A stretch of 64,000 nucleotides of DNA, taken from positions 62,001 through 126,000 of the forward strand of contig PBMB01000012.1 in the NCBI GenBank assembly GCA_002722455.1. Direction: 5' to 3'. Source of the stretch: Chloroflexota bacterium (GTDB lineage: Bacteria; Chloroflexota; Dehalococcoidia; Lucifugimonadales; GCA-2722455). The notes under the pieces are model-generated. The model was not told the DNA's origin. It did no database searches and saw nothing but the letters and a program-made list of their open reading frames with translations. This document shows positions 1 to 64,000 of the stretch, in pieces (within the stretch, counting starts at the first letter, position 1; each line of letters starts with the position of its first letter). Position numbers and translations under genes: made by a program.

Positions 1-1
1 T

Positions 2-751
2 GTTAAAGAAGATCGTTCCTTAAAACCTACACAATATGCAATTGACTTACATAAACACATTAAAGAATCACTAGATTTATTAAATGATAGCAATAAAATT
101 CATTCCAAATTTGATCCCAAAACGAGCAAAAGAACTTTTAAAATCGGATCTCATTCTATTTTTGATAATTTGTTTTTTATAAAGTTAAGAAATAAAGTGA
201 AATCAGTTGCCCCCAATGTTAAGATTGAACTCACCAACTTAAGTTTTCAAGAAGATTTACATGAAAATGCATTAAGATTAAGACATATAGACGCTATGAT
301 AGGATTAAATACATTAAGTTCTCTGACTTTTAATTCAAAAAAAATCGCTGAATATGATATCAAAGTAATTTGTAGTAAAAACCATCCAAGGTTAAAAGAA
401 TCTCTAACTATTGAACAGTATTTACAAGAGGAACATGCAGTTTGGATTAATCAAGAATCTTCTAAAAATACGATAATGTTTAAAATTGATGGGGAAAGAA
501 AAATTGTTTATACTTCAAACTCTCTTTTCAATGTTATTCATAATGTATCTCAAAGTGATATAGTTTCTTTATTCTCTGAAAAATTATTAAAACATTTTAA
601 TTTAATTGACTCAGTTAAAGTTCTCGAACCACCTTTTAAAACAAGAGATATACCCTTAAATTTAACTTGGCACAAAAGGATTGACAAAGATAAAGGATTT
701 ATTTGGTTAAGAGGAATTATTGAAGAAATATTTAAAGAATTAGAAGAATAA
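2..751 (+). CDS. LysR-family transcriptional regulator, 5'-truncated by window edge
   Basis: Frame open from base 2 (VKEDRSLKPTQYAIDLHKHIKESL...), PT-x-A linker region followed by a substrate-binding-like domain; ends TAA at 751. Confidence 0.75.
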   Translation, partial: VKEDRSLKPTQYAIDLHKHIKESLDLLNDSNKIHSKFDPKTSKRTFKIGSHSIFDNLFFIKLRNKVKSVAPNVKIELTNLSFQEDLHENALRLRHIDAMIGLNTLSSLTFNSKKIAEYDIKVICSKNHPRLKESLTIEQYLQEEHAVWINQESSKNTIMFKIDGERKIVYTSNSLFNVIHNVSQSDIVSLFSEKLLKHFNLIDSVKVLEPPFKTRDIPLNLTWHKRIDKDKGFIWLRGIIEEIFKELEE

Positions 752-759
752 CAATATCG

Positions 760-830
760 TGAATAACCACCACATCAAGGTAGTGGTTTCTTATTAAAGT
801 AAAACCTCTTCGAGAGGTTTTACTTTTTTA
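760..830. terminator. Convergent terminator region between LysR gene and nitroreductase
   Basis: AACCACCAC...GTGGTTTCTT and AAAACCTCTTCGAGAGGTTTTACTTTTT inverted repeats. Confidence 0.7.
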
Positions 831-1484
831 TATTATTGAAATAATATCTTCTTGTTTCAATCTTGCTTTTGGCAATCCAAAATTATAATCCTCTTCATTT
901 TTATGATAACCCATAGCTATTGCAACACTACAAACGTGACCGTCAAGCTCATCTTTAAATTCTTCTGCTATTAAGTCTGAATCTATCCCCTCCATTGTTG
1001 TTGAATCTATTTTTAATCTTGCTAGAACATGAAGTAGATTTCCCAATGATAAATACACTTGAGCTTTTGTCCAAGACTCATTGTAGCCATTTTCGTCTGT
1101 ATTATCTTCTGCAAATGCATATGCACCCATAAAAGTTTCATATTTTTCTTTTGGAAGATGACCAGAAATAACCTCTTCGTCTACTCTTTTACTGAATTTT
1201 TCTTTTGTGAATTTTGGATCGTGAGCCAATAAAATTGTATGAGAAGCTTCTTTTGCATGGATTTGATTAAATTGATGCTTGTTTTTAAATGTTTCATGAA
1301 AACGTGCTTTTGCCTCTTCACTTTCTATTATTATAAATTTCCAAGGTTGAGAATTTATAGAAGAAGCAGAAAGTCTTAATGTTTCCTTTATTATTTCAAT
1401 ATCTTCTCTTGATATTTTTTTATTTTTATCATATTTTTTTGCTGTGTATCTATTTTTTAAGTCATTTATTATTTCTGATTTCAT
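828..1484 (-). CDS. NAD(P)H nitroreductase family protein (NfsB-like)
   Basis: RYTAKKYDKNKKIS...LRLSASSINSQPWKFIII...GIDSDLIAEEF...GYHKNEEDYNFGLPKARL typical of the nitroreductase fold. Confidence 0.85.
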   Translation of the reverse strand: MKSEIINDLKNRYTAKKYDKNKKISREDIEIIKETLRLSASSINSQPWKFIIIESEEAKARFHETFKNKHQFNQIHAKEASHTILLAHDPKFTKEKFSKRVDEEVISGHLPKEKYETFMGAYAFAEDNTDENGYNESWTKAQVYLSLGNLLHVLARLKIDSTTMEGIDSDLIAEEFKDELDGHVCSVAIAMGYHKNEEDYNFGLPKARLKQEDIISII

Positions 1485-1723
1485 TTTATACCTTCCTTAT
1501 TTTTATTTGTTATTATTTGACAGAAGTCTCATTTTTGAATGTAAATACTACTCTCTTTTTGGCGTTTGTCAATTTTCTGGCTTTTTATTATTATTTGCAA
1601 ATTTTAATTACAATCACAATTTTATATTTTAAAAAGCCAACTTTTTAAAAGTGGCTTTTTTGTTGATATACTTTTTTTTTTATTGTATTATGACGCAAAA
1701 TAAAATACATAAGGTAACTAAGA

Positions 1724-2290
1724 ATGTCTAATTTAACTACTCTATCAAAACAAATTGCTGCACTTTCAGCTCTTAAAACAACAAACAAAAATCAACCTTT
1801 TTCTGACTTTCTTATCGAGCTATCAGAACACGATAAAGAAGAACTTTTGGTAGAACATGCTTATTCCATTAAGAGTATTGACGTTCATCCTGACCTCTTT
1901 GATACTTTTGGTCAAGTTCAAGAAGCTATCCTTAACAAACAATTTTTATTTGAAGAGATTTTAAGCTCTATTCAATCTAATTTTAACAATGATTTTAATC
2001 AAGCTCTTGTTTCTCCGTTAATTATTCAACTTTATATTGAAAACGAAAAAAACTTAATGCCTTGGGTTGTTAAAGCTATGGTGGACATGGATAAAACAAC
2101 ATTAACAACTGCATTTGAAGAAATTACAAAAGAAACTGAAACAGACAATCCAGAATTCACACTTGAACAAAAACACGGATATGGATTTGAACATGTAGAC
2201 GATTTTAATCAAGAAATGTATAAAATTGTTGACGAAATTAAACTTTTTTCTTCTGAAATTTCATTAACTCTTTTTGATAATATTGCTTGA
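1724..2290 (+). CDS. hypothetical protein
   Basis: 188-aa ORF with upstream AT-rich promoter and RBS-like AAGGTAACTAAG. Confidence 0.6.
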   Translation: MSNLTTLSKQIAALSALKTTNKNQPFSDFLIELSEHDKEELLVEHAYSIKSIDVHPDLFDTFGQVQEAILNKQFLFEEILSSIQSNFNNDFNQALVSPLIIQLYIENEKNLMPWVVKAMVDMDKTTLTTAFEEITKETETDNPEFTLEQKHGYGFEHVDDFNQEMYKIVDEIKLFSSEISLTLFDNIA

Positions 2291-2315
2291 TTAAAAAAAC
2301 TTTAATTGATATAAT
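2287..2315 (+). promoter_or_regulatory. sigma70-type promoter
   Basis: TTGATT (2287-2292), 17 bp, TATAAT (2310-2315); predicted start ~2322 coincides with first base of the RNA structure. Confidence 0.7.
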
Positions 2316-2322
2316 ATAAAAA

Positions 2323-2507
2323 CGTTGTAGAACTAGACTAAAAAATTACACGGTGATGAGCCAAAGCGTAATAGCTGCCAATGTAACTTCCCAAAGTAAG
2401 TAGTGTACAATGCTTATACTAAGAGTTCGGAAGTGCGATGTGCGTAGAAGCAGCCAATAGTGTTTAATTTGGAGTTCGTCTAGTCAGGACTGAGAACCTC
2501 TGCAACG
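2323..2507 (+). ncRNA. Candidate structured RNA (or structured leader of the 2532 ORF)
   Basis: CGTTGTAGA(2323-2331)/TCTGCAACG(2499-2507); ACTAGAC(2332-2338)/GTCTAGT(2478-2484); ATTAC(2345-2349)/GTAAT(2368-2372); GCTGC(2374-2378)/GCAGC(2450-2454); ACTTCC(2386-2391)/GGAAGT(2429-2434); AGTGTA/TATACT. Confidence 0.7.
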
Positions 2508-2531
2508 ATCAATTCAACTCAATTTTTATAT

Positions 2532-3050
2532 ATGCCTACATTTGAAAAAGAAAAAACTAAAACACTCATTTTACTCATTTTAAATGAGTTTGGATCTATT
2601 TCTAAACAAAATCTAAACAATATAATTTATTATCTAGATGTCTGTCATCTAGTTGAAAATGGTCGATATATAACAAAAACTCTTTATTATAAAACCAAAG
2701 GTGGTTTTATTTCAAAAGATATAATTTCATTAATTGAAGAAATGAAAGAACACCCTTTTTTAATGGAGTGCAATGGCTCTCTAAAGTCATTCGTAACAAA
2801 TTCAGATTATGTTCGAAAATATTTTATTTATTCTGACGAATTTTCCCTTTCTGATATGCGAACATACATTGAGTTCTTAAAAAATTCATTTGAATTCTGC
2901 AATTTAAATCTTTCAGATTCATTTCAAAGTGTTGTATTTAACATTGTTTGGGAACAAAAAAAATTATATGAAGAAATGACAATACATGATTCCGCTAAAT
3001 CCACTGGTGACACTGCATTAATTGAATTCTTAAAGACTTCTTACTATTGA
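2532..3050 (+). CDS. hypothetical protein, weak resemblance to Panacea/DUF4065 (SocA-like)
   Basis: LILLILNEFGSISKQNLNNIIYYLDVCHLVENGRYITKTLYYKTKGGFISKDI; family call is by eye only. Confidence 0.45.
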   Translation: MPTFEKEKTKTLILLILNEFGSISKQNLNNIIYYLDVCHLVENGRYITKTLYYKTKGGFISKDIISLIEEMKEHPFLMECNGSLKSFVTNSDYVRKYFIYSDEFSLSDMRTYIEFLKNSFEFCNLNLSDSFQSVVFNIVWEQKKLYEEMTIHDSAKSTGDTALIEFLKTSYY

Positions 3051-3107
3051 TTTTAATTATTTATATATGCTACAATTATGATGATTAATAAGTAGCAGGT
3101 AAAAATA

Positions 3108-3524
3108 ATGAAAAAGCCAGAAACGATTCAAACAGAACAAACACTCGTTGATAAGATTTGTAAAATTCATGGTGAAACACCTGAAACAAAAGGTGATTTA
3201 CTTTTTGCTGAATATTATGTTCCTTATGTTTATGAATCTTTTTTTGTTAAAAAACGTTATTTTTTAGTTAAAATGGTTACTGCAGAAGCTGAAATTAATC
3301 GAACTTTGAGTGTTGAAAATTGGGCTGTTGGTATTATTGAATGTAAAGATCAAAACACACTTGAACATTGTATGGCTTATATCTTTGAAAATACTAACTA
3401 TGATCGTAATATTCGTCAATATATCGAAATTGAAGAAGGTCGTCATTACAACGAAAAAGATCTTAAAGCATTTAAAGCCAATAACCCTGACGTTATATTT
3501 GAAGAAGTCGGTTCGGGTTTGTAA
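3108..3524 (+). CDS. hypothetical protein
   Basis: 138-aa ORF, RBS-like AGCAGGTAAAA upstream. Confidence 0.6.
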   Translation: MKKPETIQTEQTLVDKICKIHGETPETKGDLLFAEYYVPYVYESFFVKKRYFLVKMVTAEAEINRTLSVENWAVGIIECKDQNTLEHCMAYIFENTNYDRNIRQYIEIEEGRHYNEKDLKAFKANNPDVIFEEVGSGL

Positions 3525-3784
3525 TGTCAAAGTTCAATAAGATATTGCTTTCTATTTTAAACAAAACAGAAAGTAAAAAAAGAGATAATATAAAAAACAT
3601 ATTTGAATTTAAAGAATTATCTCAAAATCTTATTCCATTTGATAAAGAAAAAAACTTACTATTATCAAAAAAAGAAGATTCTAGTAAAATAAAACTCCAC
3701 CCTTTCTTTAAAACACAAGAAGCAATATATAGATATTATTACAAAACTCAAAAACAAGAAGAAAATATTAACTTAAAGGTCTAA
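3524..3784 (+). CDS. hypothetical protein
   Basis: Overlapping stop/start (TAATG) with previous ORF. Confidence 0.55.
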   Translation: MSKFNKILLSILNKTESKKRDNIKNIFEFKELSQNLIPFDKEKNLLLSKKEDSSKIKLHPFFKTQEAIYRYYYKTQKQEENINLKV

Positions 3785-3785
3785 T

Positions 3786-5123
3786 ATGACAAGAATTACT
3801 CGACACGAAACGTTATTTGGAAAATTAACAGAACTTAAAGACGCTTCTCATTTAATTAAAGAACGAAAAGTTCAAAGTGACATTAATATCTTTAAAGTCA
3901 CTAAAGTGATTGCCGAAGATAGTATATTCCTTGGTTTCGGTAAACCTAATGTATTTCTAGGCTATTCAGAAGATGGTCTGATTAAAAAATTTGATGCTAA
4001 ATCACTTAAACGACAAAAATCAAAAGTCATTGATACGAAAGGTTGGGCGCAATCTGGTCTTATTATTGAAATTAAAAACCCTTCAAAAGAAATGAAACGT
4101 CGAATTCGTGCCTCTGCTGAAAGTTTTGTTGGTTCTTCTCATTTAACTTGTGTAAATGCTAATGCGAGAGTATTAAATCGTGCAGGGTTTACTTCAAATG
4201 GTAAAGATTTGTCTGGTTATTACTTCCCTATGAGTCTTGCGAAACAAATCGTGAGACACGGTCTTCAGTTTGAAAACAAGAGTGTTAATTTTGATATTGT
4301 AAAAACAGTTCCCAATTATCTTGAAAGCTTTGGTCTATCTGTTATTAAAGCACAATGGCTCACTTTTTATCGTCATAGCATTCGTTTTTACAAATCAAAA
4401 CAAAAGACAAACAAGTTTTTAGATATTCTTAATAAATTCAAGCACAAGATGACTGATTCTTTTTTGAAAAACAAAAAACAAAAACCATTGGAAGAAAAAG
4501 TGGTTTTATTCCCAGAAGGTTCAAACTATCGAAAAAATATTGAAGTATCTATTACTACACCTAGTAAAATTGGTTTAGGTTTAAGAATGATATGCGGTCC
4601 TCACGCCTTTTATGAAATGAAACATTCAAACGAAGAAATCGAAAGAATGCTTCCCAATAAATTAAAAGAGTATGAGAAGAAAAAATCAGGTTTATTTACT
4701 TATTTAAAGAAAAACGTATTATTTTCAAAACCTGTTGTTAACTTTATTCGCAAACATCTGGCAACAACTAAAGAAGTTATTTCGGATTCTAGTGAAAAAG
4801 ATTTATTCAACATGATTAGAACAGATACCGAAAACATTAAAAACAAATATAACCTTGTTATTACAAGTGAATCTATTTATGTTATTAAGATAGGTATTAA
4901 ATATAAAATTATTGACTGGATTTTAAGTAAACACGTTCTTTTGTCTGGATACTCACAAGACGTTCGTTTTGCAGGAGAATTTTGGAAAGACAAAGACGGT
5001 ATTATCTTTTTTAACAATAATTCTGGCACTTATGCACCAAATAAAGATACTATCCCTTATGCACAAGCTATCTTGGAACAAGCATTTCCAAACACAAAGA
5101 TAAAAAGTAAATCATTCGATTAA
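3786..5123 (+). CDS. hypothetical protein, 445 aa
   Basis: Long ORF immediately after 3524-3784; terminator AAGGTCAAAGGCTATTGACCTTTTTT follows. Confidence 0.8.
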   Translation: MTRITRHETLFGKLTELKDASHLIKERKVQSDINIFKVTKVIAEDSIFLGFGKPNVFLGYSEDGLIKKFDAKSLKRQKSKVIDTKGWAQSGLIIEIKNPSKEMKRRIRASAESFVGSSHLTCVNANARVLNRAGFTSNGKDLSGYYFPMSLAKQIVRHGLQFENKSVNFDIVKTVPNYLESFGLSVIKAQWLTFYRHSIRFYKSKQKTNKFLDILNKFKHKMTDSFLKNKKQKPLEEKVVLFPEGSNYRKNIEVSITTPSKIGLGLRMICGPHAFYEMKHSNEEIERMLPNKLKEYEKKKSGLFTYLKKNVLFSKPVVNFIRKHLATTKEVISDSSEKDLFNMIRTDTENIKNKYNLVITSESIYVIKIGIKYKIIDWILSKHVLLSGYSQDVRFAGEFWKDKDGIIFFNNNSGTYAPNKDTIPYAQAILEQAFPNTKIKSKSFD

Positions 5124-5127
5124 CAAT

Positions 5128-5157
5128 CAAAAGGTCAAAGGCTATTGACCTTTTTTA
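5128..5157 (+). terminator. rho-independent terminator
   Basis: AAAGGTCAAAGGCTATTGACCTTTTTT. Confidence 0.8.
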
Positions 5158-5217
5158 TTGTCTTCATTATATCGCTATGGTATTATAACCATATTAAATA
5201 GTATCTCGGAGAGAAAA

Positions 5218-6036
5218 ATGTCTAGAATTCATCACCCTAACTTTGTTGAAATGATCATTCAAAAAGGGGCAAAAGAAAACGAATATATTGCTTCAGGTTT
5301 TATTACCTCTGAACACCGTCTTGATATTCAAGATTACAAAAAAAATCTTTTAAAAATGAACTTCAACGACGATGGTAAAATTGTTTTTCAATTAGAATAC
5401 CGAAATATTCTACCTAATGAAAGTGTTTTAGATTTATCAAAAAAAGAGTCATATGACATTGCCTTAACAGAATTACCTGCTCTTAATATTTGGCAAAGCT
5501 ATTATGCTCCATTTGAAGCTATTGATAAAATTTGTGATATTATCTTTATGAAAACTCAAGCACATAAAAATGACGAACTACATCGTTATGCTTTTGTTTC
5601 TGCATTCTTTTTATCAAAAGATATTTTAAATGGCAAATCTGCCAAAAAGTTTTATGCACAAGAAGTTCGTGATTCCTTTATGCATTTTTTAATTGAAGAC
5701 GAACTTGAAGTTGACAATAAAGGTGATCTTGCGAATTTATTTACCCAACCTATTTGGATTACACCAAGTGGTGAAAAATTCTTAATGCGTTCTTGTGCTC
5801 CATTATCACAAATTAATGAAATTAACCGAGTTAATCGACATATCATTAAATATAATTGTTATCCTGACGATGCACCATATTATACTAAAAACCCTAACCC
5901 TTTATACTTAGAGTTTATCAAAGAAATGTATCGTCTAGATCCAGATAATTTCTACATTACTCGTTTAATGTCAGAAGAAGAACATGAGTTTCATTCAAAA
6001 GCTTCTAATGAAGCCTTTGAAATTGTAAACTCTTAA
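5218..6036 (+). CDS. hypothetical protein
   Basis: ATG at 5218 with GGAGAG RBS; internal to track ORF 5158-6036. Confidence 0.75.
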   Translation: MSRIHHPNFVEMIIQKGAKENEYIASGFITSEHRLDIQDYKKNLLKMNFNDDGKIVFQLEYRNILPNESVLDLSKKESYDIALTELPALNIWQSYYAPFEAIDKICDIIFMKTQAHKNDELHRYAFVSAFFLSKDILNGKSAKKFYAQEVRDSFMHFLIEDELEVDNKGDLANLFTQPIWITPSGEKFLMRSCAPLSQINEINRVNRHIIKYNCYPDDAPYYTKNPNPLYLEFIKEMYRLDPDNFYITRLMSEEEHEFHSKASNEAFEIVNS

Positions 6037-6122
6037 ATAAAAAACAAAAGACATTAAAAAGCTTCTGGACGAAGCTTTTTTTTGTTATAATTGTCATACA
6101 TTATTTAAAGAGAATCATTAAC

Positions 6123-6614
6123 ATGAGCATTAAAAAAGACATTGAATTACTTGAAGGCTATTCAGAAGTGTTTTCAAAAATCAAAATGAAAGCTTTATTC
6201 TTATCTAACGATTATACTGATATTTTTACTGTTTATTGGATTCCTTTTGTTTTTTACTTTTATCATGTCGATTTTCCTTTTGCAGAAATTTTCACTGACA
6301 ATGATATATTGGCAACATTTGGCATGTATTCTTTTTTCATTTCTGCTTCATTTTATTTAATGGTCGCAAGAATTAAAGAAATTATTGGAGACAAAAAAGA
6401 ATATAAAAAAATTCTTGAAGATGAGTCCTTTCAAGAATTAAACAAAATTATTAAAAAATACAATGAGGGTAAAGGTCTTCGAGAAAAAAACAACATTAAT
6501 CATTTTCATTTAAATAAAATCATTTTGGAAGACACATTAAAATCATTATCACAAGCTGAAAAGATACATAACATTAATCAGGAAGATAAAAGAGAAAAAA
6601 TAGAAAATATTTAA
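6123..6614 (+). CDS. hypothetical membrane protein
   Basis: Two hydrophobic segments, charged C-terminus. Confidence 0.6.
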   Translation: MSIKKDIELLEGYSEVFSKIKMKALFLSNDYTDIFTVYWIPFVFYFYHVDFPFAEIFTDNDILATFGMYSFFISASFYLMVARIKEIIGDKKEYKKILEDESFQELNKIIKKYNEGKGLREKNNINHFHLNKIILEDTLKSLSQAEKIHNINQEDKREKIENI

Positions 6615-6702
6615 TAATTAGTATTAAAATATTTATTCCTTGATTTTGTTTTTAATTTATATAAAATATAAAATGTTTATTTAATGTTAAATGAGAGGAT
6701 TT

Positions 6703-7050
6703 ATGTCACATACTGATAATATAAAAAGTCGAGATTTACTTCTTTTACTTGGGTTTGTTATAGCCTTTGTCATTGGTATTTATTTTATCGATACGAATCG
6801 AGAAAATAATAAAGTATTTAATTCAGGAGATCAATCTATTTCTGAAATGACATTTTCTAATATTTCAAAAGTTTCATTGGCAAAAGACGGTGATTTTATT
6901 ATTCAAGCTGAAAATAATGAAAAACTTAAAATCAATGCGAAACTAGAAGATCTTAAGGGAGGTAAACAAATCACCTATCGAACAAACAAAATTACTGGAA
7001 ATAAAGAAATATGTATTAATAAGAAATGTTATACATATGAAAAAATGTGA
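6703..7050 (+). CDS. small membrane-anchored protein (paralog of 7204-7563)
   Basis: N-terminal TM segment; C-terminal ...KEICINKKCYTYEKM; RBS GAGAGG before ATG 6703. Confidence 0.6.
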   Translation: MSHTDNIKSRDLLLLLGFVIAFVIGIYFIDTNRENNKVFNSGDQSISEMTFSNISKVSLAKDGDFIIQAENNEKLKINAKLEDLKGGKQITYRTNKITGNKEICINKKCYTYEKM

Positions 7051-7203
7051 TATTTTTCTTTATTTACAATTAAAATAATTTCATTTAAATCAATGACGTT
7101 CCTTATTTGGAGCGTTTTTTTTATTTTATTTTATATAAAAAATTAGGAGATTGAATAAAATAAGTATAGGATATTATTGTATGTAATTTTAAGGAAATGC
7201 ACC

Positions 7204-7563
7204 ATGAAGAAAAAGTTAATGCCTAAAGGAATAGGTAAAGCGGATAATGAATTATTTTCAGGCTTATTTTTATTACTATTGCTAGTTCTTAGTATTGTAG
7301 GGTTTAGTGTTTATATATTTTTAGGTGGCATCCCTGATCAAAAATACAGATCTAGTAAACTAATATCCAGTCAATCAATTGACGATATTACTATATTTAA
7401 TTACAAAACAATTATACATTCTGGTGTTTATTCTTATGTTCTTGAAGAACAAATAACTTCACCAAATGACGGTGACACTTTTGAAATTAGAAAAAGAGGT
7501 GGTGAAATTTTTGTTTGTATTAAAAGAACATGCCATAAAGTTACAAATAAAACGACAAAATAA
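7204..7563 (+). CDS. small membrane-anchored protein (paralog of 6703-7050)
   Basis: TM segment; C-terminal ...GGEIFVCIKRTCHKV; RBS AAGGA before ATG 7204. Confidence 0.6.
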   Translation: MKKKLMPKGIGKADNELFSGLFLLLLLVLSIVGFSVYIFLGGIPDQKYRSSKLISSQSIDDITIFNYKTIIHSGVYSYVLEEQITSPNDGDTFEIRKRGGEIFVCIKRTCHKVTNKTTK

Positions 7564-7585
7564 AAAAGCCCCCAATTGGGCTTTC

Positions 7586-7780
7586 TTACATCTTCCATTC
7601 GAATTTATTATCGTCATTAAAATATAACTCAGAACCATCTTCAAACTTTACTGCTGTTTGATAAGGGTTGCCTTTTAAATAATAAGTTTTTATTTTTACT
7701 TCTATACCTTCTGGAATTATTAAATACCCTTTTTCATTCGATTTTTCTGCTGTCGAATGAGCTAACATTTTCTTTTTCAA
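7586..7780 (-). CDS. hypothetical protein
   Basis: 64-aa ORF; flanked by GCCCCCAATTGGGCTTTC terminator. Confidence 0.5.
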   Translation of the reverse strand: MKKKMLAHSTAEKSNEKGYLIIPEGIEVKIKTYYLKGNPYQTAVKFEDGSELYFNDDNKFEWKM

Positions 7781-7794
7781 TTGCTACCCCTTAA

Positions 7795-8160
7795 TTATTC
7801 GCTAATGAATACACATTCATAAACTGCTTCTGAACCTGTGTATCCTGTTAATACGAATGAATATAACACATCTTCTTTTTCTGTAAATAGAATTAAAAAG
7901 GAACCACCCGTCAATATAGTTGAATCTATCATGCAAGAATTCTCTTTTAACATTTCAGACTCAAAACTTTCTAAGAAATTTTCTTCATAAAGAGAATAAG
8001 AATCTTCTTTTTCTAGTTCGTTCCATTCTTCTTCTGTTAGTCGGTCTTTGTTTTCTTTCGCATGGAAAACAATGTTTGTTTTGTTTTCTAGCTTGACTCG
8101 TTTTGCAATTTCTGTGTAACGATATTCTTTTGATTTTTGGAATAAATCTCGATTAATCAT
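7795..8160 (-). CDS. hypothetical protein
   Basis: 121-aa ORF, RBS AGGAG upstream on minus strand. Confidence 0.6.
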   Translation of the reverse strand: MINRDLFQKSKEYRYTEIAKRVKLENKTNIVFHAKENKDRLTEEEWNELEKEDSYSLYEENFLESFESEMLKENSCMIDSTILTGGSFLILFTEKEDVLYSFVLTGYTGSEAVYECVFISE

Positions 8161-8306
8161 AATGTGCTCCTCTTGTGTGTTTTCTTATAATACTATATCC
8201 AACATTTCTTGTCATTGTTTTTTCTCAATATAAAGGTTTTTTTGCTTGATTTTATGCTTTTTGTTTGATATTATTCCATTATCAAATCAATAAAAGAGAT
8301 TTAAAA

Positions 8307-8831
8307 ATGGTCAATCAAAACCTTATTAATCGCATTAAATCCATTTCGGAAAGAGACAACAACTTTAAAAGCAATGGTTCTTCTGCTTTTATCATCACAC
8401 CGCTTGTTGTGCTTTTTAATATCGTCTTCCTTTTGTGTTTTTCTGTTGTTATGTATTTTTTCTTTACTGGAAACCATGCGATCTATGGAACAGTATTTAT
8501 TTTTACTGTCATTCTTTCTTTTTTTAGTTTCTTCATAAGTACTTTAACTAACATTATTGGTATTCGAGAAGATTTTGACAAACATTTCTTGATTCCTATC
8601 CTTGGTTTTATTTTAAATAAAAAACTTCTTTTTCCTGAAAATTCTGTTAAAGAAAAATATAAAGAATTTTGTGATAAACAGAAAAAAGATAGACAATATG
8701 CTTTAGCCTTAATTAATTCTGAAAAGCTTGGTATTAATAATGAAATGAAGCAATTTTTAAATAAAGATGAATTCGAAATTTACAAAAAACTCGTTTCCGA
8801 CCACTTAAAACTTTATCAACAAAAACTTTAA
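8307..8831 (+). CDS. hypothetical membrane protein
   Basis: Two TM segments; start at MVNQNLINRIKS after promoter TTGATT-17-TATTAT (~8240-8275). Confidence 0.6.
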   Translation: MVNQNLINRIKSISERDNNFKSNGSSAFIITPLVVLFNIVFLLCFSVVMYFFFTGNHAIYGTVFIFTVILSFFSFFISTLTNIIGIREDFDKHFLIPILGFILNKKLLFPENSVKEKYKEFCDKQKKDRQYALALINSEKLGINNEMKQFLNKDEFEIYKKLVSDHLKLYQQKL

Positions 8832-8915
8832 ATATTAAAGGCATATCTTATCATATGCCTTTTTTATGCTATAATATCTATATATTAATTTTATAATCCA
8901 AAACAAAACCCTGAA

Positions 8916-9596
8916 ATGAGAAAGCTTTTAAGACAAGCAAAGCAAATTGCTACAAATGCTCCTGTTGGAACAAAACTTATGTGTCCTTGTGGTTGTGGAC
9001 AAGAATACCATAAGAAGCAAGGTCAAATCTTTCAGGACTCTGCTACTGGAAATCATAAAGATAAATATCATAACAATGTTCGCTCTACTGCAAATCACGC
9101 TCTTGATGGTGAAACATTAGAGCTTAGAAGAAAATTAAAAGCCTATGTACATAAACACTTTGAACTTTTAGACGTATTTAAAAGAAAAAACAAACCAAGT
9201 GTTAAAGCCAATAAAGTTGCTCAATTTGTAATGCCTAAATCATTACCTAAAGATTTTAATTCTGACAATATGATTAAGGTTATGGAATTAAACAAAGAAG
9301 TCTCTGCAGTTGCTAAGGTTGGTTCTCAGATTTTATGTTCTTGCGGTTGTAGCGATGTCATTACAAAAAACACTTATCAGCAAGTTTTTTCTCAGAAACG
9401 TGATACACAATGCAAAGACGATTTTCACAATAAAGTTCGTGGAGCTATGAAAATTGAAAAATCTCAATCAAATATTAAAGCATTTGAAGCATTTAAGAAA
9501 AATATCACTAAACAGTATAAAATTATTAAATCAACCCATAACAACGAAAGCGACGAAAATAATAAACCTAAAACAAGAAGAAAAATAAAGAGATAA
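8916..9596 (+). CDS. protein with two related C-x-C-x-C metal-binding-like modules
   Basis: GTKLMCPCGCGQEYHKKQGQIFQDS and GSQILCSCGCSDVITKNTYQQVFSQ. Confidence 0.65.
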   Translation: MRKLLRQAKQIATNAPVGTKLMCPCGCGQEYHKKQGQIFQDSATGNHKDKYHNNVRSTANHALDGETLELRRKLKAYVHKHFELLDVFKRKNKPSVKANKVAQFVMPKSLPKDFNSDNMIKVMELNKEVSAVAKVGSQILCSCGCSDVITKNTYQQVFSQKRDTQCKDDFHNKVRGAMKIEKSQSNIKAFEAFKKNITKQYKIIKSTHNNESDENNKPKTRRKIKR

Positions 9597-9597
9597 G

Positions 9598-9634
9598 AAA
9601 AAACCGTAAGAACACTTACGGTTTTCTTTTTTAA
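9598..9634. terminator. rho-independent terminator (shared AAACCGTA family)
   Basis: AAAACCGTAAGAACACTTACGGTTTTCTTTTT. Confidence 0.8.
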
Positions 9635-10635
9635 AATAATGACAATCCTAGCCCTTGTTTAATTTTTTCACAAGTCTCACCTGTTATTATTTGAGACTTT
9701 TCTGTGCCTTCTTTCAACACTCTTATTAGCTCACCTTTGTCAGACATTAATTCTTGCCTTCTTTTTCTAAATGGTGTTATCAATTCAATTAAGCATTCTA
9801 GCAATACTTTTTTCGTTTGACCGTCTCCTAACCCACCACGTTGATAATGTGCTTTTAATTCTGCCAAATGAGCTTTATCTTTATAAAATGCGTCCAAGTA
9901 TGAAAATACAACATTACCCTCTATTTGACCAGGCATATCTATTGTTAAATGATTATCGTCGGTATACATTTTATTTACCAATTTTTTTAATTCTTTATTT
10001 GTAACGTCCAGTGTGATTGTATTTCCTGCCGATTTAGACATCTTTGTTTTACCGTCCAAACTTGGTAGTCTTGGCATATCGCTTAATAAAGAACGACATT
10101 CAGACAATACTGGCTTACCAACAATTGAATTCATTTTTCTTACTATTTCATTTGTTTGCTCTATCATAGGCAATTGATCATCACCTACTGGAATAAGTGT
10201 TGCGTTAAAAGCCGTTATATCAGCAGCTTGGCTTATCGGGTAATTTAAGAAACCAGCAGGAATTACTTTATCAAAACCTTTATTCTTTATTTCATTCCTT
10301 ACAGTTGGATTTCTTTCCAGTCTTGATACTGTTACTATATTACTATAAAACATAGTTAATTCTGCTAATGCAGGAAGTTTTGATTGAAGACAAATCGTTG
10401 TTTTCGTTGGATCAATACCCACTGATAAATAATCTGCTACGACATTTAATATATTTTCAGATACTTTTTTAGGATCATGACCATTATCAGTCAACCCTTG
10501 CATATCCGCTACTAATATTGTTTGATCGTGAGTTTCTTGTAACTCTACTCGTTTTAAAACTGAACCTGCTAAATGACCAAGGTGTAATTGACCTGTTGCT
10601 CTATCGCCTGTTAGTATAACTTCTTTCTTTGACAT
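9631..10635 (-). CDS. trpS: tryptophanyl-tRNA synthetase
   Basis: TGDRATGQLHLGHLAGS (HIGH-type), PVGDDQLPMIEQTNEIVRK, TKMSKSAGN (KMSKS). Confidence 0.93.
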   Translation of the reverse strand: MSKKEVILTGDRATGQLHLGHLAGSVLKRVELQETHDQTILVADMQGLTDNGHDPKKVSENILNVVADYLSVGIDPTKTTICLQSKLPALAELTMFYSNIVTVSRLERNPTVRNEIKNKGFDKVIPAGFLNYPISQAADITAFNATLIPVGDDQLPMIEQTNEIVRKMNSIVGKPVLSECRSLLSDMPRLPSLDGKTKMSKSAGNTITLDVTNKELKKLVNKMYTDDNHLTIDMPGQIEGNVVFSYLDAFYKDKAHLAELKAHYQRGGLGDGQTKKVLLECLIELITPFRKRRQELMSDKGELIRVLKEGTEKSQIITGETCEKIKQGLGLSLF

Positions 10636-10696
10636 AATTTTTTCCTCTTAGTTTAAATATTTTTCCACTAAAAAGACAAAATTATTTTATGATATG

Positions 10697-10819
10697 ATTC
10701 AAACCTGCCTTTCTAGCGGATTTGAATTTTGTTTAAATGAAAGTATTCGCACCGCTCTAGTTATAGAGTGTGCCACCAAGACATATTTGTTGTTAAAATA
10801 TCTATTATCACTTTCATTT
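10697..10819 (-). promoter_or_regulatory. Structured 5' leader of trpS
   Basis: 10-bp stem AAATGAAAGT/ACTTTCATTT enclosing two hairpins (three-way junction), then ATTCAAATCC...GGTTTGAAT hairpin; lies between minus-strand promoter and trpS ATG. Confidence 0.65.
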
Positions 10820-10845
10820 CTCTCTTTTGATATGAATATAATTAC

Positions 10846-10874
10846 ATCATAGTCCATTTTTTCATTATTTGCAA
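10846..10874 (-). promoter_or_regulatory. promoter for trpS
   Basis: Minus strand TTGCAA-17 bp-TATGAT. Confidence 0.5.
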
Positions 10875-10962
10875 GAAAAAATAATTTCTTTTTTTATTTT
10901 GATTTGCTATATCCTTTTTGATATAATTTAGAAAATCAGTAAGATAAAGAGAGCACTTAATT

Positions 10963-11790
10963 ATGCAAGACTTAATCGGTAATGTTTTTTGTTTTGAAGA
11001 AAAATACATTCATAACAAAGAACTTAAAAAAGAAAATGGTAAGCATTTTTTACTTAAAAACGTAGAATATGAAAATGTTCGAATGGACAGATATAGTTCA
11101 GACACTAAGACGACTGGTGTCTTTGTTCAAGTAGAAGACAATAAAGTGTCTTCAAAAGAGATTAGACTTGTTATTGATTTTTGGGCTAATGATATTGACA
11201 TTCGCTCGTGTCCTGTTGTTCAGGTTGCTGTTGTAGATCCACAGTATGGATTTACCGACCCTTCGGTAGAGCCAATTTGTAAAACAGTTTTTAATCTTTC
11301 TTTGTTTTTAAAAAATAAACTTGGTGAAATTATTTTAAAAGACGATTTAGAAACTATTCTAAATTATGTTCATGACGCTGTTTCTGATAGTGTTCCCAAC
11401 ATCAAAGACGTTTTAACGGTTGAAGATCTTTGTGGTTTTTATGATTTTAATAGATCGGCATTTTATAAGCTTTCTTTCTATCATAAAAAACGAGTTTTTG
11501 AAGAAGGTGTTGATATCCTTGTACGATATTTAACAATGAAAATGTATAACGAAATTGAACCTTCTGAATCAAATATGCTCGATCTTACTATTTCAAAAGA
11601 ACAGTATGAAAACGTTAAATTCTTTATCTCATACAATGGTCTGAGAGTAAAATATTCAAACTCGATAGTTGAAGAATTTGCTTTGCGTGATTTTGAAGAC
11701 TTCATCTTACTTTTTGACTTTGAAAAAATGCAAAAAGAAAAAGATAAAATTGAAGCTTTTTTGATTGAAAAAAGTGTATCTTTATCTTGA
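10963..11790 (+). CDS. hypothetical protein
   Basis: 275-aa ORF; promoter TTGATT-17-TATAAT just upstream (~10900). Confidence 0.7.
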   Translation: MQDLIGNVFCFEEKYIHNKELKKENGKHFLLKNVEYENVRMDRYSSDTKTTGVFVQVEDNKVSSKEIRLVIDFWANDIDIRSCPVVQVAVVDPQYGFTDPSVEPICKTVFNLSLFLKNKLGEIILKDDLETILNYVHDAVSDSVPNIKDVLTVEDLCGFYDFNRSAFYKLSFYHKKRVFEEGVDILVRYLTMKMYNEIEPSESNMLDLTISKEQYENVKFFISYNGLRVKYSNSIVEEFALRDFEDFILLFDFEKMQKEKDKIEAFLIEKSVSLS

Positions 11791-11869
11791 TTTCCTAATA
11801 TCACTTTGATATTATAATACCACTAAGAGGGAGTTAACATTCCCTTTTACACACACAAAAGGTTTTATT

Positions 11870-12289
11870 ATGAAAGTTACATTTACTAATGGTTTATCTA
11901 TCAAAACAACTGAACACCCAGAAGATTGCAATTTTATCGATTTTGAAAACGAATTTGGCACTTATTTGATTTCTGCTTCTGTGTTTACTGATTTAAAAGA
12001 GTTTTCTGATACTTGGAAAGATTTAGCTAAAAAAATGAATCTAGAAATTGTCACAAGTGAAAACTATGATTCAGAATATGTTCTTCAAGTTGGAGACATT
12101 CAGATGTTGTTTGATACTGAAGCTTCATACGTTCGAGTTTCAGAAACTCAACATAAAGAAGAATTTGAAGGTTCTTATTGGACAGTTGATGAGTTTGTAG
12201 AAGCACCAATGGAAGTATTAGGAGCTTTGGCAGGTTCATTATTTAGTAATGTTAACTCTCGACGATTTGTTGAAGAAATTATTGAATAA
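11870..12289 (+). CDS. hypothetical protein, tandem paralog of 12299-12691
   Basis: MKVTFTNGLSIKTTEHPED...EYVLQVGDIQMLFDTEASYVRVSE. Confidence 0.7.
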   Translation: MKVTFTNGLSIKTTEHPEDCNFIDFENEFGTYLISASVFTDLKEFSDTWKDLAKKMNLEIVTSENYDSEYVLQVGDIQMLFDTEASYVRVSETQHKEEFEGSYWTVDEFVEAPMEVLGALAGSLFSNVNSRRFVEEIIE

Positions 12290-12298
12290 GGTTTTATT

Positions 12299-12691
12299 AT
12301 GAAAGTTGTTTTTGCCAATGGCACTGCTGCAGAGTTTGCAGAATACCCCTTAGACGTTGATCGTCTTACTTTACATACAAAAGATTCTGCATTTACTTTT
12401 ATTCACAATAAAATGGATAATACTGACTTTTTTCGAAAAGCTGTTGAATCCCTAGAAATGAAAGAACGTTTAACTGTTAATGACGGAACTGAATATGTTC
12501 TTGTTATGGATGATCTCGTTTTACGCATTGGTAAAAATTATGATTATATTCGAGTCACTTCAAAGCTTGAAGATGATATGTTTATGGCAAGCATTAGTGA
12601 TTTTACAACTATTGAATCAAGTATCAAGTCTTTAAATCGTCTTGCTTATTTGATTAATATTCATTGTTTTGAATATTTAGAAAATTATTAA
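12299..12691 (+). CDS. hypothetical protein, tandem paralog of 11870-12289
   Basis: MKVVFANGTAAEFAEYPLD...EYVLVMDDLVLRIGKNYDYIRVTS. Confidence 0.7.
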   Translation: MKVVFANGTAAEFAEYPLDVDRLTLHTKDSAFTFIHNKMDNTDFFRKAVESLEMKERLTVNDGTEYVLVMDDLVLRIGKNYDYIRVTSKLEDDMFMASISDFTTIESSIKSLNRLAYLINIHCFEYLENY

Positions 12692-12700
12692 GTTTTTATA

Positions 12701-12729
12701 TTGACAAACGCATGGTAAAAAGATATAAT
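12701..12729 (+). promoter_or_regulatory. consensus sigma70 promoter
   Basis: TTGACA (12701-12706), 17 bp, TATAAT (12724-12729). Confidence 0.85.
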
Positions 12730-12735
12730 AACTAA

Positions 12736-12950
12736 AAAATAAGGTTTCGCTGAACAACTCAGACAGACGCTAGTACCGCCATACATTGTATGAGAAAAAC
12801 TTGTAAAAACCCTTTTGGGTATAGACAAGTGCCTTGTTTAATACTTGTCATTTCGGTGGCAAAGCTTAGAGAGTTTAGAAATGGGTTTGGCTCTAATGCT
12901 TGATACGACAAACTATTAGAAAAGAGAAGCCTTAGTGCTTCTCTTTTTGC
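12736..12950 (+). ncRNA. Candidate stand-alone structured small RNA
   Basis: Consensus promoter upstream, terminator AGAGAAGC-CTTAGT-GCTTCTCTTTTT at the end, no ORF in the track, several hairpins inside. Confidence 0.8.
12923..12948 (+). terminator. rho-independent terminator of small RNA
   Basis: AGAGAAGCCTTAGTGCTTCTCTTTTT. Confidence 0.85.
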
Positions 12951-13004
12951 TTTAGTTTAATTTATTTTTATGTTATAATTATTCTTTATTTTTCAAGGTT
13001 TTTT

Positions 13005-13856
13005 ATGTATCTAAAATTATTAAATATTAATGAATTAGAACGTGGTAGATATGCTTTAATTAACTACGATAATTTCATGGAACAAATAAATATTGAAATC
13101 ACAAGTGTTGGTATTAATCAAATAGATGATAACGGAAAAATAATCATTTATGATATAGGAACTGAAATACTTGATCTGTATACGCATTTTTATCGTTGGA
13201 GAAAAGGTCTTGATCTTTTTAATACATCTATTACATATGAAAAATATATTGAAATTACAAAGCTAAAAAATATAAAAAACCCAACTTACCAAATTTTAGA
13301 TACAAAAGGGACAAAACTTCTAATTTACAAAAACAACAAAGGTAATGTTGTTTTTGATTTAAAGAAAAATGACATTCTAACCCTTAAAAAAGGTTCGGGT
13401 TGGAATGCTGTTAAGATGAAAAAAAAACATATATCTTTTGATAACACTATTGAGTTAAACGTTGAGGATTTACGTGCATTAAAACCTTTATTAACTAGAT
13501 TTGCCAAAACATTAATTTATGTGTCAAAATATGATGTCGAACTTATTGATGTCAATGGAAAAACCATTTTTATTTATCGATCTTCTGTTGCTACTGAATT
13601 TCGATTATGGTTTAGGATAAAAGATTCAATTATAAAATTTAAAAATATAGATTTTTCTTGTAATTCTTTTCTAGAACAGATATCACAAAAAGAATATACT
13701 CATTTAATTGATGACTACCCTTTAATTCAAAATGCCTCTAGTATTTTATTTCCAGATTCAATAGAAATTAATGGTTTTCATGCAAGAGCAATATTAAGAA
13801 TATTAGATTTGTTAAATGTTTACTCAGAAGAAAAATCTTTTTACCTAGATATATAA
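13005..13856 (+). CDS. hypothetical protein
   Basis: 283-aa ORF. Confidence 0.7.
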   Translation: MYLKLLNINELERGRYALINYDNFMEQINIEITSVGINQIDDNGKIIIYDIGTEILDLYTHFYRWRKGLDLFNTSITYEKYIEITKLKNIKNPTYQILDTKGTKLLIYKNNKGNVVFDLKKNDILTLKKGSGWNAVKMKKKHISFDNTIELNVEDLRALKPLLTRFAKTLIYVSKYDVELIDVNGKTIFIYRSSVATEFRLWFRIKDSIIKFKNIDFSCNSFLEQISQKEYTHLIDDYPLIQNASSILFPDSIEINGFHARAILRILDLLNVYSEEKSFYLDI

Positions 13857-14037
13857 ACCAGAAATGAAAGCAAAATGATTTCTAAAAATGTTATGACTTG
13901 TAACGACATTAACGAGCTTGACGATAGTGGAAACTTTTCTAACCACAAAAAAGAACTCCAATCGGAGTTCTTCTTTTATACCTTTTTTATTTTGTTTATG
14001 TTATAATTGATTATATTTTAATAAAGTGAGTAATATT

Positions 14038-14529
14038 ATGTTAGAACAAATAACCTTATTCGTTGTCATTGCACTAATATTGACCAAAATTATTTCTGTT
14101 ATTTCTGAACGCTTAGACGAAAAATTTATGAACACTTATGAGTCTGAGTATTCTGCTGACGATATTAGAAAAATCGAGCATCATTTTTTTAATTGGTTCT
14201 ATCATAATGTTATGTCAAAAAATCTTAAATCTCGTTATACAAAAAAAGAAGAATTTCATATCATTCACTTATTTGAAGACATCCACGCCTGTCCGTTCGA
14301 CGATTATTCAAAAGAATTGAAATATTTAAAAATCAAGTACGGTATTAAAATTGATTGTGTCGAAAACAACAGTATTCTAGGTGAATATTACTTTACTCTG
14401 AACGAAAGCTTACTTAATTCTATTCTTGAAAAACAAAAAGAAACAAAGAGTCTTTATCGATTAAAACCTATTAAAGATTCTGAAGTTAAAAATATGGTTG
14501 AAAAACATAATACGATTTTTAGTTTTTAA
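14038..14529 (+). CDS. hypothetical protein with N-terminal TM
   Basis: MLEQITLFVVIALILTKIISVISERLDEKF. Confidence 0.6.
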   Translation: MLEQITLFVVIALILTKIISVISERLDEKFMNTYESEYSADDIRKIEHHFFNWFYHNVMSKNLKSRYTKKEEFHIIHLFEDIHACPFDDYSKELKYLKIKYGIKIDCVENNSILGEYYFTLNESLLNSILEKQKETKSLYRLKPIKDSEVKNMVEKHNTIFSF

Positions 14530-14582
14530 ATGAAATATTTATCTTCTTCTGATTGTCTAATCATCAACTTAAGGAGGTAAAT

Positions 14583-14783
14583 ATGGCAACAAATGTAGAA
14601 CGTTGGCAAAAAGAAGCAAGAGAACAAGATATGCATTTTGTTGAGTATCGAGTGGGAGAAACAAACGTTTATCTCTTATCTTGTGGTCATGAACAAAGAT
14701 TGACGCCTAATCAAGTTACAAGCGGAGAATATGAATGTTCTGTATGTAAAATGAAAAAAGTTGATTTAGATCTCAATTATTAA
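14583..14783 (+). CDS. single-module CGH...CxxC zinc-ribbon protein
   Basis: LLSCGHEQRLTPNQVTSGEYECSVC; strong AAGGAGGT RBS before ATG 14583. Confidence 0.7.
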   Translation: MATNVERWQKEAREQDMHFVEYRVGETNVYLLSCGHEQRLTPNQVTSGEYECSVCKMKKVDLDLNY

Positions 14784-14881
14784 TTTAAAAAGATACTATT
14801 TAGTATCTTTTTTTTCGAAGCCTGGAATGATTATTCTTTTCTTGATATATTTATCATTCGTTTTTTGAAAGAGAATACTAA

Positions 14882-15706
14882 ATGTGTAAAAAAAGTGACA
14901 AATTAATTTCTAATGCAAAAGAAAAAGGATTAACTTATCTTAATAGAGATGAAGGTCGCTATCATCTATATCGTTTTAACGATTGTGGACATACACAAAA
15001 AATCCGTTCCGATAAAGTTGTTTCAGGTCAATTTCAATGTAGAAAGTGTAATGAAGCAGAATATCAAAAAGAAGCTGAAAAACACAACCTAACTCTTGTT
15101 GAGTTTAAAAAATCATCTTGCGGAAATCATGTTTATCGATTCAATGAATGTGGACATACGCAAGAAATTAGAACTGACAATCTTAAGTTTGGTAAATTTA
15201 GATGTAAAACTTGCAGTGAAGAAAAACATAAAGCTGCAGCAGAACAATATAATCTTAAAATAATTAAACACCTTCAATCTGATAAATACCTTTACGAGCT
15301 TCCTTGTGGACACACAAAAGAAATTTCTCGTTCAAAAGTATTAGTTGGTTCTTTCCAATGCCAGATTTGTGATGCTAGTTATCACACTCAACCTTCAAAA
15401 TTATATCTTGTAAAAATGTATAATAGATTAACTCGTAAATCTTGGATTAAATTAGGGATTGCTAAAAATATAGAGCATAGAATTAAAAATTATGGATTGA
15501 GCAGCTTCATTACCACAAAAATTTTATTTGAAAAAGACTTTGAAACTCATTTAGCTGCATTAACGATTGAACAAAACCTTCATTCTAAATATAAAGATAA
15601 AAAAGTAGACCCTAAACTCATGAGACAATATATGAAATCTGGTTTTTCTGAATGCTATCCTTTTTCTTTCTTTAAAACAATTAATCAAGAAATACTTGTT
15701 AATTAA
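14882..15706 (+). CDS. three CGHT...CxxC zinc-ribbon modules plus C-terminal GIY-YIG-like domain
   Basis: CGHTQKIRSDKVVSGQFQCRKC, CGHTQEIRTDNLKFGKFRCKTC, CGHTKEISRSKVLVGSFQCQIC; then LYLVKMYN...IKLGIAKNIEHRIKNYG. Confidence 0.7.
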   Translation: MCKKSDKLISNAKEKGLTYLNRDEGRYHLYRFNDCGHTQKIRSDKVVSGQFQCRKCNEAEYQKEAEKHNLTLVEFKKSSCGNHVYRFNECGHTQEIRTDNLKFGKFRCKTCSEEKHKAAAEQYNLKIIKHLQSDKYLYELPCGHTKEISRSKVLVGSFQCQICDASYHTQPSKLYLVKMYNRLTRKSWIKLGIAKNIEHRIKNYGLSSFITTKILFEKDFETHLAALTIEQNLHSKYKDKKVDPKLMRQYMKSGFSECYPFSFFKTINQEILVN

Positions 15707-15775
15707 TATTTTTTATATTGCTTTTTTATATTGCTTTAGTTATTATCGCAAAAAAATAATATAAAAGGTTGCAAT

Positions 15776-16612
15776 ATGAGTGAAGTAAATTTCAGAAAAG
15801 AAAAAGACAATGACGTTTATATACTAGAAAATGAAATAAAGAATTTTGAACATAAAATAAAACAAAGCGAAGAATATTCAAGATATTCTTACATGAGTAT
15901 TTATTCCGCATTTACACATTATGGACTACAGCGTATTTATGATGGTTTATTAATGAGAATATCTCTTGATAATAGACCTGTTACTATTCTTCGAACACAA
16001 TCACCTGAAAAATGCGATTCATTATACAACCCTCCTATTTCGACTCTTGATGGAAAAGAACCTTTTGATCATCAAAGAGGTGGTGTATATATTGATAAAG
16101 AAGGCAAAGAAAAAACGCTCTCTGATCTTTATTTCTGGATTTCGTATAGTAAAAAAATCATAACAAATGAAAATGGTGAAGAGAAAAAAGTTTCATTAAA
16201 ATCTGGTGAATCTTTATCTGTGCTAGGAAAAGAACGTTGCTTAGGATATTGGTATAAAACCAGACCATTAGAATCTATGGGATCTGAGGTTAATGATTTT
16301 CCTTACGATATTAAAAGTGCAATTATTTCTAGTCCACTTACTGATGAACAAAAACAAGATTTATTGAATAAATTGTATGTTCAAGAGTCTCCCGTTCTTC
16401 AAGCTGATCGTGAAAATCTTCCTTTGGTTAAAAACTTTTATCAGCGTTGTTCTGGTTTTAAACACACCGAAATATTCAAAGACGAACAAGAAATGCTCAA
16501 TGAATACAACTTTATTACAAATATGCTTAAATCAAAAGACTTACCTAAAATTGTTCTTGATAATCTTTTGTTAAACATGGCTCATAGTAAGCGTCATTTT
16601 TATGATCAATAA
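15776..16612 (+). CDS. hypothetical protein
   Basis: 278-aa ORF. Confidence 0.7.
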   Translation: MSEVNFRKEKDNDVYILENEIKNFEHKIKQSEEYSRYSYMSIYSAFTHYGLQRIYDGLLMRISLDNRPVTILRTQSPEKCDSLYNPPISTLDGKEPFDHQRGGVYIDKEGKEKTLSDLYFWISYSKKIITNENGEEKKVSLKSGESLSVLGKERCLGYWYKTRPLESMGSEVNDFPYDIKSAIISSPLTDEQKQDLLNKLYVQESPVLQADRENLPLVKNFYQRCSGFKHTEIFKDEQEMLNEYNFITNMLKSKDLPKIVLDNLLLNMAHSKRHFYDQ

Positions 16613-16683
16613 GGGCTTATAACCTTTATTTTCTTTTTTATTTTTGATATAATGAATGCAATTAATCAACAATATTTAAGGTT

Positions 16684-16989
16684 ATGACAATGGCTAAAGA
16701 ATACATTTCATTTTCTAAACATGAACTTGCAAAACAATGGTTAGAGGAAGAAGACGGTGAAATTACTGCATCGATTGATGTACCTACGGGTGTGTTTAAC
16801 GAACATGGTGATGAATTCATTGCCAAACTACATGCTTATTCCATTTGTGACCATTTTGTTCAACGAAGAAGAAAGAACAACCCTAGTGTTCTGCATTTTG
16901 AACTCGTATCATCAGAGGAAAATGATGGAGCTGTTGATGTTACAAAAGCGGTTCATGAAGCACAGAAAGCTAAACAAAAATCTTCTTGA
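16684..16989 (+). CDS. hypothetical protein
   Basis: 101-aa ORF, promoter TATAAT at ~16648. Confidence 0.6.
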   Translation: MTMAKEYISFSKHELAKQWLEEEDGEITASIDVPTGVFNEHGDEFIAKLHAYSICDHFVQRRRKNNPSVLHFELVSSEENDGAVDVTKAVHEAQKAKQKSS

Positions 16990-17033
16990 TTTAATAAACT
17001 AACAATAAAAAAGCGACTGTTTAGTCGCTTTTT

Positions 17034-17354
17034 TTAAACTTCAAAACTTTCACCACAACCACAACGTGATTTTTCATTCGGGTTAATGTATTCAAAACCT
17101 TCATTTAAACCATTTTTCACATAATCAATTGTTAATCCATTCATGAAAACCATAGCTTTATCGTCTATTACAATCGAATATCCATTTTTTTCAAATACAT
17201 TATCGTGTTCTTCTGTTTTGTCTGCAAATTCTAAGGTGTAAGCATAACCATTACAGCCTGTTGTTTTCATTCCAAGCCTAATACCTATACCTTTCCCACG
17301 ATCAGACAATGCTTTCAAAATCATTTCTTCTGCTTTTTTAGTTACTTCCACCAT
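17034..17354 (-). CDS. IscA/SufA/ErpA-type iron-sulfur cluster assembly protein
   Basis: MVEVTKKAEEMILKAL...GIRLGMKTTGCNGYAYTLEF...NPNEKSRCGCGESF; conserved C...CGCG. Confidence 0.88.
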   Translation of the reverse strand: MVEVTKKAEEMILKALSDRGKGIGIRLGMKTTGCNGYAYTLEFADKTEEHDNVFEKNGYSIVIDDKAMVFMNGLTIDYVKNGLNEGFEYINPNEKSRCGCGESFEV

Positions 17355-17451
17355 TGTTCGTTCCTTGTTTTTATAGATAAAATAGCACATTGTTTTTTTT
17401 TATCAAAAAAATGAGAGAACACATGTCTCTCATTATTAGACCTGAACAAAC

Positions 17452-17874
17452 TTAATCTTCATTCAGTTTTTGATTTAACTCTAATGTTCTCATATAAGAA
17501 ATATGGATTAATTCGTCATAATCACCTATTTCATTTTCCATGCCAAGTTCTGCGCTTGAATATTTAACATAGTATCTTTTATTTTGATCAAGCTCTAACA
17601 TAAAACATTCATTATCTAAAGCTACGTCATACATTTCATTTAATGTGTCTTGATCTTTTTCTAAATACATCCACTCTACGTCAATTAACGTATTTAAAGT
17701 CGTTGCTTCTTTTTTAAACACCCAACATTTTTTTTCTGCATTAAATACGCCTTTAAATGGTAGAATTGTATTATTGTGTTTAACAATGATTTCTTTTGAA
17801 ATATTATCTTTGTCTACTTCTGGTCTTTCTGTTTGTGCATTTTTCCAATCTGTTATTTTTGCTAGTTTTAACAT
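17452..17874 (-). CDS. hypothetical protein
   Basis: Start at MLKLAKITDWKNAQ within track ORF. Confidence 0.6.
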   Translation of the reverse strand: MLKLAKITDWKNAQTERPEVDKDNISKEIIVKHNNTILPFKGVFNAEKKCWVFKKEATTLNTLIDVEWMYLEKDQDTLNEMYDVALDNECFMLELDQNKRYYVKYSSAELGMENEIGDYDELIHISYMRTLELNQKLNED

Positions 17875-18080
17875 TATATTACCCTCTTTTTGTGTGTAAT
17901 ATAATAATAGCAATTCTTGTTTTTAAAATAAATAGCTAAACATTAAAAAAGATTATGCAATCAAACTTACTCCCAGCATAATATTATACTTCAACCAGCA
18001 AAAAAATAGAGAATAATCTTTTGCTTGATGTTTTTTCATTCAATTGTTAATATCAAAAATTAATAAAAAAAGGATTTAGA

Positions 18081-18722
18081 ATGAACATTTCAGAATTACC
18101 AAACACATTAACAGAAAATGATATTGATTTTACAAAATTTATTTTTGCGTCTCACGAACAGTGTGTCTATTTATTTGATAAAAATGGTGTTGTTTTTGAA
18201 CCTTCTTTTAAATATATGGCAATAGAAGATAAAGAAGGAAAACCATATCTTGATAGTGCAAATGTCGTGATTAATCATGAAGGTTTAATGGAATACGAAA
18301 AATCTCCTTCAGAAAACTATATTGCTTGTCTTCTCAATTACGGGAACGAAGACAAAGATGTTTTTATTGCTTCAAGAGAAGAGTATAATATTATACCAAC
18401 AGGAGATACCTTTGATAAATGGCGACAAGAGTTATTGATTATTGATATTGTTTCTGGTGATTCATTTAATAAACATGAAATGGTTTCATACTTTTTAGAA
18501 AAAGAAGAAATAGAAAAATATCCTAATAAAGATATTGAAAAATACAGAAATCAACTACTGATTATTCATCCTGAAACTTATTTTTACATCACTTTCAACA
18601 AGAACAAAAAAGAACAAGCTTTTAAATTCTGGGGTGGTGACACTATTATTTATTTTGATTCATTGGATATTAGCTTGTATTTTCCATTTATTCAATCTCT
18701 TATTGAGAGTGGTTATCAATGA
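18081..18722 (+). CDS. hypothetical protein
   Basis: 213-aa ORF, AAAGGA RBS. Confidence 0.65.
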   Translation: MNISELPNTLTENDIDFTKFIFASHEQCVYLFDKNGVVFEPSFKYMAIEDKEGKPYLDSANVVINHEGLMEYEKSPSENYIACLLNYGNEDKDVFIASREEYNIIPTGDTFDKWRQELLIIDIVSGDSFNKHEMVSYFLEKEEIEKYPNKDIEKYRNQLLIIHPETYFYITFNKNKKEQAFKFWGGDTIIYFDSLDISLYFPFIQSLIESGYQ

Positions 18723-18945
18723 TTTTTTCCTTGATTAACTAAAGATTCAAACTATTGTTTATAAAATAGTCAATATGTCAGAAGTTTGATTTTTATCAAT
18801 GAATGTTGTTTTTTTTCATAATAAATGGTTCTTTTTGAATTAAGGAGCTTGTAAATATTTTTTTTTGTTGTAATATTACGAACAAGGTTTAGAGTTAATA
18901 CTCTATAGTTTAGATTTTGAAACAATAAAATTAAGGAGTTGTATT

Positions 18946-20091
18946 ATGTCTACATTTTTTATTCCACAAGAAAATATGATGGGTAAAGGTTCTTTTAATG
19001 AAGCTATTGAATCCATTAAAGGTTTAGGTTACAAGAAAATGCTTGTTGTTACTGATAAAGTGCTTGTTGAAATTGGTCTTGTTAAGAAAGTTACAGATCA
19101 ACTTAATGCAGAAGGCATTGAAACAGTTATTTATGACGGCACAAAACCAAATCCAACAGTAACAAACGTTGAAGAAGGTGTTGCGATGTTCCAAGCGAAC
19201 GGTTGTGATTCAGTTATGACACTTGGTGGCGGTTCTCCACACGACTGTGGTAAAGGAATTGCTCTTGTTACTAAGAATGGCGGTAAAATTGAAGACTATG
19301 AAGGTCTAAATCAATCTAAATCACCACAAACTCCATTAATAGCTGTTAATACAACTGCGGGAACTGCTTCTGAAATGACACGCTTCTGTATTATTACTGA
19401 TGAAATTCGACACATTAAAATGGCAATTGTTGACAAAAATGTCACTCCTTTACTATCTGTAAATGACTCTATTCTTATGATGGGACAACCTGCTAGTTTG
19501 ACAGCAGCAACAGGTATGGACGCATTGACTCATGCTATTGAAGCCTATGTATCCACTGCAGCCACCCCAATGACTGACGCTCTTGCGCTTGAAGCAATTC
19601 GTTTAATCCAAGCGAACCTAAGAACAGCAGTAGAACATGGTGATAACGAAGAAGCTCGTGAAGCTATGGCATATGCTCAATTTATGGCAGGTTGTGCATT
19701 CAACAATGCCTCTCTTGGTTATGTTCATGCAATGGCACACCAACTAGGTGGCCTTCTAGATCTACCACACGGCATCTGTAATGCAGTTCTTTTACCACAC
19801 GTTCAAGCCTATAATTCAGAAGTCGCAGGTGAACGCCTTGCTGTTATCGCACAAGCTATGGGTGTCGATACAACAGGAATGAGCACTGAAGAAGCTACAA
19901 AAGAAGCTATTAATGCGATCAATTCTCTTTCAAAAGATGTAGGCACACTTAAAACACTTACAGAACTAGGTGTTAAAGAAGAACATATCGTTCAACTTGC
20001 AACTAATGCACTTAAAGATGTATGTGGATTAACAAACCCTAAACAAGCAACTAATGAAGAAATTTGCCAGATCTTCCGTAATGCAATGTAA
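18946..20091 (+). CDS. iron-containing (type III) alcohol dehydrogenase, YiaY/AdhB-like
   Basis: [82 protein letters not shown]. Confidence 0.95.
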
Positions 20092-20203
20092 TTAAAAACA
20101 CAAATAAATATAAAGCCTCCAGTCGGAGGCTTTTTTATTGCTACTTGTTTTTTGTTTTGATATAATAAACATCTTGAAAAAACAAATATTAAAAAGAGAA
20201 CAC

Positions 20204-20866
20204 ATGAAAATTACAGAATTATTTAATATTAAACGACCTATTATTGACAACACAAATGAAAATCATAAACATCTTCTAAATGACCTTGAAGAAGCGTTCC
20301 GTAATTCAGGATCTTTTTTTCATTTTGATCATTACTACTCATTTCAAAAAAATGAAGAATATTGTAATGCTATCTCTTTTAAAGAAATCTCTAAACTACA
20401 CTTTGGTTCTGACGAAGATTCTGTATTCCGTATCATTCGATTTAAAGGTGAAGATATCGGATATATGCAAAAATCAGGTGATACTCGATACTGGTCATTA
20501 GGCTTTTTATCGGAAGAAAAACTAATGAAATTTGTTTTATTTCTTCATCATATTGATTCTCAATTCTGTGAATACAGTGGTATTAAACAATATCTAATCA
20601 AAGAAGACGAAGAACACCATTGTCAATATGTTAAACTTGAAGAAAAAGAGGGTGACGTATTCATTAAAAGCTTCAATACTTTTGGTGAATCGCTAGAAAA
20701 AAGTTCTAAACCTAAAATTGCACTTATTGAAGAAAATGGTGTATTAACAGAATGGAAAATTAAAGATCACAAAGAAGCTAACTTAGAAGGTCATTCTATT
20801 GTTGTTGAGCGAAATGGAATGGTTATTTATGTTTCGCCCAAAGAAATTAAATATAAAATTAATTAA
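20204..20866 (+). CDS. hypothetical protein
   Basis: ATG 20204 (MKITELFNIKRP) downstream of TTGCTA-17-TATAAT promoter. Confidence 0.65.
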   Translation: MKITELFNIKRPIIDNTNENHKHLLNDLEEAFRNSGSFFHFDHYYSFQKNEEYCNAISFKEISKLHFGSDEDSVFRIIRFKGEDIGYMQKSGDTRYWSLGFLSEEKLMKFVLFLHHIDSQFCEYSGIKQYLIKEDEEHHCQYVKLEEKEGDVFIKSFNTFGESLEKSSKPKIALIEENGVLTEWKIKDHKEANLEGHSIVVERNGMVIYVSPKEIKYKIN

Positions 20867-20966
20867 TATTCATTATTTAAATCAAAAGCTTCGTAAGAGG
20901 CTTTTTTTATTTTTAAATATCTTTTTATTTGATATAATGTCCTTACACACATAAGGAAAACAAAAA

Positions 20967-21596
20967 ATGATTAAACTTGAATATTATGAGAAAGAAAAAA
21001 AACTTCTTGCTTACAATCAAGATAAAATTAATAATTCACTAGATAGCTATGAATTTATTGGCGAAATTGTTTTAAAAGACTTAACTGAAAATATCATTGA
21101 ATTAGATGGACCCATCGCTAGACCTAGATATGGATTATTCTTATACCAAATGGCTTGTATGTTAATGAGTCAGAAAAATTGCTATCTTTGTTTACCAAGA
21201 GACACTGACATTAGAGATGCTGCATTAAAACCTTTTGTTAAAATATGGGAAAATCTAGGTAACAACATTAAATCTATCGAAATCCCCGAAGAATATAACG
21301 ATGAATATTATGATTTTACAAATAAAGAAGAATACCCTTTCTTTTTTGAAGCTTTAAATATTAAGGAAACAGAAGCTTTTAAAAATAGCATTACGATTTG
21401 CAAACAACGTTCAGAATCTCTTGTTCCAAAAGACGTTTTAGAGAAATGGGACGATTATTTCAGGAATGCTTATGAAAACGACAGCAATAAATTTATCAAT
21501 GAAGACAACCCAATGAGAAAACCTATTAAAATTGACGAATTTTTATCTTTTAAATTAAAAGAAAAGAAACAAAACAAAAAAAGATTTAGAATGTAA
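20967..21596 (+). CDS. hypothetical protein
   Basis: 209-aa ORF with promoter TGATATAAT and terminator CTCCCTTTCGGGAG. Confidence 0.65.
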   Translation: MIKLEYYEKEKKLLAYNQDKINNSLDSYEFIGEIVLKDLTENIIELDGPIARPRYGLFLYQMACMLMSQKNCYLCLPRDTDIRDAALKPFVKIWENLGNNIKSIEIPEEYNDEYYDFTNKEEYPFFFEALNIKETEAFKNSITICKQRSESLVPKDVLEKWDDYFRNAYENDSNKFINEDNPMRKPIKIDEFLSFKLKEKKQNKKRFRM

Positions 21597-21632
21597 TATA
21601 CAAAAAACTCCCTTTCGGGAGTTTTTATTTTT

Positions 21633-22040
21633 TTAATCAATTAAGTTTAAAGTTAAATCGTCTTCTTCTAGGCAATAAAAATCTAAAACAGATTCAAATA
21701 AAGGATCATCGGTAGCTTGTCTAAATAACGTCATACAAGATATAAATTTGTAATAATCAGGATCTCCAAACATATCAAACAAAGGTCTTTCTGCTTCTAA
21801 AAGTATTTGTATCACTTCTATTAACCTTTCTCTTAAAATGTCATTATCATAATAAGCAGTGGCTTCTTCTAAAGTTGATATCGAATACTTTTCAGCTTCT
21901 AGGCTTTTTGATATTCCTTTTATTTGGGGGAACACAAACCACATCCAGTGGGATTCTTTTTGTTCATTTTTTAATTCTGCCACGACTGTATCCCATACAG
22001 CATTTTGAGCGTCAATAAATCTTTCTAAATCAAATCCCAT
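21633..22040 (-). CDS. DUF1810 family protein
   Basis: LERFIDAQNAVWDTVVAELKNEQKESHWMWFVFPQIKGI. Confidence 0.85.
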   Translation of the reverse strand: MGFDLERFIDAQNAVWDTVVAELKNEQKESHWMWFVFPQIKGISKSLEAEKYSISTLEEATAYYDNDILRERLIEVIQILLEAERPLFDMFGDPDYYKFISCMTLFRQATDDPLFESVLDFYCLEEDDLTLNLID

Positions 22041-22112
22041 GCTTTCACCTCATATTTAACAAATCATATTTTTCTCAATTATAGCAAAAATTAACAGTAT
22101 GGCAATACTATA

Positions 22113-22802
22113 TCAAATATATTTTTTTATTATTTTTAGAATTTCGACCTCACTCATATCTCCTAAATCATAACCTTCTGGAAGATAAACAACTTCTTTA
22201 TGCGTGGCTAATTTTGCAAGTTTTTGTCCTGCTTCATCACCTTCACAAATCGGAATGAGTTTAACACCTAACATAAATAATTGTTCTTTTATATGTTCTA
22301 CATCAGAGCCTAGCAATGCTAATGCTTGTAATCCTAATTTATGTAATCTACAGGCATCAAAAACACCTTCGCATAAAAACACCGTTTTTGTTTCAGGCGT
22401 TAATCTCTCCAAACCAAAAGCAGTTACTCTAACTGTACCGTGTTTTTTTGTTATGTAAGTATAATATCTTCTTTCAATATCAAGCAAATGACTTCCACGC
22501 TTTGGTTGTTCTGGGGTATAGCATTGGAAGCCTACAATTTCTCCGCTAAAACTATAAAGCATAAAATAAGCTTTACAGTGTTCCTCAGAAACATAGACAG
22601 AACTATATAATTCTGTATGAAGATGTCTTTCTTTTAAATGTTTAGTAATAGATAGCATATTGGTAGCCTCAAAAAAAATATACAATTGGGTTTGTATTTT
22701 TTTTAAAGTGGTTTTAACTCCACTCGCCACCAATATTTTTTGAGAAATGCGCAAGATATCGGAAACTTGCTCAATTGATAGGACAATTATAAGACAATTC
22801 AC
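22113..22802 (-). CDS. Toprim-domain protein (DnaG-like Toprim, no helicase or polymerase domain)
   Basis: VFLCEGVFDACRLHKLGLQALALLGSD...LIPICEGDEAGQKLAK. Confidence 0.7.
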   Translation of the reverse strand: MNCLIIVLSIEQVSDILRISQKILVASGVKTTLKKIQTQLYIFFEATNMLSITKHLKERHLHTELYSSVYVSEEHCKAYFMLYSFSGEIVGFQCYTPEQPKRGSHLLDIERRYYTYITKKHGTVRVTAFGLERLTPETKTVFLCEGVFDACRLHKLGLQALALLGSDVEHIKEQLFMLGVKLIPICEGDEAGQKLAKLATHKEVVYLPEGYDLGDMSEVEILKIIKKYI

Positions 22803-22943
22803 AAATGATTGTCAAGACGTATTTAATATATTTTATTATTAAAATTTCAAGTCTTTAAGTTGAAAAAACATTTATAATTTGTTGATTTTTTATACTCTTT
22901 TTGCTACTATACCTTTCTATTAACAGATAAAAAAAGGTTAAAT

Positions 22944-24002
22944 ATGAAAAAATTATTACTTCCTATTATTGGACTTTTCTTACTCTCTGGTTGTAATGAA
23001 AGTCCAGACAATTATGCAGAAAAAAAAGAAACACCTGTTGTTGAAGTTATTCAAGTAGTAGACCCTGACGAACCACAGTATACAGAAAATGATGTTTTTT
23101 CTTTTTATACCTCATGCCTTTTAACAGAAGGTATTAAAGAAGATGATTACTGTGAAGAAGTTTGTGCTGACGAATTTGATTATGATAGCTGTGATTTCGC
23201 TGAAGATACAATTTCTGACATCCTTTCTGCTGGTAAAGATCTTAAAAAAGAGAAAGCAAAACGTTATTCTCATAAAGTTGTAAAGAGTGAATCTACATGG
23301 TTTAAGAAAGGTAGTCCTAAATGTGGTAACAATAAATGCACTCAAACATATTACAAAACTATTTATTACAAAGATGGAAGCAGTTCAAAAAGTTATAAGA
23401 CAGAGAGTTACACTAAAAAGAACATGAATAGTGCAACAAAGACCACAACTGGTTCTACAAGCACAACAACAAGTAAGTATTCTAGTAATTTAACTGCCAC
23501 CAATCAAAAAGAAGATACTAGCAAAACAAAATCTAGTACAATTACAACTAATACAATAAATACAACAAGCACTACTGCAAGTAAGTATTCTAGTAATTTA
23601 ACTGCTACTAAACCGAAAGAAGAAGTAAAAGAAGAAGTTGCTGAAGAGTCTAGCATTGGTGTTGGTGAAGTTGCTATTGGTGCTGCAGCAGTGGGAACAG
23701 CAGCAGCATTAACGACTAAAACCAAATCTAAATCAAAAACTGTTAAGAAGGATACAGGCTGGATAAAGTCTGGTTCTCCTTATTCTTGTGGATCATATTC
23801 ACCTTCTGCTTCAAGCAAAACAAAAGGTAAGAAATTTAAACAAACACGCTCTTGCAAACAAAAAGAAATCCGAACTATCACTTACAGTGACGGTAGTGTT
23901 GAAAAGTCTTCAAGAGTTACTAGCGTAAGTCAATCAAAAGAGGCTACTGGCACAAAATTCAAACAAAAAAATAAGAAAAAGAAAAATAAAAAGAAAAAGT
24001 AA
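22944..24002 (+). CDS. lipoprotein with one SCGSYSP/TRSCKQ repeat unit and K-rich tail
   Basis: MKKLLLPIIGLFLLSGC lipobox; GWIKSGSPYSCGSYSPSASSKTKGKKFKQTRSCKQKEIRTITYSDGS. Confidence 0.8.
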   Translation: MKKLLLPIIGLFLLSGCNESPDNYAEKKETPVVEVIQVVDPDEPQYTENDVFSFYTSCLLTEGIKEDDYCEEVCADEFDYDSCDFAEDTISDILSAGKDLKKEKAKRYSHKVVKSESTWFKKGSPKCGNNKCTQTYYKTIYYKDGSSSKSYKTESYTKKNMNSATKTTTGSTSTTTSKYSSNLTATNQKEDTSKTKSSTITTNTINTTSTTASKYSSNLTATKPKEEVKEEVAEESSIGVGEVAIGAAAVGTAAALTTKTKSKSKTVKKDTGWIKSGSPYSCGSYSPSASSKTKGKKFKQTRSCKQKEIRTITYSDGSVEKSSRVTSVSQSKEATGTKFKQKNKKKKNKKKK

Positions 24003-24091
24003 AAACAATAAAAAGCCGAACCATTCGGCTTTTTTTATTGTCTTATGCTTAATAATTTGATATATTAAAAAATCAAGATTGAGGACTTAAA

Positions 24092-24427
24092 ATGAAAAAT
24101 ACCATTTTAGAAAACGAAAAAGAACTTAAAAATCTTTTTGAAAAAGCTATTGAATCTAAGAAAAAAGGATTAAAAAGACTAAGTTATATTTTTGATATGC
24201 TTTTTGTTTTTTTTAAGAGGAAAGAATGTATTGAAGGACAAAAGATTATGGATGCTGAACCTGTTTCTCTTTATGGTTGTTTTTATAAGACATTAGGCTC
24301 AAATTTAAAATTAAAAGACAAGACAAATAAACTTTATTCTTGTTTAATTGAATATTCAAATAGTGAAGACTATAATGATGACTTCAAAACATTTGTAAAA
24401 CCAAAGAAAAAAATTCAATATTATTAA
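24092..24427 (+). CDS. hypothetical protein
   Basis: 111-aa ORF followed by AAACGGCTGTTAAGCCGTTTTTTTT terminator. Confidence 0.6.
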   Translation: MKNTILENEKELKNLFEKAIESKKKGLKRLSYIFDMLFVFFKRKECIEGQKIMDAEPVSLYGCFYKTLGSNLKLKDKTNKLYSCLIEYSNSEDYNDDFKTFVKPKKKIQYY

Positions 24428-24458
24428 AAAAAACGGCTGTTAAGCCGTTTTTTTTATT

Positions 24459-26174
24459 TTAATCATTAACTAATAACTTATTCAAGAATATTATTGATTT
24501 TTGAAATAATGTTTTTTTTACATTTGATTGAGCCTCTTCAACACTTCTTTCTTCTTCTATTTCTAATAGATTTAAATCTTCTATAAGTAAATAATCCTCT
24601 TTTTTGTAAAGAGATTTCACAAATGGATAACCTATATTTTCGGAATCCATTTTTCTGTAATCTTCTATGCTGCTCATAGACTTTTCAACTCTATTATCAC
24701 ATGCAAAAATACTCTCTAGCCTATCCTCTTTAAGCACATATAAAATACAAACTCTATCAAAATCATAATAGCTTTCATATTTATCTTGATTATATCCCTC
24801 ACATCTCCCTGATAAAAAATAAAATTCTGAGTCTTCTTTTATTTCTTCTATATATTTTATATATGATTCTTTGTAACTACATTTAAAATCATAAAGAATT
24901 TCTAACCCTTTTTCTGAGATCGCTTTTTTTACACTATCTTTAAATTTTAATTTAGAGTAAACTATTTTTTTATCTTCTGTAAAATTCAAAACAACGCCTG
25001 AATCCCCTTTTTTTATTTTTAATGGAAGACCAAACTTTATTCTTTCTTCATAAGTTTTATCTATTAAATCTTCTTCTGTAAAATTATTATTCCCTAAGTA
25101 AAACTTGTTTCTTTTGCTTGTTAAATGTTTATAATTTTTATTTTGAAAAACAACGCCTATTGTTTCTATTTCTCTTTCAGATTTTGAATTTTTTAACATA
25201 TTTTCTATATCGAAAGCATATTCGGTTTTTCCAAACATCCAACTTATATTTGCAACAGAAACTAACTGCCATTCACTTAAATCTTCTTCTATATTCGAAT
25301 TAAAGAACATGTTTGAAGCAATATATAAATTTTTCAAATCAAAATTCTTTAATTCAAAATTAATAAATTTATAATTTGCAAACATGTGTTCTGCCCTTAC
25401 TAGATTTGAAACGTTCCATTTTGAAATGTCTACTTTAGCTTCTGAACAATAAAGCATATAAGAAGAATCAAAAATATTTTTTGTATCCCAATTGGATATA
25501 TTGACATTAAACTCTTTATCTTTTATTTTTTCAAAATAATAATCATATTCTTCACTATCCATTTCATCGTTTTCTATTATTACTTCTTTATACCCATAAT
25601 ATGATAAAAAACTATCAATTGATTCTACTTTACTTGTAATCCAAGCTGATAAATCTAAATTTTCAATTGAAGCATGATAGAATGTATAACTTAACTCTGT
25701 TACATTTTGAGTATCCCACTTAGAAAAACCAAAATCAGTTTCTACGCCATTAAAGGTCATGTATAATGTTTCTACATTTTGAGTATCCCACTTTGACAAA
25801 TCACAATCTACTTTTGCATAACAAAAAGCTCTACTTAGATCTCTAACATTTGTAACAATCCACATAGATATATCACTTTTTACTGTTGCTCTGTAAAAAG
25901 TTTCTTTCAGGCTTATAAAATTACTGGTATCCCATAAAGACAAATCTTCAGTTATTATTTTATTTTTAAATAAACCATCTACAACCATCACTTCCGTTAC
26001 GTCTAAATATTTTAATGGTAGTTCTTCATTTACAATATTAAAAAGATCTTTTTCTAATACTGGATACACACCATTCAATTTTGGTATTAGATTTTCTATT
26101 TTTGAATCTAATTCTTCAAGTTTTTCATTTGAGATTTTTTTCAATAAATCATTTTTTGTTATTTTCTCTATCAT
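24459..26174 (-). CDS. BspA-like / DUF285 repeat protein
   Basis: Repeats such as DLSKWDTQNVETLYMTFNGVETDFGFSKWDTQNVTELSYTFYHASIENLDLSAW. Confidence 0.85.
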   Translation of the reverse strand: MIEKITKNDLLKKISNEKLEELDSKIENLIPKLNGVYPVLEKDLFNIVNEELPLKYLDVTEVMVVDGLFKNKIITEDLSLWDTSNFISLKETFYRATVKSDISMWIVTNVRDLSRAFCYAKVDCDLSKWDTQNVETLYMTFNGVETDFGFSKWDTQNVTELSYTFYHASIENLDLSAWITSKVESIDSFLSYYGYKEVIIENDEMDSEEYDYYFEKIKDKEFNVNISNWDTKNIFDSSYMLYCSEAKVDISKWNVSNLVRAEHMFANYKFINFELKNFDLKNLYIASNMFFNSNIEEDLSEWQLVSVANISWMFGKTEYAFDIENMLKNSKSEREIETIGVVFQNKNYKHLTSKRNKFYLGNNNFTEEDLIDKTYEERIKFGLPLKIKKGDSGVVLNFTEDKKIVYSKLKFKDSVKKAISEKGLEILYDFKCSYKESYIKYIEEIKEDSEFYFLSGRCEGYNQDKYESYYDFDRVCILYVLKEDRLESIFACDNRVEKSMSSIEDYRKMDSENIGYPFVKSLYKKEDYLLIEDLNLLEIEEERSVEEAQSNVKKTLFQKSIIFLNKLLVND

Positions 26175-26674
26175 TTTTTGTTATCCATTATTTTAAAAAT
26201 TAATTCCATAGTTTTTAGTACAATCATTCTTGCCATTAAAATAAAAGGAAAATAACAACATAGTTTAAAGAAAGCATATAACATTAAACCAAAAGGTAAC
26301 GTTAAGAAAGAGATTTCTAAAAAGAATCCTATTACAGAAAGCAAAAATGTCAAAAACAATAATATTATACCAGAAATAAAAAGACCTAACCCTTCATTGC
26401 TATAACCTATAAATTTCTTAAATTTTATATTGAAAGACATAAATAAATATGCAATCAAAGAAGGGATAATAAAGATTGACCATGATACCAACAATTCTTT
26501 AAAATTAGTGTATAAAAAATCAATTAATGTATTTAAATCTAATAATTTCAATGGAAAATATGATATTGCACCTAATATTATGAATGGAAATATTGGATCT
26601 AAAAATACCTTTGCATAATCATTTAATAATCTTGATCCTGACTTCATTTTGGGGTTTTGCCCTATTTTAATCAA
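26171..26674 (-). CDS. hypothetical multi-TM membrane protein, overlaps downstream BspA-like gene start
   Basis: Several hydrophobic segments; 4-nt overlap with 24459-26174. Confidence 0.65.
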   Translation of the reverse strand: MIKIGQNPKMKSGSRLLNDYAKVFLDPIFPFIILGAISYFPLKLLDLNTLIDFLYTNFKELLVSWSIFIIPSLIAYLFMSFNIKFKKFIGYSNEGLGLFISGIILLFLTFLLSVIGFFLEISFLTLPFGLMLYAFFKLCCYFPFILMARMIVLKTMELIFKIMDNKK

Positions 26675-26974
26675 AAAAACTCCTTCTTTATCATTTTGTT
26701 ACTTTTCTATTTTATTATTTTATTTTTAAAAAATCAACTTTTTTATTAGACAAATATTACATTTTTCTGTATATTCGTAGTTGTTATAAACTATTTTTTG
26801 TTTTATTGTTGGTTTTTTATACTATAGTTTGAGTTATGTTAAGGGGTATTATTTTTTTTCAAAATAATCATTAAAATAATATGGTTTTATATGTTGTTTT
26901 TTATTATTTTTTTTGATATAATTCAATAAAATGTGATAAAGCAGTAAACATAAAGAAATAAATGAGAAAAAATT

Positions 26975-27205
26975 ATGACTAGAAGTATACCATTAGATAG
27001 ATTGCCTGAAGGATTTAAAAAGATTTCTTGCTGTGGAATTTATTCATTCTACAAAAACAAAAACACAAAAGGTATCATCTGGAAAAGGGACGATAAAGAA
27101 GTGTTTGTAAAGACTTTTGAGATGTCAGAAGCCCCTACTGAAGAAAAATTCATGTTTTGGCATGACCCTTCTTACTATGAAGATTTTATCAAAGAAAAAT
27201 ACTAA
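26975..27205 (+). CDS. hypothetical protein
   Basis: 76-aa ORF after TTGTTT-17-TATAAT promoter. Confidence 0.55.
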   Translation: MTRSIPLDRLPEGFKKISCCGIYSFYKNKNTKGIIWKRDDKEVFVKTFEMSEAPTEEKFMFWHDPSYYEDFIKEKY

Positions 27206-27293
27206 TTATTCTGGATTAAAAAACACAATTACAAAGTCTCTCTTTTGGAGAGGCTTTTTTATCTAAAAATAGAACCTTAAAGGAATTAAAAAT

Positions 27294-28466
27294 ATGAAAA
27301 CAGAACAAATTAATGATCTCAAATTTGATCCAAAAGAATTATTCAATCAACTAATGAACCTTATGGATCTTGAAGACAGGCCTTTCTTTTTTGAAGATAC
27401 CAAAATTAATGAAGAATATTCTTATCGTGTATTCTGTTACAATATCCCTGGTTATATGCAATATCAACTACCATTTGCTCGTGAGACACGAGGTAGTATG
27501 TTCTTAATTAAGAACGACACAAAGGAATTTGTTTCTCTTGTTGTATTGCCTATGCCTAAGTTTTTTACCTATGGAGAACAGCCTGAAACCGAAAAGCTTG
27601 ACCTATCAAAAGTAAAGCGATTCACTTTAAAAATTGATGGTAGTCTTGTTAGTTCTTATATTGATTTCAATGGCGATCTTGCATTTAAAACAAAACGTAG
27701 CCCTAGCCAAGATAGCTTTAATGAATTAATTGAGTCAGTACTTTATCCTGAATTAAAAGAAGAACTTAAAGAGCTTACAAAAACTCACACAGTAGATTGT
27801 GAACTTACCTCACCTACAAATCGTGTTATTCTCGAATATAAAGATACCAATCTTTCTGTTCTAAAGGTTCGCTCTCGTGAAACTGGATTATTTGAAGAAA
27901 TCCATTCAGAAGAATTTAAAAATAAATATCCACATATCGCCAAAATCATTGTTGAAGAACTTGATATTGGATTGCTTGAGGGTCTTAGTAAGAAAAATAA
28001 CAATATTGACTGTAAAGGTATTGAAGGTGGCGTTGTTGAGATGCCTGACGGCACACTTGCTAAAATTAAAACTCGATATTATCTAACACAAAATCGTTTT
28101 GCTAACTTACAAGACTTTAAAAAACGTAATCGTTTAATGGTTGAAGCTTGCATCGAAGAAACTTTTGACGAACTAAGAACGTTATTCTTCTATCGCAAAC
28201 GTAGTGAAAACTATAATGCAGAAGGTATTGTTGCTGATATGGATAGTATTGAAAAGCAAGTTCGTGAGCTTTACAACCCTTTGTATTCTAAAATCATGGA
28301 TTTTTATAATGAGAATAAAGAACTTTCATTGGAAGAATATACCGAAAAAGCAAAAGAAGAGAAAATGCATGAATATATGTCTCTTTTGATTCCACTCCAT
28401 AAAGGTTTGAAAGTAAATATTAAAGCTTTCTTCCTTAAAAAATATGGGAATAAAATTCGAGCATAA
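27294..28466 (+). CDS. T4 Rnl1-like RNA ligase
   Basis: FTLKIDGSLVSSYIDFNGDLAFKTK (KxDGS motif I), VDCELTSPTNRVILEY, GIEGGVVEMPDGTLAKIKTRYYL. Confidence 0.85.
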   Translation: MKTEQINDLKFDPKELFNQLMNLMDLEDRPFFFEDTKINEEYSYRVFCYNIPGYMQYQLPFARETRGSMFLIKNDTKEFVSLVVLPMPKFFTYGEQPETEKLDLSKVKRFTLKIDGSLVSSYIDFNGDLAFKTKRSPSQDSFNELIESVLYPELKEELKELTKTHTVDCELTSPTNRVILEYKDTNLSVLKVRSRETGLFEEIHSEEFKNKYPHIAKIIVEELDIGLLEGLSKKNNNIDCKGIEGGVVEMPDGTLAKIKTRYYLTQNRFANLQDFKKRNRLMVEACIEETFDELRTLFFYRKRSENYNAEGIVADMDSIEKQVRELYNPLYSKIMDFYNENKELSLEEYTEKAKEEKMHEYMSLLIPLHKGLKVNIKAFFLKKYGNKIRA

Positions 28467-28492
28467 TTAACAATTAAAACAAAAGTCACTTT

Positions 28493-28624
28493 TCAAAATG
28501 GCTATTAGAATATAGAGAGGGGTTTTTTATTTTTGATCCTCTTGACCACGATAATTCTTACGAATATTCTGAACGACTATTGCAACGTTTATCCTTGTGG
28601 AACCCTTATCTTGTAATGCGATAA
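28493..28624 (+). pseudogene. possible gene remnant, no start codon
   Basis: Open frame WLLEYREGFFIFDPLDHDNSYEYSERLLQRLSLWNPYLVMR* without ATG/RBS. Confidence 0.3.
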
Positions 28625-28688
28625 ACATTGAATAACCTTATCAAGCCTGTTATAATTAACAGGCTTTTTTAATTTAGAGAACAAAAAA

Positions 28689-29471
28689 ATGAAAACTCCT
28701 TTTGATAAAAAACTAATCTTACAACCTTTTTCTGACATTCATAACTATGACCGATCTTACATTCCGCCAATCACAGAAGCCGATTTAATTGTTTGTGCAG
28801 GTGATATGGATATTGGTTATAATATTAGTGATTGGGTTAAAAGAGTTGAAGATGTGCATCAAAAGCCTATGATTTGTGGATTAGGGAATCACGACTTTTG
28901 GAATACGTCTACTGCAAACATGACAGTTTCAGAATGGGTAGAACATTACCGTTCTTGCAATACTGATTTAACTCAGTTTATGTACAATGAAACAAAAATT
29001 ATCGGTAATTATGCTATTATTGTTGCTACAATGTGGACTGATTTTCAGGGCGAAAATCCTATCTGTATCAGAGATTCTAAACTTGCAAAAGACTTTACAA
29101 GAATTCGAGTTAATAACGACAGTAACATTACAGCACAACAAATGCTTGTTTTGTATAAAGAGGCTCGTGATTACATTGTTCAAGAATTGGAAAAGCATAA
29201 AGATAAAAAATGTATTGTTGTAACTCATTATCCACCAACAATTTCCTGTAATATCACTTTTAATATTACTCCTGTCTCTTATTATTGGGTAGGATTTATG
29301 GAAGACGTAATGGAAAAATATCAACCTGCTGCTTGGATCTCTGGACACATGCACAACACCTTTATCAAAAAATTTGGTAACACACAATTTATTATGAACC
29401 CTGCGGGTAAAATTAAGAATAGTATTATTCAAAATCCAGATTTCGTTGATGGTCTGACTGTTGAAATATAA
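28689..29471 (+). CDS. calcineurin-like metallophosphoesterase
   Basis: FSDIHNYD, CAGDMDIG, GLGNHDFW, VVTHYPPT, SGHMHNTF. Confidence 0.9.
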   Translation: MKTPFDKKLILQPFSDIHNYDRSYIPPITEADLIVCAGDMDIGYNISDWVKRVEDVHQKPMICGLGNHDFWNTSTANMTVSEWVEHYRSCNTDLTQFMYNETKIIGNYAIIVATMWTDFQGENPICIRDSKLAKDFTRIRVNNDSNITAQQMLVLYKEARDYIVQELEKHKDKKCIVVTHYPPTISCNITFNITPVSYYWVGFMEDVMEKYQPAAWISGHMHNTFIKKFGNTQFIMNPAGKIKNSIIQNPDFVDGLTVEI

Positions 29472-29479
29472 TTTAATTT

Positions 29480-29643
29480 AAAACGTATATGATTTATTTA
29501 TTCGAAAAACAAATTCTCTTAAAAAAAGAGAGCTTGAATGTGCCAATGGTCTCTATGTCGAAGTCATAAGAGAGCTTGATATTCTTGGCATCGCAGAATA
29601 TGCGAAAGAAGAACGTGACGAATTTTTTTTAATATTTTATTGA
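29480..29643 (+). pseudogene. possible gene remnant, no start codon
   Basis: Open frame ...KKRELECANGLYVEVIRELDILGIAEYAKEERDEFFLIFY*. Confidence 0.3.
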
Positions 29644-29707
29644 CATTTATTTTACTTAGTTGTATAATGCAATTAAGTAAAGTGAATAACTAATATCGAG
29701 GTGATTT

Positions 29708-29935
29708 ATGGTTGATAGCAATGTAAAAAGTATGGTTGAAAGTGCAATTTCTCGTTTAGCAAGCAAAGAAAACAATGGTGAAGATTTGTCACTTGTTAGT
29801 TCTGGTGTTAACTTTAATCTTCATTTAGAAATCGAACGTGGTCGTGTTTGGGCTATGTCTGATTTAGATCAGACTAAAATGCGTGGTGAAAATGTCATTG
29901 ATTATCTATCAAATGTAGACGCACAAGCAAAATAA
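29708..29935 (+). CDS. hypothetical protein
   Basis: 75-aa ORF with RBS GAGGTGATTT. Confidence 0.6.
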   Translation: MVDSNVKSMVESAISRLASKENNGEDLSLVSSGVNFNLHLEIERGRVWAMSDLDQTKMRGENVIDYLSNVDAQAK

Positions 29936-29997
29936 TTTTTTAATTTATTTGCAAAACAATTATAAATTTGATATAATTTTTATATCGAAATGAAACA

Positions 29998-30032
29998 CAG
30001 AACCTTTATTCAAAAGGTTCTTTATTTTTTTA
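29998..30032 (+). terminator. terminator-like hairpin located in the 5' leader of the next ORF
   Basis: AGAACCTTTATTCAAAAGGTTCTTTATTTTTTT between TTGCAA-17-TATAAT promoter and ATG 30048. Confidence 0.6.
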
Positions 30033-30047
30033 GGAGAAGAATTAAAA

Positions 30048-30178
30048 TGGATAAAAAAAAATTATCTAATGAAGAACAGCTAACTGTATTAGCACTTCTT
30101 GAAGAAGGTTGGTCTTCAGCAGAGATTGAGATTCATATTCAAGCCAACAATGGTGTTGCTCTTGAAAACATTGAGTAA
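30048..30178 (+). CDS. hypothetical small protein
   Basis: MDKKKLSNEEQLTVLALLEEGWSSAEIEIHIQANNGVALENIE; RBS AGGAGAAG. Confidence 0.6.
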
Positions 30179-30184
30179 AAAATT

Positions 30185-30631
30185 ATGAAGCTATTTTTTA
30201 AATCATTATTATTATTCGGAATTTTATTTGGAACATATTATGGAACATCTGTTTATATGTTTGAAAAACAAAGTAAACAGTTTGCTTCCGATCTTGTTTC
30301 TGCCATTAACGATAACAAACCAGAGCTTTTGGCACAATATAAAACAATGGAATATGATTTAAGGATGCTTGAAGATTTTAGCGACAGAGAATATAGAATG
30401 TTTAAAGAGACTCCATACAACTATCAAACACTTGTTGATAGTGCAGAGAATATAAGAAGTGTTAAAGTCGTTGAATTTACAGACAGTATTAAACATGATT
30501 TTATCTTTTTAACTGGTTTAAATTGTTATGATTTAATTTTTAATAATAATTTAATGACAAGAATGGTTATGTGTACTCAACAAATTATTGGCGAAGTTGA
30601 GGTTGCACTTGTTCAATCAAATAGTGCATAA
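30185..30631 (+). CDS. hypothetical membrane-anchored protein
   Basis: N-terminal TM MKLFFKSLLLFGILFGTYYG. Confidence 0.6.
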   Translation: MKLFFKSLLLFGILFGTYYGTSVYMFEKQSKQFASDLVSAINDNKPELLAQYKTMEYDLRMLEDFSDREYRMFKETPYNYQTLVDSAENIRSVKVVEFTDSIKHDFIFLTGLNCYDLIFNNNLMTRMVMCTQQIIGEVEVALVQSNSA

Positions 30632-30645
30632 GAAAACCGTGTATC

Positions 30646-31092
30646 CTACACGGCTTCTTTTTTTATAAATTTTCTACATTCTGTTAAGAAATTATAATAT
30701 ATTTTATTTTTTTCTTTTTCAATATCGTATTGTTTCATTTGATATTGAAATTTTGGACTTTTAATTTCGTTTTTTGCCCTCTCTATATTGTCAAATACAA
30801 ATGATTTTAATTTGTAATAAGATATATCTATGTCTTTAACTAATAATTCTGGATTTTTATAATCTTTTTTTAATGCTGCTTTTATATCTGAAACAGATTC
30901 ATCTCCCATTAATGATTCTATCAACGCTTCACCATAATTTATAATAAAATCACATTTTTTTTCTGCGGATTTATGTATTGGAAATGTTTTTTTTAATTTA
31001 TAAAGATTTTTATTTTGTTGATAATAATTTATTCCTAAGAAGATCAAACAAAATAACGTTAATGTTGCTAATATTTTATTCAGCATTTTCAT
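30646..31092 (-). CDS. hypothetical membrane-anchored protein
   Basis: N-terminal TM ILATLTLFCLIFLGINYY. Confidence 0.6.
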   Translation of the reverse strand: MKMLNKILATLTLFCLIFLGINYYQQNKNLYKLKKTFPIHKSAEKKCDFIINYGEALIESLMGDESVSDIKAALKKDYKNPELLVKDIDISYYKLKSFVFDNIERAKNEIKSPKFQYQMKQYDIEKEKNKIYYNFLTECRKFIKKEAV

Positions 31093-31224
31093 TCCTTTTA
31101 TTATTTATATTATATGTTATCACTTGCACTAAAAGAGTCAAAAATTATTTTTTTACTTCAGAAACTTGCTCTAAATCTTCAAAAATGATACAATCATTTC
31201 AGTTTAAATAAAAGGTTAGCCGTT

Positions 31225-31596
31225 ATGTATAAAAATGAATTACATTTATCAAATTATGGTTTTGAAACTTGTATTAACACTAATATTCAAATTCAAAATA
31301 ATTCACTTATGGTTGTGTTATCTTTAAAAGCATGTGGTGAAACAGAAGTTGAAGAACTTTTTTCAATAACATTTTCAAGAAACAAAATTCTTTCAATAAA
31401 AACCAACTCTTTTCAAACACATACTTACAAACCGTCTTCTGAACAGATACAAGAAGAACTTTCTATTAATATTACAAAAAGTAAGTTTTTTGAATCTGTT
31501 GTTAAGATTCAATCTCAACCATTAGAAGATATTTGGGAAATTATAGACAATCAAGATAACCCAGAAGAAGTATTATTCAATAAATTATTTTCATAA
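31225..31596 (+). CDS. hypothetical protein
   Basis: 123-aa ORF. Confidence 0.6.
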   Translation: MYKNELHLSNYGFETCINTNIQIQNNSLMVVLSLKACGETEVEELFSITFSRNKILSIKTNSFQTHTYKPSSEQIQEELSINITKSKFFESVVKIQSQPLEDIWEIIDNQDNPEEVLFNKLFS

Positions 31597-31607
31597 AGGT
31601 TTATATT

Positions 31608-31973
31608 GTGAATATTGGAAATTTTTTTATTATTGTCTGTATTGTAATTTCATTAACTTGTTTTGGCTACTTTTGCATTGCTTTCTTTGTAAATTTATTC
31701 GCTAAAAATGAAGAAACACAAGAAGAACTTCAAAGACAACAAAAAGAGTATCAAAAGAGAATTTTTAATGCTCTTGTTGAAGGTAATTATGAATGGGTAG
31801 AGCACAGAAATTATTATCGTTTTTTTATTGATAATGAGGTTGAAGTTATCGGAATTATTTCTGTTGTGGACGCTTTTGGGATTAATTTCCGTGAAGACGT
31901 TAGGCGAGAACGTGAAAAAAGACAAAAACCAAAAGCAAAAGTTATATATTTAAATCAAAAGAAAGCTCGTTAA
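31608..31973 (+). CDS. hypothetical membrane-anchored protein
   Basis: GTG start, N-terminal TM. Confidence 0.55.
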   Translation: MNIGNFFIIVCIVISLTCFGYFCIAFFVNLFAKNEETQEELQRQQKEYQKRIFNALVEGNYEWVEHRNYYRFFIDNEVEVIGIISVVDAFGINFREDVRREREKRQKPKAKVIYLNQKKAR

Positions 31974-32374
31974 AACGAGCTTTCTTTTTTCTTAAACATT
32001 GGCGAATAGTGTGCTAAGTTGTCACAATGCAATAAACCTTTTACTAAATCACAATCTACTTCTCTGTTTCCATATTTAAAAGAGAAACTATTTCTTCCAT
32101 TCATTTTTAATGTGCTTACTGTTTTTCCATTTATTTTTATTGTATTTGGTGATATCGTCAATGTAGTTCTGTAACCTTTTTTAACTCCATATTCTATCCA
32201 ATCACCCTGAAAGTATTGTAATCTTTTATTTAACTCTACTTCTTTAAAGAAAAGCAAAGACATAATTAAAATAACAATCAATGTAACACCTGACAATCCC
32301 AAAACACTTAACATTAATGCTTTTTTATTATTCATTCCGTTTTTATTTACTTTTCCAAAATAAGAAACTTCCAT
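31970..32374 (-). CDS. small membrane-anchored protein, paralog of 32393-32827
   Basis: TM then GDWIEYGVKKGYRTTLTISPNTI...VDCDLVKGLLHCDNLAHYSPMFKKK. Confidence 0.65.
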   Translation of the reverse strand: MEVSYFGKVNKNGMNNKKALMLSVLGLSGVTLIVILIMSLLFFKEVELNKRLQYFQGDWIEYGVKKGYRTTLTISPNTIKINGKTVSTLKMNGRNSFSFKYGNREVDCDLVKGLLHCDNLAHYSPMFKKKESSF

Positions 32375-32392
32375 TTTCTTACCCCCTATGTA

Positions 32393-32827
32393 TTACAGTT
32401 TTATTTCTCTCTTAAATACAGGATTGTATGGTTGATCTGGATATTTACATTTTAATGTCTCTTGATCCGCTAGGTCGCATTTAATATTGTCATATCCTAA
32501 TCTAAATTCTACACTCTTGCCATCTCTAGAAGCTGTATAATCAGTTGTAACTAATTTTTGATTATATACAACCCCAACATTAGAAAAAACTATAATATCT
32601 TTTGTGTAATCTGCCACATTATATTCAACCCATTCACCAATTTTTAAAAATTGCTTCATTTCTTGTTTCGTTATATCTGCCTGTTTTTCTACAAGCATAT
32701 ACATAATTGTAGCGCAGATTAAAAAAATTGTCGAAGCAATAATTTTTTGCACTTTTTTTGTGTCTTTGTTCTTCGCTTCTTGTTCTTCAGTATTAGTGGT
32801 GGCACTATTTTTTACTTGTACTGCCAT
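32393..32827 (-). CDS. small membrane-anchored protein, paralog of 31970-32374
   Basis: TM then GEWVEYNVADYTKDIIVFSNVGV...IKCDLADQETLKCKYPDQPYNPVFKRE. Confidence 0.65.
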   Translation of the reverse strand: MAVQVKNSATTNTEEQEAKNKDTKKVQKIIASTIFLICATIMYMLVEKQADITKQEMKQFLKIGEWVEYNVADYTKDIIVFSNVGVVYNQKLVTTDYTASRDGKSVEFRLGYDNIKCDLADQETLKCKYPDQPYNPVFKREIKL

Positions 32828-33153
32828 GATATCTTCTCCAAAACATTAACAAATAAGTCATGTTTTTTTATTTTTGTCTTTTATAATAACATTCTTTTTT
32901 TTTATTTCAACATATGATAATCTTCTGTTCGTTTTAGTTATATTGAAAAATATGATTTTCATTCAAAAAGTAAAATTAATCAGCTTTTGATATAAAGGTT
33001 TTTGACAAAAGTTGACGTTTAAAACAATTTATAAAAAATGTGATTTGTTACCAAAAAAATATTAATTTTTGATATTTAATTTTTGCTTTAATTTGCTTAA
33101 ATAAGGATTTTTTGCTATAATTACTTAAACAACAATCAAGGTATAGGTTAAAA

Positions 33154-33819
33154 ATGTCTACACAAATCAATGAAATTGAAATCAAACATCAAGTTAATAA
33201 AAATGCTGCCTTTGGGCTTATTCAAGAAGGCATGAAACGTGGAGCAGTTGAAATATCTTACATTAACCAAGTCTATCTTTTTAACGAAAATGCAACCGCT
33301 TATTACAATCGTGAAAAAGGCGCATTTGATATCATTGTTAAGCACAAAAACAAAGAAGCCTCCTTTACTATTTTTGTTAAAGAAAAAGACAAGCTTGATG
33401 TCCTTAATAAAGAATTTAAAGAATCTTGTTTTATTTCTTGTAATAAATCGACATTCCGTGTCCGTTATCTAGACGGAAAACCTATTTTTACCTTTAAGCG
33501 AAAAATTGAAGGTATTGACGGTAATTTTGAATTTGAAGTGCCTTTTGCTGAAAATGGTCAAACACCTGACAAAGAAGCACTAAGCAAAGTTCTTTCTAAG
33601 ATTAAAAGTCGTGTAGAAAAAATTCGTTACACTATTGCTCAAAAAAATAATCTTTTTTATGAAATTGATATGTATAAAGACGAAGATTTCATTACCCTTG
33701 AAATCGAATTTAAAACAATCGAAGAAATGGAAAATTTTGAGCCAAATTATTCTTTTATTCGTGATTGGACTGATGATTCAAGCAAAAAAAACAAAAATCT
33801 TGCAAAAGCAAAACTTTAA
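33154..33819 (+). CDS. hypothetical protein
   Basis: 221-aa ORF; promoter TTGCTT-17-TATAAT upstream (~33093-33121). Confidence 0.7.
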   Translation: MSTQINEIEIKHQVNKNAAFGLIQEGMKRGAVEISYINQVYLFNENATAYYNREKGAFDIIVKHKNKEASFTIFVKEKDKLDVLNKEFKESCFISCNKSTFRVRYLDGKPIFTFKRKIEGIDGNFEFEVPFAENGQTPDKEALSKVLSKIKSRVEKIRYTIAQKNNLFYEIDMYKDEDFITLEIEFKTIEEMENFEPNYSFIRDWTDDSSKKNKNLAKAKL

Positions 33820-33899
33820 CATATAAAAGCGTCAACAGGCGCTTTTTTTATTGAAAATATTATTTTTTTGTTTTATATTTCTGAATAAGGAGGAGATAT

Positions 33900-34286
33900 A
33901 TGAATAATTTTTATATCCAGAATCAATTGTTAAATAGAAATTTAAAAAGAGATGTTTCATTAATTCAAGAAGATTATTTTGAGTTAACACAGTATTCTGT
34001 TGTGTTTGTTGATACTATGGAAAGCGATAATTTTATAATAAGTGAGCTTGAAGGCTATTCTTTTCCTTGCAATATGAAATTTCAAACTGAAATAAAAGAT
34101 ACACTTATCTTCGCAAAATATTTTTATGAAGACATGAAAATAGATTTTGAAGTTTTATTTCTAGGTGAAATTATTGCAAGTTGGAAATATGATTTACAAA
34201 ATAAAAAAGTTATAGATAAAAATATAAAAGAACCTATTCTGTTTTTTTCTCATTGTCTTGATTTCATTGACCAATTTGAAGCATGA
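33900..34286 (+). CDS. hypothetical protein
   Basis: 128-aa ORF, RBS AAGGAGGAG. Confidence 0.65.
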   Translation: MNNFYIQNQLLNRNLKRDVSLIQEDYFELTQYSVVFVDTMESDNFIISELEGYSFPCNMKFQTEIKDTLIFAKYFYEDMKIDFEVLFLGEIIASWKYDLQNKKVIDKNIKEPILFFSHCLDFIDQFEA

Positions 34287-34351
34287 TTTTTTATTGACAA
34301 AAAAATTAATCATTTCATAATACTAAAAACTAAAAATGAAAAGGATAAAAT

Positions 34352-34537
34352 ATGTTTATAGTCATAGTAAATAAAAACAATATTACAGAAAAGTTTCTTA
34401 CTTTCCAAGATAAAAAATTACAAGAAATACAATTTATGAGAGAATGCCAAGGTGTTGGTCATGAACCTACTGAATTGGATTTCTTGAATAAAATTCATAA
34501 ATTCGAAAATGGCACGGTTCAAATGTTAGAAAAATAA
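34352..34537 (+). CDS. hypothetical protein
   Basis: 61-aa ORF with AAAGGAT RBS. Confidence 0.5.
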   Translation: MFIVIVNKNNITEKFLTFQDKKLQEIQFMRECQGVGHEPTELDFLNKIHKFENGTVQMLEK

Positions 34538-34608
34538 TTCAAAAAAATGAAATGATTTTTAAAGTTAATATATCTTATCGTAACCAGTATGTAATTAAGG
34601 AGGGATAT

Positions 34609-34758
34609 ATGGCTGTAAAATTAGATCTAACAACATTAACTGAACTTGAAATAGAACAAATTGAAAACTTTGACGCTACACCACTAGAAGAATTAAGTGA
34701 ACCAGAGCCTCAATGGAAAAAAGACGTTGATTTAATAGAATCATTACTTTCTAATTAA
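34609..34758 (+). CDS. hypothetical small acidic protein
   Basis: MAVKLDLTTLTELEIEQIENFDATPLEEL...; RBS AAGGAGGG. Confidence 0.6.
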   Translation: MAVKLDLTTLTELEIEQIENFDATPLEELSEPEPQWKKDVDLIESLLSN

Positions 34759-34846
34759 TTACAATTAAAACAATAACACTCTATCATAGAGTGTTTTTTA
34801 TTGATTTTTATTTTTAAAATTATACTATTTTCAAAAAGGATACATT

Positions 34847-35011
34847 ATGAATATTGAAAATTTTGAACCTAGCGTTGGTGCTGCCGTATCTACAATCTCT
34901 CAATCTGGATACCAAATCACAGATATTATTATTGTTTTCTTATTACAGGTTTTAATCTTTACTATTGGATATTATGTCTTCGAAAAAGACAAGAAAAAAT
35001 CAACAACATAA
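34847..35011 (+). CDS. 54-aa single-TM protein (below the ORF-track length cutoff)
   Basis: MNIENFEPSVGAAVSTISQSGYQITDIIIVFLLQVLIFTIGYYVFEKDKKKSTT; AAAGGA RBS. Confidence 0.6.
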   Translation: MNIENFEPSVGAAVSTISQSGYQITDIIIVFLLQVLIFTIGYYVFEKDKKKSTT

Positions 35012-35096
35012 GATAATGAAAGTCAACAAAAAGATTGATTTAAAAGTCTTATTTTGATACAATGACTCTTATAATAAATATAAGGGTATTGTGAGG

Positions 35097-35681
35097 ATGA
35101 AAGTCAGTTTTTCAGAAAAAGAAGATAGTTATGATTATATATCAAACTTACAAAAAGACATTAAAAAAATTAACAGTCTTGAAATTAGCGATGAATTAAA
35201 AATTGAGCTAAGAGATAAATTAGCCAGTAAGTGCATTGTTGATCTTGAAAATCATAAATACAATATTGAAGCAATTAAAAAAGCTAGTTTTTTTGATATT
35301 ATCAAAAAAATGAAAAGTATTATCACTTTTAGAGAAGATTTAGCTTCAAAAGGAGATTTTATTCAAGCATATAATGACAACTACATGTGTTTTTCATTCA
35401 TTTCTATCTATTCTGAAATAATATTCAAATATATAGATAAATCAAATTTAAAAGAAATTGTTGGGATTTATTTTAAACGTTATTCTTGGATAAATCAAAA
35501 AGTTAATGAATATAATTTATCCCATGATGGCATTATAAACATAGAAGCTTATGAATATATCACGCTTGGTTTTTTAGAGGGAAGAGGTCTTTATGCAAGC
35601 ATTCTCTCAAATGCAGAGCTTTTAAAAGAGTTATTTAATATTTCAGATGATAAATTAGAAGAGGTTATGAATGAAAAATAA
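35097..35681 (+). CDS. paralog family member 1 of 4
   Basis: NLQKDIKKINSLEISDELKIELRDKLASKCIVDLE; ILSNAELLKELFN. Confidence 0.7.
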   Translation: MKVSFSEKEDSYDYISNLQKDIKKINSLEISDELKIELRDKLASKCIVDLENHKYNIEAIKKASFFDIIKKMKSIITFREDLASKGDFIQAYNDNYMCFSFISIYSEIIFKYIDKSNLKEIVGIYFKRYSWINQKVNEYNLSHDGIINIEAYEYITLGFLEGRGLYASILSNAELLKELFNISDDKLEEVMNEK

Positions 35682-36468
35682 AACGATATACGCCGATTTT
35701 TCAACAAAAAAAGTTTTGAAAAAAGATAATCTTATTGAGAATGTTGATTCTGATATTATTACTGAATTAGAAAGAAAAATTAAAACAATTAAAAACATGC
35801 AGCTTAGTGATTCTGTCAAAGATGCTATTATTAACAAAGAATTGGCTATATTTGAAAGCAAGCAAAATTTAGAACTTATGAAGCATGAACTCAAATTTGA
35901 AGTCAGTAAATCAGAAGAAGATCTTGTTAAGCATATCCGAAACATAACAACTCTACATTTTAATAACCTTTATGCTAGTAACTCTATTGAACTATACACT
36001 TCCTGCTCTGTCGTTCTAGATTTTCTAAAACAAAAATTTGTTGTTTTTGAGCAAAAAGATTCATTACAATTAGATATAAGACGTGGTTTTAATTCTGGCG
36101 GATGTGAAAGCTCTTTAAAAGGACTAAGAGATGAGCTTCAAAACATTAGAAATGGAAAAAAATCAATTACTTATGAGTCAATTCATTCACTATGTGCTGT
36201 TTCTAATGCTATATCTTCTACGATCTATATGATTTTAACAGATAAAAAAGCAAAAGACTTCTTTTTCAATGGTCTTTTTGATAATGTTGAAAATCCAGAG
36301 GATTTTATCTCAAAAGAAAACGAAAAGACTTTCGAAGACAACGTAAAAAAAATAAGAACAGCAGAAGAAATAGCAGCTATCTCAGAAATGGAACACGCTG
36401 AGAGAGTCCAAGCTGAAAAAGCAAGGACAGCGTTTGACTCCTTTGAAGAAAAGGATCTCCCATTATGA
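35671..36468 (+). CDS. paralog family member 2 of 4
   Basis: ELERKIKTIKNMQLSDSVKDAIINKELAIFES; ILTDKKAKDFFFNGLFDNVE; overlaps previous gene. Confidence 0.75.
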   Translation: MKNKTIYADFSTKKVLKKDNLIENVDSDIITELERKIKTIKNMQLSDSVKDAIINKELAIFESKQNLELMKHELKFEVSKSEEDLVKHIRNITTLHFNNLYASNSIELYTSCSVVLDFLKQKFVVFEQKDSLQLDIRRGFNSGGCESSLKGLRDELQNIRNGKKSITYESIHSLCAVSNAISSTIYMILTDKKAKDFFFNGLFDNVENPEDFISKENEKTFEDNVKKIRTAEEIAAISEMEHAERVQAEKARTAFDSFEEKDLPL

Positions 36469-37136
36469 TAAATAATAAAATGACTGTTGATTTTTCTTCT
36501 GGTAATGTAGATGAAGCTCTTAAATATAATCTTAGCGATGAATTAAAAAGAACATTTAAAAATATCAATTCTTTACCCATATCTGAAGAAGATAAAAAGG
36601 AAATGATTGAAAATGAAATAGCAATATACAAAAATAAACAAGGGATAACTTTAAATAGATTAACTGAAATTAATGAAGTTTTAAACATAAGAAATAAACT
36701 AATTTCCGATCTTTCTTTTATTTCAAGCTTGAAATATGAAGATATCTACTCTAACAATATTGTAAGTATTTATTCTATTTGTTGGCAATTAATTAGATTT
36801 TTTAACTGTAAGCATATTAATTTAACAAAAAACAATTATATTTGGACAAATCCAAAAACAACTTATAAATATGAACTTAAAATAGACAGTTCTTTTTCTT
36901 ATGAAGGTTGTAAAAAATTATTAACCAAAATGGAGAGTGAAATTTCAAGTATTGATAATAAGTCAAAGACAACAGTTGAGTATTCAACCATAAATGAGAT
37001 CTTTAATGTATCTTCATTGTTGAGTGCGGAGATACGCACTATATTGACAGATGAAAGATTATCTCTTTTCTTTTTTGGTGATATCGTTGAAGATTTAAAG
37101 AATGAAATGAAAACAGAGGAAAATAATAATGATTGA
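36465..37136 (+). CDS. paralog family member 3 of 4
   Basis: NLSDELKRTFKNINSLPISEEDKKEMIENEIAIYK; ILTDERLSLFFFGDIVED; ATGA overlap. Confidence 0.75.
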   Translation: MINNKMTVDFSSGNVDEALKYNLSDELKRTFKNINSLPISEEDKKEMIENEIAIYKNKQGITLNRLTEINEVLNIRNKLISDLSFISSLKYEDIYSNNIVSIYSICWQLIRFFNCKHINLTKNNYIWTNPKTTYKYELKIDSSFSYEGCKKLLTKMESEISSIDNKSKTTVEYSTINEIFNVSSLLSAEIRTILTDERLSLFFFGDIVEDLKNEMKTEENNND

Positions 37137-37770
37137 GGGTAATAACAAAATGTCAGCAGATTTTGCAAATAAAAAAGAAGAAATTGAAACTGAAGAAATT
37201 AAAGACATTGAAGTTAAAAGTGCTACTGAATTAGCCATTGAAAGAACAAAAGTATTAATTGAATTAAAAAAACAAATAGAATTAATTAACACGCTTGACA
37301 TTCCAACAGAAGAAGCAAATTTACTAGTTCAAAGCTATGTAAGAAGTGCAGAAACACCAGAAGATTTTGCTCAAAAAGAAAAAGAATCAATAAAAGCTGT
37401 TTTTCAAGCTATCAATGAAATCTCTCGTTTAAAAAATGATGAAGATGATGAAGAAGAAAACGCTTTTGATCATAATCGTTTTTGTAAAATCTATGAGTCT
37501 GCTTGTTTTCTTCTTGGATTCTTATCAAACAAAAGAGATCTTTTGTCTGATGAACGTCAAGATATGTTAATTAGATTTGAAAACTTCATTAGTTCAAAAG
37601 ATGTTGAAGAAGCAATTTTTGAATTTTCCTACCGAAATGATTGGGAGGAAACTTCTTATTTAACTAAAGTTATCTCTTTTGCAAATCAATTAAAAGGGCT
37701 TGCTGTATCTATTCTTAATGACAAAGAATTGAGTGATTCATTTTTTATCATTGAAGAATCCGAAGAATAA
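37129..37770 (+). CDS. paralog family member 4 of 4
   Basis: VLIELKKQIELINTLDIPTEEANLLVQSYVRSAE; ILNDKELSDSFFIIEES; overlaps previous gene. Confidence 0.75.
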   Translation: MIEGNNKMSADFANKKEEIETEEIKDIEVKSATELAIERTKVLIELKKQIELINTLDIPTEEANLLVQSYVRSAETPEDFAQKEKESIKAVFQAINEISRLKNDEDDEEENAFDHNRFCKIYESACFLLGFLSNKRDLLSDERQDMLIRFENFISSKDVEEAIFEFSYRNDWEETSYLTKVISFANQLKGLAVSILNDKELSDSFFIIEESEE

Positions 37771-37917
37771 TAAACGAAAAAGCACCTTTCTAAGTGCTTT
37801 TTTTTGACCTTTGTCAATTTTAAAAGATTTTAAACTTTTTTTACTTTTTCGCTTTTCTTACGCAAACGTTTTTGTTAGACTTGGATCTCATTTTTAAATA
37901 CGCCAAAAGGAAAAACT

Positions 37918-38130
37918 ATGTCAATCAAAACTGTTCTAGACGTTCAAGAAATTGCGCAATACCCAGAAAATGCAGAACGTGGAGTTCGAATCAAAACAAA
38001 CACTGGTCATATCGTTGCTCGTGTCTGCGAAAAAATGGATATTTCAGTAGGCGATAGTATTACAGTCAACAGCCTTGTGGATATTGAAAACTCAGGCGAT
38101 ATCTTTGCCAGAGAACTACAAATCAATTAA
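37918..38130 (+). CDS. hypothetical small protein
   Basis: MSIKTVLDVQEIAQYPENAERGVRIKTNTGHIVARV... Confidence 0.65.
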   Translation: MSIKTVLDVQEIAQYPENAERGVRIKTNTGHIVARVCEKMDISVGDSITVNSLVDIENSGDIFARELQIN

Positions 38131-38250
38131 TAACCTAATTTACATTAAAATAAGTTAAAACAATAAGCCTTCGTTTTGAGGGCTTTTTTATTGAATAATA
38201 GATTCATTTATTGTATAATATCCCTATTAGAACTTTTGAGAAAAAAGAAT

Positions 38251-38679
38251 ATGATAGATTATCCAAATGAAGAATGGTTTAACGAAGCCAGAGAATATAA
38301 TACACCAGATCAGATTTCTTGTCCTGCTTGTTATGATATCGAACAAGAAGAAGATATGTCTAACAAAACTTGTAAAATTTGTGGCGCAGAAGAACATGAG
38401 ATTGGATACAGTCATTTAATTACGACTCATTTAATCTTAAATAAAATTGAAGTATTTAAAGAACTTAAAAATGATTATTTGATTGAAATTATTAATGATT
38501 TAAAAAAACAAACGTTTGATTGCCCTGAATGCTCAAGTATTGACGATGAACAATACACTTGCACAAGTTGTTGGGGAACAAAATATTCTGAGTTTCATTA
38601 TCTTGTTATGGAACTTAACGAAAACAAAAATGAAAAAGAATTTGCTGAAAGATTATCTCAATTAGATTCGGAGTATTAA
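38251..38679 (+). CDS. CxxC zinc-binding-like protein
   Basis: CPACYDIEQEEDMSNKTCKICG; CPECSSIDDEQYTCTSCWG. Confidence 0.65.
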   Translation: MIDYPNEEWFNEAREYNTPDQISCPACYDIEQEEDMSNKTCKICGAEEHEIGYSHLITTHLILNKIEVFKELKNDYLIEIINDLKKQTFDCPECSSIDDEQYTCTSCWGTKYSEFHYLVMELNENKNEKEFAERLSQLDSEY

Positions 38680-38680
38680 T

Positions 38681-38998
38681 ATGTTAAACAAAGAAAAATA
38701 CAAAGCTTTTAAAAGTAATGCAGGATTAGCTTATGAAGAATACTCTTACTTTGTAGAGATTTCAGAAAATAAGTTTATTTGTGTCGGAACAAGAACCTAT
38801 CGAAATGAAGGTTATTCGCTTGGGACAATTGTTACAACAACAGAAGATTATAATGAAATTGACTATGACAAAGTTATTCCAAAGAATGAATTAGAACCAA
38901 CTACGGATTTTGAATTAACGTTGCGTGAAGAACTTATTGATTTTATTATTGAACAAGAACAGAAAATCAAAAAACTGGAAAAACAACTAGAATCATAG
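38681..38998 (+). CDS. hypothetical protein
   Basis: 105-aa ORF immediately downstream. Confidence 0.6.
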   Translation: MLNKEKYKAFKSNAGLAYEEYSYFVEISENKFICVGTRTYRNEGYSLGTIVTTTEDYNEIDYDKVIPKNELEPTTDFELTLREELIDFIIEQEQKIKKLEKQLES

Positions 38999-39059
38999 AC
39001 TTTACTTTTAAAGTCGTATGCTTTATAATATATCAAATTTTAAAGAAAAGGTTAAGACA

Positions 39060-39755
39060 ATGAGTGTTGAATCACATGAAATTTGTACCAAATACCCTCG
39101 AACGTATCATTTGTATTGGTCTAAGGGTGTAGGTTCAGATGATAAAATTAAAAAAGACTTAAGTAACTTCGAAGGTAAAGTCGTTGTTGTTACTGAAAAA
39201 CTTGACGGTGAAAATACGACAATGTATCCACGTTATGATCTAACTGGAATGCATGCTCGTTCTTTTGACGGTGCTTTTGATTGGACTCGTGAATGGGTTC
39301 GTTCTGTTCAGATTGCTATTGTTGAACTGATTAAAGGCTATCGAGTTTGCGGTGAAAACATGACTGCCATTCATTCCATTACTTATGACGATCTGGTTAG
39401 CTTCTTTTATATCTTTTCTATTTGGGACGAAGAAACCAATATGTGCTTATCTTGGGAAGATACTGTAGCATTTGCCGAAAAATTAGATATTCCTACACCT
39501 AAAGTGCTTTATCATGGTGTTTGGGACGAAGAACTGTTCAAGCAAATGTTTGAAGATATGGATACAGAAAAGATGGAGGGTTATACTATTCGTCTTGCTG
39601 ATAGCTTCCATTACGACGATTTTTCAAATTGTCTTGTTAAGGCTGTTCGTGAAGGTCACGTACAAACTGACGAACATTGGCGAAAAGATGCGAAACCTGC
39701 TTCATTATCAACAGATAAGCGAATAATGCCTTCTTTTATGGATAAAACGAAGTAA
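39060..39755 (+). CDS. RNA ligase family protein
   Basis: VVVTEKLDGENTTMYP (KxDGEN), GENMTAIHSITYD, FYIFSIWDEETNMCLSWEDTV, EGYTIRLADSF. Confidence 0.85.
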   Translation: MSVESHEICTKYPRTYHLYWSKGVGSDDKIKKDLSNFEGKVVVVTEKLDGENTTMYPRYDLTGMHARSFDGAFDWTREWVRSVQIAIVELIKGYRVCGENMTAIHSITYDDLVSFFYIFSIWDEETNMCLSWEDTVAFAEKLDIPTPKVLYHGVWDEELFKQMFEDMDTEKMEGYTIRLADSFHYDDFSNCLVKAVREGHVQTDEHWRKDAKPASLSTDKRIMPSFMDKTK

Positions 39756-39887
39756 TCAATATTAAGACCTTGCACCAGCAAGGTCTTTTTTTTCATAATT
39801 ATTTGATTTAAAATTTAATGAATCGTTAAAAAAAACGTAGACAATTAAAAACGTAGACTTTTTTCAAAGTCTACGTTTTCCTTTATT

Positions 39888-40217
39888 TTAAGAGAAACTT
39901 TTTTCTGGAATCAGGTTAAAAGTAGGCTTTTCAATTATAGTATTTAAATTGGCTTTTGATAATGAAACATCAATAACTTCCAGATTATTTTCTTTTGCAA
40001 ATTTTTTAATTAAATCTGATTTTGGAGTTCTTCTTTCTTCTTTGAAATATGCTTCTGCCGTTGAATAATTCTCAAAACCCAAAAATTTTGCAAAACTGTT
40101 TTTTGCTTTGTTTATTTTTTTTAGATTTAAAGAATGCTCGTTAAGCATATGGTTTTTGTAAACTGCAAAAGCTGATTCTAATTCTTCTATTGTATTGATA
40201 TTAAACATTGAACGCAT
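39888..40217 (-). CDS. hypothetical protein, glyoxalase-related-domain-like motif
   Basis: KAKNSFAKFLGFENYSTAEAYFKEE; by eye. Confidence 0.5.
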   Translation of the reverse strand: MRSMFNINTIEELESAFAVYKNHMLNEHSLNLKKINKAKNSFAKFLGFENYSTAEAYFKEERRTPKSDLIKKFAKENNLEVIDVSLSKANLNTIIEKPTFNLIPEKSFS

Positions 40218-40246
40218 AAGTATATCCTCTTTAAAAACCTATAACA

Positions 40247-40380
40247 GCTCTCTCCGTTACTAATTAAGTTTTACGAATATCCACTTAGCTAGTTTTTTTG
40301 AATTGTTTACATATTGGCTATTTCAGGAGAGACCAAGCATGTCTGCTTTGTATTGTCCAATGAGTGGGATTTCTACTCAA
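40247..40380 (-). promoter_or_regulatory. Candidate structured leader (strand uncertain)
   Basis: TCTCTCC(40249-40255)/GGAGAGA(40326-40332); CAAGCA/TGCTTTG (40334-40350); TGAGT/ACTCA (40361-40379). Confidence 0.5.
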
Positions 40381-40497
40381 CGTCCAAATACATGTTTATA
40401 TTATCAATTGTCTTGCATAAAATTAAGTGTTTTTTTTCATTGCTTTGTTTGAATGTTTTTAGTATAATAATGCTATTCTGGTTCTGAGGTTTAATAA

Positions 40498-41448
40498 ATG
40501 AAAATAAAAAGATACTCTAAAAATAATCAACCTGTGTTTAACTGCAGTATCTCAAATCTTGAAATAAAAAAAGAGGATTCTTTTCGTGTAATATTTGGTT
40601 TTAATAACGACATTAGCAAACCCTATCATACGGGTATGACAAAAATTATTGCTTCATTTCCTTCTATTTTTGGTAAAAATCATGAAATGGTCTTTAATGA
40701 AAAACTAATGTCACAAGAAGAGTTTTTAGAGTATCGTCTACATTTGCCTTACCAAATAAGTAAAGGCAACTACTCTTTAAACAATCTTATTCAAGAAGTG
40801 GATATTCAATTTTACTCAAACAAAAGCAATATTGTATTTACTATCGTTTTAGAAGATGTCTTTCAATTGTTATGTAAAGAATTAAAATGTAATAACAATG
40901 AATCAGAAAACATTAAAACTACTGACTTCATTAACATGAATAAAAAGCTTATTGGTTCTGTAGATTATCATAAACATCTTCATAAAAATGAAGACTTTCT
41001 TAACAATGCAAGAGCAAATTTTGAAAGAGAAAAGGCTGACAAAAAAAACAATACCACATTTTTTTCAAAACCAGAGAAAACGTATCATGATAGTTTTGAC
41101 AATGCTGATGATTATGTAAATGAAATCATGAACTTTAAAGAAATTCAAAAAGAATTGTCTTACAAGCCCATTTTAAACAACTTTAAACAACTATCATGTC
41201 TTCCTGACATTGATCTAATTTCTTTTGCTTTATTTCGAATGACTCGCAACAATAACGATATACTTCGATTTATAGCAGAGCACACAGCTTTTTGTTATGG
41301 GCTACAATTTCAAGAAATTAAGCTACAAGCGGCAACTTTTGCAGATAAAGATAACAAAAATAAGAATAAAAGTGATTTTTTACAAGAACTTTCTAAAATC
41401 GCCAAAAAACATGAAAACAAAAATGTTGTTTTTAATTTTGATAACTAA
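40498..41448 (+). CDS. hypothetical protein
   Basis: 316-aa ORF. Confidence 0.7.
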   Translation: MKIKRYSKNNQPVFNCSISNLEIKKEDSFRVIFGFNNDISKPYHTGMTKIIASFPSIFGKNHEMVFNEKLMSQEEFLEYRLHLPYQISKGNYSLNNLIQEVDIQFYSNKSNIVFTIVLEDVFQLLCKELKCNNNESENIKTTDFINMNKKLIGSVDYHKHLHKNEDFLNNARANFEREKADKKNNTTFFSKPEKTYHDSFDNADDYVNEIMNFKEIQKELSYKPILNNFKQLSCLPDIDLISFALFRMTRNNNDILRFIAEHTAFCYGLQFQEIKLQAATFADKDNKNKNKSDFLQELSKIAKKHENKNVVFNFDN

Positions 41449-41479
41449 CCTTAATTAGATACAAGTTTAAAGACAAAAA

Positions 41480-41512
41480 GAAAACCGTAGAAGCACTTAC
41501 GGTTTTTTCCTT
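41480..41512 (+). terminator. terminator (AAACCGTA family)
   Basis: GAAAACCGTAGAAGCACTTACGGTTTTTTCC. Confidence 0.75.
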
Positions 41513-41641
41513 CTCCAAATCTTTTATTATCAAAATAAATAATAACAAAAATAAGATAAATGTTATTTGTTTTTGTTGTTATTTAATGTTTTATTTGCTA
41601 TAATTTGTTTAACTTGAAAGCCATTAGAAAAAGGTATTCCA

Positions 41642-42346
41642 ATGAAACAAGAAATACTAAAAAACAAAATGACTGTTAATGATATATACTATTTAGATTA
41701 CATAGAAAGAACCATTCGAAACAACACTGCTAAAAATGCTGCCATGAAACTTGGGCTTCGATTCTTTGGACAGTCTATGCCAGAAGGCTCTAGTTTTGCA
41801 ATCAAAGATCATGACAAATATTTAAATATTTCTTTTGTTTATGGAAAAATCTTTGTTTCCAAAATCCGTCATAAAAAAGTACAAAACCGAATTACAGAAC
41901 GATCTGCAACTCCATTAAGATCAACTCTTCTAACTCGTTTAAAACCACTCACTCGCAATGATAATGAAGTTCATCAACTTCGATTAAGTTTTATAAATAC
42001 TAATCGAAAAATTTTCCGAGAAGTTAAAGATACTATTTTGTTCATGAAAAAACAAGGTTCAGAGGTTGTTTTTAATTTTGACCAACAATCACAAAGAGTA
42101 AAACAATTTGCGTTACCTTTGTTGCACGACGAAAGTTCATTGATTAATGAATTGAATCTTGTATCGGACAATCCATTAGAACGTCTTTCTGAATGTCTTG
42201 ATACTAGCGAAGGTCGAAACGCTATCGGTCATGCTATTGTTAAAAATCATTTGAATGAATACAAAAAACGCTCAAATGTCTTGCGTAAAACAGAAGGTTA
42301 TTACTTAAACTCGAATAAAAAGGTTGAAAATTATGATTTTATTTAA
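41642..42346 (+). CDS. hypothetical protein
   Basis: 234-aa ORF. Confidence 0.7.
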   Translation: MKQEILKNKMTVNDIYYLDYIERTIRNNTAKNAAMKLGLRFFGQSMPEGSSFAIKDHDKYLNISFVYGKIFVSKIRHKKVQNRITERSATPLRSTLLTRLKPLTRNDNEVHQLRLSFINTNRKIFREVKDTILFMKKQGSEVVFNFDQQSQRVKQFALPLLHDESSLINELNLVSDNPLERLSECLDTSEGRNAIGHAIVKNHLNEYKKRSNVLRKTEGYYLNSNKKVENYDFI

Positions 42347-42458
42347 AGGTTTTAAAAAGTTAAGTTGCAAACACTATAATCGAACAGAAGAAAGTGTCTG
42401 TGGTGTTATTTTCTGGACTTGTCCTGATTGTGGTGACGATAATTATCGAGATCGATAA
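42333..42458 (+). CDS. 41-aa CPDCG-containing small protein
   Basis: MILFKGFKKLSCKHYNRTEESVCGVIFWTCPDCGDDNYRDR*, overlaps end of 41642 ORF; below ORF-track cutoff. Confidence 0.5.
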   Translation: MILFKGFKKLSCKHYNRTEESVCGVIFWTCPDCGDDNYRDR

Positions 42459-42484
42459 AACAATAATCAAAAAGGTAACTTTAT

Positions 42485-42841
42485 ATGAGCGAAGTTTTAA
42501 AAATAACAAGTAATTTTGCAACCAATGCATTAAAGGAAATTGGTTATTTCATTCTTGATAATTTTTTTGGTGACTCTCTTGCTGATAGAGATTTTCGAGC
42601 GGCTTGTGGGCGTGAGCAAGATCTAAAATATCGCAAAGAAGTTAACAAAGATATTCAAATTGAAGTCGGACAAAAATGGCGTTATCCATTAGATTATGCT
42701 GACAAATATTGCTCTCCTGTTTTTATTACTGTTCTTGAAGTCAATGGTGATGAAATAAAAGGATTTCATAGCTATTCAGAAAAAGAAAATATTTACAACC
42801 AATCTCATTTTAAAGAAAAAATGATTTTGCCATTACGTTAA
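42485..42841 (+). CDS. hypothetical protein
   Basis: 118-aa ORF. Confidence 0.6.
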   Translation: MSEVLKITSNFATNALKEIGYFILDNFFGDSLADRDFRAACGREQDLKYRKEVNKDIQIEVGQKWRYPLDYADKYCSPVFITVLEVNGDEIKGFHSYSEKENIYNQSHFKEKMILPLR

Positions 42842-42856
42842 AATTAACCATACCAT

Positions 42857-42895
42857 AAGAAAAACCGTAGAAACGGTCTACGGTTTTTTTTGTTA
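42857..42895. terminator. terminator (AAACCGTA family)
   Basis: AAAAACCGTAGAAACGGTCTACGGTTTTTTTTG. Confidence 0.8.
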
Positions 42896-43459
42896 TAATA
42901 ACATTCCTATTAAATACATTCCTGCTGCTTTCTTTAATCTCGGCTTTTTATCTTCATGGATACTAGGGAAATCTTTTTGAGGTTCAAATGTTCTAAACCT
43001 AATTTCTCGTGCAAGCATTTTTTCTAGTTCATCTAATTCTCTTGACCTCTTATCCAAATCAACCTGTGGCTTTTGCTTTTTACTTAAATCTTCACCTTTA
43101 ATTTCTTTTTTTAACTTGTTTATTAGAGATTGTTCTTGTTTATTAATTGCCAATATAGACTCTGTTGTTCTGTTTGAATCTTCTTTATGCTTAATATTTT
43201 TATCAAAAGATTTTTTCTCTTGTTCTTTTTCTTGTTTTTCTTCTTCTTTTTCTCTTGCTTTATCGAAGTCTATTTTCTTATTAGAAGACATTCTTACCAT
43301 TGGTTCTTTATCTTCTTTTACGTTTTTTTCCATTAATAATTCTGTTATAGAATTCTTTTTTTCTTTATCTATAATATTTGTATTATTGTTTTTTGCTAAA
43401 GCTAATGACTTTACAAATTTTTTATAATCCTCTTCTGATTTATTTTTTATTTTTAACAT
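42893..43459 (-). CDS. K/E-rich low-complexity protein; shares DFxSIHE motif with 43464-44039
   Basis: EPQKDFPSIHEDKKPRLKKA. Confidence 0.6.
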   Translation of the reverse strand: MLKIKNKSEEDYKKFVKSLALAKNNNTNIIDKEKKNSITELLMEKNVKEDKEPMVRMSSNKKIDFDKAREKEEEKQEKEQEKKSFDKNIKHKEDSNRTTESILAINKQEQSLINKLKKEIKGEDLSKKQKPQVDLDKRSRELDELEKMLAREIRFRTFEPQKDFPSIHEDKKPRLKKAAGMYLIGMLL

Positions 43460-43463
43460 TTTA

Positions 43464-44039
43464 TTAATCTCTTCTCAATGTCGGAATTTTTTGTTTTGGT
43501 TTTTCATGAATACTTTGAAAATCTGGCTTCGGTTGTTGATTAATTCTCGCCTGTATTTCTTTTAATAATTCAGATTCTTGTTCATTTAAAGAAATATCTC
43601 CGTCTTTTGACTTCAATTGCTGTTCTTGTTGACTATCAGGCTGTTGCACTAAATCTCTTATAGAAGCGTTTGGCTCTCCAACTTTTTCTTTTAAGTCTAC
43701 TATTAAAGATATTTCTTCTTCTGTAAAGCCAAGAGCTGCTAATTCTGGATCTAAGGATTCTTCATAAGTTAGAGTTTGTTCTTGATTTAAATCTTGTTCT
43801 AAATCATTATCAATTTCTTCCATTGTTAATTTTAGCTTTGAAGGTTCACCTTCTCTTTTTTCAAGAAGTTCTTGTTCTATATCCATTCCGATTAACTTCT
43901 CTTCAAATGATTCAGCTTGTTTTGACAATGAACGTTCTTGATTTCTTTGATAATGCCTAAAAGGAAATGAAATATTAGATTCTGCAATAATCTCTTTCAT
44001 TTCTTTCATATCTAAACCACTAAACTTCAATCCTTTCAT
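43464..44039 (-). CDS. Q/E-rich low-complexity protein; shares DFxSIHE motif with 42893-43459
   Basis: QPKPDFQSIHEKPKQKIPTLRRD. Confidence 0.6.
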   Translation of the reverse strand: MKGLKFSGLDMKEMKEIIAESNISFPFRHYQRNQERSLSKQAESFEEKLIGMDIEQELLEKREGEPSKLKLTMEEIDNDLEQDLNQEQTLTYEESLDPELAALGFTEEEISLIVDLKEKVGEPNASIRDLVQQPDSQQEQQLKSKDGDISLNEQESELLKEIQARINQQPKPDFQSIHEKPKQKIPTLRRD

Positions 44040-44162
44040 TTTAAATTCCTTAAAAAAAACTAATTTATTCTTATTGTATCACGATTTTTTTTCAATAAAA
44101 GATTGATTATTTTTTGTCTTGATATAAACTTTTTAAATAAAGGAAAAAGAGGCGTCTTTATT

Positions 44163-44423
44163 ATGAGAAATTTAAAAAAAATTGAAGAAGATATGATATC
44201 TTTGTTTTCTAAAATTAAAGAATTAGATAAGACAATGAAAATTAACAAAGAAGAATTAAGAGTATTGAAATACTATTACAAAATTAATCTCGACAATCTT
44301 TATTTTATTAGCATCATTGTAAACAACAAAGAAAATGCATTTGTTGAAGACTTTGATTCTGAGTTGTCTTTTATTGAAAAATATATTTTAGACACAAAAG
44401 AACTTGTAAATAACGTGAGTTAG
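44163..44423 (+). CDS. hypothetical protein
   Basis: ORF from MRNLKKIEEDMISLFSKIKELDKT. Confidence 0.5.
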   Translation: MRNLKKIEEDMISLFSKIKELDKTMKINKEELRVLKYYYKINLDNLYFISIIVNNKENAFVEDFDSELSFIEKYILDTKELVNNVS

Positions 44424-44700
44424 ATTTTTGTATTCAATTCTAAATAATCAAAAAAATCTTCCGTAAAACATTTTGTTGTTTTATTAAATATGCTTTCGTT
44501 AAATTTCTTTGAACTCTTGATAAATTGAAATTAAAAGATTATCAATGTAATAAGAAAATGCACTGGTAATATCTCTCATTGCATATTCACCAAAGAAAGA
44601 TTGTTTTAATAAATCTTTATCATAAGTATTTCTCTTTAATCCTTATTGACCTTCCATTATTAATTTTAACTTATTTAGTTTTTCTTCTAAATTCAAAATC
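44420..44700 (-). pseudogene. decayed third copy of the 44.7-47.3 kb paralog family
   Basis: Minus-strand fragments NLEEKLNKLKLIMEG* and NKTTKCFTEDFFDYLELNTKI* match ends of intact copies (NKVFNDEFLDLIELEKGV / EEKIFTENFLDMIELQYSI). Confidence 0.5.
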
Positions 44701-45946
44701 AAACACCTTTTTCTAATTCTATTAAGTCCAAAAATTCGTCGTTAAATACTTTATTTTTTAAAAATCGTTCTTTTGCATTTGGAGATTCCAAGAAATATTT
44801 TATTCCCTCAAAAAAGTTTACATTTATTTTTTTAAGGGATTCGTTTATCTTTAAAATATCGAAATATTTATTTGCGTCACGTAAGGGGTTATCCAATTCT
44901 TCTAAAAAATTATTCATTATATTATCTTCTAATCTTTTTTTTGCTATCACACATTCCTTGTTCGCTTTTTCTTGATTAAAAGTTATCTTTGGAAATTTTG
45001 TATCCAAACTTATTAACCCTTTTTCATTTTCAAAGGTCTCACTGCTTAACTTTTCTTTATTTGGGTTTATATATAGTTTTAATTTTTTATCGTTTTCATC
45101 TATGTCATTGTTATAACCGTCCATTCTTTTCAATATATTAAAAAAGATTCTATTATTAAATTTTCCTGAAATTGAATGACCATAATCATGCTCTGACTCT
45201 AAAATCAGAACATTTTCATTTTTATACCCTTTTGTATTACTAAATATTTCACCAAAGCCTAATCTTTCAAAAGATGTTTTATTAGAATCTTTTCTTTTTT
45301 CTTTTAGCAAATTAAAAAAGGATATTAAACGTTTACTAGCAAATTTGAAATAATGTTCTAAAAATGAAGCGTTTAATATTTTTTCTATTTTTAGGTTTAA
45401 CATTTCTAAATCGCCATAAATTTTTAGCATAAAAAGATACTCATCAAAAACAACATTTAACTCCTCCGTTGTTTCCAGTAATTTTTCTTCATTAGAGATA
45501 AATAAAAAATAAATTGGAAACGTAGATTTGTATTCTTCTTTTGTTTCAATGAGAAAATCAATTATTTCATTTTCTTCTAAATTTTTATACAGTATAAGCT
45601 CTAACGCCAACCTGTAATCAGCATAACCAAAAACAAATGCATTATCTATGTTTCTGTCGGAAAAAGATAATACATTACAATCTTTAATCTTAGATTTTAT
45701 TTCGTTGTCTATCGATTCAGGTGATTCCGATCTTAAAATATCAAGACTAACGTTCAAATCTTTAATTTTACTTTTTAATGATTCACCTATGCCAATTTTA
45801 AACATTTGTAAGTTATAATCATAAAAATCGAACTCAACAAACCCTTCGGAAGTTAAATCTCTACCTTCACTTCTAAAATATAAAAATAATAAGTCATAAA
45901 GATCATCTAACTTCTTATTTATTTCTTTCTTTTTTTGTTCGCTCAT
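44699..45946 (-). CDS. paralogous protein A, 415 aa
   Basis: KKEINKKLDDLYDLLFLYF...FFEGIKYFLESPNAKERFLKNKVFNDEFLDLIELEKGV. Confidence 0.75.
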   Translation of the reverse strand: MSEQKKKEINKKLDDLYDLLFLYFRSEGRDLTSEGFVEFDFYDYNLQMFKIGIGESLKSKIKDLNVSLDILRSESPESIDNEIKSKIKDCNVLSFSDRNIDNAFVFGYADYRLALELILYKNLEENEIIDFLIETKEEYKSTFPIYFLFISNEEKLLETTEELNVVFDEYLFMLKIYGDLEMLNLKIEKILNASFLEHYFKFASKRLISFFNLLKEKRKDSNKTSFERLGFGEIFSNTKGYKNENVLILESEHDYGHSISGKFNNRIFFNILKRMDGYNNDIDENDKKLKLYINPNKEKLSSETFENEKGLISLDTKFPKITFNQEKANKECVIAKKRLEDNIMNNFLEELDNPLRDANKYFDILKINESLKKINVNFFEGIKYFLESPNAKERFLKNKVFNDEFLDLIELEKGV

Positions 45947-45968
45947 TATTAGCCTTTAAATAATTATT

Positions 45969-47276
45969 TTAAATTGAATATTGTAATTCGATCATATCAA
46001 GAAAATTTTCTGTAAATATCTTTTCTTCTTTGTTGTAATAAAGTTCGATTGCGTTTTGTGTTTCTATAAATTTAATAAATACAGTAAAAAATCCTAAACC
46101 ACGTTTCTTGATCGTCTTATTTAATTTCAATAGGTCAAAACATTGTTCTACATTTAAATCTTTTCTCATTCTAATACTTTCTAAATCTTCATTCAACAAA
46201 TATTTATCAAATCTTTTTCTTACTATTTCTGATTCCATTTCTGCTTTATCAATATCAAATATTAAATCCGAGCAACTAGCAGAAGAACCAACAAGGTCTC
46301 CATTCTTTATGTCTTTATTTAAAAAACCTGTTTTTATTATTTTTCTTTTTTGATTTACATAAAACTTAATGTCTTTTTCTTCTGGTTTTCTAAATGATTC
46401 TATCTTTCTTAATATCGTTGACAAAAAATCCCTTTCAAACTTACAATCCCTAGAACTCAAAGCAAAAGAATCTGTATTCAAGACTATTGCATTTCTGTTT
46501 TTATACACTGTCATTTGTCCAAAGAGATTTGAAGATTTTAAACTACCAGCACCGAAGCTAGAATATATTACTGTATCTTCTTTTTCTTTCTTCATATGTC
46601 TTTTAGAGTTGAACTCTTTTAAACACTCTATTGAAGATTTGCAAGCTGATTCAAACTTCCAATTAAGATACGTATGTTCTAATAATTCTATTATTTTCAT
46701 ATTCAACATTGGTTGACCATAATAATATCTCCACATACTAGATCCTGATTGAAATACATACCCTTTTCTTTCATTTAACCCTAATATATAGTTAAATTTT
46801 TCTTTACTAATAAATAGAAAATAAATTGAAGGCGTTGCTGCTTCAAGGTGATCTGCTGATTCTTCAAAGAAATCTATTATTTCTTCTTCATCTAAAGATT
46901 TGTATAGCAATAATTCAAGCGCATATTTAAATATATTGTTGGTTGAATCTGTGCCATATAGATTTACATCATTTATCGAAATTCGGAGATAACATTTTTT
47001 TAATTTTTCTTTTATTATTTCGTTAAGTAATTCAGGTTTTTCACTTTTTACTTTCTCTAAGATAATATCTAAATTTTTAATTCTATGTATCAACATTTCT
47101 TCAATAGTATATTTAATCGAAAAAAGATTTATTGTGCTTTTTTTTAATTGAGACTTTTTGGTTTGTATTTTTTTACTTGTTTCCAATCGACGATCTTTTT
47201 CTACAATATACAACCCTAACAATTCATATATTTCATCTAATTTTTTATTTATATTAATACTAAGTTTGTTAGACAT
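45969..47276 (-). CDS. paralogous protein B, 435 aa
   Basis: SININKKLDEIYELLGLYI...FFTVFIKFIETQNAIELYYNKEEKIFTENFLDMIELQYSI. Confidence 0.75.
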   Translation of the reverse strand: MSNKLSININKKLDEIYELLGLYIVEKDRRLETSKKIQTKKSQLKKSTINLFSIKYTIEEMLIHRIKNLDIILEKVKSEKPELLNEIIKEKLKKCYLRISINDVNLYGTDSTNNIFKYALELLLYKSLDEEEIIDFFEESADHLEAATPSIYFLFISKEKFNYILGLNERKGYVFQSGSSMWRYYYGQPMLNMKIIELLEHTYLNWKFESACKSSIECLKEFNSKRHMKKEKEDTVIYSSFGAGSLKSSNLFGQMTVYKNRNAIVLNTDSFALSSRDCKFERDFLSTILRKIESFRKPEEKDIKFYVNQKRKIIKTGFLNKDIKNGDLVGSSASCSDLIFDIDKAEMESEIVRKRFDKYLLNEDLESIRMRKDLNVEQCFDLLKLNKTIKKRGLGFFTVFIKFIETQNAIELYYNKEEKIFTENFLDMIELQYSI

Positions 47277-47426
47277 TCATTAAAACCTTCTTTTTTTCAT
47301 TAATCAATAATTATAACATAAAAAATTAACAAAATTCAAGCTAAACAATTTGACATATTTTATTGTTTTATTCTTTTATTTTTGGTATAATAACAACACT
47401 AAAAATAACAAATATTTAAGTTTTTT

Positions 47427-47939
47427 ATGATCGATACAAGTAACATTTACCAAATTTTAAAAAAGCATAATCTTAGGAATTGTGTTCCTTTTGATATTGA
47501 GCAATTGTCTGAAATACTTGGTGTTTCTTTTTCTTATAAACTGACTTATAAAGATAAAGTCCATGCTTTTTCAAATGAAGACAATACTGCTGTTATATCT
47601 TCATTACTTATTGAATCTCGATTACATTTGTATATTAAAGCCTATACGCTTTATTTTGCTGCGAATAACATTAAACAAAACGTTACTCTCCAAGACATGA
47701 AGAAAGACGCAAGATCACATCCAGATATCTACAAGGCTAATTGCTTTGCAGAATCGATATTAATGCCAGAACATTTAATTATTCAAGAAGGTAAACGTTT
47801 TATACCGAAAGAAAAGAAATGGTTTTTCTTTAAAAAGAAGATTAAACAATCAGACTTCATCGTTCTTATGGCAGAACGATTCAAAGTTGATGAATATATT
47901 ATGGAAAATAGACTAAGGCAACTTAATATTTTAAAATGA
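47427..47939 (+). CDS. ImmA/IrrE-like protein lacking HExxH
   Basis: FDIEQLSEILGVSFSYKLTYKD...ANCFAESILMPEHLIIQEG...LMAERFKVDEYIMENRLRQL; usual HExxH position reads LHLYIKAYTLYFAA. Confidence 0.6.
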   Translation: MIDTSNIYQILKKHNLRNCVPFDIEQLSEILGVSFSYKLTYKDKVHAFSNEDNTAVISSLLIESRLHLYIKAYTLYFAANNIKQNVTLQDMKKDARSHPDIYKANCFAESILMPEHLIIQEGKRFIPKEKKWFFFKKKIKQSDFIVLMAERFKVDEYIMENRLRQLNILK

Positions 47940-48051
47940 TTATTTTTATATAGTCAATGATATTTATTATACCTGTTTTTATTTTAATTTTTTTATCTTG
48001 ATTTCTTTTTTTTCTTTGGTAAGATACTTGAAAAATCTAAAAGGAATTTAA

Positions 48052-48510
48052 ATGATTACAAAAGACAAAAGTGAATTTATTAATTTTTTAGAAAAAATAA
48101 ACGCTAGAGGTGAACCTTCAGAAGAACTATACATTAAACAAATTCAAAATTTTTATTTTGAAGCTCAAAAATTCAATATGAAAGCTCAATTTGAAAAAAA
48201 AGAGAATGCAATTGACGTTTTGGGGTTCTATAAAGGAGAGTTCGATATTATGTCGTTAGAGGAAGAGGGTTTTTCTTATATTTTACAAGTTGAATTAAGA
48301 AATCCTGACGCTCTTAATTTTGATACTATATCATTCATACAAAAAGCAATGACGAAAGCAAACATTGATAATGATTTTGTTGTTGCATTAACATATGAAT
48401 ATAATTATCAATCAATCGAATTCAATTGTTTAATAAATAGAGAAAATGCTTATTTCTATTTCAACAATGATGATGAAGTAGCAGAGCAAGCATTTTTTTC
48501 TAATCAATAA
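48052..48510 (+). CDS. hypothetical protein
   Basis: 152-aa ORF, AAAGGA RBS. Confidence 0.65.
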   Translation: MITKDKSEFINFLEKINARGEPSEELYIKQIQNFYFEAQKFNMKAQFEKKENAIDVLGFYKGEFDIMSLEEEGFSYILQVELRNPDALNFDTISFIQKAMTKANIDNDFVVALTYEYNYQSIEFNCLINRENAYFYFNNDDEVAEQAFFSNQ

Positions 48511-48530
48511 AATACAAAGAGGTAGACAAT

Positions 48531-48875
48531 ATGCTAACAAAAACAAAAACACAATCATTAGTGAAATCTGTTCGTTCTAAAATTAGTTCTATGTTATATC
48601 TAGCACATGCAAGGAGTGAAGCAGAATTGGTTATTCTTAAAAAAGGAAATACCATTTCCAGCAATGAAGATTGGATTATCAAAAGTGTATCAGAACAGTT
48701 TGTTGAAGAAGAAGGTTTTTATTTTGAATTAAAATATATAACAAATAATGAAGAGGAAGAAAAGTCTTTTAAAGTTTTTGGTGATGATGATTTGTTTTTC
48801 GATGTTGATAATATATTTTCTAAGTTATCATTTAAAGACAGAGATCTTTACAATAAAGAAAATTGTTACGCATAA
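48531..48875 (+). CDS. hypothetical protein
   Basis: 114-aa ORF, GAGGTAG RBS. Confidence 0.6.
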   Translation: MLTKTKTQSLVKSVRSKISSMLYLAHARSEAELVILKKGNTISSNEDWIIKSVSEQFVEEEGFYFELKYITNNEEEEKSFKVFGDDDLFFDVDNIFSKLSFKDRDLYNKENCYA

Positions 48876-48979
48876 AAATATAATAATCAAAAGGAAGCTA
48901 CGATTGCTTCCTTTTTTTATTGAATTTTAAAATTGGAAATAATATAATTAAAATTATTAAACATTTATCGAGATATTTT

Positions 48980-49549
48980 ATGAAAAAAGAATTAGACACA
49001 ATTAAAGCACATTTAAAAATCGAAAAAGAACACGAATGTTTACCAGCTTATTTTATTTTTCATTTAGAAATCAATGATGTTGAATATAAATTCTATACTG
49101 ATTTTACTGCCATTGTCGTTCGTTCTAAGTTTGGAACAGAAATTGATTATGAGGGTGAAGAAGAATCAATATTCGAACCTTTTATTTGTGATTGTGGCGT
49201 TTCTGGTTGTAATGGTATTTATGCCCCTATATCATCTCGTTTCATTGAGGAAGAAAATGTCGTTGAATGGATTGTTCCAAAAAATATGGGATATGATTTC
49301 TTAGATAAAGAGGTTTACCGTTTCTCTATGGAAGAGTATGAAAAAATGATTGTTAAAACACTTTATTTCATGGGTAACAATGACGCTGCCTTTATGGATA
49401 AACAAGAAGCGATTTTACATGCAGAAAATGGTGACGGCATGACACTAATGGAACTTCTTGACCATTGGGCTGTTGATAAAGAGCTTCGAAAAGTTTTTAA
49501 TCATATTTATGAGATTAAAGAAAAATACCCTATGTCTTATTTTAAATAA
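48980..49549 (+). CDS. hypothetical protein with CDCGVSGC motif
   Basis: FICDCGVSGCNGIYAPISS; ATG 48980. Confidence 0.65.
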   Translation: MKKELDTIKAHLKIEKEHECLPAYFIFHLEINDVEYKFYTDFTAIVVRSKFGTEIDYEGEEESIFEPFICDCGVSGCNGIYAPISSRFIEEENVVEWIVPKNMGYDFLDKEVYRFSMEEYEKMIVKTLYFMGNNDAAFMDKQEAILHAENGDGMTLMELLDHWAVDKELRKVFNHIYEIKEKYPMSYFK

Positions 49550-49593
49550 TTTAAAATACATTAAAATACATTATTGCTTTTAAAAGGTTAAAT

Positions 49594-49884
49594 ATGAGCA
49601 CTGAAACAAGAGACGATATTCTCATTGAAGAAGACAATAAAGGGACTTTTAAAAAGAAGCTAGAAAAATGGATTAAAATCATTTCTACCAGTTTTAACAT
49701 TTTTACATTTGAAGATTTTAAAAATATTTCTGGTGATGTTATTACACGAATCAATGAAAGACCTGTTTATTGTGCTATTCGAGAGTTACCCAATGCCTTA
49801 GATAAGTTTATTGAAAATCGTGACAACGTTGTTAATTATATCGTTGATATTTGTGATGTCAGTCCATTCCAAATGAAACCTTAA
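49594..49884 (+). CDS. hypothetical protein
   Basis: 96-aa ORF, AAAGGTT RBS. Confidence 0.55.
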   Translation: MSTETRDDILIEEDNKGTFKKKLEKWIKIISTSFNIFTFEDFKNISGDVITRINERPVYCAIRELPNALDKFIENRDNVVNYIVDICDVSPFQMKP

Positions 49885-49947
49885 AAATGTTGAATCTTTT
49901 TGTGGATTGGTGTATCATTAATCCACACTATTTATGAAGGTATCATT

Positions 49948-50337
49948 ATGACGATTTTAACACAACCCTATGGAAGCAAAGGCTGGCGAGTTGTCTTTGA
50001 ACACGGACACAACGAAAGTTCTGAATTTATCGTTCAAGAAGTTGACGAAAACACTATTGACTGGACTGTTATTTCTCGTATTCCTACAAAGTTTTCTCAA
50101 TACACACAACTAACAGCAGAAGATATGTCTAACGACTTAGAAAACTCTGAAAGTATGGCTTTTCATAATTTTAAAGCATTGGAAAATGAATATGGTTTTA
50201 GCCCTATGAGCACGTTTTCTGGTGTTGCTGATACTGATTTCTTAGATAATGTTTACACTCATTCTTGGCGAAATAAAACAGGTAAGGACGTTCCATTTTA
50301 TAAAGTTATTCTTGGTTTTATTGAAATGCGAAGCTAA
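49948..50337 (+). CDS. hypothetical protein
   Basis: ATG 49948 (MTILTQPYGSKGWRVVFEHG). Confidence 0.65.
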   Translation: MTILTQPYGSKGWRVVFEHGHNESSEFIVQEVDENTIDWTVISRIPTKFSQYTQLTAEDMSNDLENSESMAFHNFKALENEYGFSPMSTFSGVADTDFLDNVYTHSWRNKTGKDVPFYKVILGFIEMRS

Positions 50338-50508
50338 TTTACGAACAACAAAGAAGAGGTCAGTTGACCTCTTTTTTTATCTTTTTAATTTTGAATATTG
50401 TATCCTTCGTCTAGATTGTAAAAATCAAAATCTAAAAGGAAATTTAGCCAATACTTGTTTTTTTTCATTCTTTTTGATACTATTGCTCTTCTGAAGAGAG
50501 GTTTATAT

Positions 50509-51033
50509 ATGAACATACAAACAAGCAAAGATTTAATTGATAATGGTTTTGTTATTCTTGAAAAAGAAAAGCTAGAAGAATACTCTTATGTTAATAGTTG
50601 TGAGAAACAAAAACTCATTGAATATGCAAAACTAAAGATTCGTAATCGACTAATGGATAACTACCTACCTGCTAATGGTCAACATTGGAAGTTAATTAAA
50701 GAAGACGACGACTTATACATATGTTGGGCTAGACCTGATATTCAGACAAAGGAATGGCTAAATGATAATGGATATCTTTGGATTGTAGACAAAACTATTC
50801 AAGATACTCCGAATCCAATTGAAGTTGAATTGGAGAGATATAGAAAAGGGTTATACTCAGATGAGATAATTAAAGACAAGAAACTTGCTCAAGAAATAAT
50901 GCACCACGAAATCCTTTTAAATTCCTCGGACAACGAAAATCATTTTATGTTTGTATACCTGTTAGAAGAAGACATTATCGGATTTGTTAAGAAAACATAT
51001 TTAAAAGTAGGTTTATTCAGAAAAAACCAATAA
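50509..51033 (+). CDS. hypothetical protein
   Basis: ATG 50509 (MNIQTSKDLIDNGFVIL). Confidence 0.65.
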   Translation: MNIQTSKDLIDNGFVILEKEKLEEYSYVNSCEKQKLIEYAKLKIRNRLMDNYLPANGQHWKLIKEDDDLYICWARPDIQTKEWLNDNGYLWIVDKTIQDTPNPIEVELERYRKGLYSDEIIKDKKLAQEIMHHEILLNSSDNENHFMFVYLLEEDIIGFVKKTYLKVGLFRKNQ

Positions 51034-51250
51034 CAAGAAAAGGCTTAGATCCTTCTAAGCCTTTTTCTTTAAATGTATCTGGATTTTCGCTTTAAATATT
51101 TCTTATCTCGTTTCTTTTCAAGATAAGAGTTAACGCCTAATGTAATTATCAAATTTTTTAACATAAGTTGTAACCTTTTATAGATTTAATGATATTATAT
51201 TATAGTGTATTTATGCTCAATATTTAATAAAAAAATATTTTAAAAAAGTA

Positions 51251-51279
51251 TTGACGTTAGAACAAATATTGCATATACT
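51251..51279 (+). promoter_or_regulatory. strong sigma70-type promoter
   Basis: TTGACG (51251-51256), 17 bp, TATACT (51274-51279). Confidence 0.75.
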
Positions 51280-51285
51280 TATTTC

Positions 51286-51438
51286 AACTCTTCGAGAGAA
51301 GACTAGCTTTAGTGTCCACAATGACACATTATTAAAGCGAAGATTTTATACAGATTCATAAGTCTGTGTATTATCCAACGGTGGGGCTACCTGGATTCGA
51401 AAACATTTAACCCATAAAAATCGTTGGAGAATCAAATT
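51286..51438 (+). promoter_or_regulatory. Structured, RBS-sequestering leader of RNA ligase gene
   Basis: TCCAACG(51374-51380)/CGTTGGA(51422-51428) covers the GGAG RBS; upstream hairpins CTCTTCGAGAG, TGTC-CACAAT-GACA, ACAGA-TTCATAAG-TCTGT; loop contains GGGGCTACCTGGATTCGA. Confidence 0.7.
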
Positions 51439-52095
51439 ATGAAAAAAATCAGCACTGTATTTATTATTAACCGTGAAACTAACCTTGCAACTGCAGACGT
51501 ATTGAAAGGCAATGAATGGGTAGTAAATGGTGAAGGCTTGGCTACTGTGAAGTTTGATGGTAGTTCTTGTTTAATTAAGGACGGAGTTTTATTTCGTCGT
51601 TGGAACAGAAAGCTAACTAAAAAAGCAATGAAAAGTAAAAGTTTCGCTGCTCGTAAAGGTTTAGAATTCATTCCTGACGAAAGTATGTTTAGACCCGTTC
51701 CAGAAGGTGCAATAAAATGTAATGAAACTTTTGACGCAAAAACTCTACACTGGCCACATTGGGTTCCTGTAGGTGAAGATCCAGCAGATCTTTTACACGT
51801 TGAAGCTTTTGAAGCACTAAAAGCAGAAGGTAAAGTAGAAGACGGGACTTTTGAGATTTGTGGACCGAAAATTCGTTGCAACCCACACAACTTCGATAGC
51901 CACGTATTGCTTAAGCATGGTGACGTTGTTGTTGAAGTGGAAGATCGCAGCCTTGAAGGTATTCGTGCTTTCTTAGAAGGCTTTGACGGTGAAGGTCTTG
52001 TATTCCACCATCCTGATGGTCGCATGGCAAAGGTCCGATGCAAGGACCTTAACATTGCTTGGAATGAAGAAGCTGACCCACGAGATAAGCGATAA
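51439..52095 (+). CDS. RNA ligase (DUF5565/Rnl-like nucleotidyltransferase)
   Basis: ATVKFDGSSCLIKDGVLFRRWNRK (KxDGSS), TFEICGPKIRCN, DGEGLVFHHPDGRMAKVRCKDLNIAW. Confidence 0.85.
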   Translation: MKKISTVFIINRETNLATADVLKGNEWVVNGEGLATVKFDGSSCLIKDGVLFRRWNRKLTKKAMKSKSFAARKGLEFIPDESMFRPVPEGAIKCNETFDAKTLHWPHWVPVGEDPADLLHVEAFEALKAEGKVEDGTFEICGPKIRCNPHNFDSHVLLKHGDVVVEVEDRSLEGIRAFLEGFDGEGLVFHHPDGRMAKVRCKDLNIAWNEEADPRDKR

Positions 52096-52117
52096 CAAAC
52101 AACCTTGGCAAGCAATA

Positions 52118-52150
52118 AAAAAGGCACTCTAAAGAGTGCCTTTTTTGTTT
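52118..52150 (+). terminator. rho-independent terminator
   Basis: AAAAGGCACTCTAAAGAGTGCCTTTTTTG. Confidence 0.85.
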
Positions 52151-52166
52151 TATTTTAAATTATTTA

Positions 52167-52532
52167 TTATTTTTGTTCCAAGTGTTTTTGATAAAAATAG
52201 CTTATCAGAAACGAATAAAATCCTCTAAGACCTTTTACTGGCAAATCTGTATTTATCTGTGTTACCTCATATTCATACTTATGATACGGCTCAGAAGGAT
52301 GGTCAATCATAAATGCATGAGTATCATTCAACTCTTCATACATATCTTCTAATGTTTTTTCATCTTCAATGATTGACATCCATTCAATCTTCACTTTATC
52401 ATTTGGTTCAATAAATTCTGCTAAACTTGGTAATGTCCAAGCATATGCTGAATAATTAAAATAAGCTTCTGTGTCATATATTTCTTCATTAACTTTAATT
52501 AGAACACTTATTGAGTGTGTCTCAGCCGTATC
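52167..52532 (-). pseudogene. 5'-truncated gene remnant
   Basis: Frame stays open upstream of the called start (DTAETHSISVLIKVNEEIYDTEAYFNYSAYAWTLPSLAEFIEPNDKVKIEWMS...) to a stop with no ATG or RBS. Confidence 0.5.
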
Positions 52533-52902
52533 TTATTTTTTTTGCTAAAAAATGACTTTATGTTTTAGATTGTATAAAATATTTTTGTCTAAGACTAAGA
52601 GAAAAAAGATATATACAACACAAATGAACCACTTAAATCTTTAAAAAACTTAAATGAAGAAAAAGAAACACTTCAAACCAATATAAAAGAAATGTTTATA
52701 TAGCAAAATTCATTAGACGAGTTGATTAAAAAAGTGCAAAAATTTAATTTAAAGATATCTTCTTTGAAAACGTGTATGTTTTTAAATTTTTTTAATTTAA
52801 TTATATCGAAATAGTTTTCAAATAAAACAAAAACCGCCCAATTGGACGGTTTTTTGTTAGCCAAAAATGGCTAATTTTCTCGGATTCGTTGTTTTTGGCT
52901 AT

Positions 52903-53193
52903 TTAAGTATTATCCACTATATTTTCATTTGTCTCAGCACAATATACTGATACATTAGAAGTGAAACCGTAGGCTCGATGAATCAACTTAATTGCTTCTT
53001 CACCTGTTTTTGCTTGAATAATACCAGCACTAGGATTACAGAAAGGGCGTTTAAAAGCCCAAGATTTCATTTGAGCAGTTTCTTCAAGTTTAGCAATCTT
53101 TTTCAATAAATTGTCTACACAGGAGTGATGACCATCTGTGCCTTGCTTCCATTTATAACCGCAAGTGCAACATTCGCACATTTCTTTTGACAT
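52903..53193 (-). CDS. Cys-rich N-terminal hypothetical protein
   Basis: MSKEMCECCTCGYKWKQGTDGHHSC. Confidence 0.65.
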   Translation of the reverse strand: MSKEMCECCTCGYKWKQGTDGHHSCVDNLLKKIAKLEETAQMKSWAFKRPFCNPSAGIIQAKTGEEAIKLIHRAYGFTSNVSVYCAETNENIVDNT

Positions 53194-53203
53194 AGTATAT
53201 ACC

Positions 53204-53656
53204 TTATTTGTTTTCTAATAAATTTGATTCGTGTTGCATTGAACCTGAGTTGCTTATTTTTAGGTTTAACGCTTCAGGACCTATTTCTGCTAGTGCAAGA
53301 ACTACCATTTCAATATCAATTGAATAAGCTCGATTTGGCTCTAATACAAAGAAGTTTGGAACTTGATCTCTATCTTCAAATTGTTGTTTAATAATTGCCA
53401 TACCCGAAGTCATATATTTTGATACTTCTGTTAAAAAATTTAAGTCTAACTCACCTTTATAAATACGTGAAAATTTTGAATAATCACGATCTTCTTGGAA
53501 AAAGAAAAGAAGTGTTTTATCGTAATCGACATCAATCAATAAATTACCGTCAATCTTGTAAGGATAATCATCTTCAGTAAATTTTTCTCGCAATGCGTTA
53601 AGGTCAATTTCTATATTTTCTGATTTCATAACCGTAACATCATTCGACCAACCCAT
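53204..53656 (-). CDS. hypothetical protein
   Basis: 150-aa ORF. Confidence 0.65.
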   Translation of the reverse strand: MGWSNDVTVMKSENIEIDLNALREKFTEDDYPYKIDGNLLIDVDYDKTLLFFFQEDRDYSKFSRIYKGELDLNFLTEVSKYMTSGMAIIKQQFEDRDQVPNFFVLEPNRAYSIDIEMVVLALAEIGPEALNLKISNSGSMQHESNLLENK

Positions 53657-53805
53657 TTTAAATCCTCTTTCTATATAACTAATGTCCTATTTTATCAAAT
53701 TAAAGAAGGAAAAGCAACACAGAAATATCTTAATCTTTTTATTGTTTTTTGACTCTATGTATAGTATGATACCCTTATGTTTTTTGAAACAATAAGGCTA
53801 GAAAA

Positions 53806-54432
53806 ATGTCCGACACTATGTATTTACTTGACTCTTTAAGAGTTGCCGAATCTTCTGAAAATAAGATTTATGAAATCCAAGATAAACTATCAAAGACCAT
53901 TGAAGATTCCAAAGAATCTATTCTTCGTCTTCAAGAATCTGTCACTGAAAAGACAAATATTATTCATCAAGTTGAAAATATTGAAGATGAAATTTCAAGT
54001 GGTAATGAATTTTTGAAAGCACATCTTATTGTATTAATTGTTGCTGCTGTATTTTTCTTCTTCTTTTTAAAAGGAGAAGGTATATTAAATGTCAGCACTT
54101 ATCTTCAATCTCTATCTGTTTTTGTTTTCTCTACTATTGTGCATTTTTCCATTGAATATAAAGGCAGCTTTAATGAATTAAAAAAAGCATCTAAAGATGC
54201 TTTATCTTCACGTTCTTATTTTAAAAGAACTAAAAATGTTAAGCAAACTGCAAACAATAGTATTAATGAATACGAAACTTACATTTCTCGTTATCAAGAT
54301 ATTTTAAATAAAGCAGAATCCGAAATTTACGAATTAGACGATTCTTTGTTTGAGATTCAAAGAGAAAAGACTAATCTAGTTGACGAATTATTCAGTAATA
54401 GTGAATGTATAGCCAGATTAAAACCAGAGTAA
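53806..54432 (+). CDS. coiled-coil membrane protein
   Basis: Coiled-coil, TM pair (HLIVLIVAAVFFFFFL / YLQSLSVFVFSTIVHF), coiled-coil. Confidence 0.65.
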   Translation: MSDTMYLLDSLRVAESSENKIYEIQDKLSKTIEDSKESILRLQESVTEKTNIIHQVENIEDEISSGNEFLKAHLIVLIVAAVFFFFFLKGEGILNVSTYLQSLSVFVFSTIVHFSIEYKGSFNELKKASKDALSSRSYFKRTKNVKQTANNSINEYETYISRYQDILNKAESEIYELDDSLFEIQREKTNLVDELFSNSECIARLKPE

Positions 54433-54540
54433 TAACTCGATTATAGTTGAAAAAAAGAGCACTGCGTTGTGTTCTTTTGTTTACTTAACTGCTTAGTTTT
54501 GCTATAATTTAACCACATTAAAAAGAGTATAGGTAATCAA

Positions 54541-55128
54541 ATGTCTAATTGTCAAAACAACTGCAATAATTGTTATTATCGTGGAAATGCCATTGGTTCT
54601 GGTCATCACGCAACTTGTAATTATCCAGATATGGATGAAAAAACAAAAATTGATATTTCTTTGTTATCAATGGCAAGTTTTACAAGTTTTAACGAAACTT
54701 TAAAAAGCCAATTTGGATTTACCACGAGCAATCATGCTGTTGTTAGTGGTTGGTTTTCTTTTCCATTAGATTTTGATCCTGTTTGGATTGAAGGTGAATG
54801 TAAGAACCATTCAAATATTAGAACACCAGAATTTATTTTAATGATGCAAAAGTGGAGACGTGTAAGCACTTTTGTTGCTACGATTACTGCATTGGTTGAG
54901 ACTACTGAGGTAGAAATGAATGAAAGCTTTCAAGAAGTCTTAGACGCATTTGATAATTTAAAAAACAATGATATGCCAGAGGACATGAGTGTTCTTAGTC
55001 CAGAAGAAAAACAAAATGCATATTTAGGTTTTATTAAAAGACTTGATGAAATTGAAAGCATTTTTATGAACAATGGTGCAATAGACAAAATGAAAGAGCA
55101 TAAATTCTCAGCTCCTTTATTTCAATAA
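54541..55128 (+). CDS. Cys-rich N-terminal hypothetical protein
   Basis: MSNCQNNCNNCYYRGNAIGSGHHATCNYPD. Confidence 0.65.
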   Translation: MSNCQNNCNNCYYRGNAIGSGHHATCNYPDMDEKTKIDISLLSMASFTSFNETLKSQFGFTTSNHAVVSGWFSFPLDFDPVWIEGECKNHSNIRTPEFILMMQKWRRVSTFVATITALVETTEVEMNESFQEVLDAFDNLKNNDMPEDMSVLSPEEKQNAYLGFIKRLDEIESIFMNNGAIDKMKEHKFSAPLFQ

Positions 55129-55168
55129 TAATACAAAAAAAGACACTCTCACAGAGTGTCTTTTTTCT

Positions 55169-55525
55169 TTATCTCATTGTTCTACGTCTTGTCGATTTTT
55201 TCTTTTGTTTAACAGTCGGTTTTTCATCTACAAAATCTTCATAAACTTCATCTAATTTTGCCAATTGTTCTTCATCTGCGTGTTCAATTGTTTGTTTAAC
55301 ACCGTCCACAATTGTAAATATTTCTTCACCACTGAAATCAGATAATACTGAATATGCTTTTTGTCTCGCCCCTAAATCTTCATGAACTTCAATAAATGTC
55401 ATGTTTGCGAATCCATATTCTGTTGATTGACCATCTGACCAATCCATTACAAGCAAATCTTCCTTATTTGTTCTGAAATAGTTAACTATTTCATTTAATT
55501 TATCTTCATGTGATACTTCTGACAT
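55169..55525 (-). CDS. hypothetical protein
   Basis: MSEVSHEDKLNEIVNYFRTNKEDLLVMDW. Confidence 0.6.
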   Translation of the reverse strand: MSEVSHEDKLNEIVNYFRTNKEDLLVMDWSDGQSTEYGFANMTFIEVHEDLGARQKAYSVLSDFSGEEIFTIVDGVKQTIEHADEEQLAKLDEVYEDFVDEKPTVKQKKKSTRRRTMR

Positions 55526-55676
55526 TTTATTCTCCTTATTTTGCCTTTCTTTAATTATATCATTCATTTATATTTTTAAAATAGTTGTTTTTATTTTTTG
55601 TTTAAAAAATAATTAATTGTAATGCAATCTTTATTTTGTTAATATACTTAGACATTCAAAAAAGAGATTATCATTT

Positions 55677-55934
55677 ATGCAAGAGCAACTAGAGCAAGAC
55701 GTTAACCGTATCTTAAAAGACAAACATAACATTACTCACCGTGTAAAAGTGTCTAATGTAACGACAGTAGGCGCACACAGACGTTGTTCTGTTGAAGTCG
55801 GTGAAGGTTGGGTATTTGACGGTATTATTTATGAAGAACTTGACGGGCATGGACAATTTGAATACAAACCTGAACATGTTGCTGAACTCATGGTTGATAA
55901 AATTAAACGTTATTTTAAATACGGAAAAAAATAG
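55677..55934 (+). CDS. hypothetical protein
   Basis: 85-aa ORF. Confidence 0.6.
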   Translation: MQEQLEQDVNRILKDKHNITHRVKVSNVTTVGAHRRCSVEVGEGWVFDGIIYEELDGHGQFEYKPEHVAELMVDKIKRYFKYGKK

Positions 55935-55941
55935 TGGTTTT

Positions 55942-56310
55942 ATGAATAAAGAAAAATCGATTTTTGAAAACACTAAAACCAAAAATATTACTTCATTTGA
56001 AGAATGGTATGTTTGGTATAGCCAAAATACTGAAAATATTGAAAAATACGGTCAGACTCAATGCTTATTAAGTTCTAATGCAAATGTTTTTAAAGATATT
56101 TATGGCGAACAAGATTTCTGCACGTATGATTCTGCTAACCGACGACTTTGGGCTTGGAAGCAAGAACTTCCCTCTGGTTTTATTTGGTTAATCAGTGACA
56201 ACAAAGAACGTGGAACAAGCTACGAAGTTTCAGAAGGTGTTGAATGGTTCGACATTCAAAATTTTATTGAAGACTTAAAAGAAGTGTTATTTAAGAAAAA
56301 ACAAGGTTAA
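55942..56310 (+). CDS. hypothetical protein
   Basis: ATG 55942 (MNKEKSIFENTKTKN). Confidence 0.6.
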   Translation: MNKEKSIFENTKTKNITSFEEWYVWYSQNTENIEKYGQTQCLLSSNANVFKDIYGEQDFCTYDSANRRLWAWKQELPSGFIWLISDNKERGTSYEVSEGVEWFDIQNFIEDLKEVLFKKKQG

Positions 56311-56312
56311 AC

Positions 56313-56978
56313 ATGGTTAAATTAAAAACAAAAGACATTATTGCTAAAATTGATGAGTTCTTTGAATCTGAATTTTTACCCGAAGAAAAATCAGATTGGA
56401 AAAGAGCTATGAAAAAAACAGCTACTTTTGACAATATCTCACAGCGAACACTTTTAGAATGCGGAAGAACAACAGATAAAATCATTACGCTTAATGGTAA
56501 ATACAATTGGCGTGTTTACCGAGATAAAAAAGAAGAACAAGAAAACGTTTTTGTTATTGACGACGGTGAAGAAGTGTTATTGCTTTCTATTGGCAACCCA
56601 CTTATCCCAATTAATAAAATTAAATTTGGTATTAATTTAAAAACGCCTTGTTTCAGTGACGATGTAAGTGTTGGTTTTGTTTTCTGGGTTAACGAAGAAG
56701 ATTATCCTGACGAATCTCGTATTTCTGGTGATAGTATTGGTCACAATGCAATTATTGGACTTGAAGACGAAATGTTTAAATTGGGTTATTCTGTTGATTA
56801 TGAAGCCGAAGGGGAAGGTGTTTTCTATAAATTCAAAGAAGGTTCAACATTTGAAGAAACTAAAGATCCTGACAATAGAATCTCTTTTACCGATTTTGAA
56901 GTTATTAAAGATATCTTAATCAATCGTTTTGGCATGACTCACGACCCTGAGTTAGATGAATATATTCATGTTAATTAA
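56313..56978 (+). CDS. hypothetical protein
   Basis: 221-aa ORF immediately downstream of the previous one. Confidence 0.7.
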   Translation: MVKLKTKDIIAKIDEFFESEFLPEEKSDWKRAMKKTATFDNISQRTLLECGRTTDKIITLNGKYNWRVYRDKKEEQENVFVIDDGEEVLLLSIGNPLIPINKIKFGINLKTPCFSDDVSVGFVFWVNEEDYPDESRISGDSIGHNAIIGLEDEMFKLGYSVDYEAEGEGVFYKFKEGSTFEETKDPDNRISFTDFEVIKDILINRFGMTHDPELDEYIHVN

Positions 56979-57177
56979 TAAATATTGAGCATAATATTTG
57001 TTTGAATTTTTCTAAAATAATTAGTGACAAAAAGCCAATAAGTTGATATAATTCTTTACATTGATTAACCGACTACAAAGGTATTTATTATGCGTTAGAT
57101 TATTAAACCACCATAATTCTCAGTTAAATCTTAATCAAAATTTTTTATTATCATTTAACTTAAAAGAGAGAATTATT

Positions 57178-57960
57178 ATGTTTGAAGAACTAAATCACAA
57201 AGAAAAAGAAGTAACCCTTAAAGAGATCGCAAAAGTCATTTCTAGCCTGAGATTTCGTGTCAGAAATGGTGAAGATAGATTGCGAGAACTTCGTCGTAAG
57301 CGTGTTGACGTTGAATATGTAAACAAACAGAACGAAACAATTGTTAGCTATGCTCAATCTGTTTTACCATTAATGAAAGTATTTAAAATGGAAAAAGATC
57401 GACTTGTTTACCCTGACGGACACCGTTTAAGACTAGGAAAGGCTAGATTTGAATATCGAAGCAAGATTGAGAATCCTGATGCTGAATACAATGGAATTAG
57501 ATTTGCTTTTTCAAGTGACACTAATTTGATTGAATATGCGTTTGAAGTTCTACCTTTATCTAACTTTGAAGGTAAGGTTAAAGAAGAAGCTCGAAAAGCT
57601 TATAACTTTTACCCTGAAAGAGATATTCAAAATCGAACCGATAAGTGGAAACTTCTTGATTATTTAAGAACTAAAGAACTTAGTGAAATTGAAGCGACTT
57701 CTGTTTATGGCATTAAGCCTGTTATTAAAGACTTTCGATTAGAGGAAGATATTAATACATTAAACAGAGAACTTTCTTACACTAAACAGTTGATAGGTGA
57801 GTTATCCAATACTTATTCAGCAATGGCTAGTCAAAATGATCTCTTTGACCTTGTTATGGAAGTGTTTAACAACTCTGAATTAAATGAAAAGGAAAAAGAA
57901 ATTAAATTGAGTAGGTACCGTGGTCGTAAGAAACACTATTCAGATTACCCTGAAATATAA
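57178..57960 (+). CDS. hypothetical protein
   Basis: ATG 57178 (MFEELNHKEKEVTLKEIAKVISSLRFRVRNGEDRLREL), AAGAGAGA RBS. Confidence 0.65.
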   Translation: MFEELNHKEKEVTLKEIAKVISSLRFRVRNGEDRLRELRRKRVDVEYVNKQNETIVSYAQSVLPLMKVFKMEKDRLVYPDGHRLRLGKARFEYRSKIENPDAEYNGIRFAFSSDTNLIEYAFEVLPLSNFEGKVKEEARKAYNFYPERDIQNRTDKWKLLDYLRTKELSEIEATSVYGIKPVIKDFRLEEDINTLNRELSYTKQLIGELSNTYSAMASQNDLFDLVMEVFNNSELNEKEKEIKLSRYRGRKKHYSDYPEI

Positions 57961-58057
57961 ACGATAAAGCCGCTATGCGGCTTTTTCTTTACCAATTGTT
58001 TTTTGTTTGTTATAATCAAATGCACAAAAAATTAACAATATTAATTTGGAGGGAAAA

Positions 58058-58285
58058 ATGACAATCGCAGAACTATTAAACAGTTGTTCCGTTAATGATC
58101 GACTTACAGACGATGACGGCAATTTTTGGACAATAAAAGAAACTTATGAAGAAAAAGGTGAGACTGTTACCATTTCTGTTCCTGATAAAGAAAATACCAA
58201 AAAATATGAGCTTTGGAGTATTGGTTTAGAAAAAGACGTTGTTATGCCAAACCTTCGAAAAGTTAAAGAAGAAAAAGAGGCATGA
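58058..58285 (+). CDS. hypothetical protein
   Basis: MTIAELLNSCSVNDRLTDDDGNFWTIKETYEEKGETVTI; GGAGGGA RBS. Confidence 0.6.
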   Translation: MTIAELLNSCSVNDRLTDDDGNFWTIKETYEEKGETVTISVPDKENTKKYELWSIGLEKDVVMPNLRKVKEEKEA

Positions 58286-58294
58286 GCCTCTTTT

Positions 58295-60445
58295 TTATAT
58301 ATCATATTCTCCTGAATCTGTCCAACTACCACATTTTTCTTCCCAGTTAACCTTATAAGCTTCTGTTCTGCCGTCAGACCAAGTTCTGTATTTAAATCTT
58401 TCTCTCTCATACAGGTCACATCTCATTTGAGTATGATAACCACGATATTCCCAACTTGACCAAGAACCATAATAAGTGCTTGTAACAACGCTTTTCGTCC
58501 CTGTTGCACTTCTCGTATTATTCACGTTTATTGTTTTTGTTTGAGTTGCAGTTGATTTTGTTGTCGTTGTTCCATTAGCCCAATGATTATATGTAGTTTG
58601 TGTTCTTGTCTGGTTTTGTTTACATGTTTGAGTTTGAGTAAATGATTGACCATAATTCACCGTTGAAGGATCAGGACTATATGATCCGCAAGAATATTGT
58701 CCACCAGAATTTGACCAACTACTCCAAGAACCTTTGCTCGTATGAGTTACATAGTTCTTCGTCCCTGTTGCAGACCTTGATTCATTTTCATTAATTGTTT
58801 GGTTGCTTGTTTCTTTTGATTTATATGTTTTTGAACCATCAGCCCAATTATTATACACTGTTCTATTTCTTGTTTGATCTTGTTTACAACTACGAGTTTG
58901 AGTGAATGACTGACCATAATTCACTGTGCTTGTAGATGGTGAATAAGAACCACAAGAATAATGACCGCCTGTATCACTCCAACTACTCCAAGAACCATAG
59001 CTTGTTCCTGTTATGTAATTTTTAGTTCCCGTTGCACTTCTTGATTCATTTTCATTAATTGTTTTAGTGCTTGTTTCTGTTGATTTCACTGTCCTCGAAC
59101 CATCAGCCCAATCATTGTATACTTTTCTACTTCTTATTTGATCTTGTTTACAACTACGTGTTTGAGTGAATGACTGACCATAATTCACTGTGCTTGTAGA
59201 TGGTGAATAAGAACCACAAGAATAATGACCGCCTGTATCACTCCAACCACTCCAAGAACCATAACTTGTACCTGTTACATAATTCTTTGAACCTGTTGCA
59301 GTTCTTGATTCATTTTCATTTATAGTTTGATTTGAAGTTTCTGTTCTATTCAGGGTTTCCGTTCCGTCAGCCCATACATCATAAACATCTCTATTTCTTG
59401 TTTGATCTTGTTTGCAACTACGTGTTTGAGTAAATGATTGACCATAATTCACTGTGCTTGTAGATGGTGAATAAGAACCACAAGAATAATGACCATTTAC
59501 ATCTGTCCAACTTGACCACGGATCAGCTCTTTCTGTATCTTTAAAATTCTTAGTCCCAACTGCTGATTGAGATTCTTGTTCAGATATAGTTTGATTTTCT
59601 GTTTCTACTCTATTAAGTGTCTCATTTCCATCAGTCCATACGTCATAAACATTTCTAGAACGTATCTGGTTTTGTAGACAATCACGAGTTTGAGTAAAAG
59701 AATCACCATAATTAATTGTGCTTGGCGAAGGTGTCCAAGTATCACAATCATAATGAGAACCTGTATCACTCCACGTTCCCCAAGAATCTGCTCTTTCTGA
59801 CTCTATTATGTTTTTTGTGCCTGTTGCTGATTGTGATTCTTGTTCTGTTATTGTTTTCGTTTCTTTTTCAACACTATTAAGCGTTTCTGTTCCGTCTGCC
59901 CATACGTCATAAATGTTTCTTTCTCTTTCTTGGTCTTGTTTACAATTTCTTGTTTGAGTAAATATTGTTCCACTATCTATTGTATTTACATTTGGTGTCC
60001 AAGTATCACAATCATAATGAGTATTTGTATTAATCCAAGAAGTCCAATCACCAATACGTTGAGTATCTTTGAAATTCTTAGTACCTATTGCGTCTTGCGT
60101 ATAGTTATTTGTAATTGTTTGACTTTCCGTTACTGTTCTTTCGTAAACTTCTGCACCTGTGTTATAGACCGTATAAATATCTTTGTTTCTTTCTTGATTT
60201 TGAGAGCAATCCATTGACTGTTCAAATGTTAAACCATAATCTATTGTGTTTACGTTAGGTGTCCAAGATGTGCAGTTGAACTCTGAACCTACGTTTTTCC
60301 ACGGAGTAATATTCTTCTCTATTACACCAGATTTTTTAGCTATTGAATCCTCCACTCCTATTATTGCCATATAATCACCTGCAAATGATGTAGCAAAAAT
60401 AGTTGAAAGACTTATCGCTATTAAACTTTTATTATAATCTTTCAT
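58295..60445 (-). CDS. secreted protein with ~7 thrombospondin-type-1-like repeats
   Basis: Signal-like N-terminus IAISLSTIFATSFAGDY; repeats W..W.dtg.hY.CgsYsPs.stvnYGqsFtQTrsCkQdQtRnr.vY..WadG. Confidence 0.8.
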   Translation of the reverse strand: MKDYNKSLIAISLSTIFATSFAGDYMAIIGVEDSIAKKSGVIEKNITPWKNVGSEFNCTSWTPNVNTIDYGLTFEQSMDCSQNQERNKDIYTVYNTGAEVYERTVTESQTITNNYTQDAIGTKNFKDTQRIGDWTSWINTNTHYDCDTWTPNVNTIDSGTIFTQTRNCKQDQERERNIYDVWADGTETLNSVEKETKTITEQESQSATGTKNIIESERADSWGTWSDTGSHYDCDTWTPSPSTINYGDSFTQTRDCLQNQIRSRNVYDVWTDGNETLNRVETENQTISEQESQSAVGTKNFKDTERADPWSSWTDVNGHYSCGSYSPSTSTVNYGQSFTQTRSCKQDQTRNRDVYDVWADGTETLNRTETSNQTINENESRTATGSKNYVTGTSYGSWSGWSDTGGHYSCGSYSPSTSTVNYGQSFTQTRSCKQDQIRSRKVYNDWADGSRTVKSTETSTKTINENESRSATGTKNYITGTSYGSWSSWSDTGGHYSCGSYSPSTSTVNYGQSFTQTRSCKQDQTRNRTVYNNWADGSKTYKSKETSNQTINENESRSATGTKNYVTHTSKGSWSSWSNSGGQYSCGSYSPDPSTVNYGQSFTQTQTCKQNQTRTQTTYNHWANGTTTTKSTATQTKTINVNNTRSATGTKSVVTSTYYGSWSSWEYRGYHTQMRCDLYERERFKYRTWSDGRTEAYKVNWEEKCGSWTDSGEYDI
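58640..59500. repeat. near-identical tandem repeats inside the thrombospondin-like gene
   Basis: CTTGTAGATGGTGAATAAGAACCACAAGAATAATGACC recurs around 58930, 59190 and 59460. Confidence 0.8.
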
Positions 60446-60964
60446 ATTTGTCCTTGTTTTTTGTTATTTTCTCCTTAATCACATCTATATCACAGTGTAA
60501 TCTTTTTTTAATATGGTTTTTATTTAATATAATATCTTAATGCTATTATTTATTTATTTTAAAGGAAAAAAAATATAAAAAAAAATAAGATATTTGAAAA
60601 AAAAATGTTCTTTTTTTTTTATATTCTATATTTTTCCTTATTTAAAAAAGAAATGTCTTGATTCCTAGCAAACGTTTTCTTTTTTTGTGAAGTGTTTTTT
60701 TTACAATTAATAATTAATTAACCAAAAAACTATTATCCTTTATTTTTAGTCAATTCTTAGTTTCTTTTTGTGTTGATAAAATGTTATTTCTTTACATTCT
60801 TTATTTTTTTATTATAAAGTTCAATGTTTTGAACTATATTTGAAAGTTTTTATTTTTAGTTTATAATGTAAAACCTTCTTTTTTTGTTTTTGGTTATTAC
60901 AAAAAAAGACAGGTACTAACCTGCCTTTATTTTAATTAATCTTCTTCTTTTTTTATAGGTTATA

Positions 60965-61978
60965 TTACTGCCTTGCAACCTTACAACCTGTTTCAACTAG
61001 ATAATCAAGAACATTTTTACCTACTTCAAAACCAATAAACATATCTACAATTTGTTCTTCAACCAAGTTATTTTTATCTTCGTCAAAAGAACTCATAATT
61101 GTTTTTTTTGCTTTAAGCATTTTTGACTCAAATGCTTTCTTAGATTCTTCTTGGTTTTCTTTAAATGTTTCTTTTAGTGAATCAAATTTTTCTCTTATTA
61201 AGTCATTTGCAGCAAATTGAAATTCTTCTCTCAATTCTTTGTTTTCTTCGATAGAAAACCAAGTATGGATTCCATCTTTATTTACTGGTGAAGCTTTCAT
61301 TTCATATTCTGCTACTTCTACTCGCTTCGGACGTAAAATAATATGTGAGAAATCACCTGCGAAGCCGTGATTAAATTGACCGTGCAATGACTCATGAGCT
61401 TCAATCAATCTTGCTTTTGCTACTTCTGACAGTTCTACAACAAACACTGTTGTTTGTGCAGGATAACTTTCACCGTCTACTGTTACTCGCAATAGAGCTT
61501 CATTGTAGTTAGATTGAGATTCTTTTTCTTCATCTGTTAATTTTGATTCAATGATTCTTTTTTCAATGTGGTAAAATGCGTTAATGTAACCACCATTGCT
61601 ATAAGCACTATTTATTTTTAAGATCAAAAAACCGTTTTCGTCATTTTCTTTTAAATCTGAAAAGAACTTTTCTTGTTCTTCTTCCATTTTCAGACGTTCT
61701 TCTGAACTTAATGATTCAATTTCTTCCTTCCCTTCTTCTTGCATCTCTTTGAATACTTTCAATACGTCTTCTGTCTTAATTTGTTCGCCTTCAAAATAAA
61801 AGCTTGCTTTTAAAGAAATACCAACTTCATTACCATTTTCCAAAATTTCAAATACGCAACGGTCTACATCAAAAAAATGACAAATTTCGAATTTGATATT
61901 TTCAGAGCCTAAAATCTCAACTTTATCGCCTTCAAAAATCATTATTCCGTCAGAATCTTTTACATTAATTGGTCGCAT
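60965..61978 (-). CDS. hypothetical protein
   Basis: Start MRPINVKDSDGIMIFEGDKVEIL. Confidence 0.7.
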   Translation of the reverse strand: MRPINVKDSDGIMIFEGDKVEILGSENIKFEICHFFDVDRCVFEILENGNEVGISLKASFYFEGEQIKTEDVLKVFKEMQEEGKEEIESLSSEERLKMEEEQEKFFSDLKENDENGFLILKINSAYSNGGYINAFYHIEKRIIESKLTDEEKESQSNYNEALLRVTVDGESYPAQTTVFVVELSEVAKARLIEAHESLHGQFNHGFAGDFSHIILRPKRVEVAEYEMKASPVNKDGIHTWFSIEENKELREEFQFAANDLIREKFDSLKETFKENQEESKKAFESKMLKAKKTIMSSFDEDKNNLVEEQIVDMFIGFEVGKNVLDYLVETGCKVARQ

Positions 61979-62153
61979 TTTAATTTCTCTTATTAATTTC
62001 AATGAAGATATTATAGCATAGTCAAAAACGAAAAAGAACCTCATAAGAGGTTCTTTTCTTAGATATTTTACATTAACTCTTTTTTTTAATCCTATCTAGT
62101 TAAACCTAGTCGGCAACTTAATGATAATCTTCTTTTTTTGTAAATATACCCAT

Positions 62154-62381
62154 TTAACTTGTTGTTATTGAATTAAGAAAATTAGAACACATAAAACCGA
62201 TAAAAAAAGAAGCAGTAGCTATAAAAGGCATTATATTCTTGGTTTTTGAAATAATAGGACTGCCATCAGGATATTTTACTTCTTTACCATTAATGTGAAC
62301 AGATTTCTTTGTCATATTGATAACATGATAATCCGTTGTTATCGTAGCCTTACCATTACATGATACCGTTGAAACATTCAT
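62154..62381 (-). CDS. hypothetical protein with C-terminal TM
   Basis: MNVSTVSCNGKATITTDYHVINM...IMPFIATASFFIGFMCSNFLN. Confidence 0.55.
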   Translation of the reverse strand: MNVSTVSCNGKATITTDYHVINMTKKSVHINGKEVKYPDGSPIISKTKNIMPFIATASFFIGFMCSNFLNSITTS

Positions 62382-62515
62382 AATATTACCTTTTAATTTT
62401 TCATTTGATTTTTTTAATTATAGCATCTGTTACATAAAAAGAAAAGTCTTGAAACAAAAAAAACTAGGCAAGATGCCTAGTTCTTCAATTTTACCTTATT
62501 TTAAATTAAAATAAA

Positions 62516-62905
62516 CTATCGTCTGTATTTAAGAAATGTTTCTTGGCAATCTTTGTACCAAACGTCATTATCATAATTTTCTATCTTAGTTGAATCGTTC
62601 TCAAAAGAACAACCATTTTTTTCTGCAAATTCGTCAAAGATTGACTGAATACCTTCAATATACTTTTCACATTCTTCTGGCGTTTTCACACTACCGTCTT
62701 CGAAAAGACCAAAAACTTGTGTTACTTTTCCATCTACAACTCGAATTCGTAATTCCATTTGAGCAAGACCCATTCGGGAACCAATGGCTGTTTTAAGAAA
62801 AGAAGGATCAGAGATGACAATTGGGTATGGAATAATACAACGTTTTTCATAATCTTCGTAAGTTTCACCGTTAATAATTAGTGGCAGTCTAATTGTTTGT
62901 AACAT
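62516..62905 (-). CDS. hypothetical protein
   Basis: 129-aa ORF. Confidence 0.6.
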   Translation of the reverse strand: MLQTIRLPLIINGETYEDYEKRCIIPYPIVISDPSFLKTAIGSRMGLAQMELRIRVVDGKVTQVFGLFEDGSVKTPEECEKYIEGIQSIFDEFAEKNGCSFENDSTKIENYDNDVWYKDCQETFLKYRR

Positions 62906-63045
62906 ATGTTTTCCTTTTTTTATTTCCGACTATTTTAAACCTTTTTTGTATTTAATATCAAGCATTTTTTAATATTTTATTTTGTTGCTTTGTCTTGTTA
63001 GTTCTTGTATAATAATGCTATCAAACAAAAAAGTGAGAAAAGGAC

Positions 63046-63558
63046 ATGAAAAAACTTCAATCAATCTTATTTCAACCTGACACTAATATTTTCCAAGGTG
63101 TAATGACAATTGATACATTTGGTTTAGCTCAACTTGCTTCTATCTTTGCACGAGCTTACATTGAGACTGTTGAAGAAGAGGCAGAACTTGTTGATTTAGA
63201 AGAGTCTTGGGTTCAAGAACTTGCTGCGGCTACCACTTTTGAATACCGTGATTTAATAAATTTCTACAATCTTGGAGAAAATACAGTTAAAATGCAATTT
63301 GAACATGAAGGTCACGTTCTTGAAGTGGAAGAAGACGTTCCAGAACATATGATTGAAGAGTTCGGGACACTTGCACAACAACGACCAGAAGCTTTTCCAC
63401 TAAAACACCTTATTCGATTCCTAACTGTCTTTAATTTCACTCATTTTATCGATCAAAAATCTGATGACGTTGAAATTGACTTTGACACAATTACCGAATT
63501 CCATATTCGTGATTATGTTAAACAAGAAGAAATCGTTATTGCTACTGCGGAACTATAA
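63046..63558 (+). CDS. hypothetical protein
   Basis: 170-aa ORF. Confidence 0.65.
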   Translation: MKKLQSILFQPDTNIFQGVMTIDTFGLAQLASIFARAYIETVEEEAELVDLEESWVQELAAATTFEYRDLINFYNLGENTVKMQFEHEGHVLEVEEDVPEHMIEEFGTLAQQRPEAFPLKHLIRFLTVFNFTHFIDQKSDDVEIDFDTITEFHIRDYVKQEEIVIATAEL

Positions 63559-63560
63559 CC

Positions 63561-63857
63561 ATGATTGAAGCCAACTCAAAAACTGTTCTTGATATTCTTG
63601 TTGATGATTATAAGGTTGACAATGAAGGAGGAAATTTAGAATTGATGTTAATTCAAGACAATGATTCAAAATTGTTTTTTGCTATACCTAGCGAACAACT
63701 TGAAGGTATGGATATATATTCTCCATATACAAAACAAAGAGTCATGCTTAAAGGAGAGAACCCAGAAGCCTCAGAAAAAGAACGTTGGCTCAATGCCGTC
63801 AACAATGGCACAACAGAGCTTGGCTTTAAAGAATGGAAGTTGAATTGTAAAGGTTGA
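63561..63857 (+). CDS. hypothetical protein
   Basis: 98-aa ORF directly downstream. Confidence 0.6.
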   Translation: MIEANSKTVLDILVDDYKVDNEGGNLELMLIQDNDSKLFFAIPSEQLEGMDIYSPYTKQRVMLKGENPEASEKERWLNAVNNGTTELGFKEWKLNCKG

Positions 63858-63914
63858 TTATTCAACCTTTATTTTGTATAATACAACCAACAAAATTAAA
63901 CTTAAAAGGTTTTT

Positions 63915-64000
63915 ATGAAAATTACAATTTATAACATTGAAGAGTGCCTAAATAACTTCAGCGATCTGATAAATGAATATCGCCCTGATAAAATTACTGG
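63915..64000 (+). CDS. hypothetical protein, truncated by window end
   Basis: MKITIYNIEECLNNFSDLINEYRPDKIT... with AAAAGGT RBS. Confidence 0.45.
   Translation, partial: MKITIYNIEECLNNFSDLINEYRPDKIT

Follow-up and report, generated by a model that had tools for sequence, protein, structure and literature searches.

A candidate orphan small RNA gene with a consensus promoter and an intrinsic terminator on a low-GC contig of a Chloroflexota assembly

Introduction

The described systems that come closest to the locus considered here are the trans-acting sRNAs of the ProQ/FinO class encoded in intergenic regions of proteobacteria, the sRNAs derived from 3' UTRs by way of an internal promoter, and the bacterial Y RNAs, which are the partners of Ro60 proteins. 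For most of the top ligands of ProQ, A-U pairing below the terminator stem has been described (PMC12001967), and the length and GC content of intergenic regions form a published criterion for finding unknown ncRNAs (PMC6429828).

The locus lies on contig C12 of an assembly assigned to the Chloroflexota, in a stretch of 64,000 nucleotides that was analysed as a whole and is called the window below; positions are those of the window unless a contig is named. We give a probability of about 0.42 to the reading that the locus is an autonomous regulatory sRNA gene, ProQ being left aside in this figure. Its gene-like signals are real, and the object itself, an orphan sRNA candidate, is of an ordinary kind in an interesting genome. 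The features on which the argument draws are collected in Table 1.

Table 1. Features of the candidate sRNA locus and its flanks, in window coordinates
Feature	Position	Strand	Remarks
Two upstream paralogous small genes	11870..12691	+	24% identity; no Pfam family above cut-off
Sigma-70 promoter, perfect TTGACA-17-TATAAT	12701..12729	+	12/12 consensus match, 17-nt spacer
Presumed ~212-nt untranslated RNA	12737..12948	+	start inferred from -10 box, end from terminator
5' domain: stem 12737-12745/12831-12839; hairpins CTGA/TCAG, CATAC/GTATG, ACTTGT/ACAAGT with inner ACCC/GGGT	12737..12850	+	z -2.3
37-codon ATG frame, probably untranslated	12790..12903	+	non-coding codon usage
Alternative hairpin GACAAGT/ACTTGTC	12824..12849	+	sequence present; ~3% of modelled ensemble
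Intrinsic terminator, 12-bp stem, A-U-extended base, loop CTTAGT, U5	12919..12948	+	
Extended -10 TGTTATAAT, likely separate promoter of gene 13005	12971..12979	+	read from sequence
Downstream gene, function unassigned	13005..13856	+	no Pfam family above cut-off

A promoter-to-terminator unit of unusual composition

Two marks of a stand-alone sRNA gene, a promoter of its own and an intrinsic terminator, are both present at the level of the sequence. An initial annotation had named a perfect promoter and a clean terminator with a CTTAGT loop; both were recovered as described, and all 13 elements that were checked (TTGACA, TATAAT, hairpin arms and terminator) lie where that annotation had placed them. 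Perfect promoters, defined as TTGACA and TATAAT separated by 16-18 nt, number 16 on the low-GC contigs of the assembly (1.11 Mb), as against a mean of 2.6 (range 0-6) in ten dinucleotide-preserving shuffles. This enrichment of ~6-fold is seen on contigs of the low-GC class, where nearly all of the other perfect promoters stand immediately 5' of an ORF; the higher-GC contigs hold 1, as against 1-5 in five shuffles. The presumed transcript has 37.7% GC, compared with a mean of ~25.6% for intergenic windows of these contigs, and this value is reached by 4% of the 212-nt windows in intergenic gaps. The gap that contains it (31.3% GC, mean of gaps 22.9%) ranks 13th among the 248 gaps that hold no tRNAs. 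Because of the promoter enrichment, the position of such promoters before ORFs and the GC richness, it is probable that a real, separate non-coding transcript is made from the locus; given such a transcript, the odds would tip slightly towards a regulatory sRNA.

The stretch might instead be the 3' UTR of a two-gene operon formed by the upstream paralogs, in which case its promoter would be a chance match or would yield a 3'-UTR-derived RNA that has no role of its own. The second of the two genes (12299-12691) ends with its stop codon 9 nt short of the -35 box, and the pair probably shares the terminator of the RNA, since none intervenes between these genes and the RNA before 12919. The 3' UTR reading also gains from the near-chance fold of the RNA minus its terminator and from the ~2.6 perfect promoters expected by chance on the low-GC contigs. 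However, the 16 that were observed exceed this expectation, and the stretch is GC-rich for intergenic DNA; we regard this reading as unlikely.

Relation to the downstream gene

The ATG of gene 13005 follows the end of the terminator by 56 nt on the same strand, which puts the terminator in the usual place of an attenuator, so that the RNA could be read as a 5' leader in which the terminator decides on read-through into the gene. This reading is rather improbable. Gene 13005 has an apparent extended -10 of its own after the terminator, and this arrangement recurs on the contig, which speaks for the RNA as a separate unit and against a leader. Moreover, the modelled minimum-energy fold contains the terminator, no strong antiterminator is apparent, and no Rfam riboswitch or leader scored above threshold.

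Terminators similar to that of the RNA are found elsewhere in the assembly, for example at C2:20536 and C12:50568. At two places on the contig (window 12919-12979 and C12:50568-50625), a terminator of this kind, followed by TTTAGT and TGTTATAAT, precedes a gene, the two genes being unrelated, as if a terminator-promoter module had been duplicated ahead of both. The gene at the second place is coaD/coaE-like: a single frame of 378 aa (C12:50647-51783) matches coaD over residues 8-167 and then dephospho-CoA kinase over residues 174-347, an apparent CoaD-CoaE fusion.

Search for relatives

No Rfam family matched the RNA at gathering thresholds, and at E<=10 the matches were sub-threshold, at chance level, and confined to the terminator region. 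RF00013 (6S RNA) had no match anywhere in the assembly. These results agree with the view taken in the initial annotation, that the RNA is not 6S, tmRNA, RNase P or a known riboswitch. Searches with blastn against phages and plasmids returned short partial matches, mostly to the upstream gene or the AT-rich flank, and exact matches were found neither for a 24-mer in GTDB genomes nor for a 19-mer in IMG/VR. An nhmmer search over the whole assembly and the fetched loci recovered the RNA itself and nothing else, as did a DNA search of 250 genomes of the order. The outcome was the same with a covariance model whose seed was a single sequence entered twice, and thus only slightly more sensitive than a sequence search, when it was run against the assembly, 247 genomes of the order, 43 loci with a similar TrpS and 30 genomes with such genes (best match other than itself, E 0.66). 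Nor did the neighboring genes serve as handles: searches of viral contigs, plasmids and the order returned no relatives of gene 13005, and a search of phages none of gene 12299. Overall, no relative of the RNA was found in ~280 whole genomes, and with zero homologs the searches could yield no sign of selection or covariation. The taxonomic relatives of the assembly may be the wrong relatives for such a search, because its contigs split into two GC classes and the window belongs to the low-GC class.

Predicted folding and coding potential

The RNA had been described as structured, a claim that proves weak. The whole RNA folds with a z of about -2.2 to -2.3 relative to shuffles; once the terminator is removed, z is -0.75 and 113 of 500 shuffles fold equally well, and in these models the folding signal appears to come mainly from the terminator. 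Only the 5' domain is modestly better than chance (10 of 500 shuffles fold equally well), and its signal is to be taken as only modest because six sub-ranges were tried. In the best predicted fold, the 9-bp stem of this domain, which the initial annotation had overlooked, is stacked on the ACTTGT/ACAAGT hairpin, and the main helices of the domain have modelled pair probabilities of 0.8-1.0. Two further helices, TTAGAG/CTCTAA and CCGCC/GGTGG, make up ~33% and ~3% of the modelled ensemble, respectively. A resemblance of the GGTGG motif to a T-box was considered and dropped.

The proposal of a stand-alone small RNA is supported as regards the gene, by its perfect promoter and its terminator, by a GC content raised above that of intergenic DNA, by codon usage of a non-coding kind and by the apparent separate promoter of gene 13005, but not as regards the two competing hairpins that were thought to make the RNA bistable. 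Of 300 shuffles, 127 contain one or more conflicting pairs of helices that are 6 bp or longer, which places the competing hairpins at chance level, and the alternative fold is predicted to be less stable than the preferred one by 2.0-2.2 kcal/mol and to be populated at ~3%. Bistability is possible, yet the models give no indication of it. In a genuine two-state switch, the 5' end AAAUAAGG would pair with CCUUGUUU in one state and be freed by GACAAGU/ACUUGUC in the other. Both helices are perfect in sequence, the energy gap is within model error and the 5' domain is modestly above shuffles; such a switch is nevertheless very unlikely in view of how often helices of such length conflict in shuffles, the low population of the alternative and the lack of homologs for comparison. 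Slimmer still are the chances of the broader proposal, in which the locus would represent a new structured regulatory RNA class, confined to an undescribed AT-rich lineage, with the AAAUAAGG/CCUUGUUU pairing and GACAAGU/ACUUGUC as the arms of a real two-state switch.

The statement that the unit contains no ORF fails literally, since there is one ATG frame of 37 codons, but it holds in substance: the codon score of this sole frame is 0.02, below the 0.107 that marks the 5th percentile of real 37-codon gene pieces, and resembles that of shifted frames, so that the frame looks non-coding and the presumed transcript has no coding signal. A short mRNA for a 37-aa product is accordingly the least likely of the readings. 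In support of it, the frame is uninterrupted, has an ATG start and falls within the promoter-to-terminator unit; against it stand this codon score, the lack of a Shine-Dalgarno motif directly before the ATG and the position of the ATG inside a predicted hairpin.

Proposed mode of action

If the locus is an autonomous sRNA gene, the sigma-70 promoter would start an untranslated transcript of ~212 nt, which would end at an intrinsic terminator probably held in common with the upstream operon, while gene 13005 would be driven by its own promoter. The RNA would most likely be trans-acting and base-pair with mRNAs; a FinO/ProQ-domain protein may stabilise it by binding to the terminator, in which an A-rich 5' side is expected to pair with the U tail. 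A gene for such a protein (C21:44912-45217; PF04352 match above cut-off) is found on a contig of the same low-GC class, and C12 and C21 are likely to come from one cell. For Hfq, no PF17209 match was found in the assembly, a weak result because the bin is incomplete. The A-U-extended terminator is compatible with the ProQ type of ligand, though such bases are often to be expected in AT-rich DNA. Given a separate transcript with a regulatory role, a place among the clients of ProQ is a tentative suggestion.

Across 2503 start regions, target prediction gave pairing no better than that of shuffled RNAs, and the anti-Shine-Dalgarno-like CCUUGUUU picked out no distinctive target set among them. 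This result counts against the sRNA reading, as do the zero homologs and the near-shuffle fold of the RNA without its terminator.

Genomic setting

The contigs of the assembly are bimodal in GC content, and C12 belongs to a low-GC class (C1, C2, C11, C12, C15, C21, C22 and C25) of 1.1 Mb and 26-30% GC. This class carries more than 90 tRNAs and a permuted tmRNA, together with its own DnaK, DNA polymerase III alpha (DnaE), SmpB and FtsH, which are distinct from the copies on other contigs. Matches to 16S and rpoB were found on the higher-GC contigs and on none of the low-GC ones. The TrpS encoded in the window shares up to 70% identity with proteins of Photobacterium and Vibrio. The low-GC contigs may represent part of the genome of a second bacterium, binned together with the first, or else an extrachromosomal element of very large size; Pfam lent no support to a giant phage or to a conjugation system on these contigs.

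Several other RNA-related features were observed on the low-GC contigs. Arrays of like tRNAs occupy C1:72117-116643, with ten consecutive tRNA-Glu, nine consecutive tRNA-Leu and further clusters in which tRNA-Asp and tRNA-Ala are frequent. In the window, a span of 25 kb contains three different RNA ligase genes (27294-28466, 39018-39755 and 51424-52095), representing the T4 RNA ligase 1-type PF09511, PF09414 and the RLIG1-type PF17720; the last was probably acquired recently, because it sits in a stretch of ~50% GC. At C21:47804-48735, a stretch of ~930 nt has a perfect promoter, a strong terminator and no ORF of at least 60 aa on its strand, and folds at an MFE of -227 kcal/mol (z -3.2; 0 of 20 shuffles as good). 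It is present in a single copy, and searches found no Rfam, plasmid or real phage match and no homologs. As a candidate large structured orphan RNA, it is more striking than the RNA at 12737-12948.

If transcribed, the latter would enlarge the repertoire of a little-known, RNA-rich lineage by one orphan sRNA; other traits of this kind in the lineage are the FinO/ProQ protein, a Ro60-type protein, the several RNA ligases, the arrays of like tRNAs and the ~930-nt orphan RNA. Routine when taken alone, the RNA serves as a marker that points to a genome possibly holding unknown RNA classes.

Comparison with known systems

Bacterial Y RNAs come to mind because contig C12 also encodes a TROVE/Ro60-type protein (C12:149733-151340). 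This gene, however, is ~75 kb away from the RNA and is itself directly preceded by another non-coding stretch that runs from a promoter to a terminator; in addition, the predicted 5' stem of the RNA closes on 12831-12839 and not on the 3' end, and no Rfam Y RNA matched. A role as Y RNA was rejected on the ground that this other stretch adjoins the Ro60-type gene. In the region in question (C12:149396-151340), a perfect promoter precedes the gene of the Ro60-type protein (PF05731, E 2.7e-12), and 5' of the gene lie a separate promoter-like site, ~200 nt of non-coding sequence and a strong terminator, with no match in Rfam; the ~200-nt stretch is a candidate Y RNA partner.

With 3'-UTR-derived sRNAs that have an internal promoter, the RNA shares a position directly behind a gene and an end at that gene's probable terminator; it differs in that its promoter lies 3' of the stop codon, so that the two share zero coding sequence. 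From the ProQ/FinO-class trans-acting sRNAs in intergenic regions of proteobacteria, it is set apart in having no sequence relative and no target among the start regions examined, and in that its binding by a protein is only proposed. What it has in common with them is a promoter of its own, an A-U-extended intrinsic terminator, the lack of a coding signal and the presence of a FinO/ProQ-domain gene in the same assembly.
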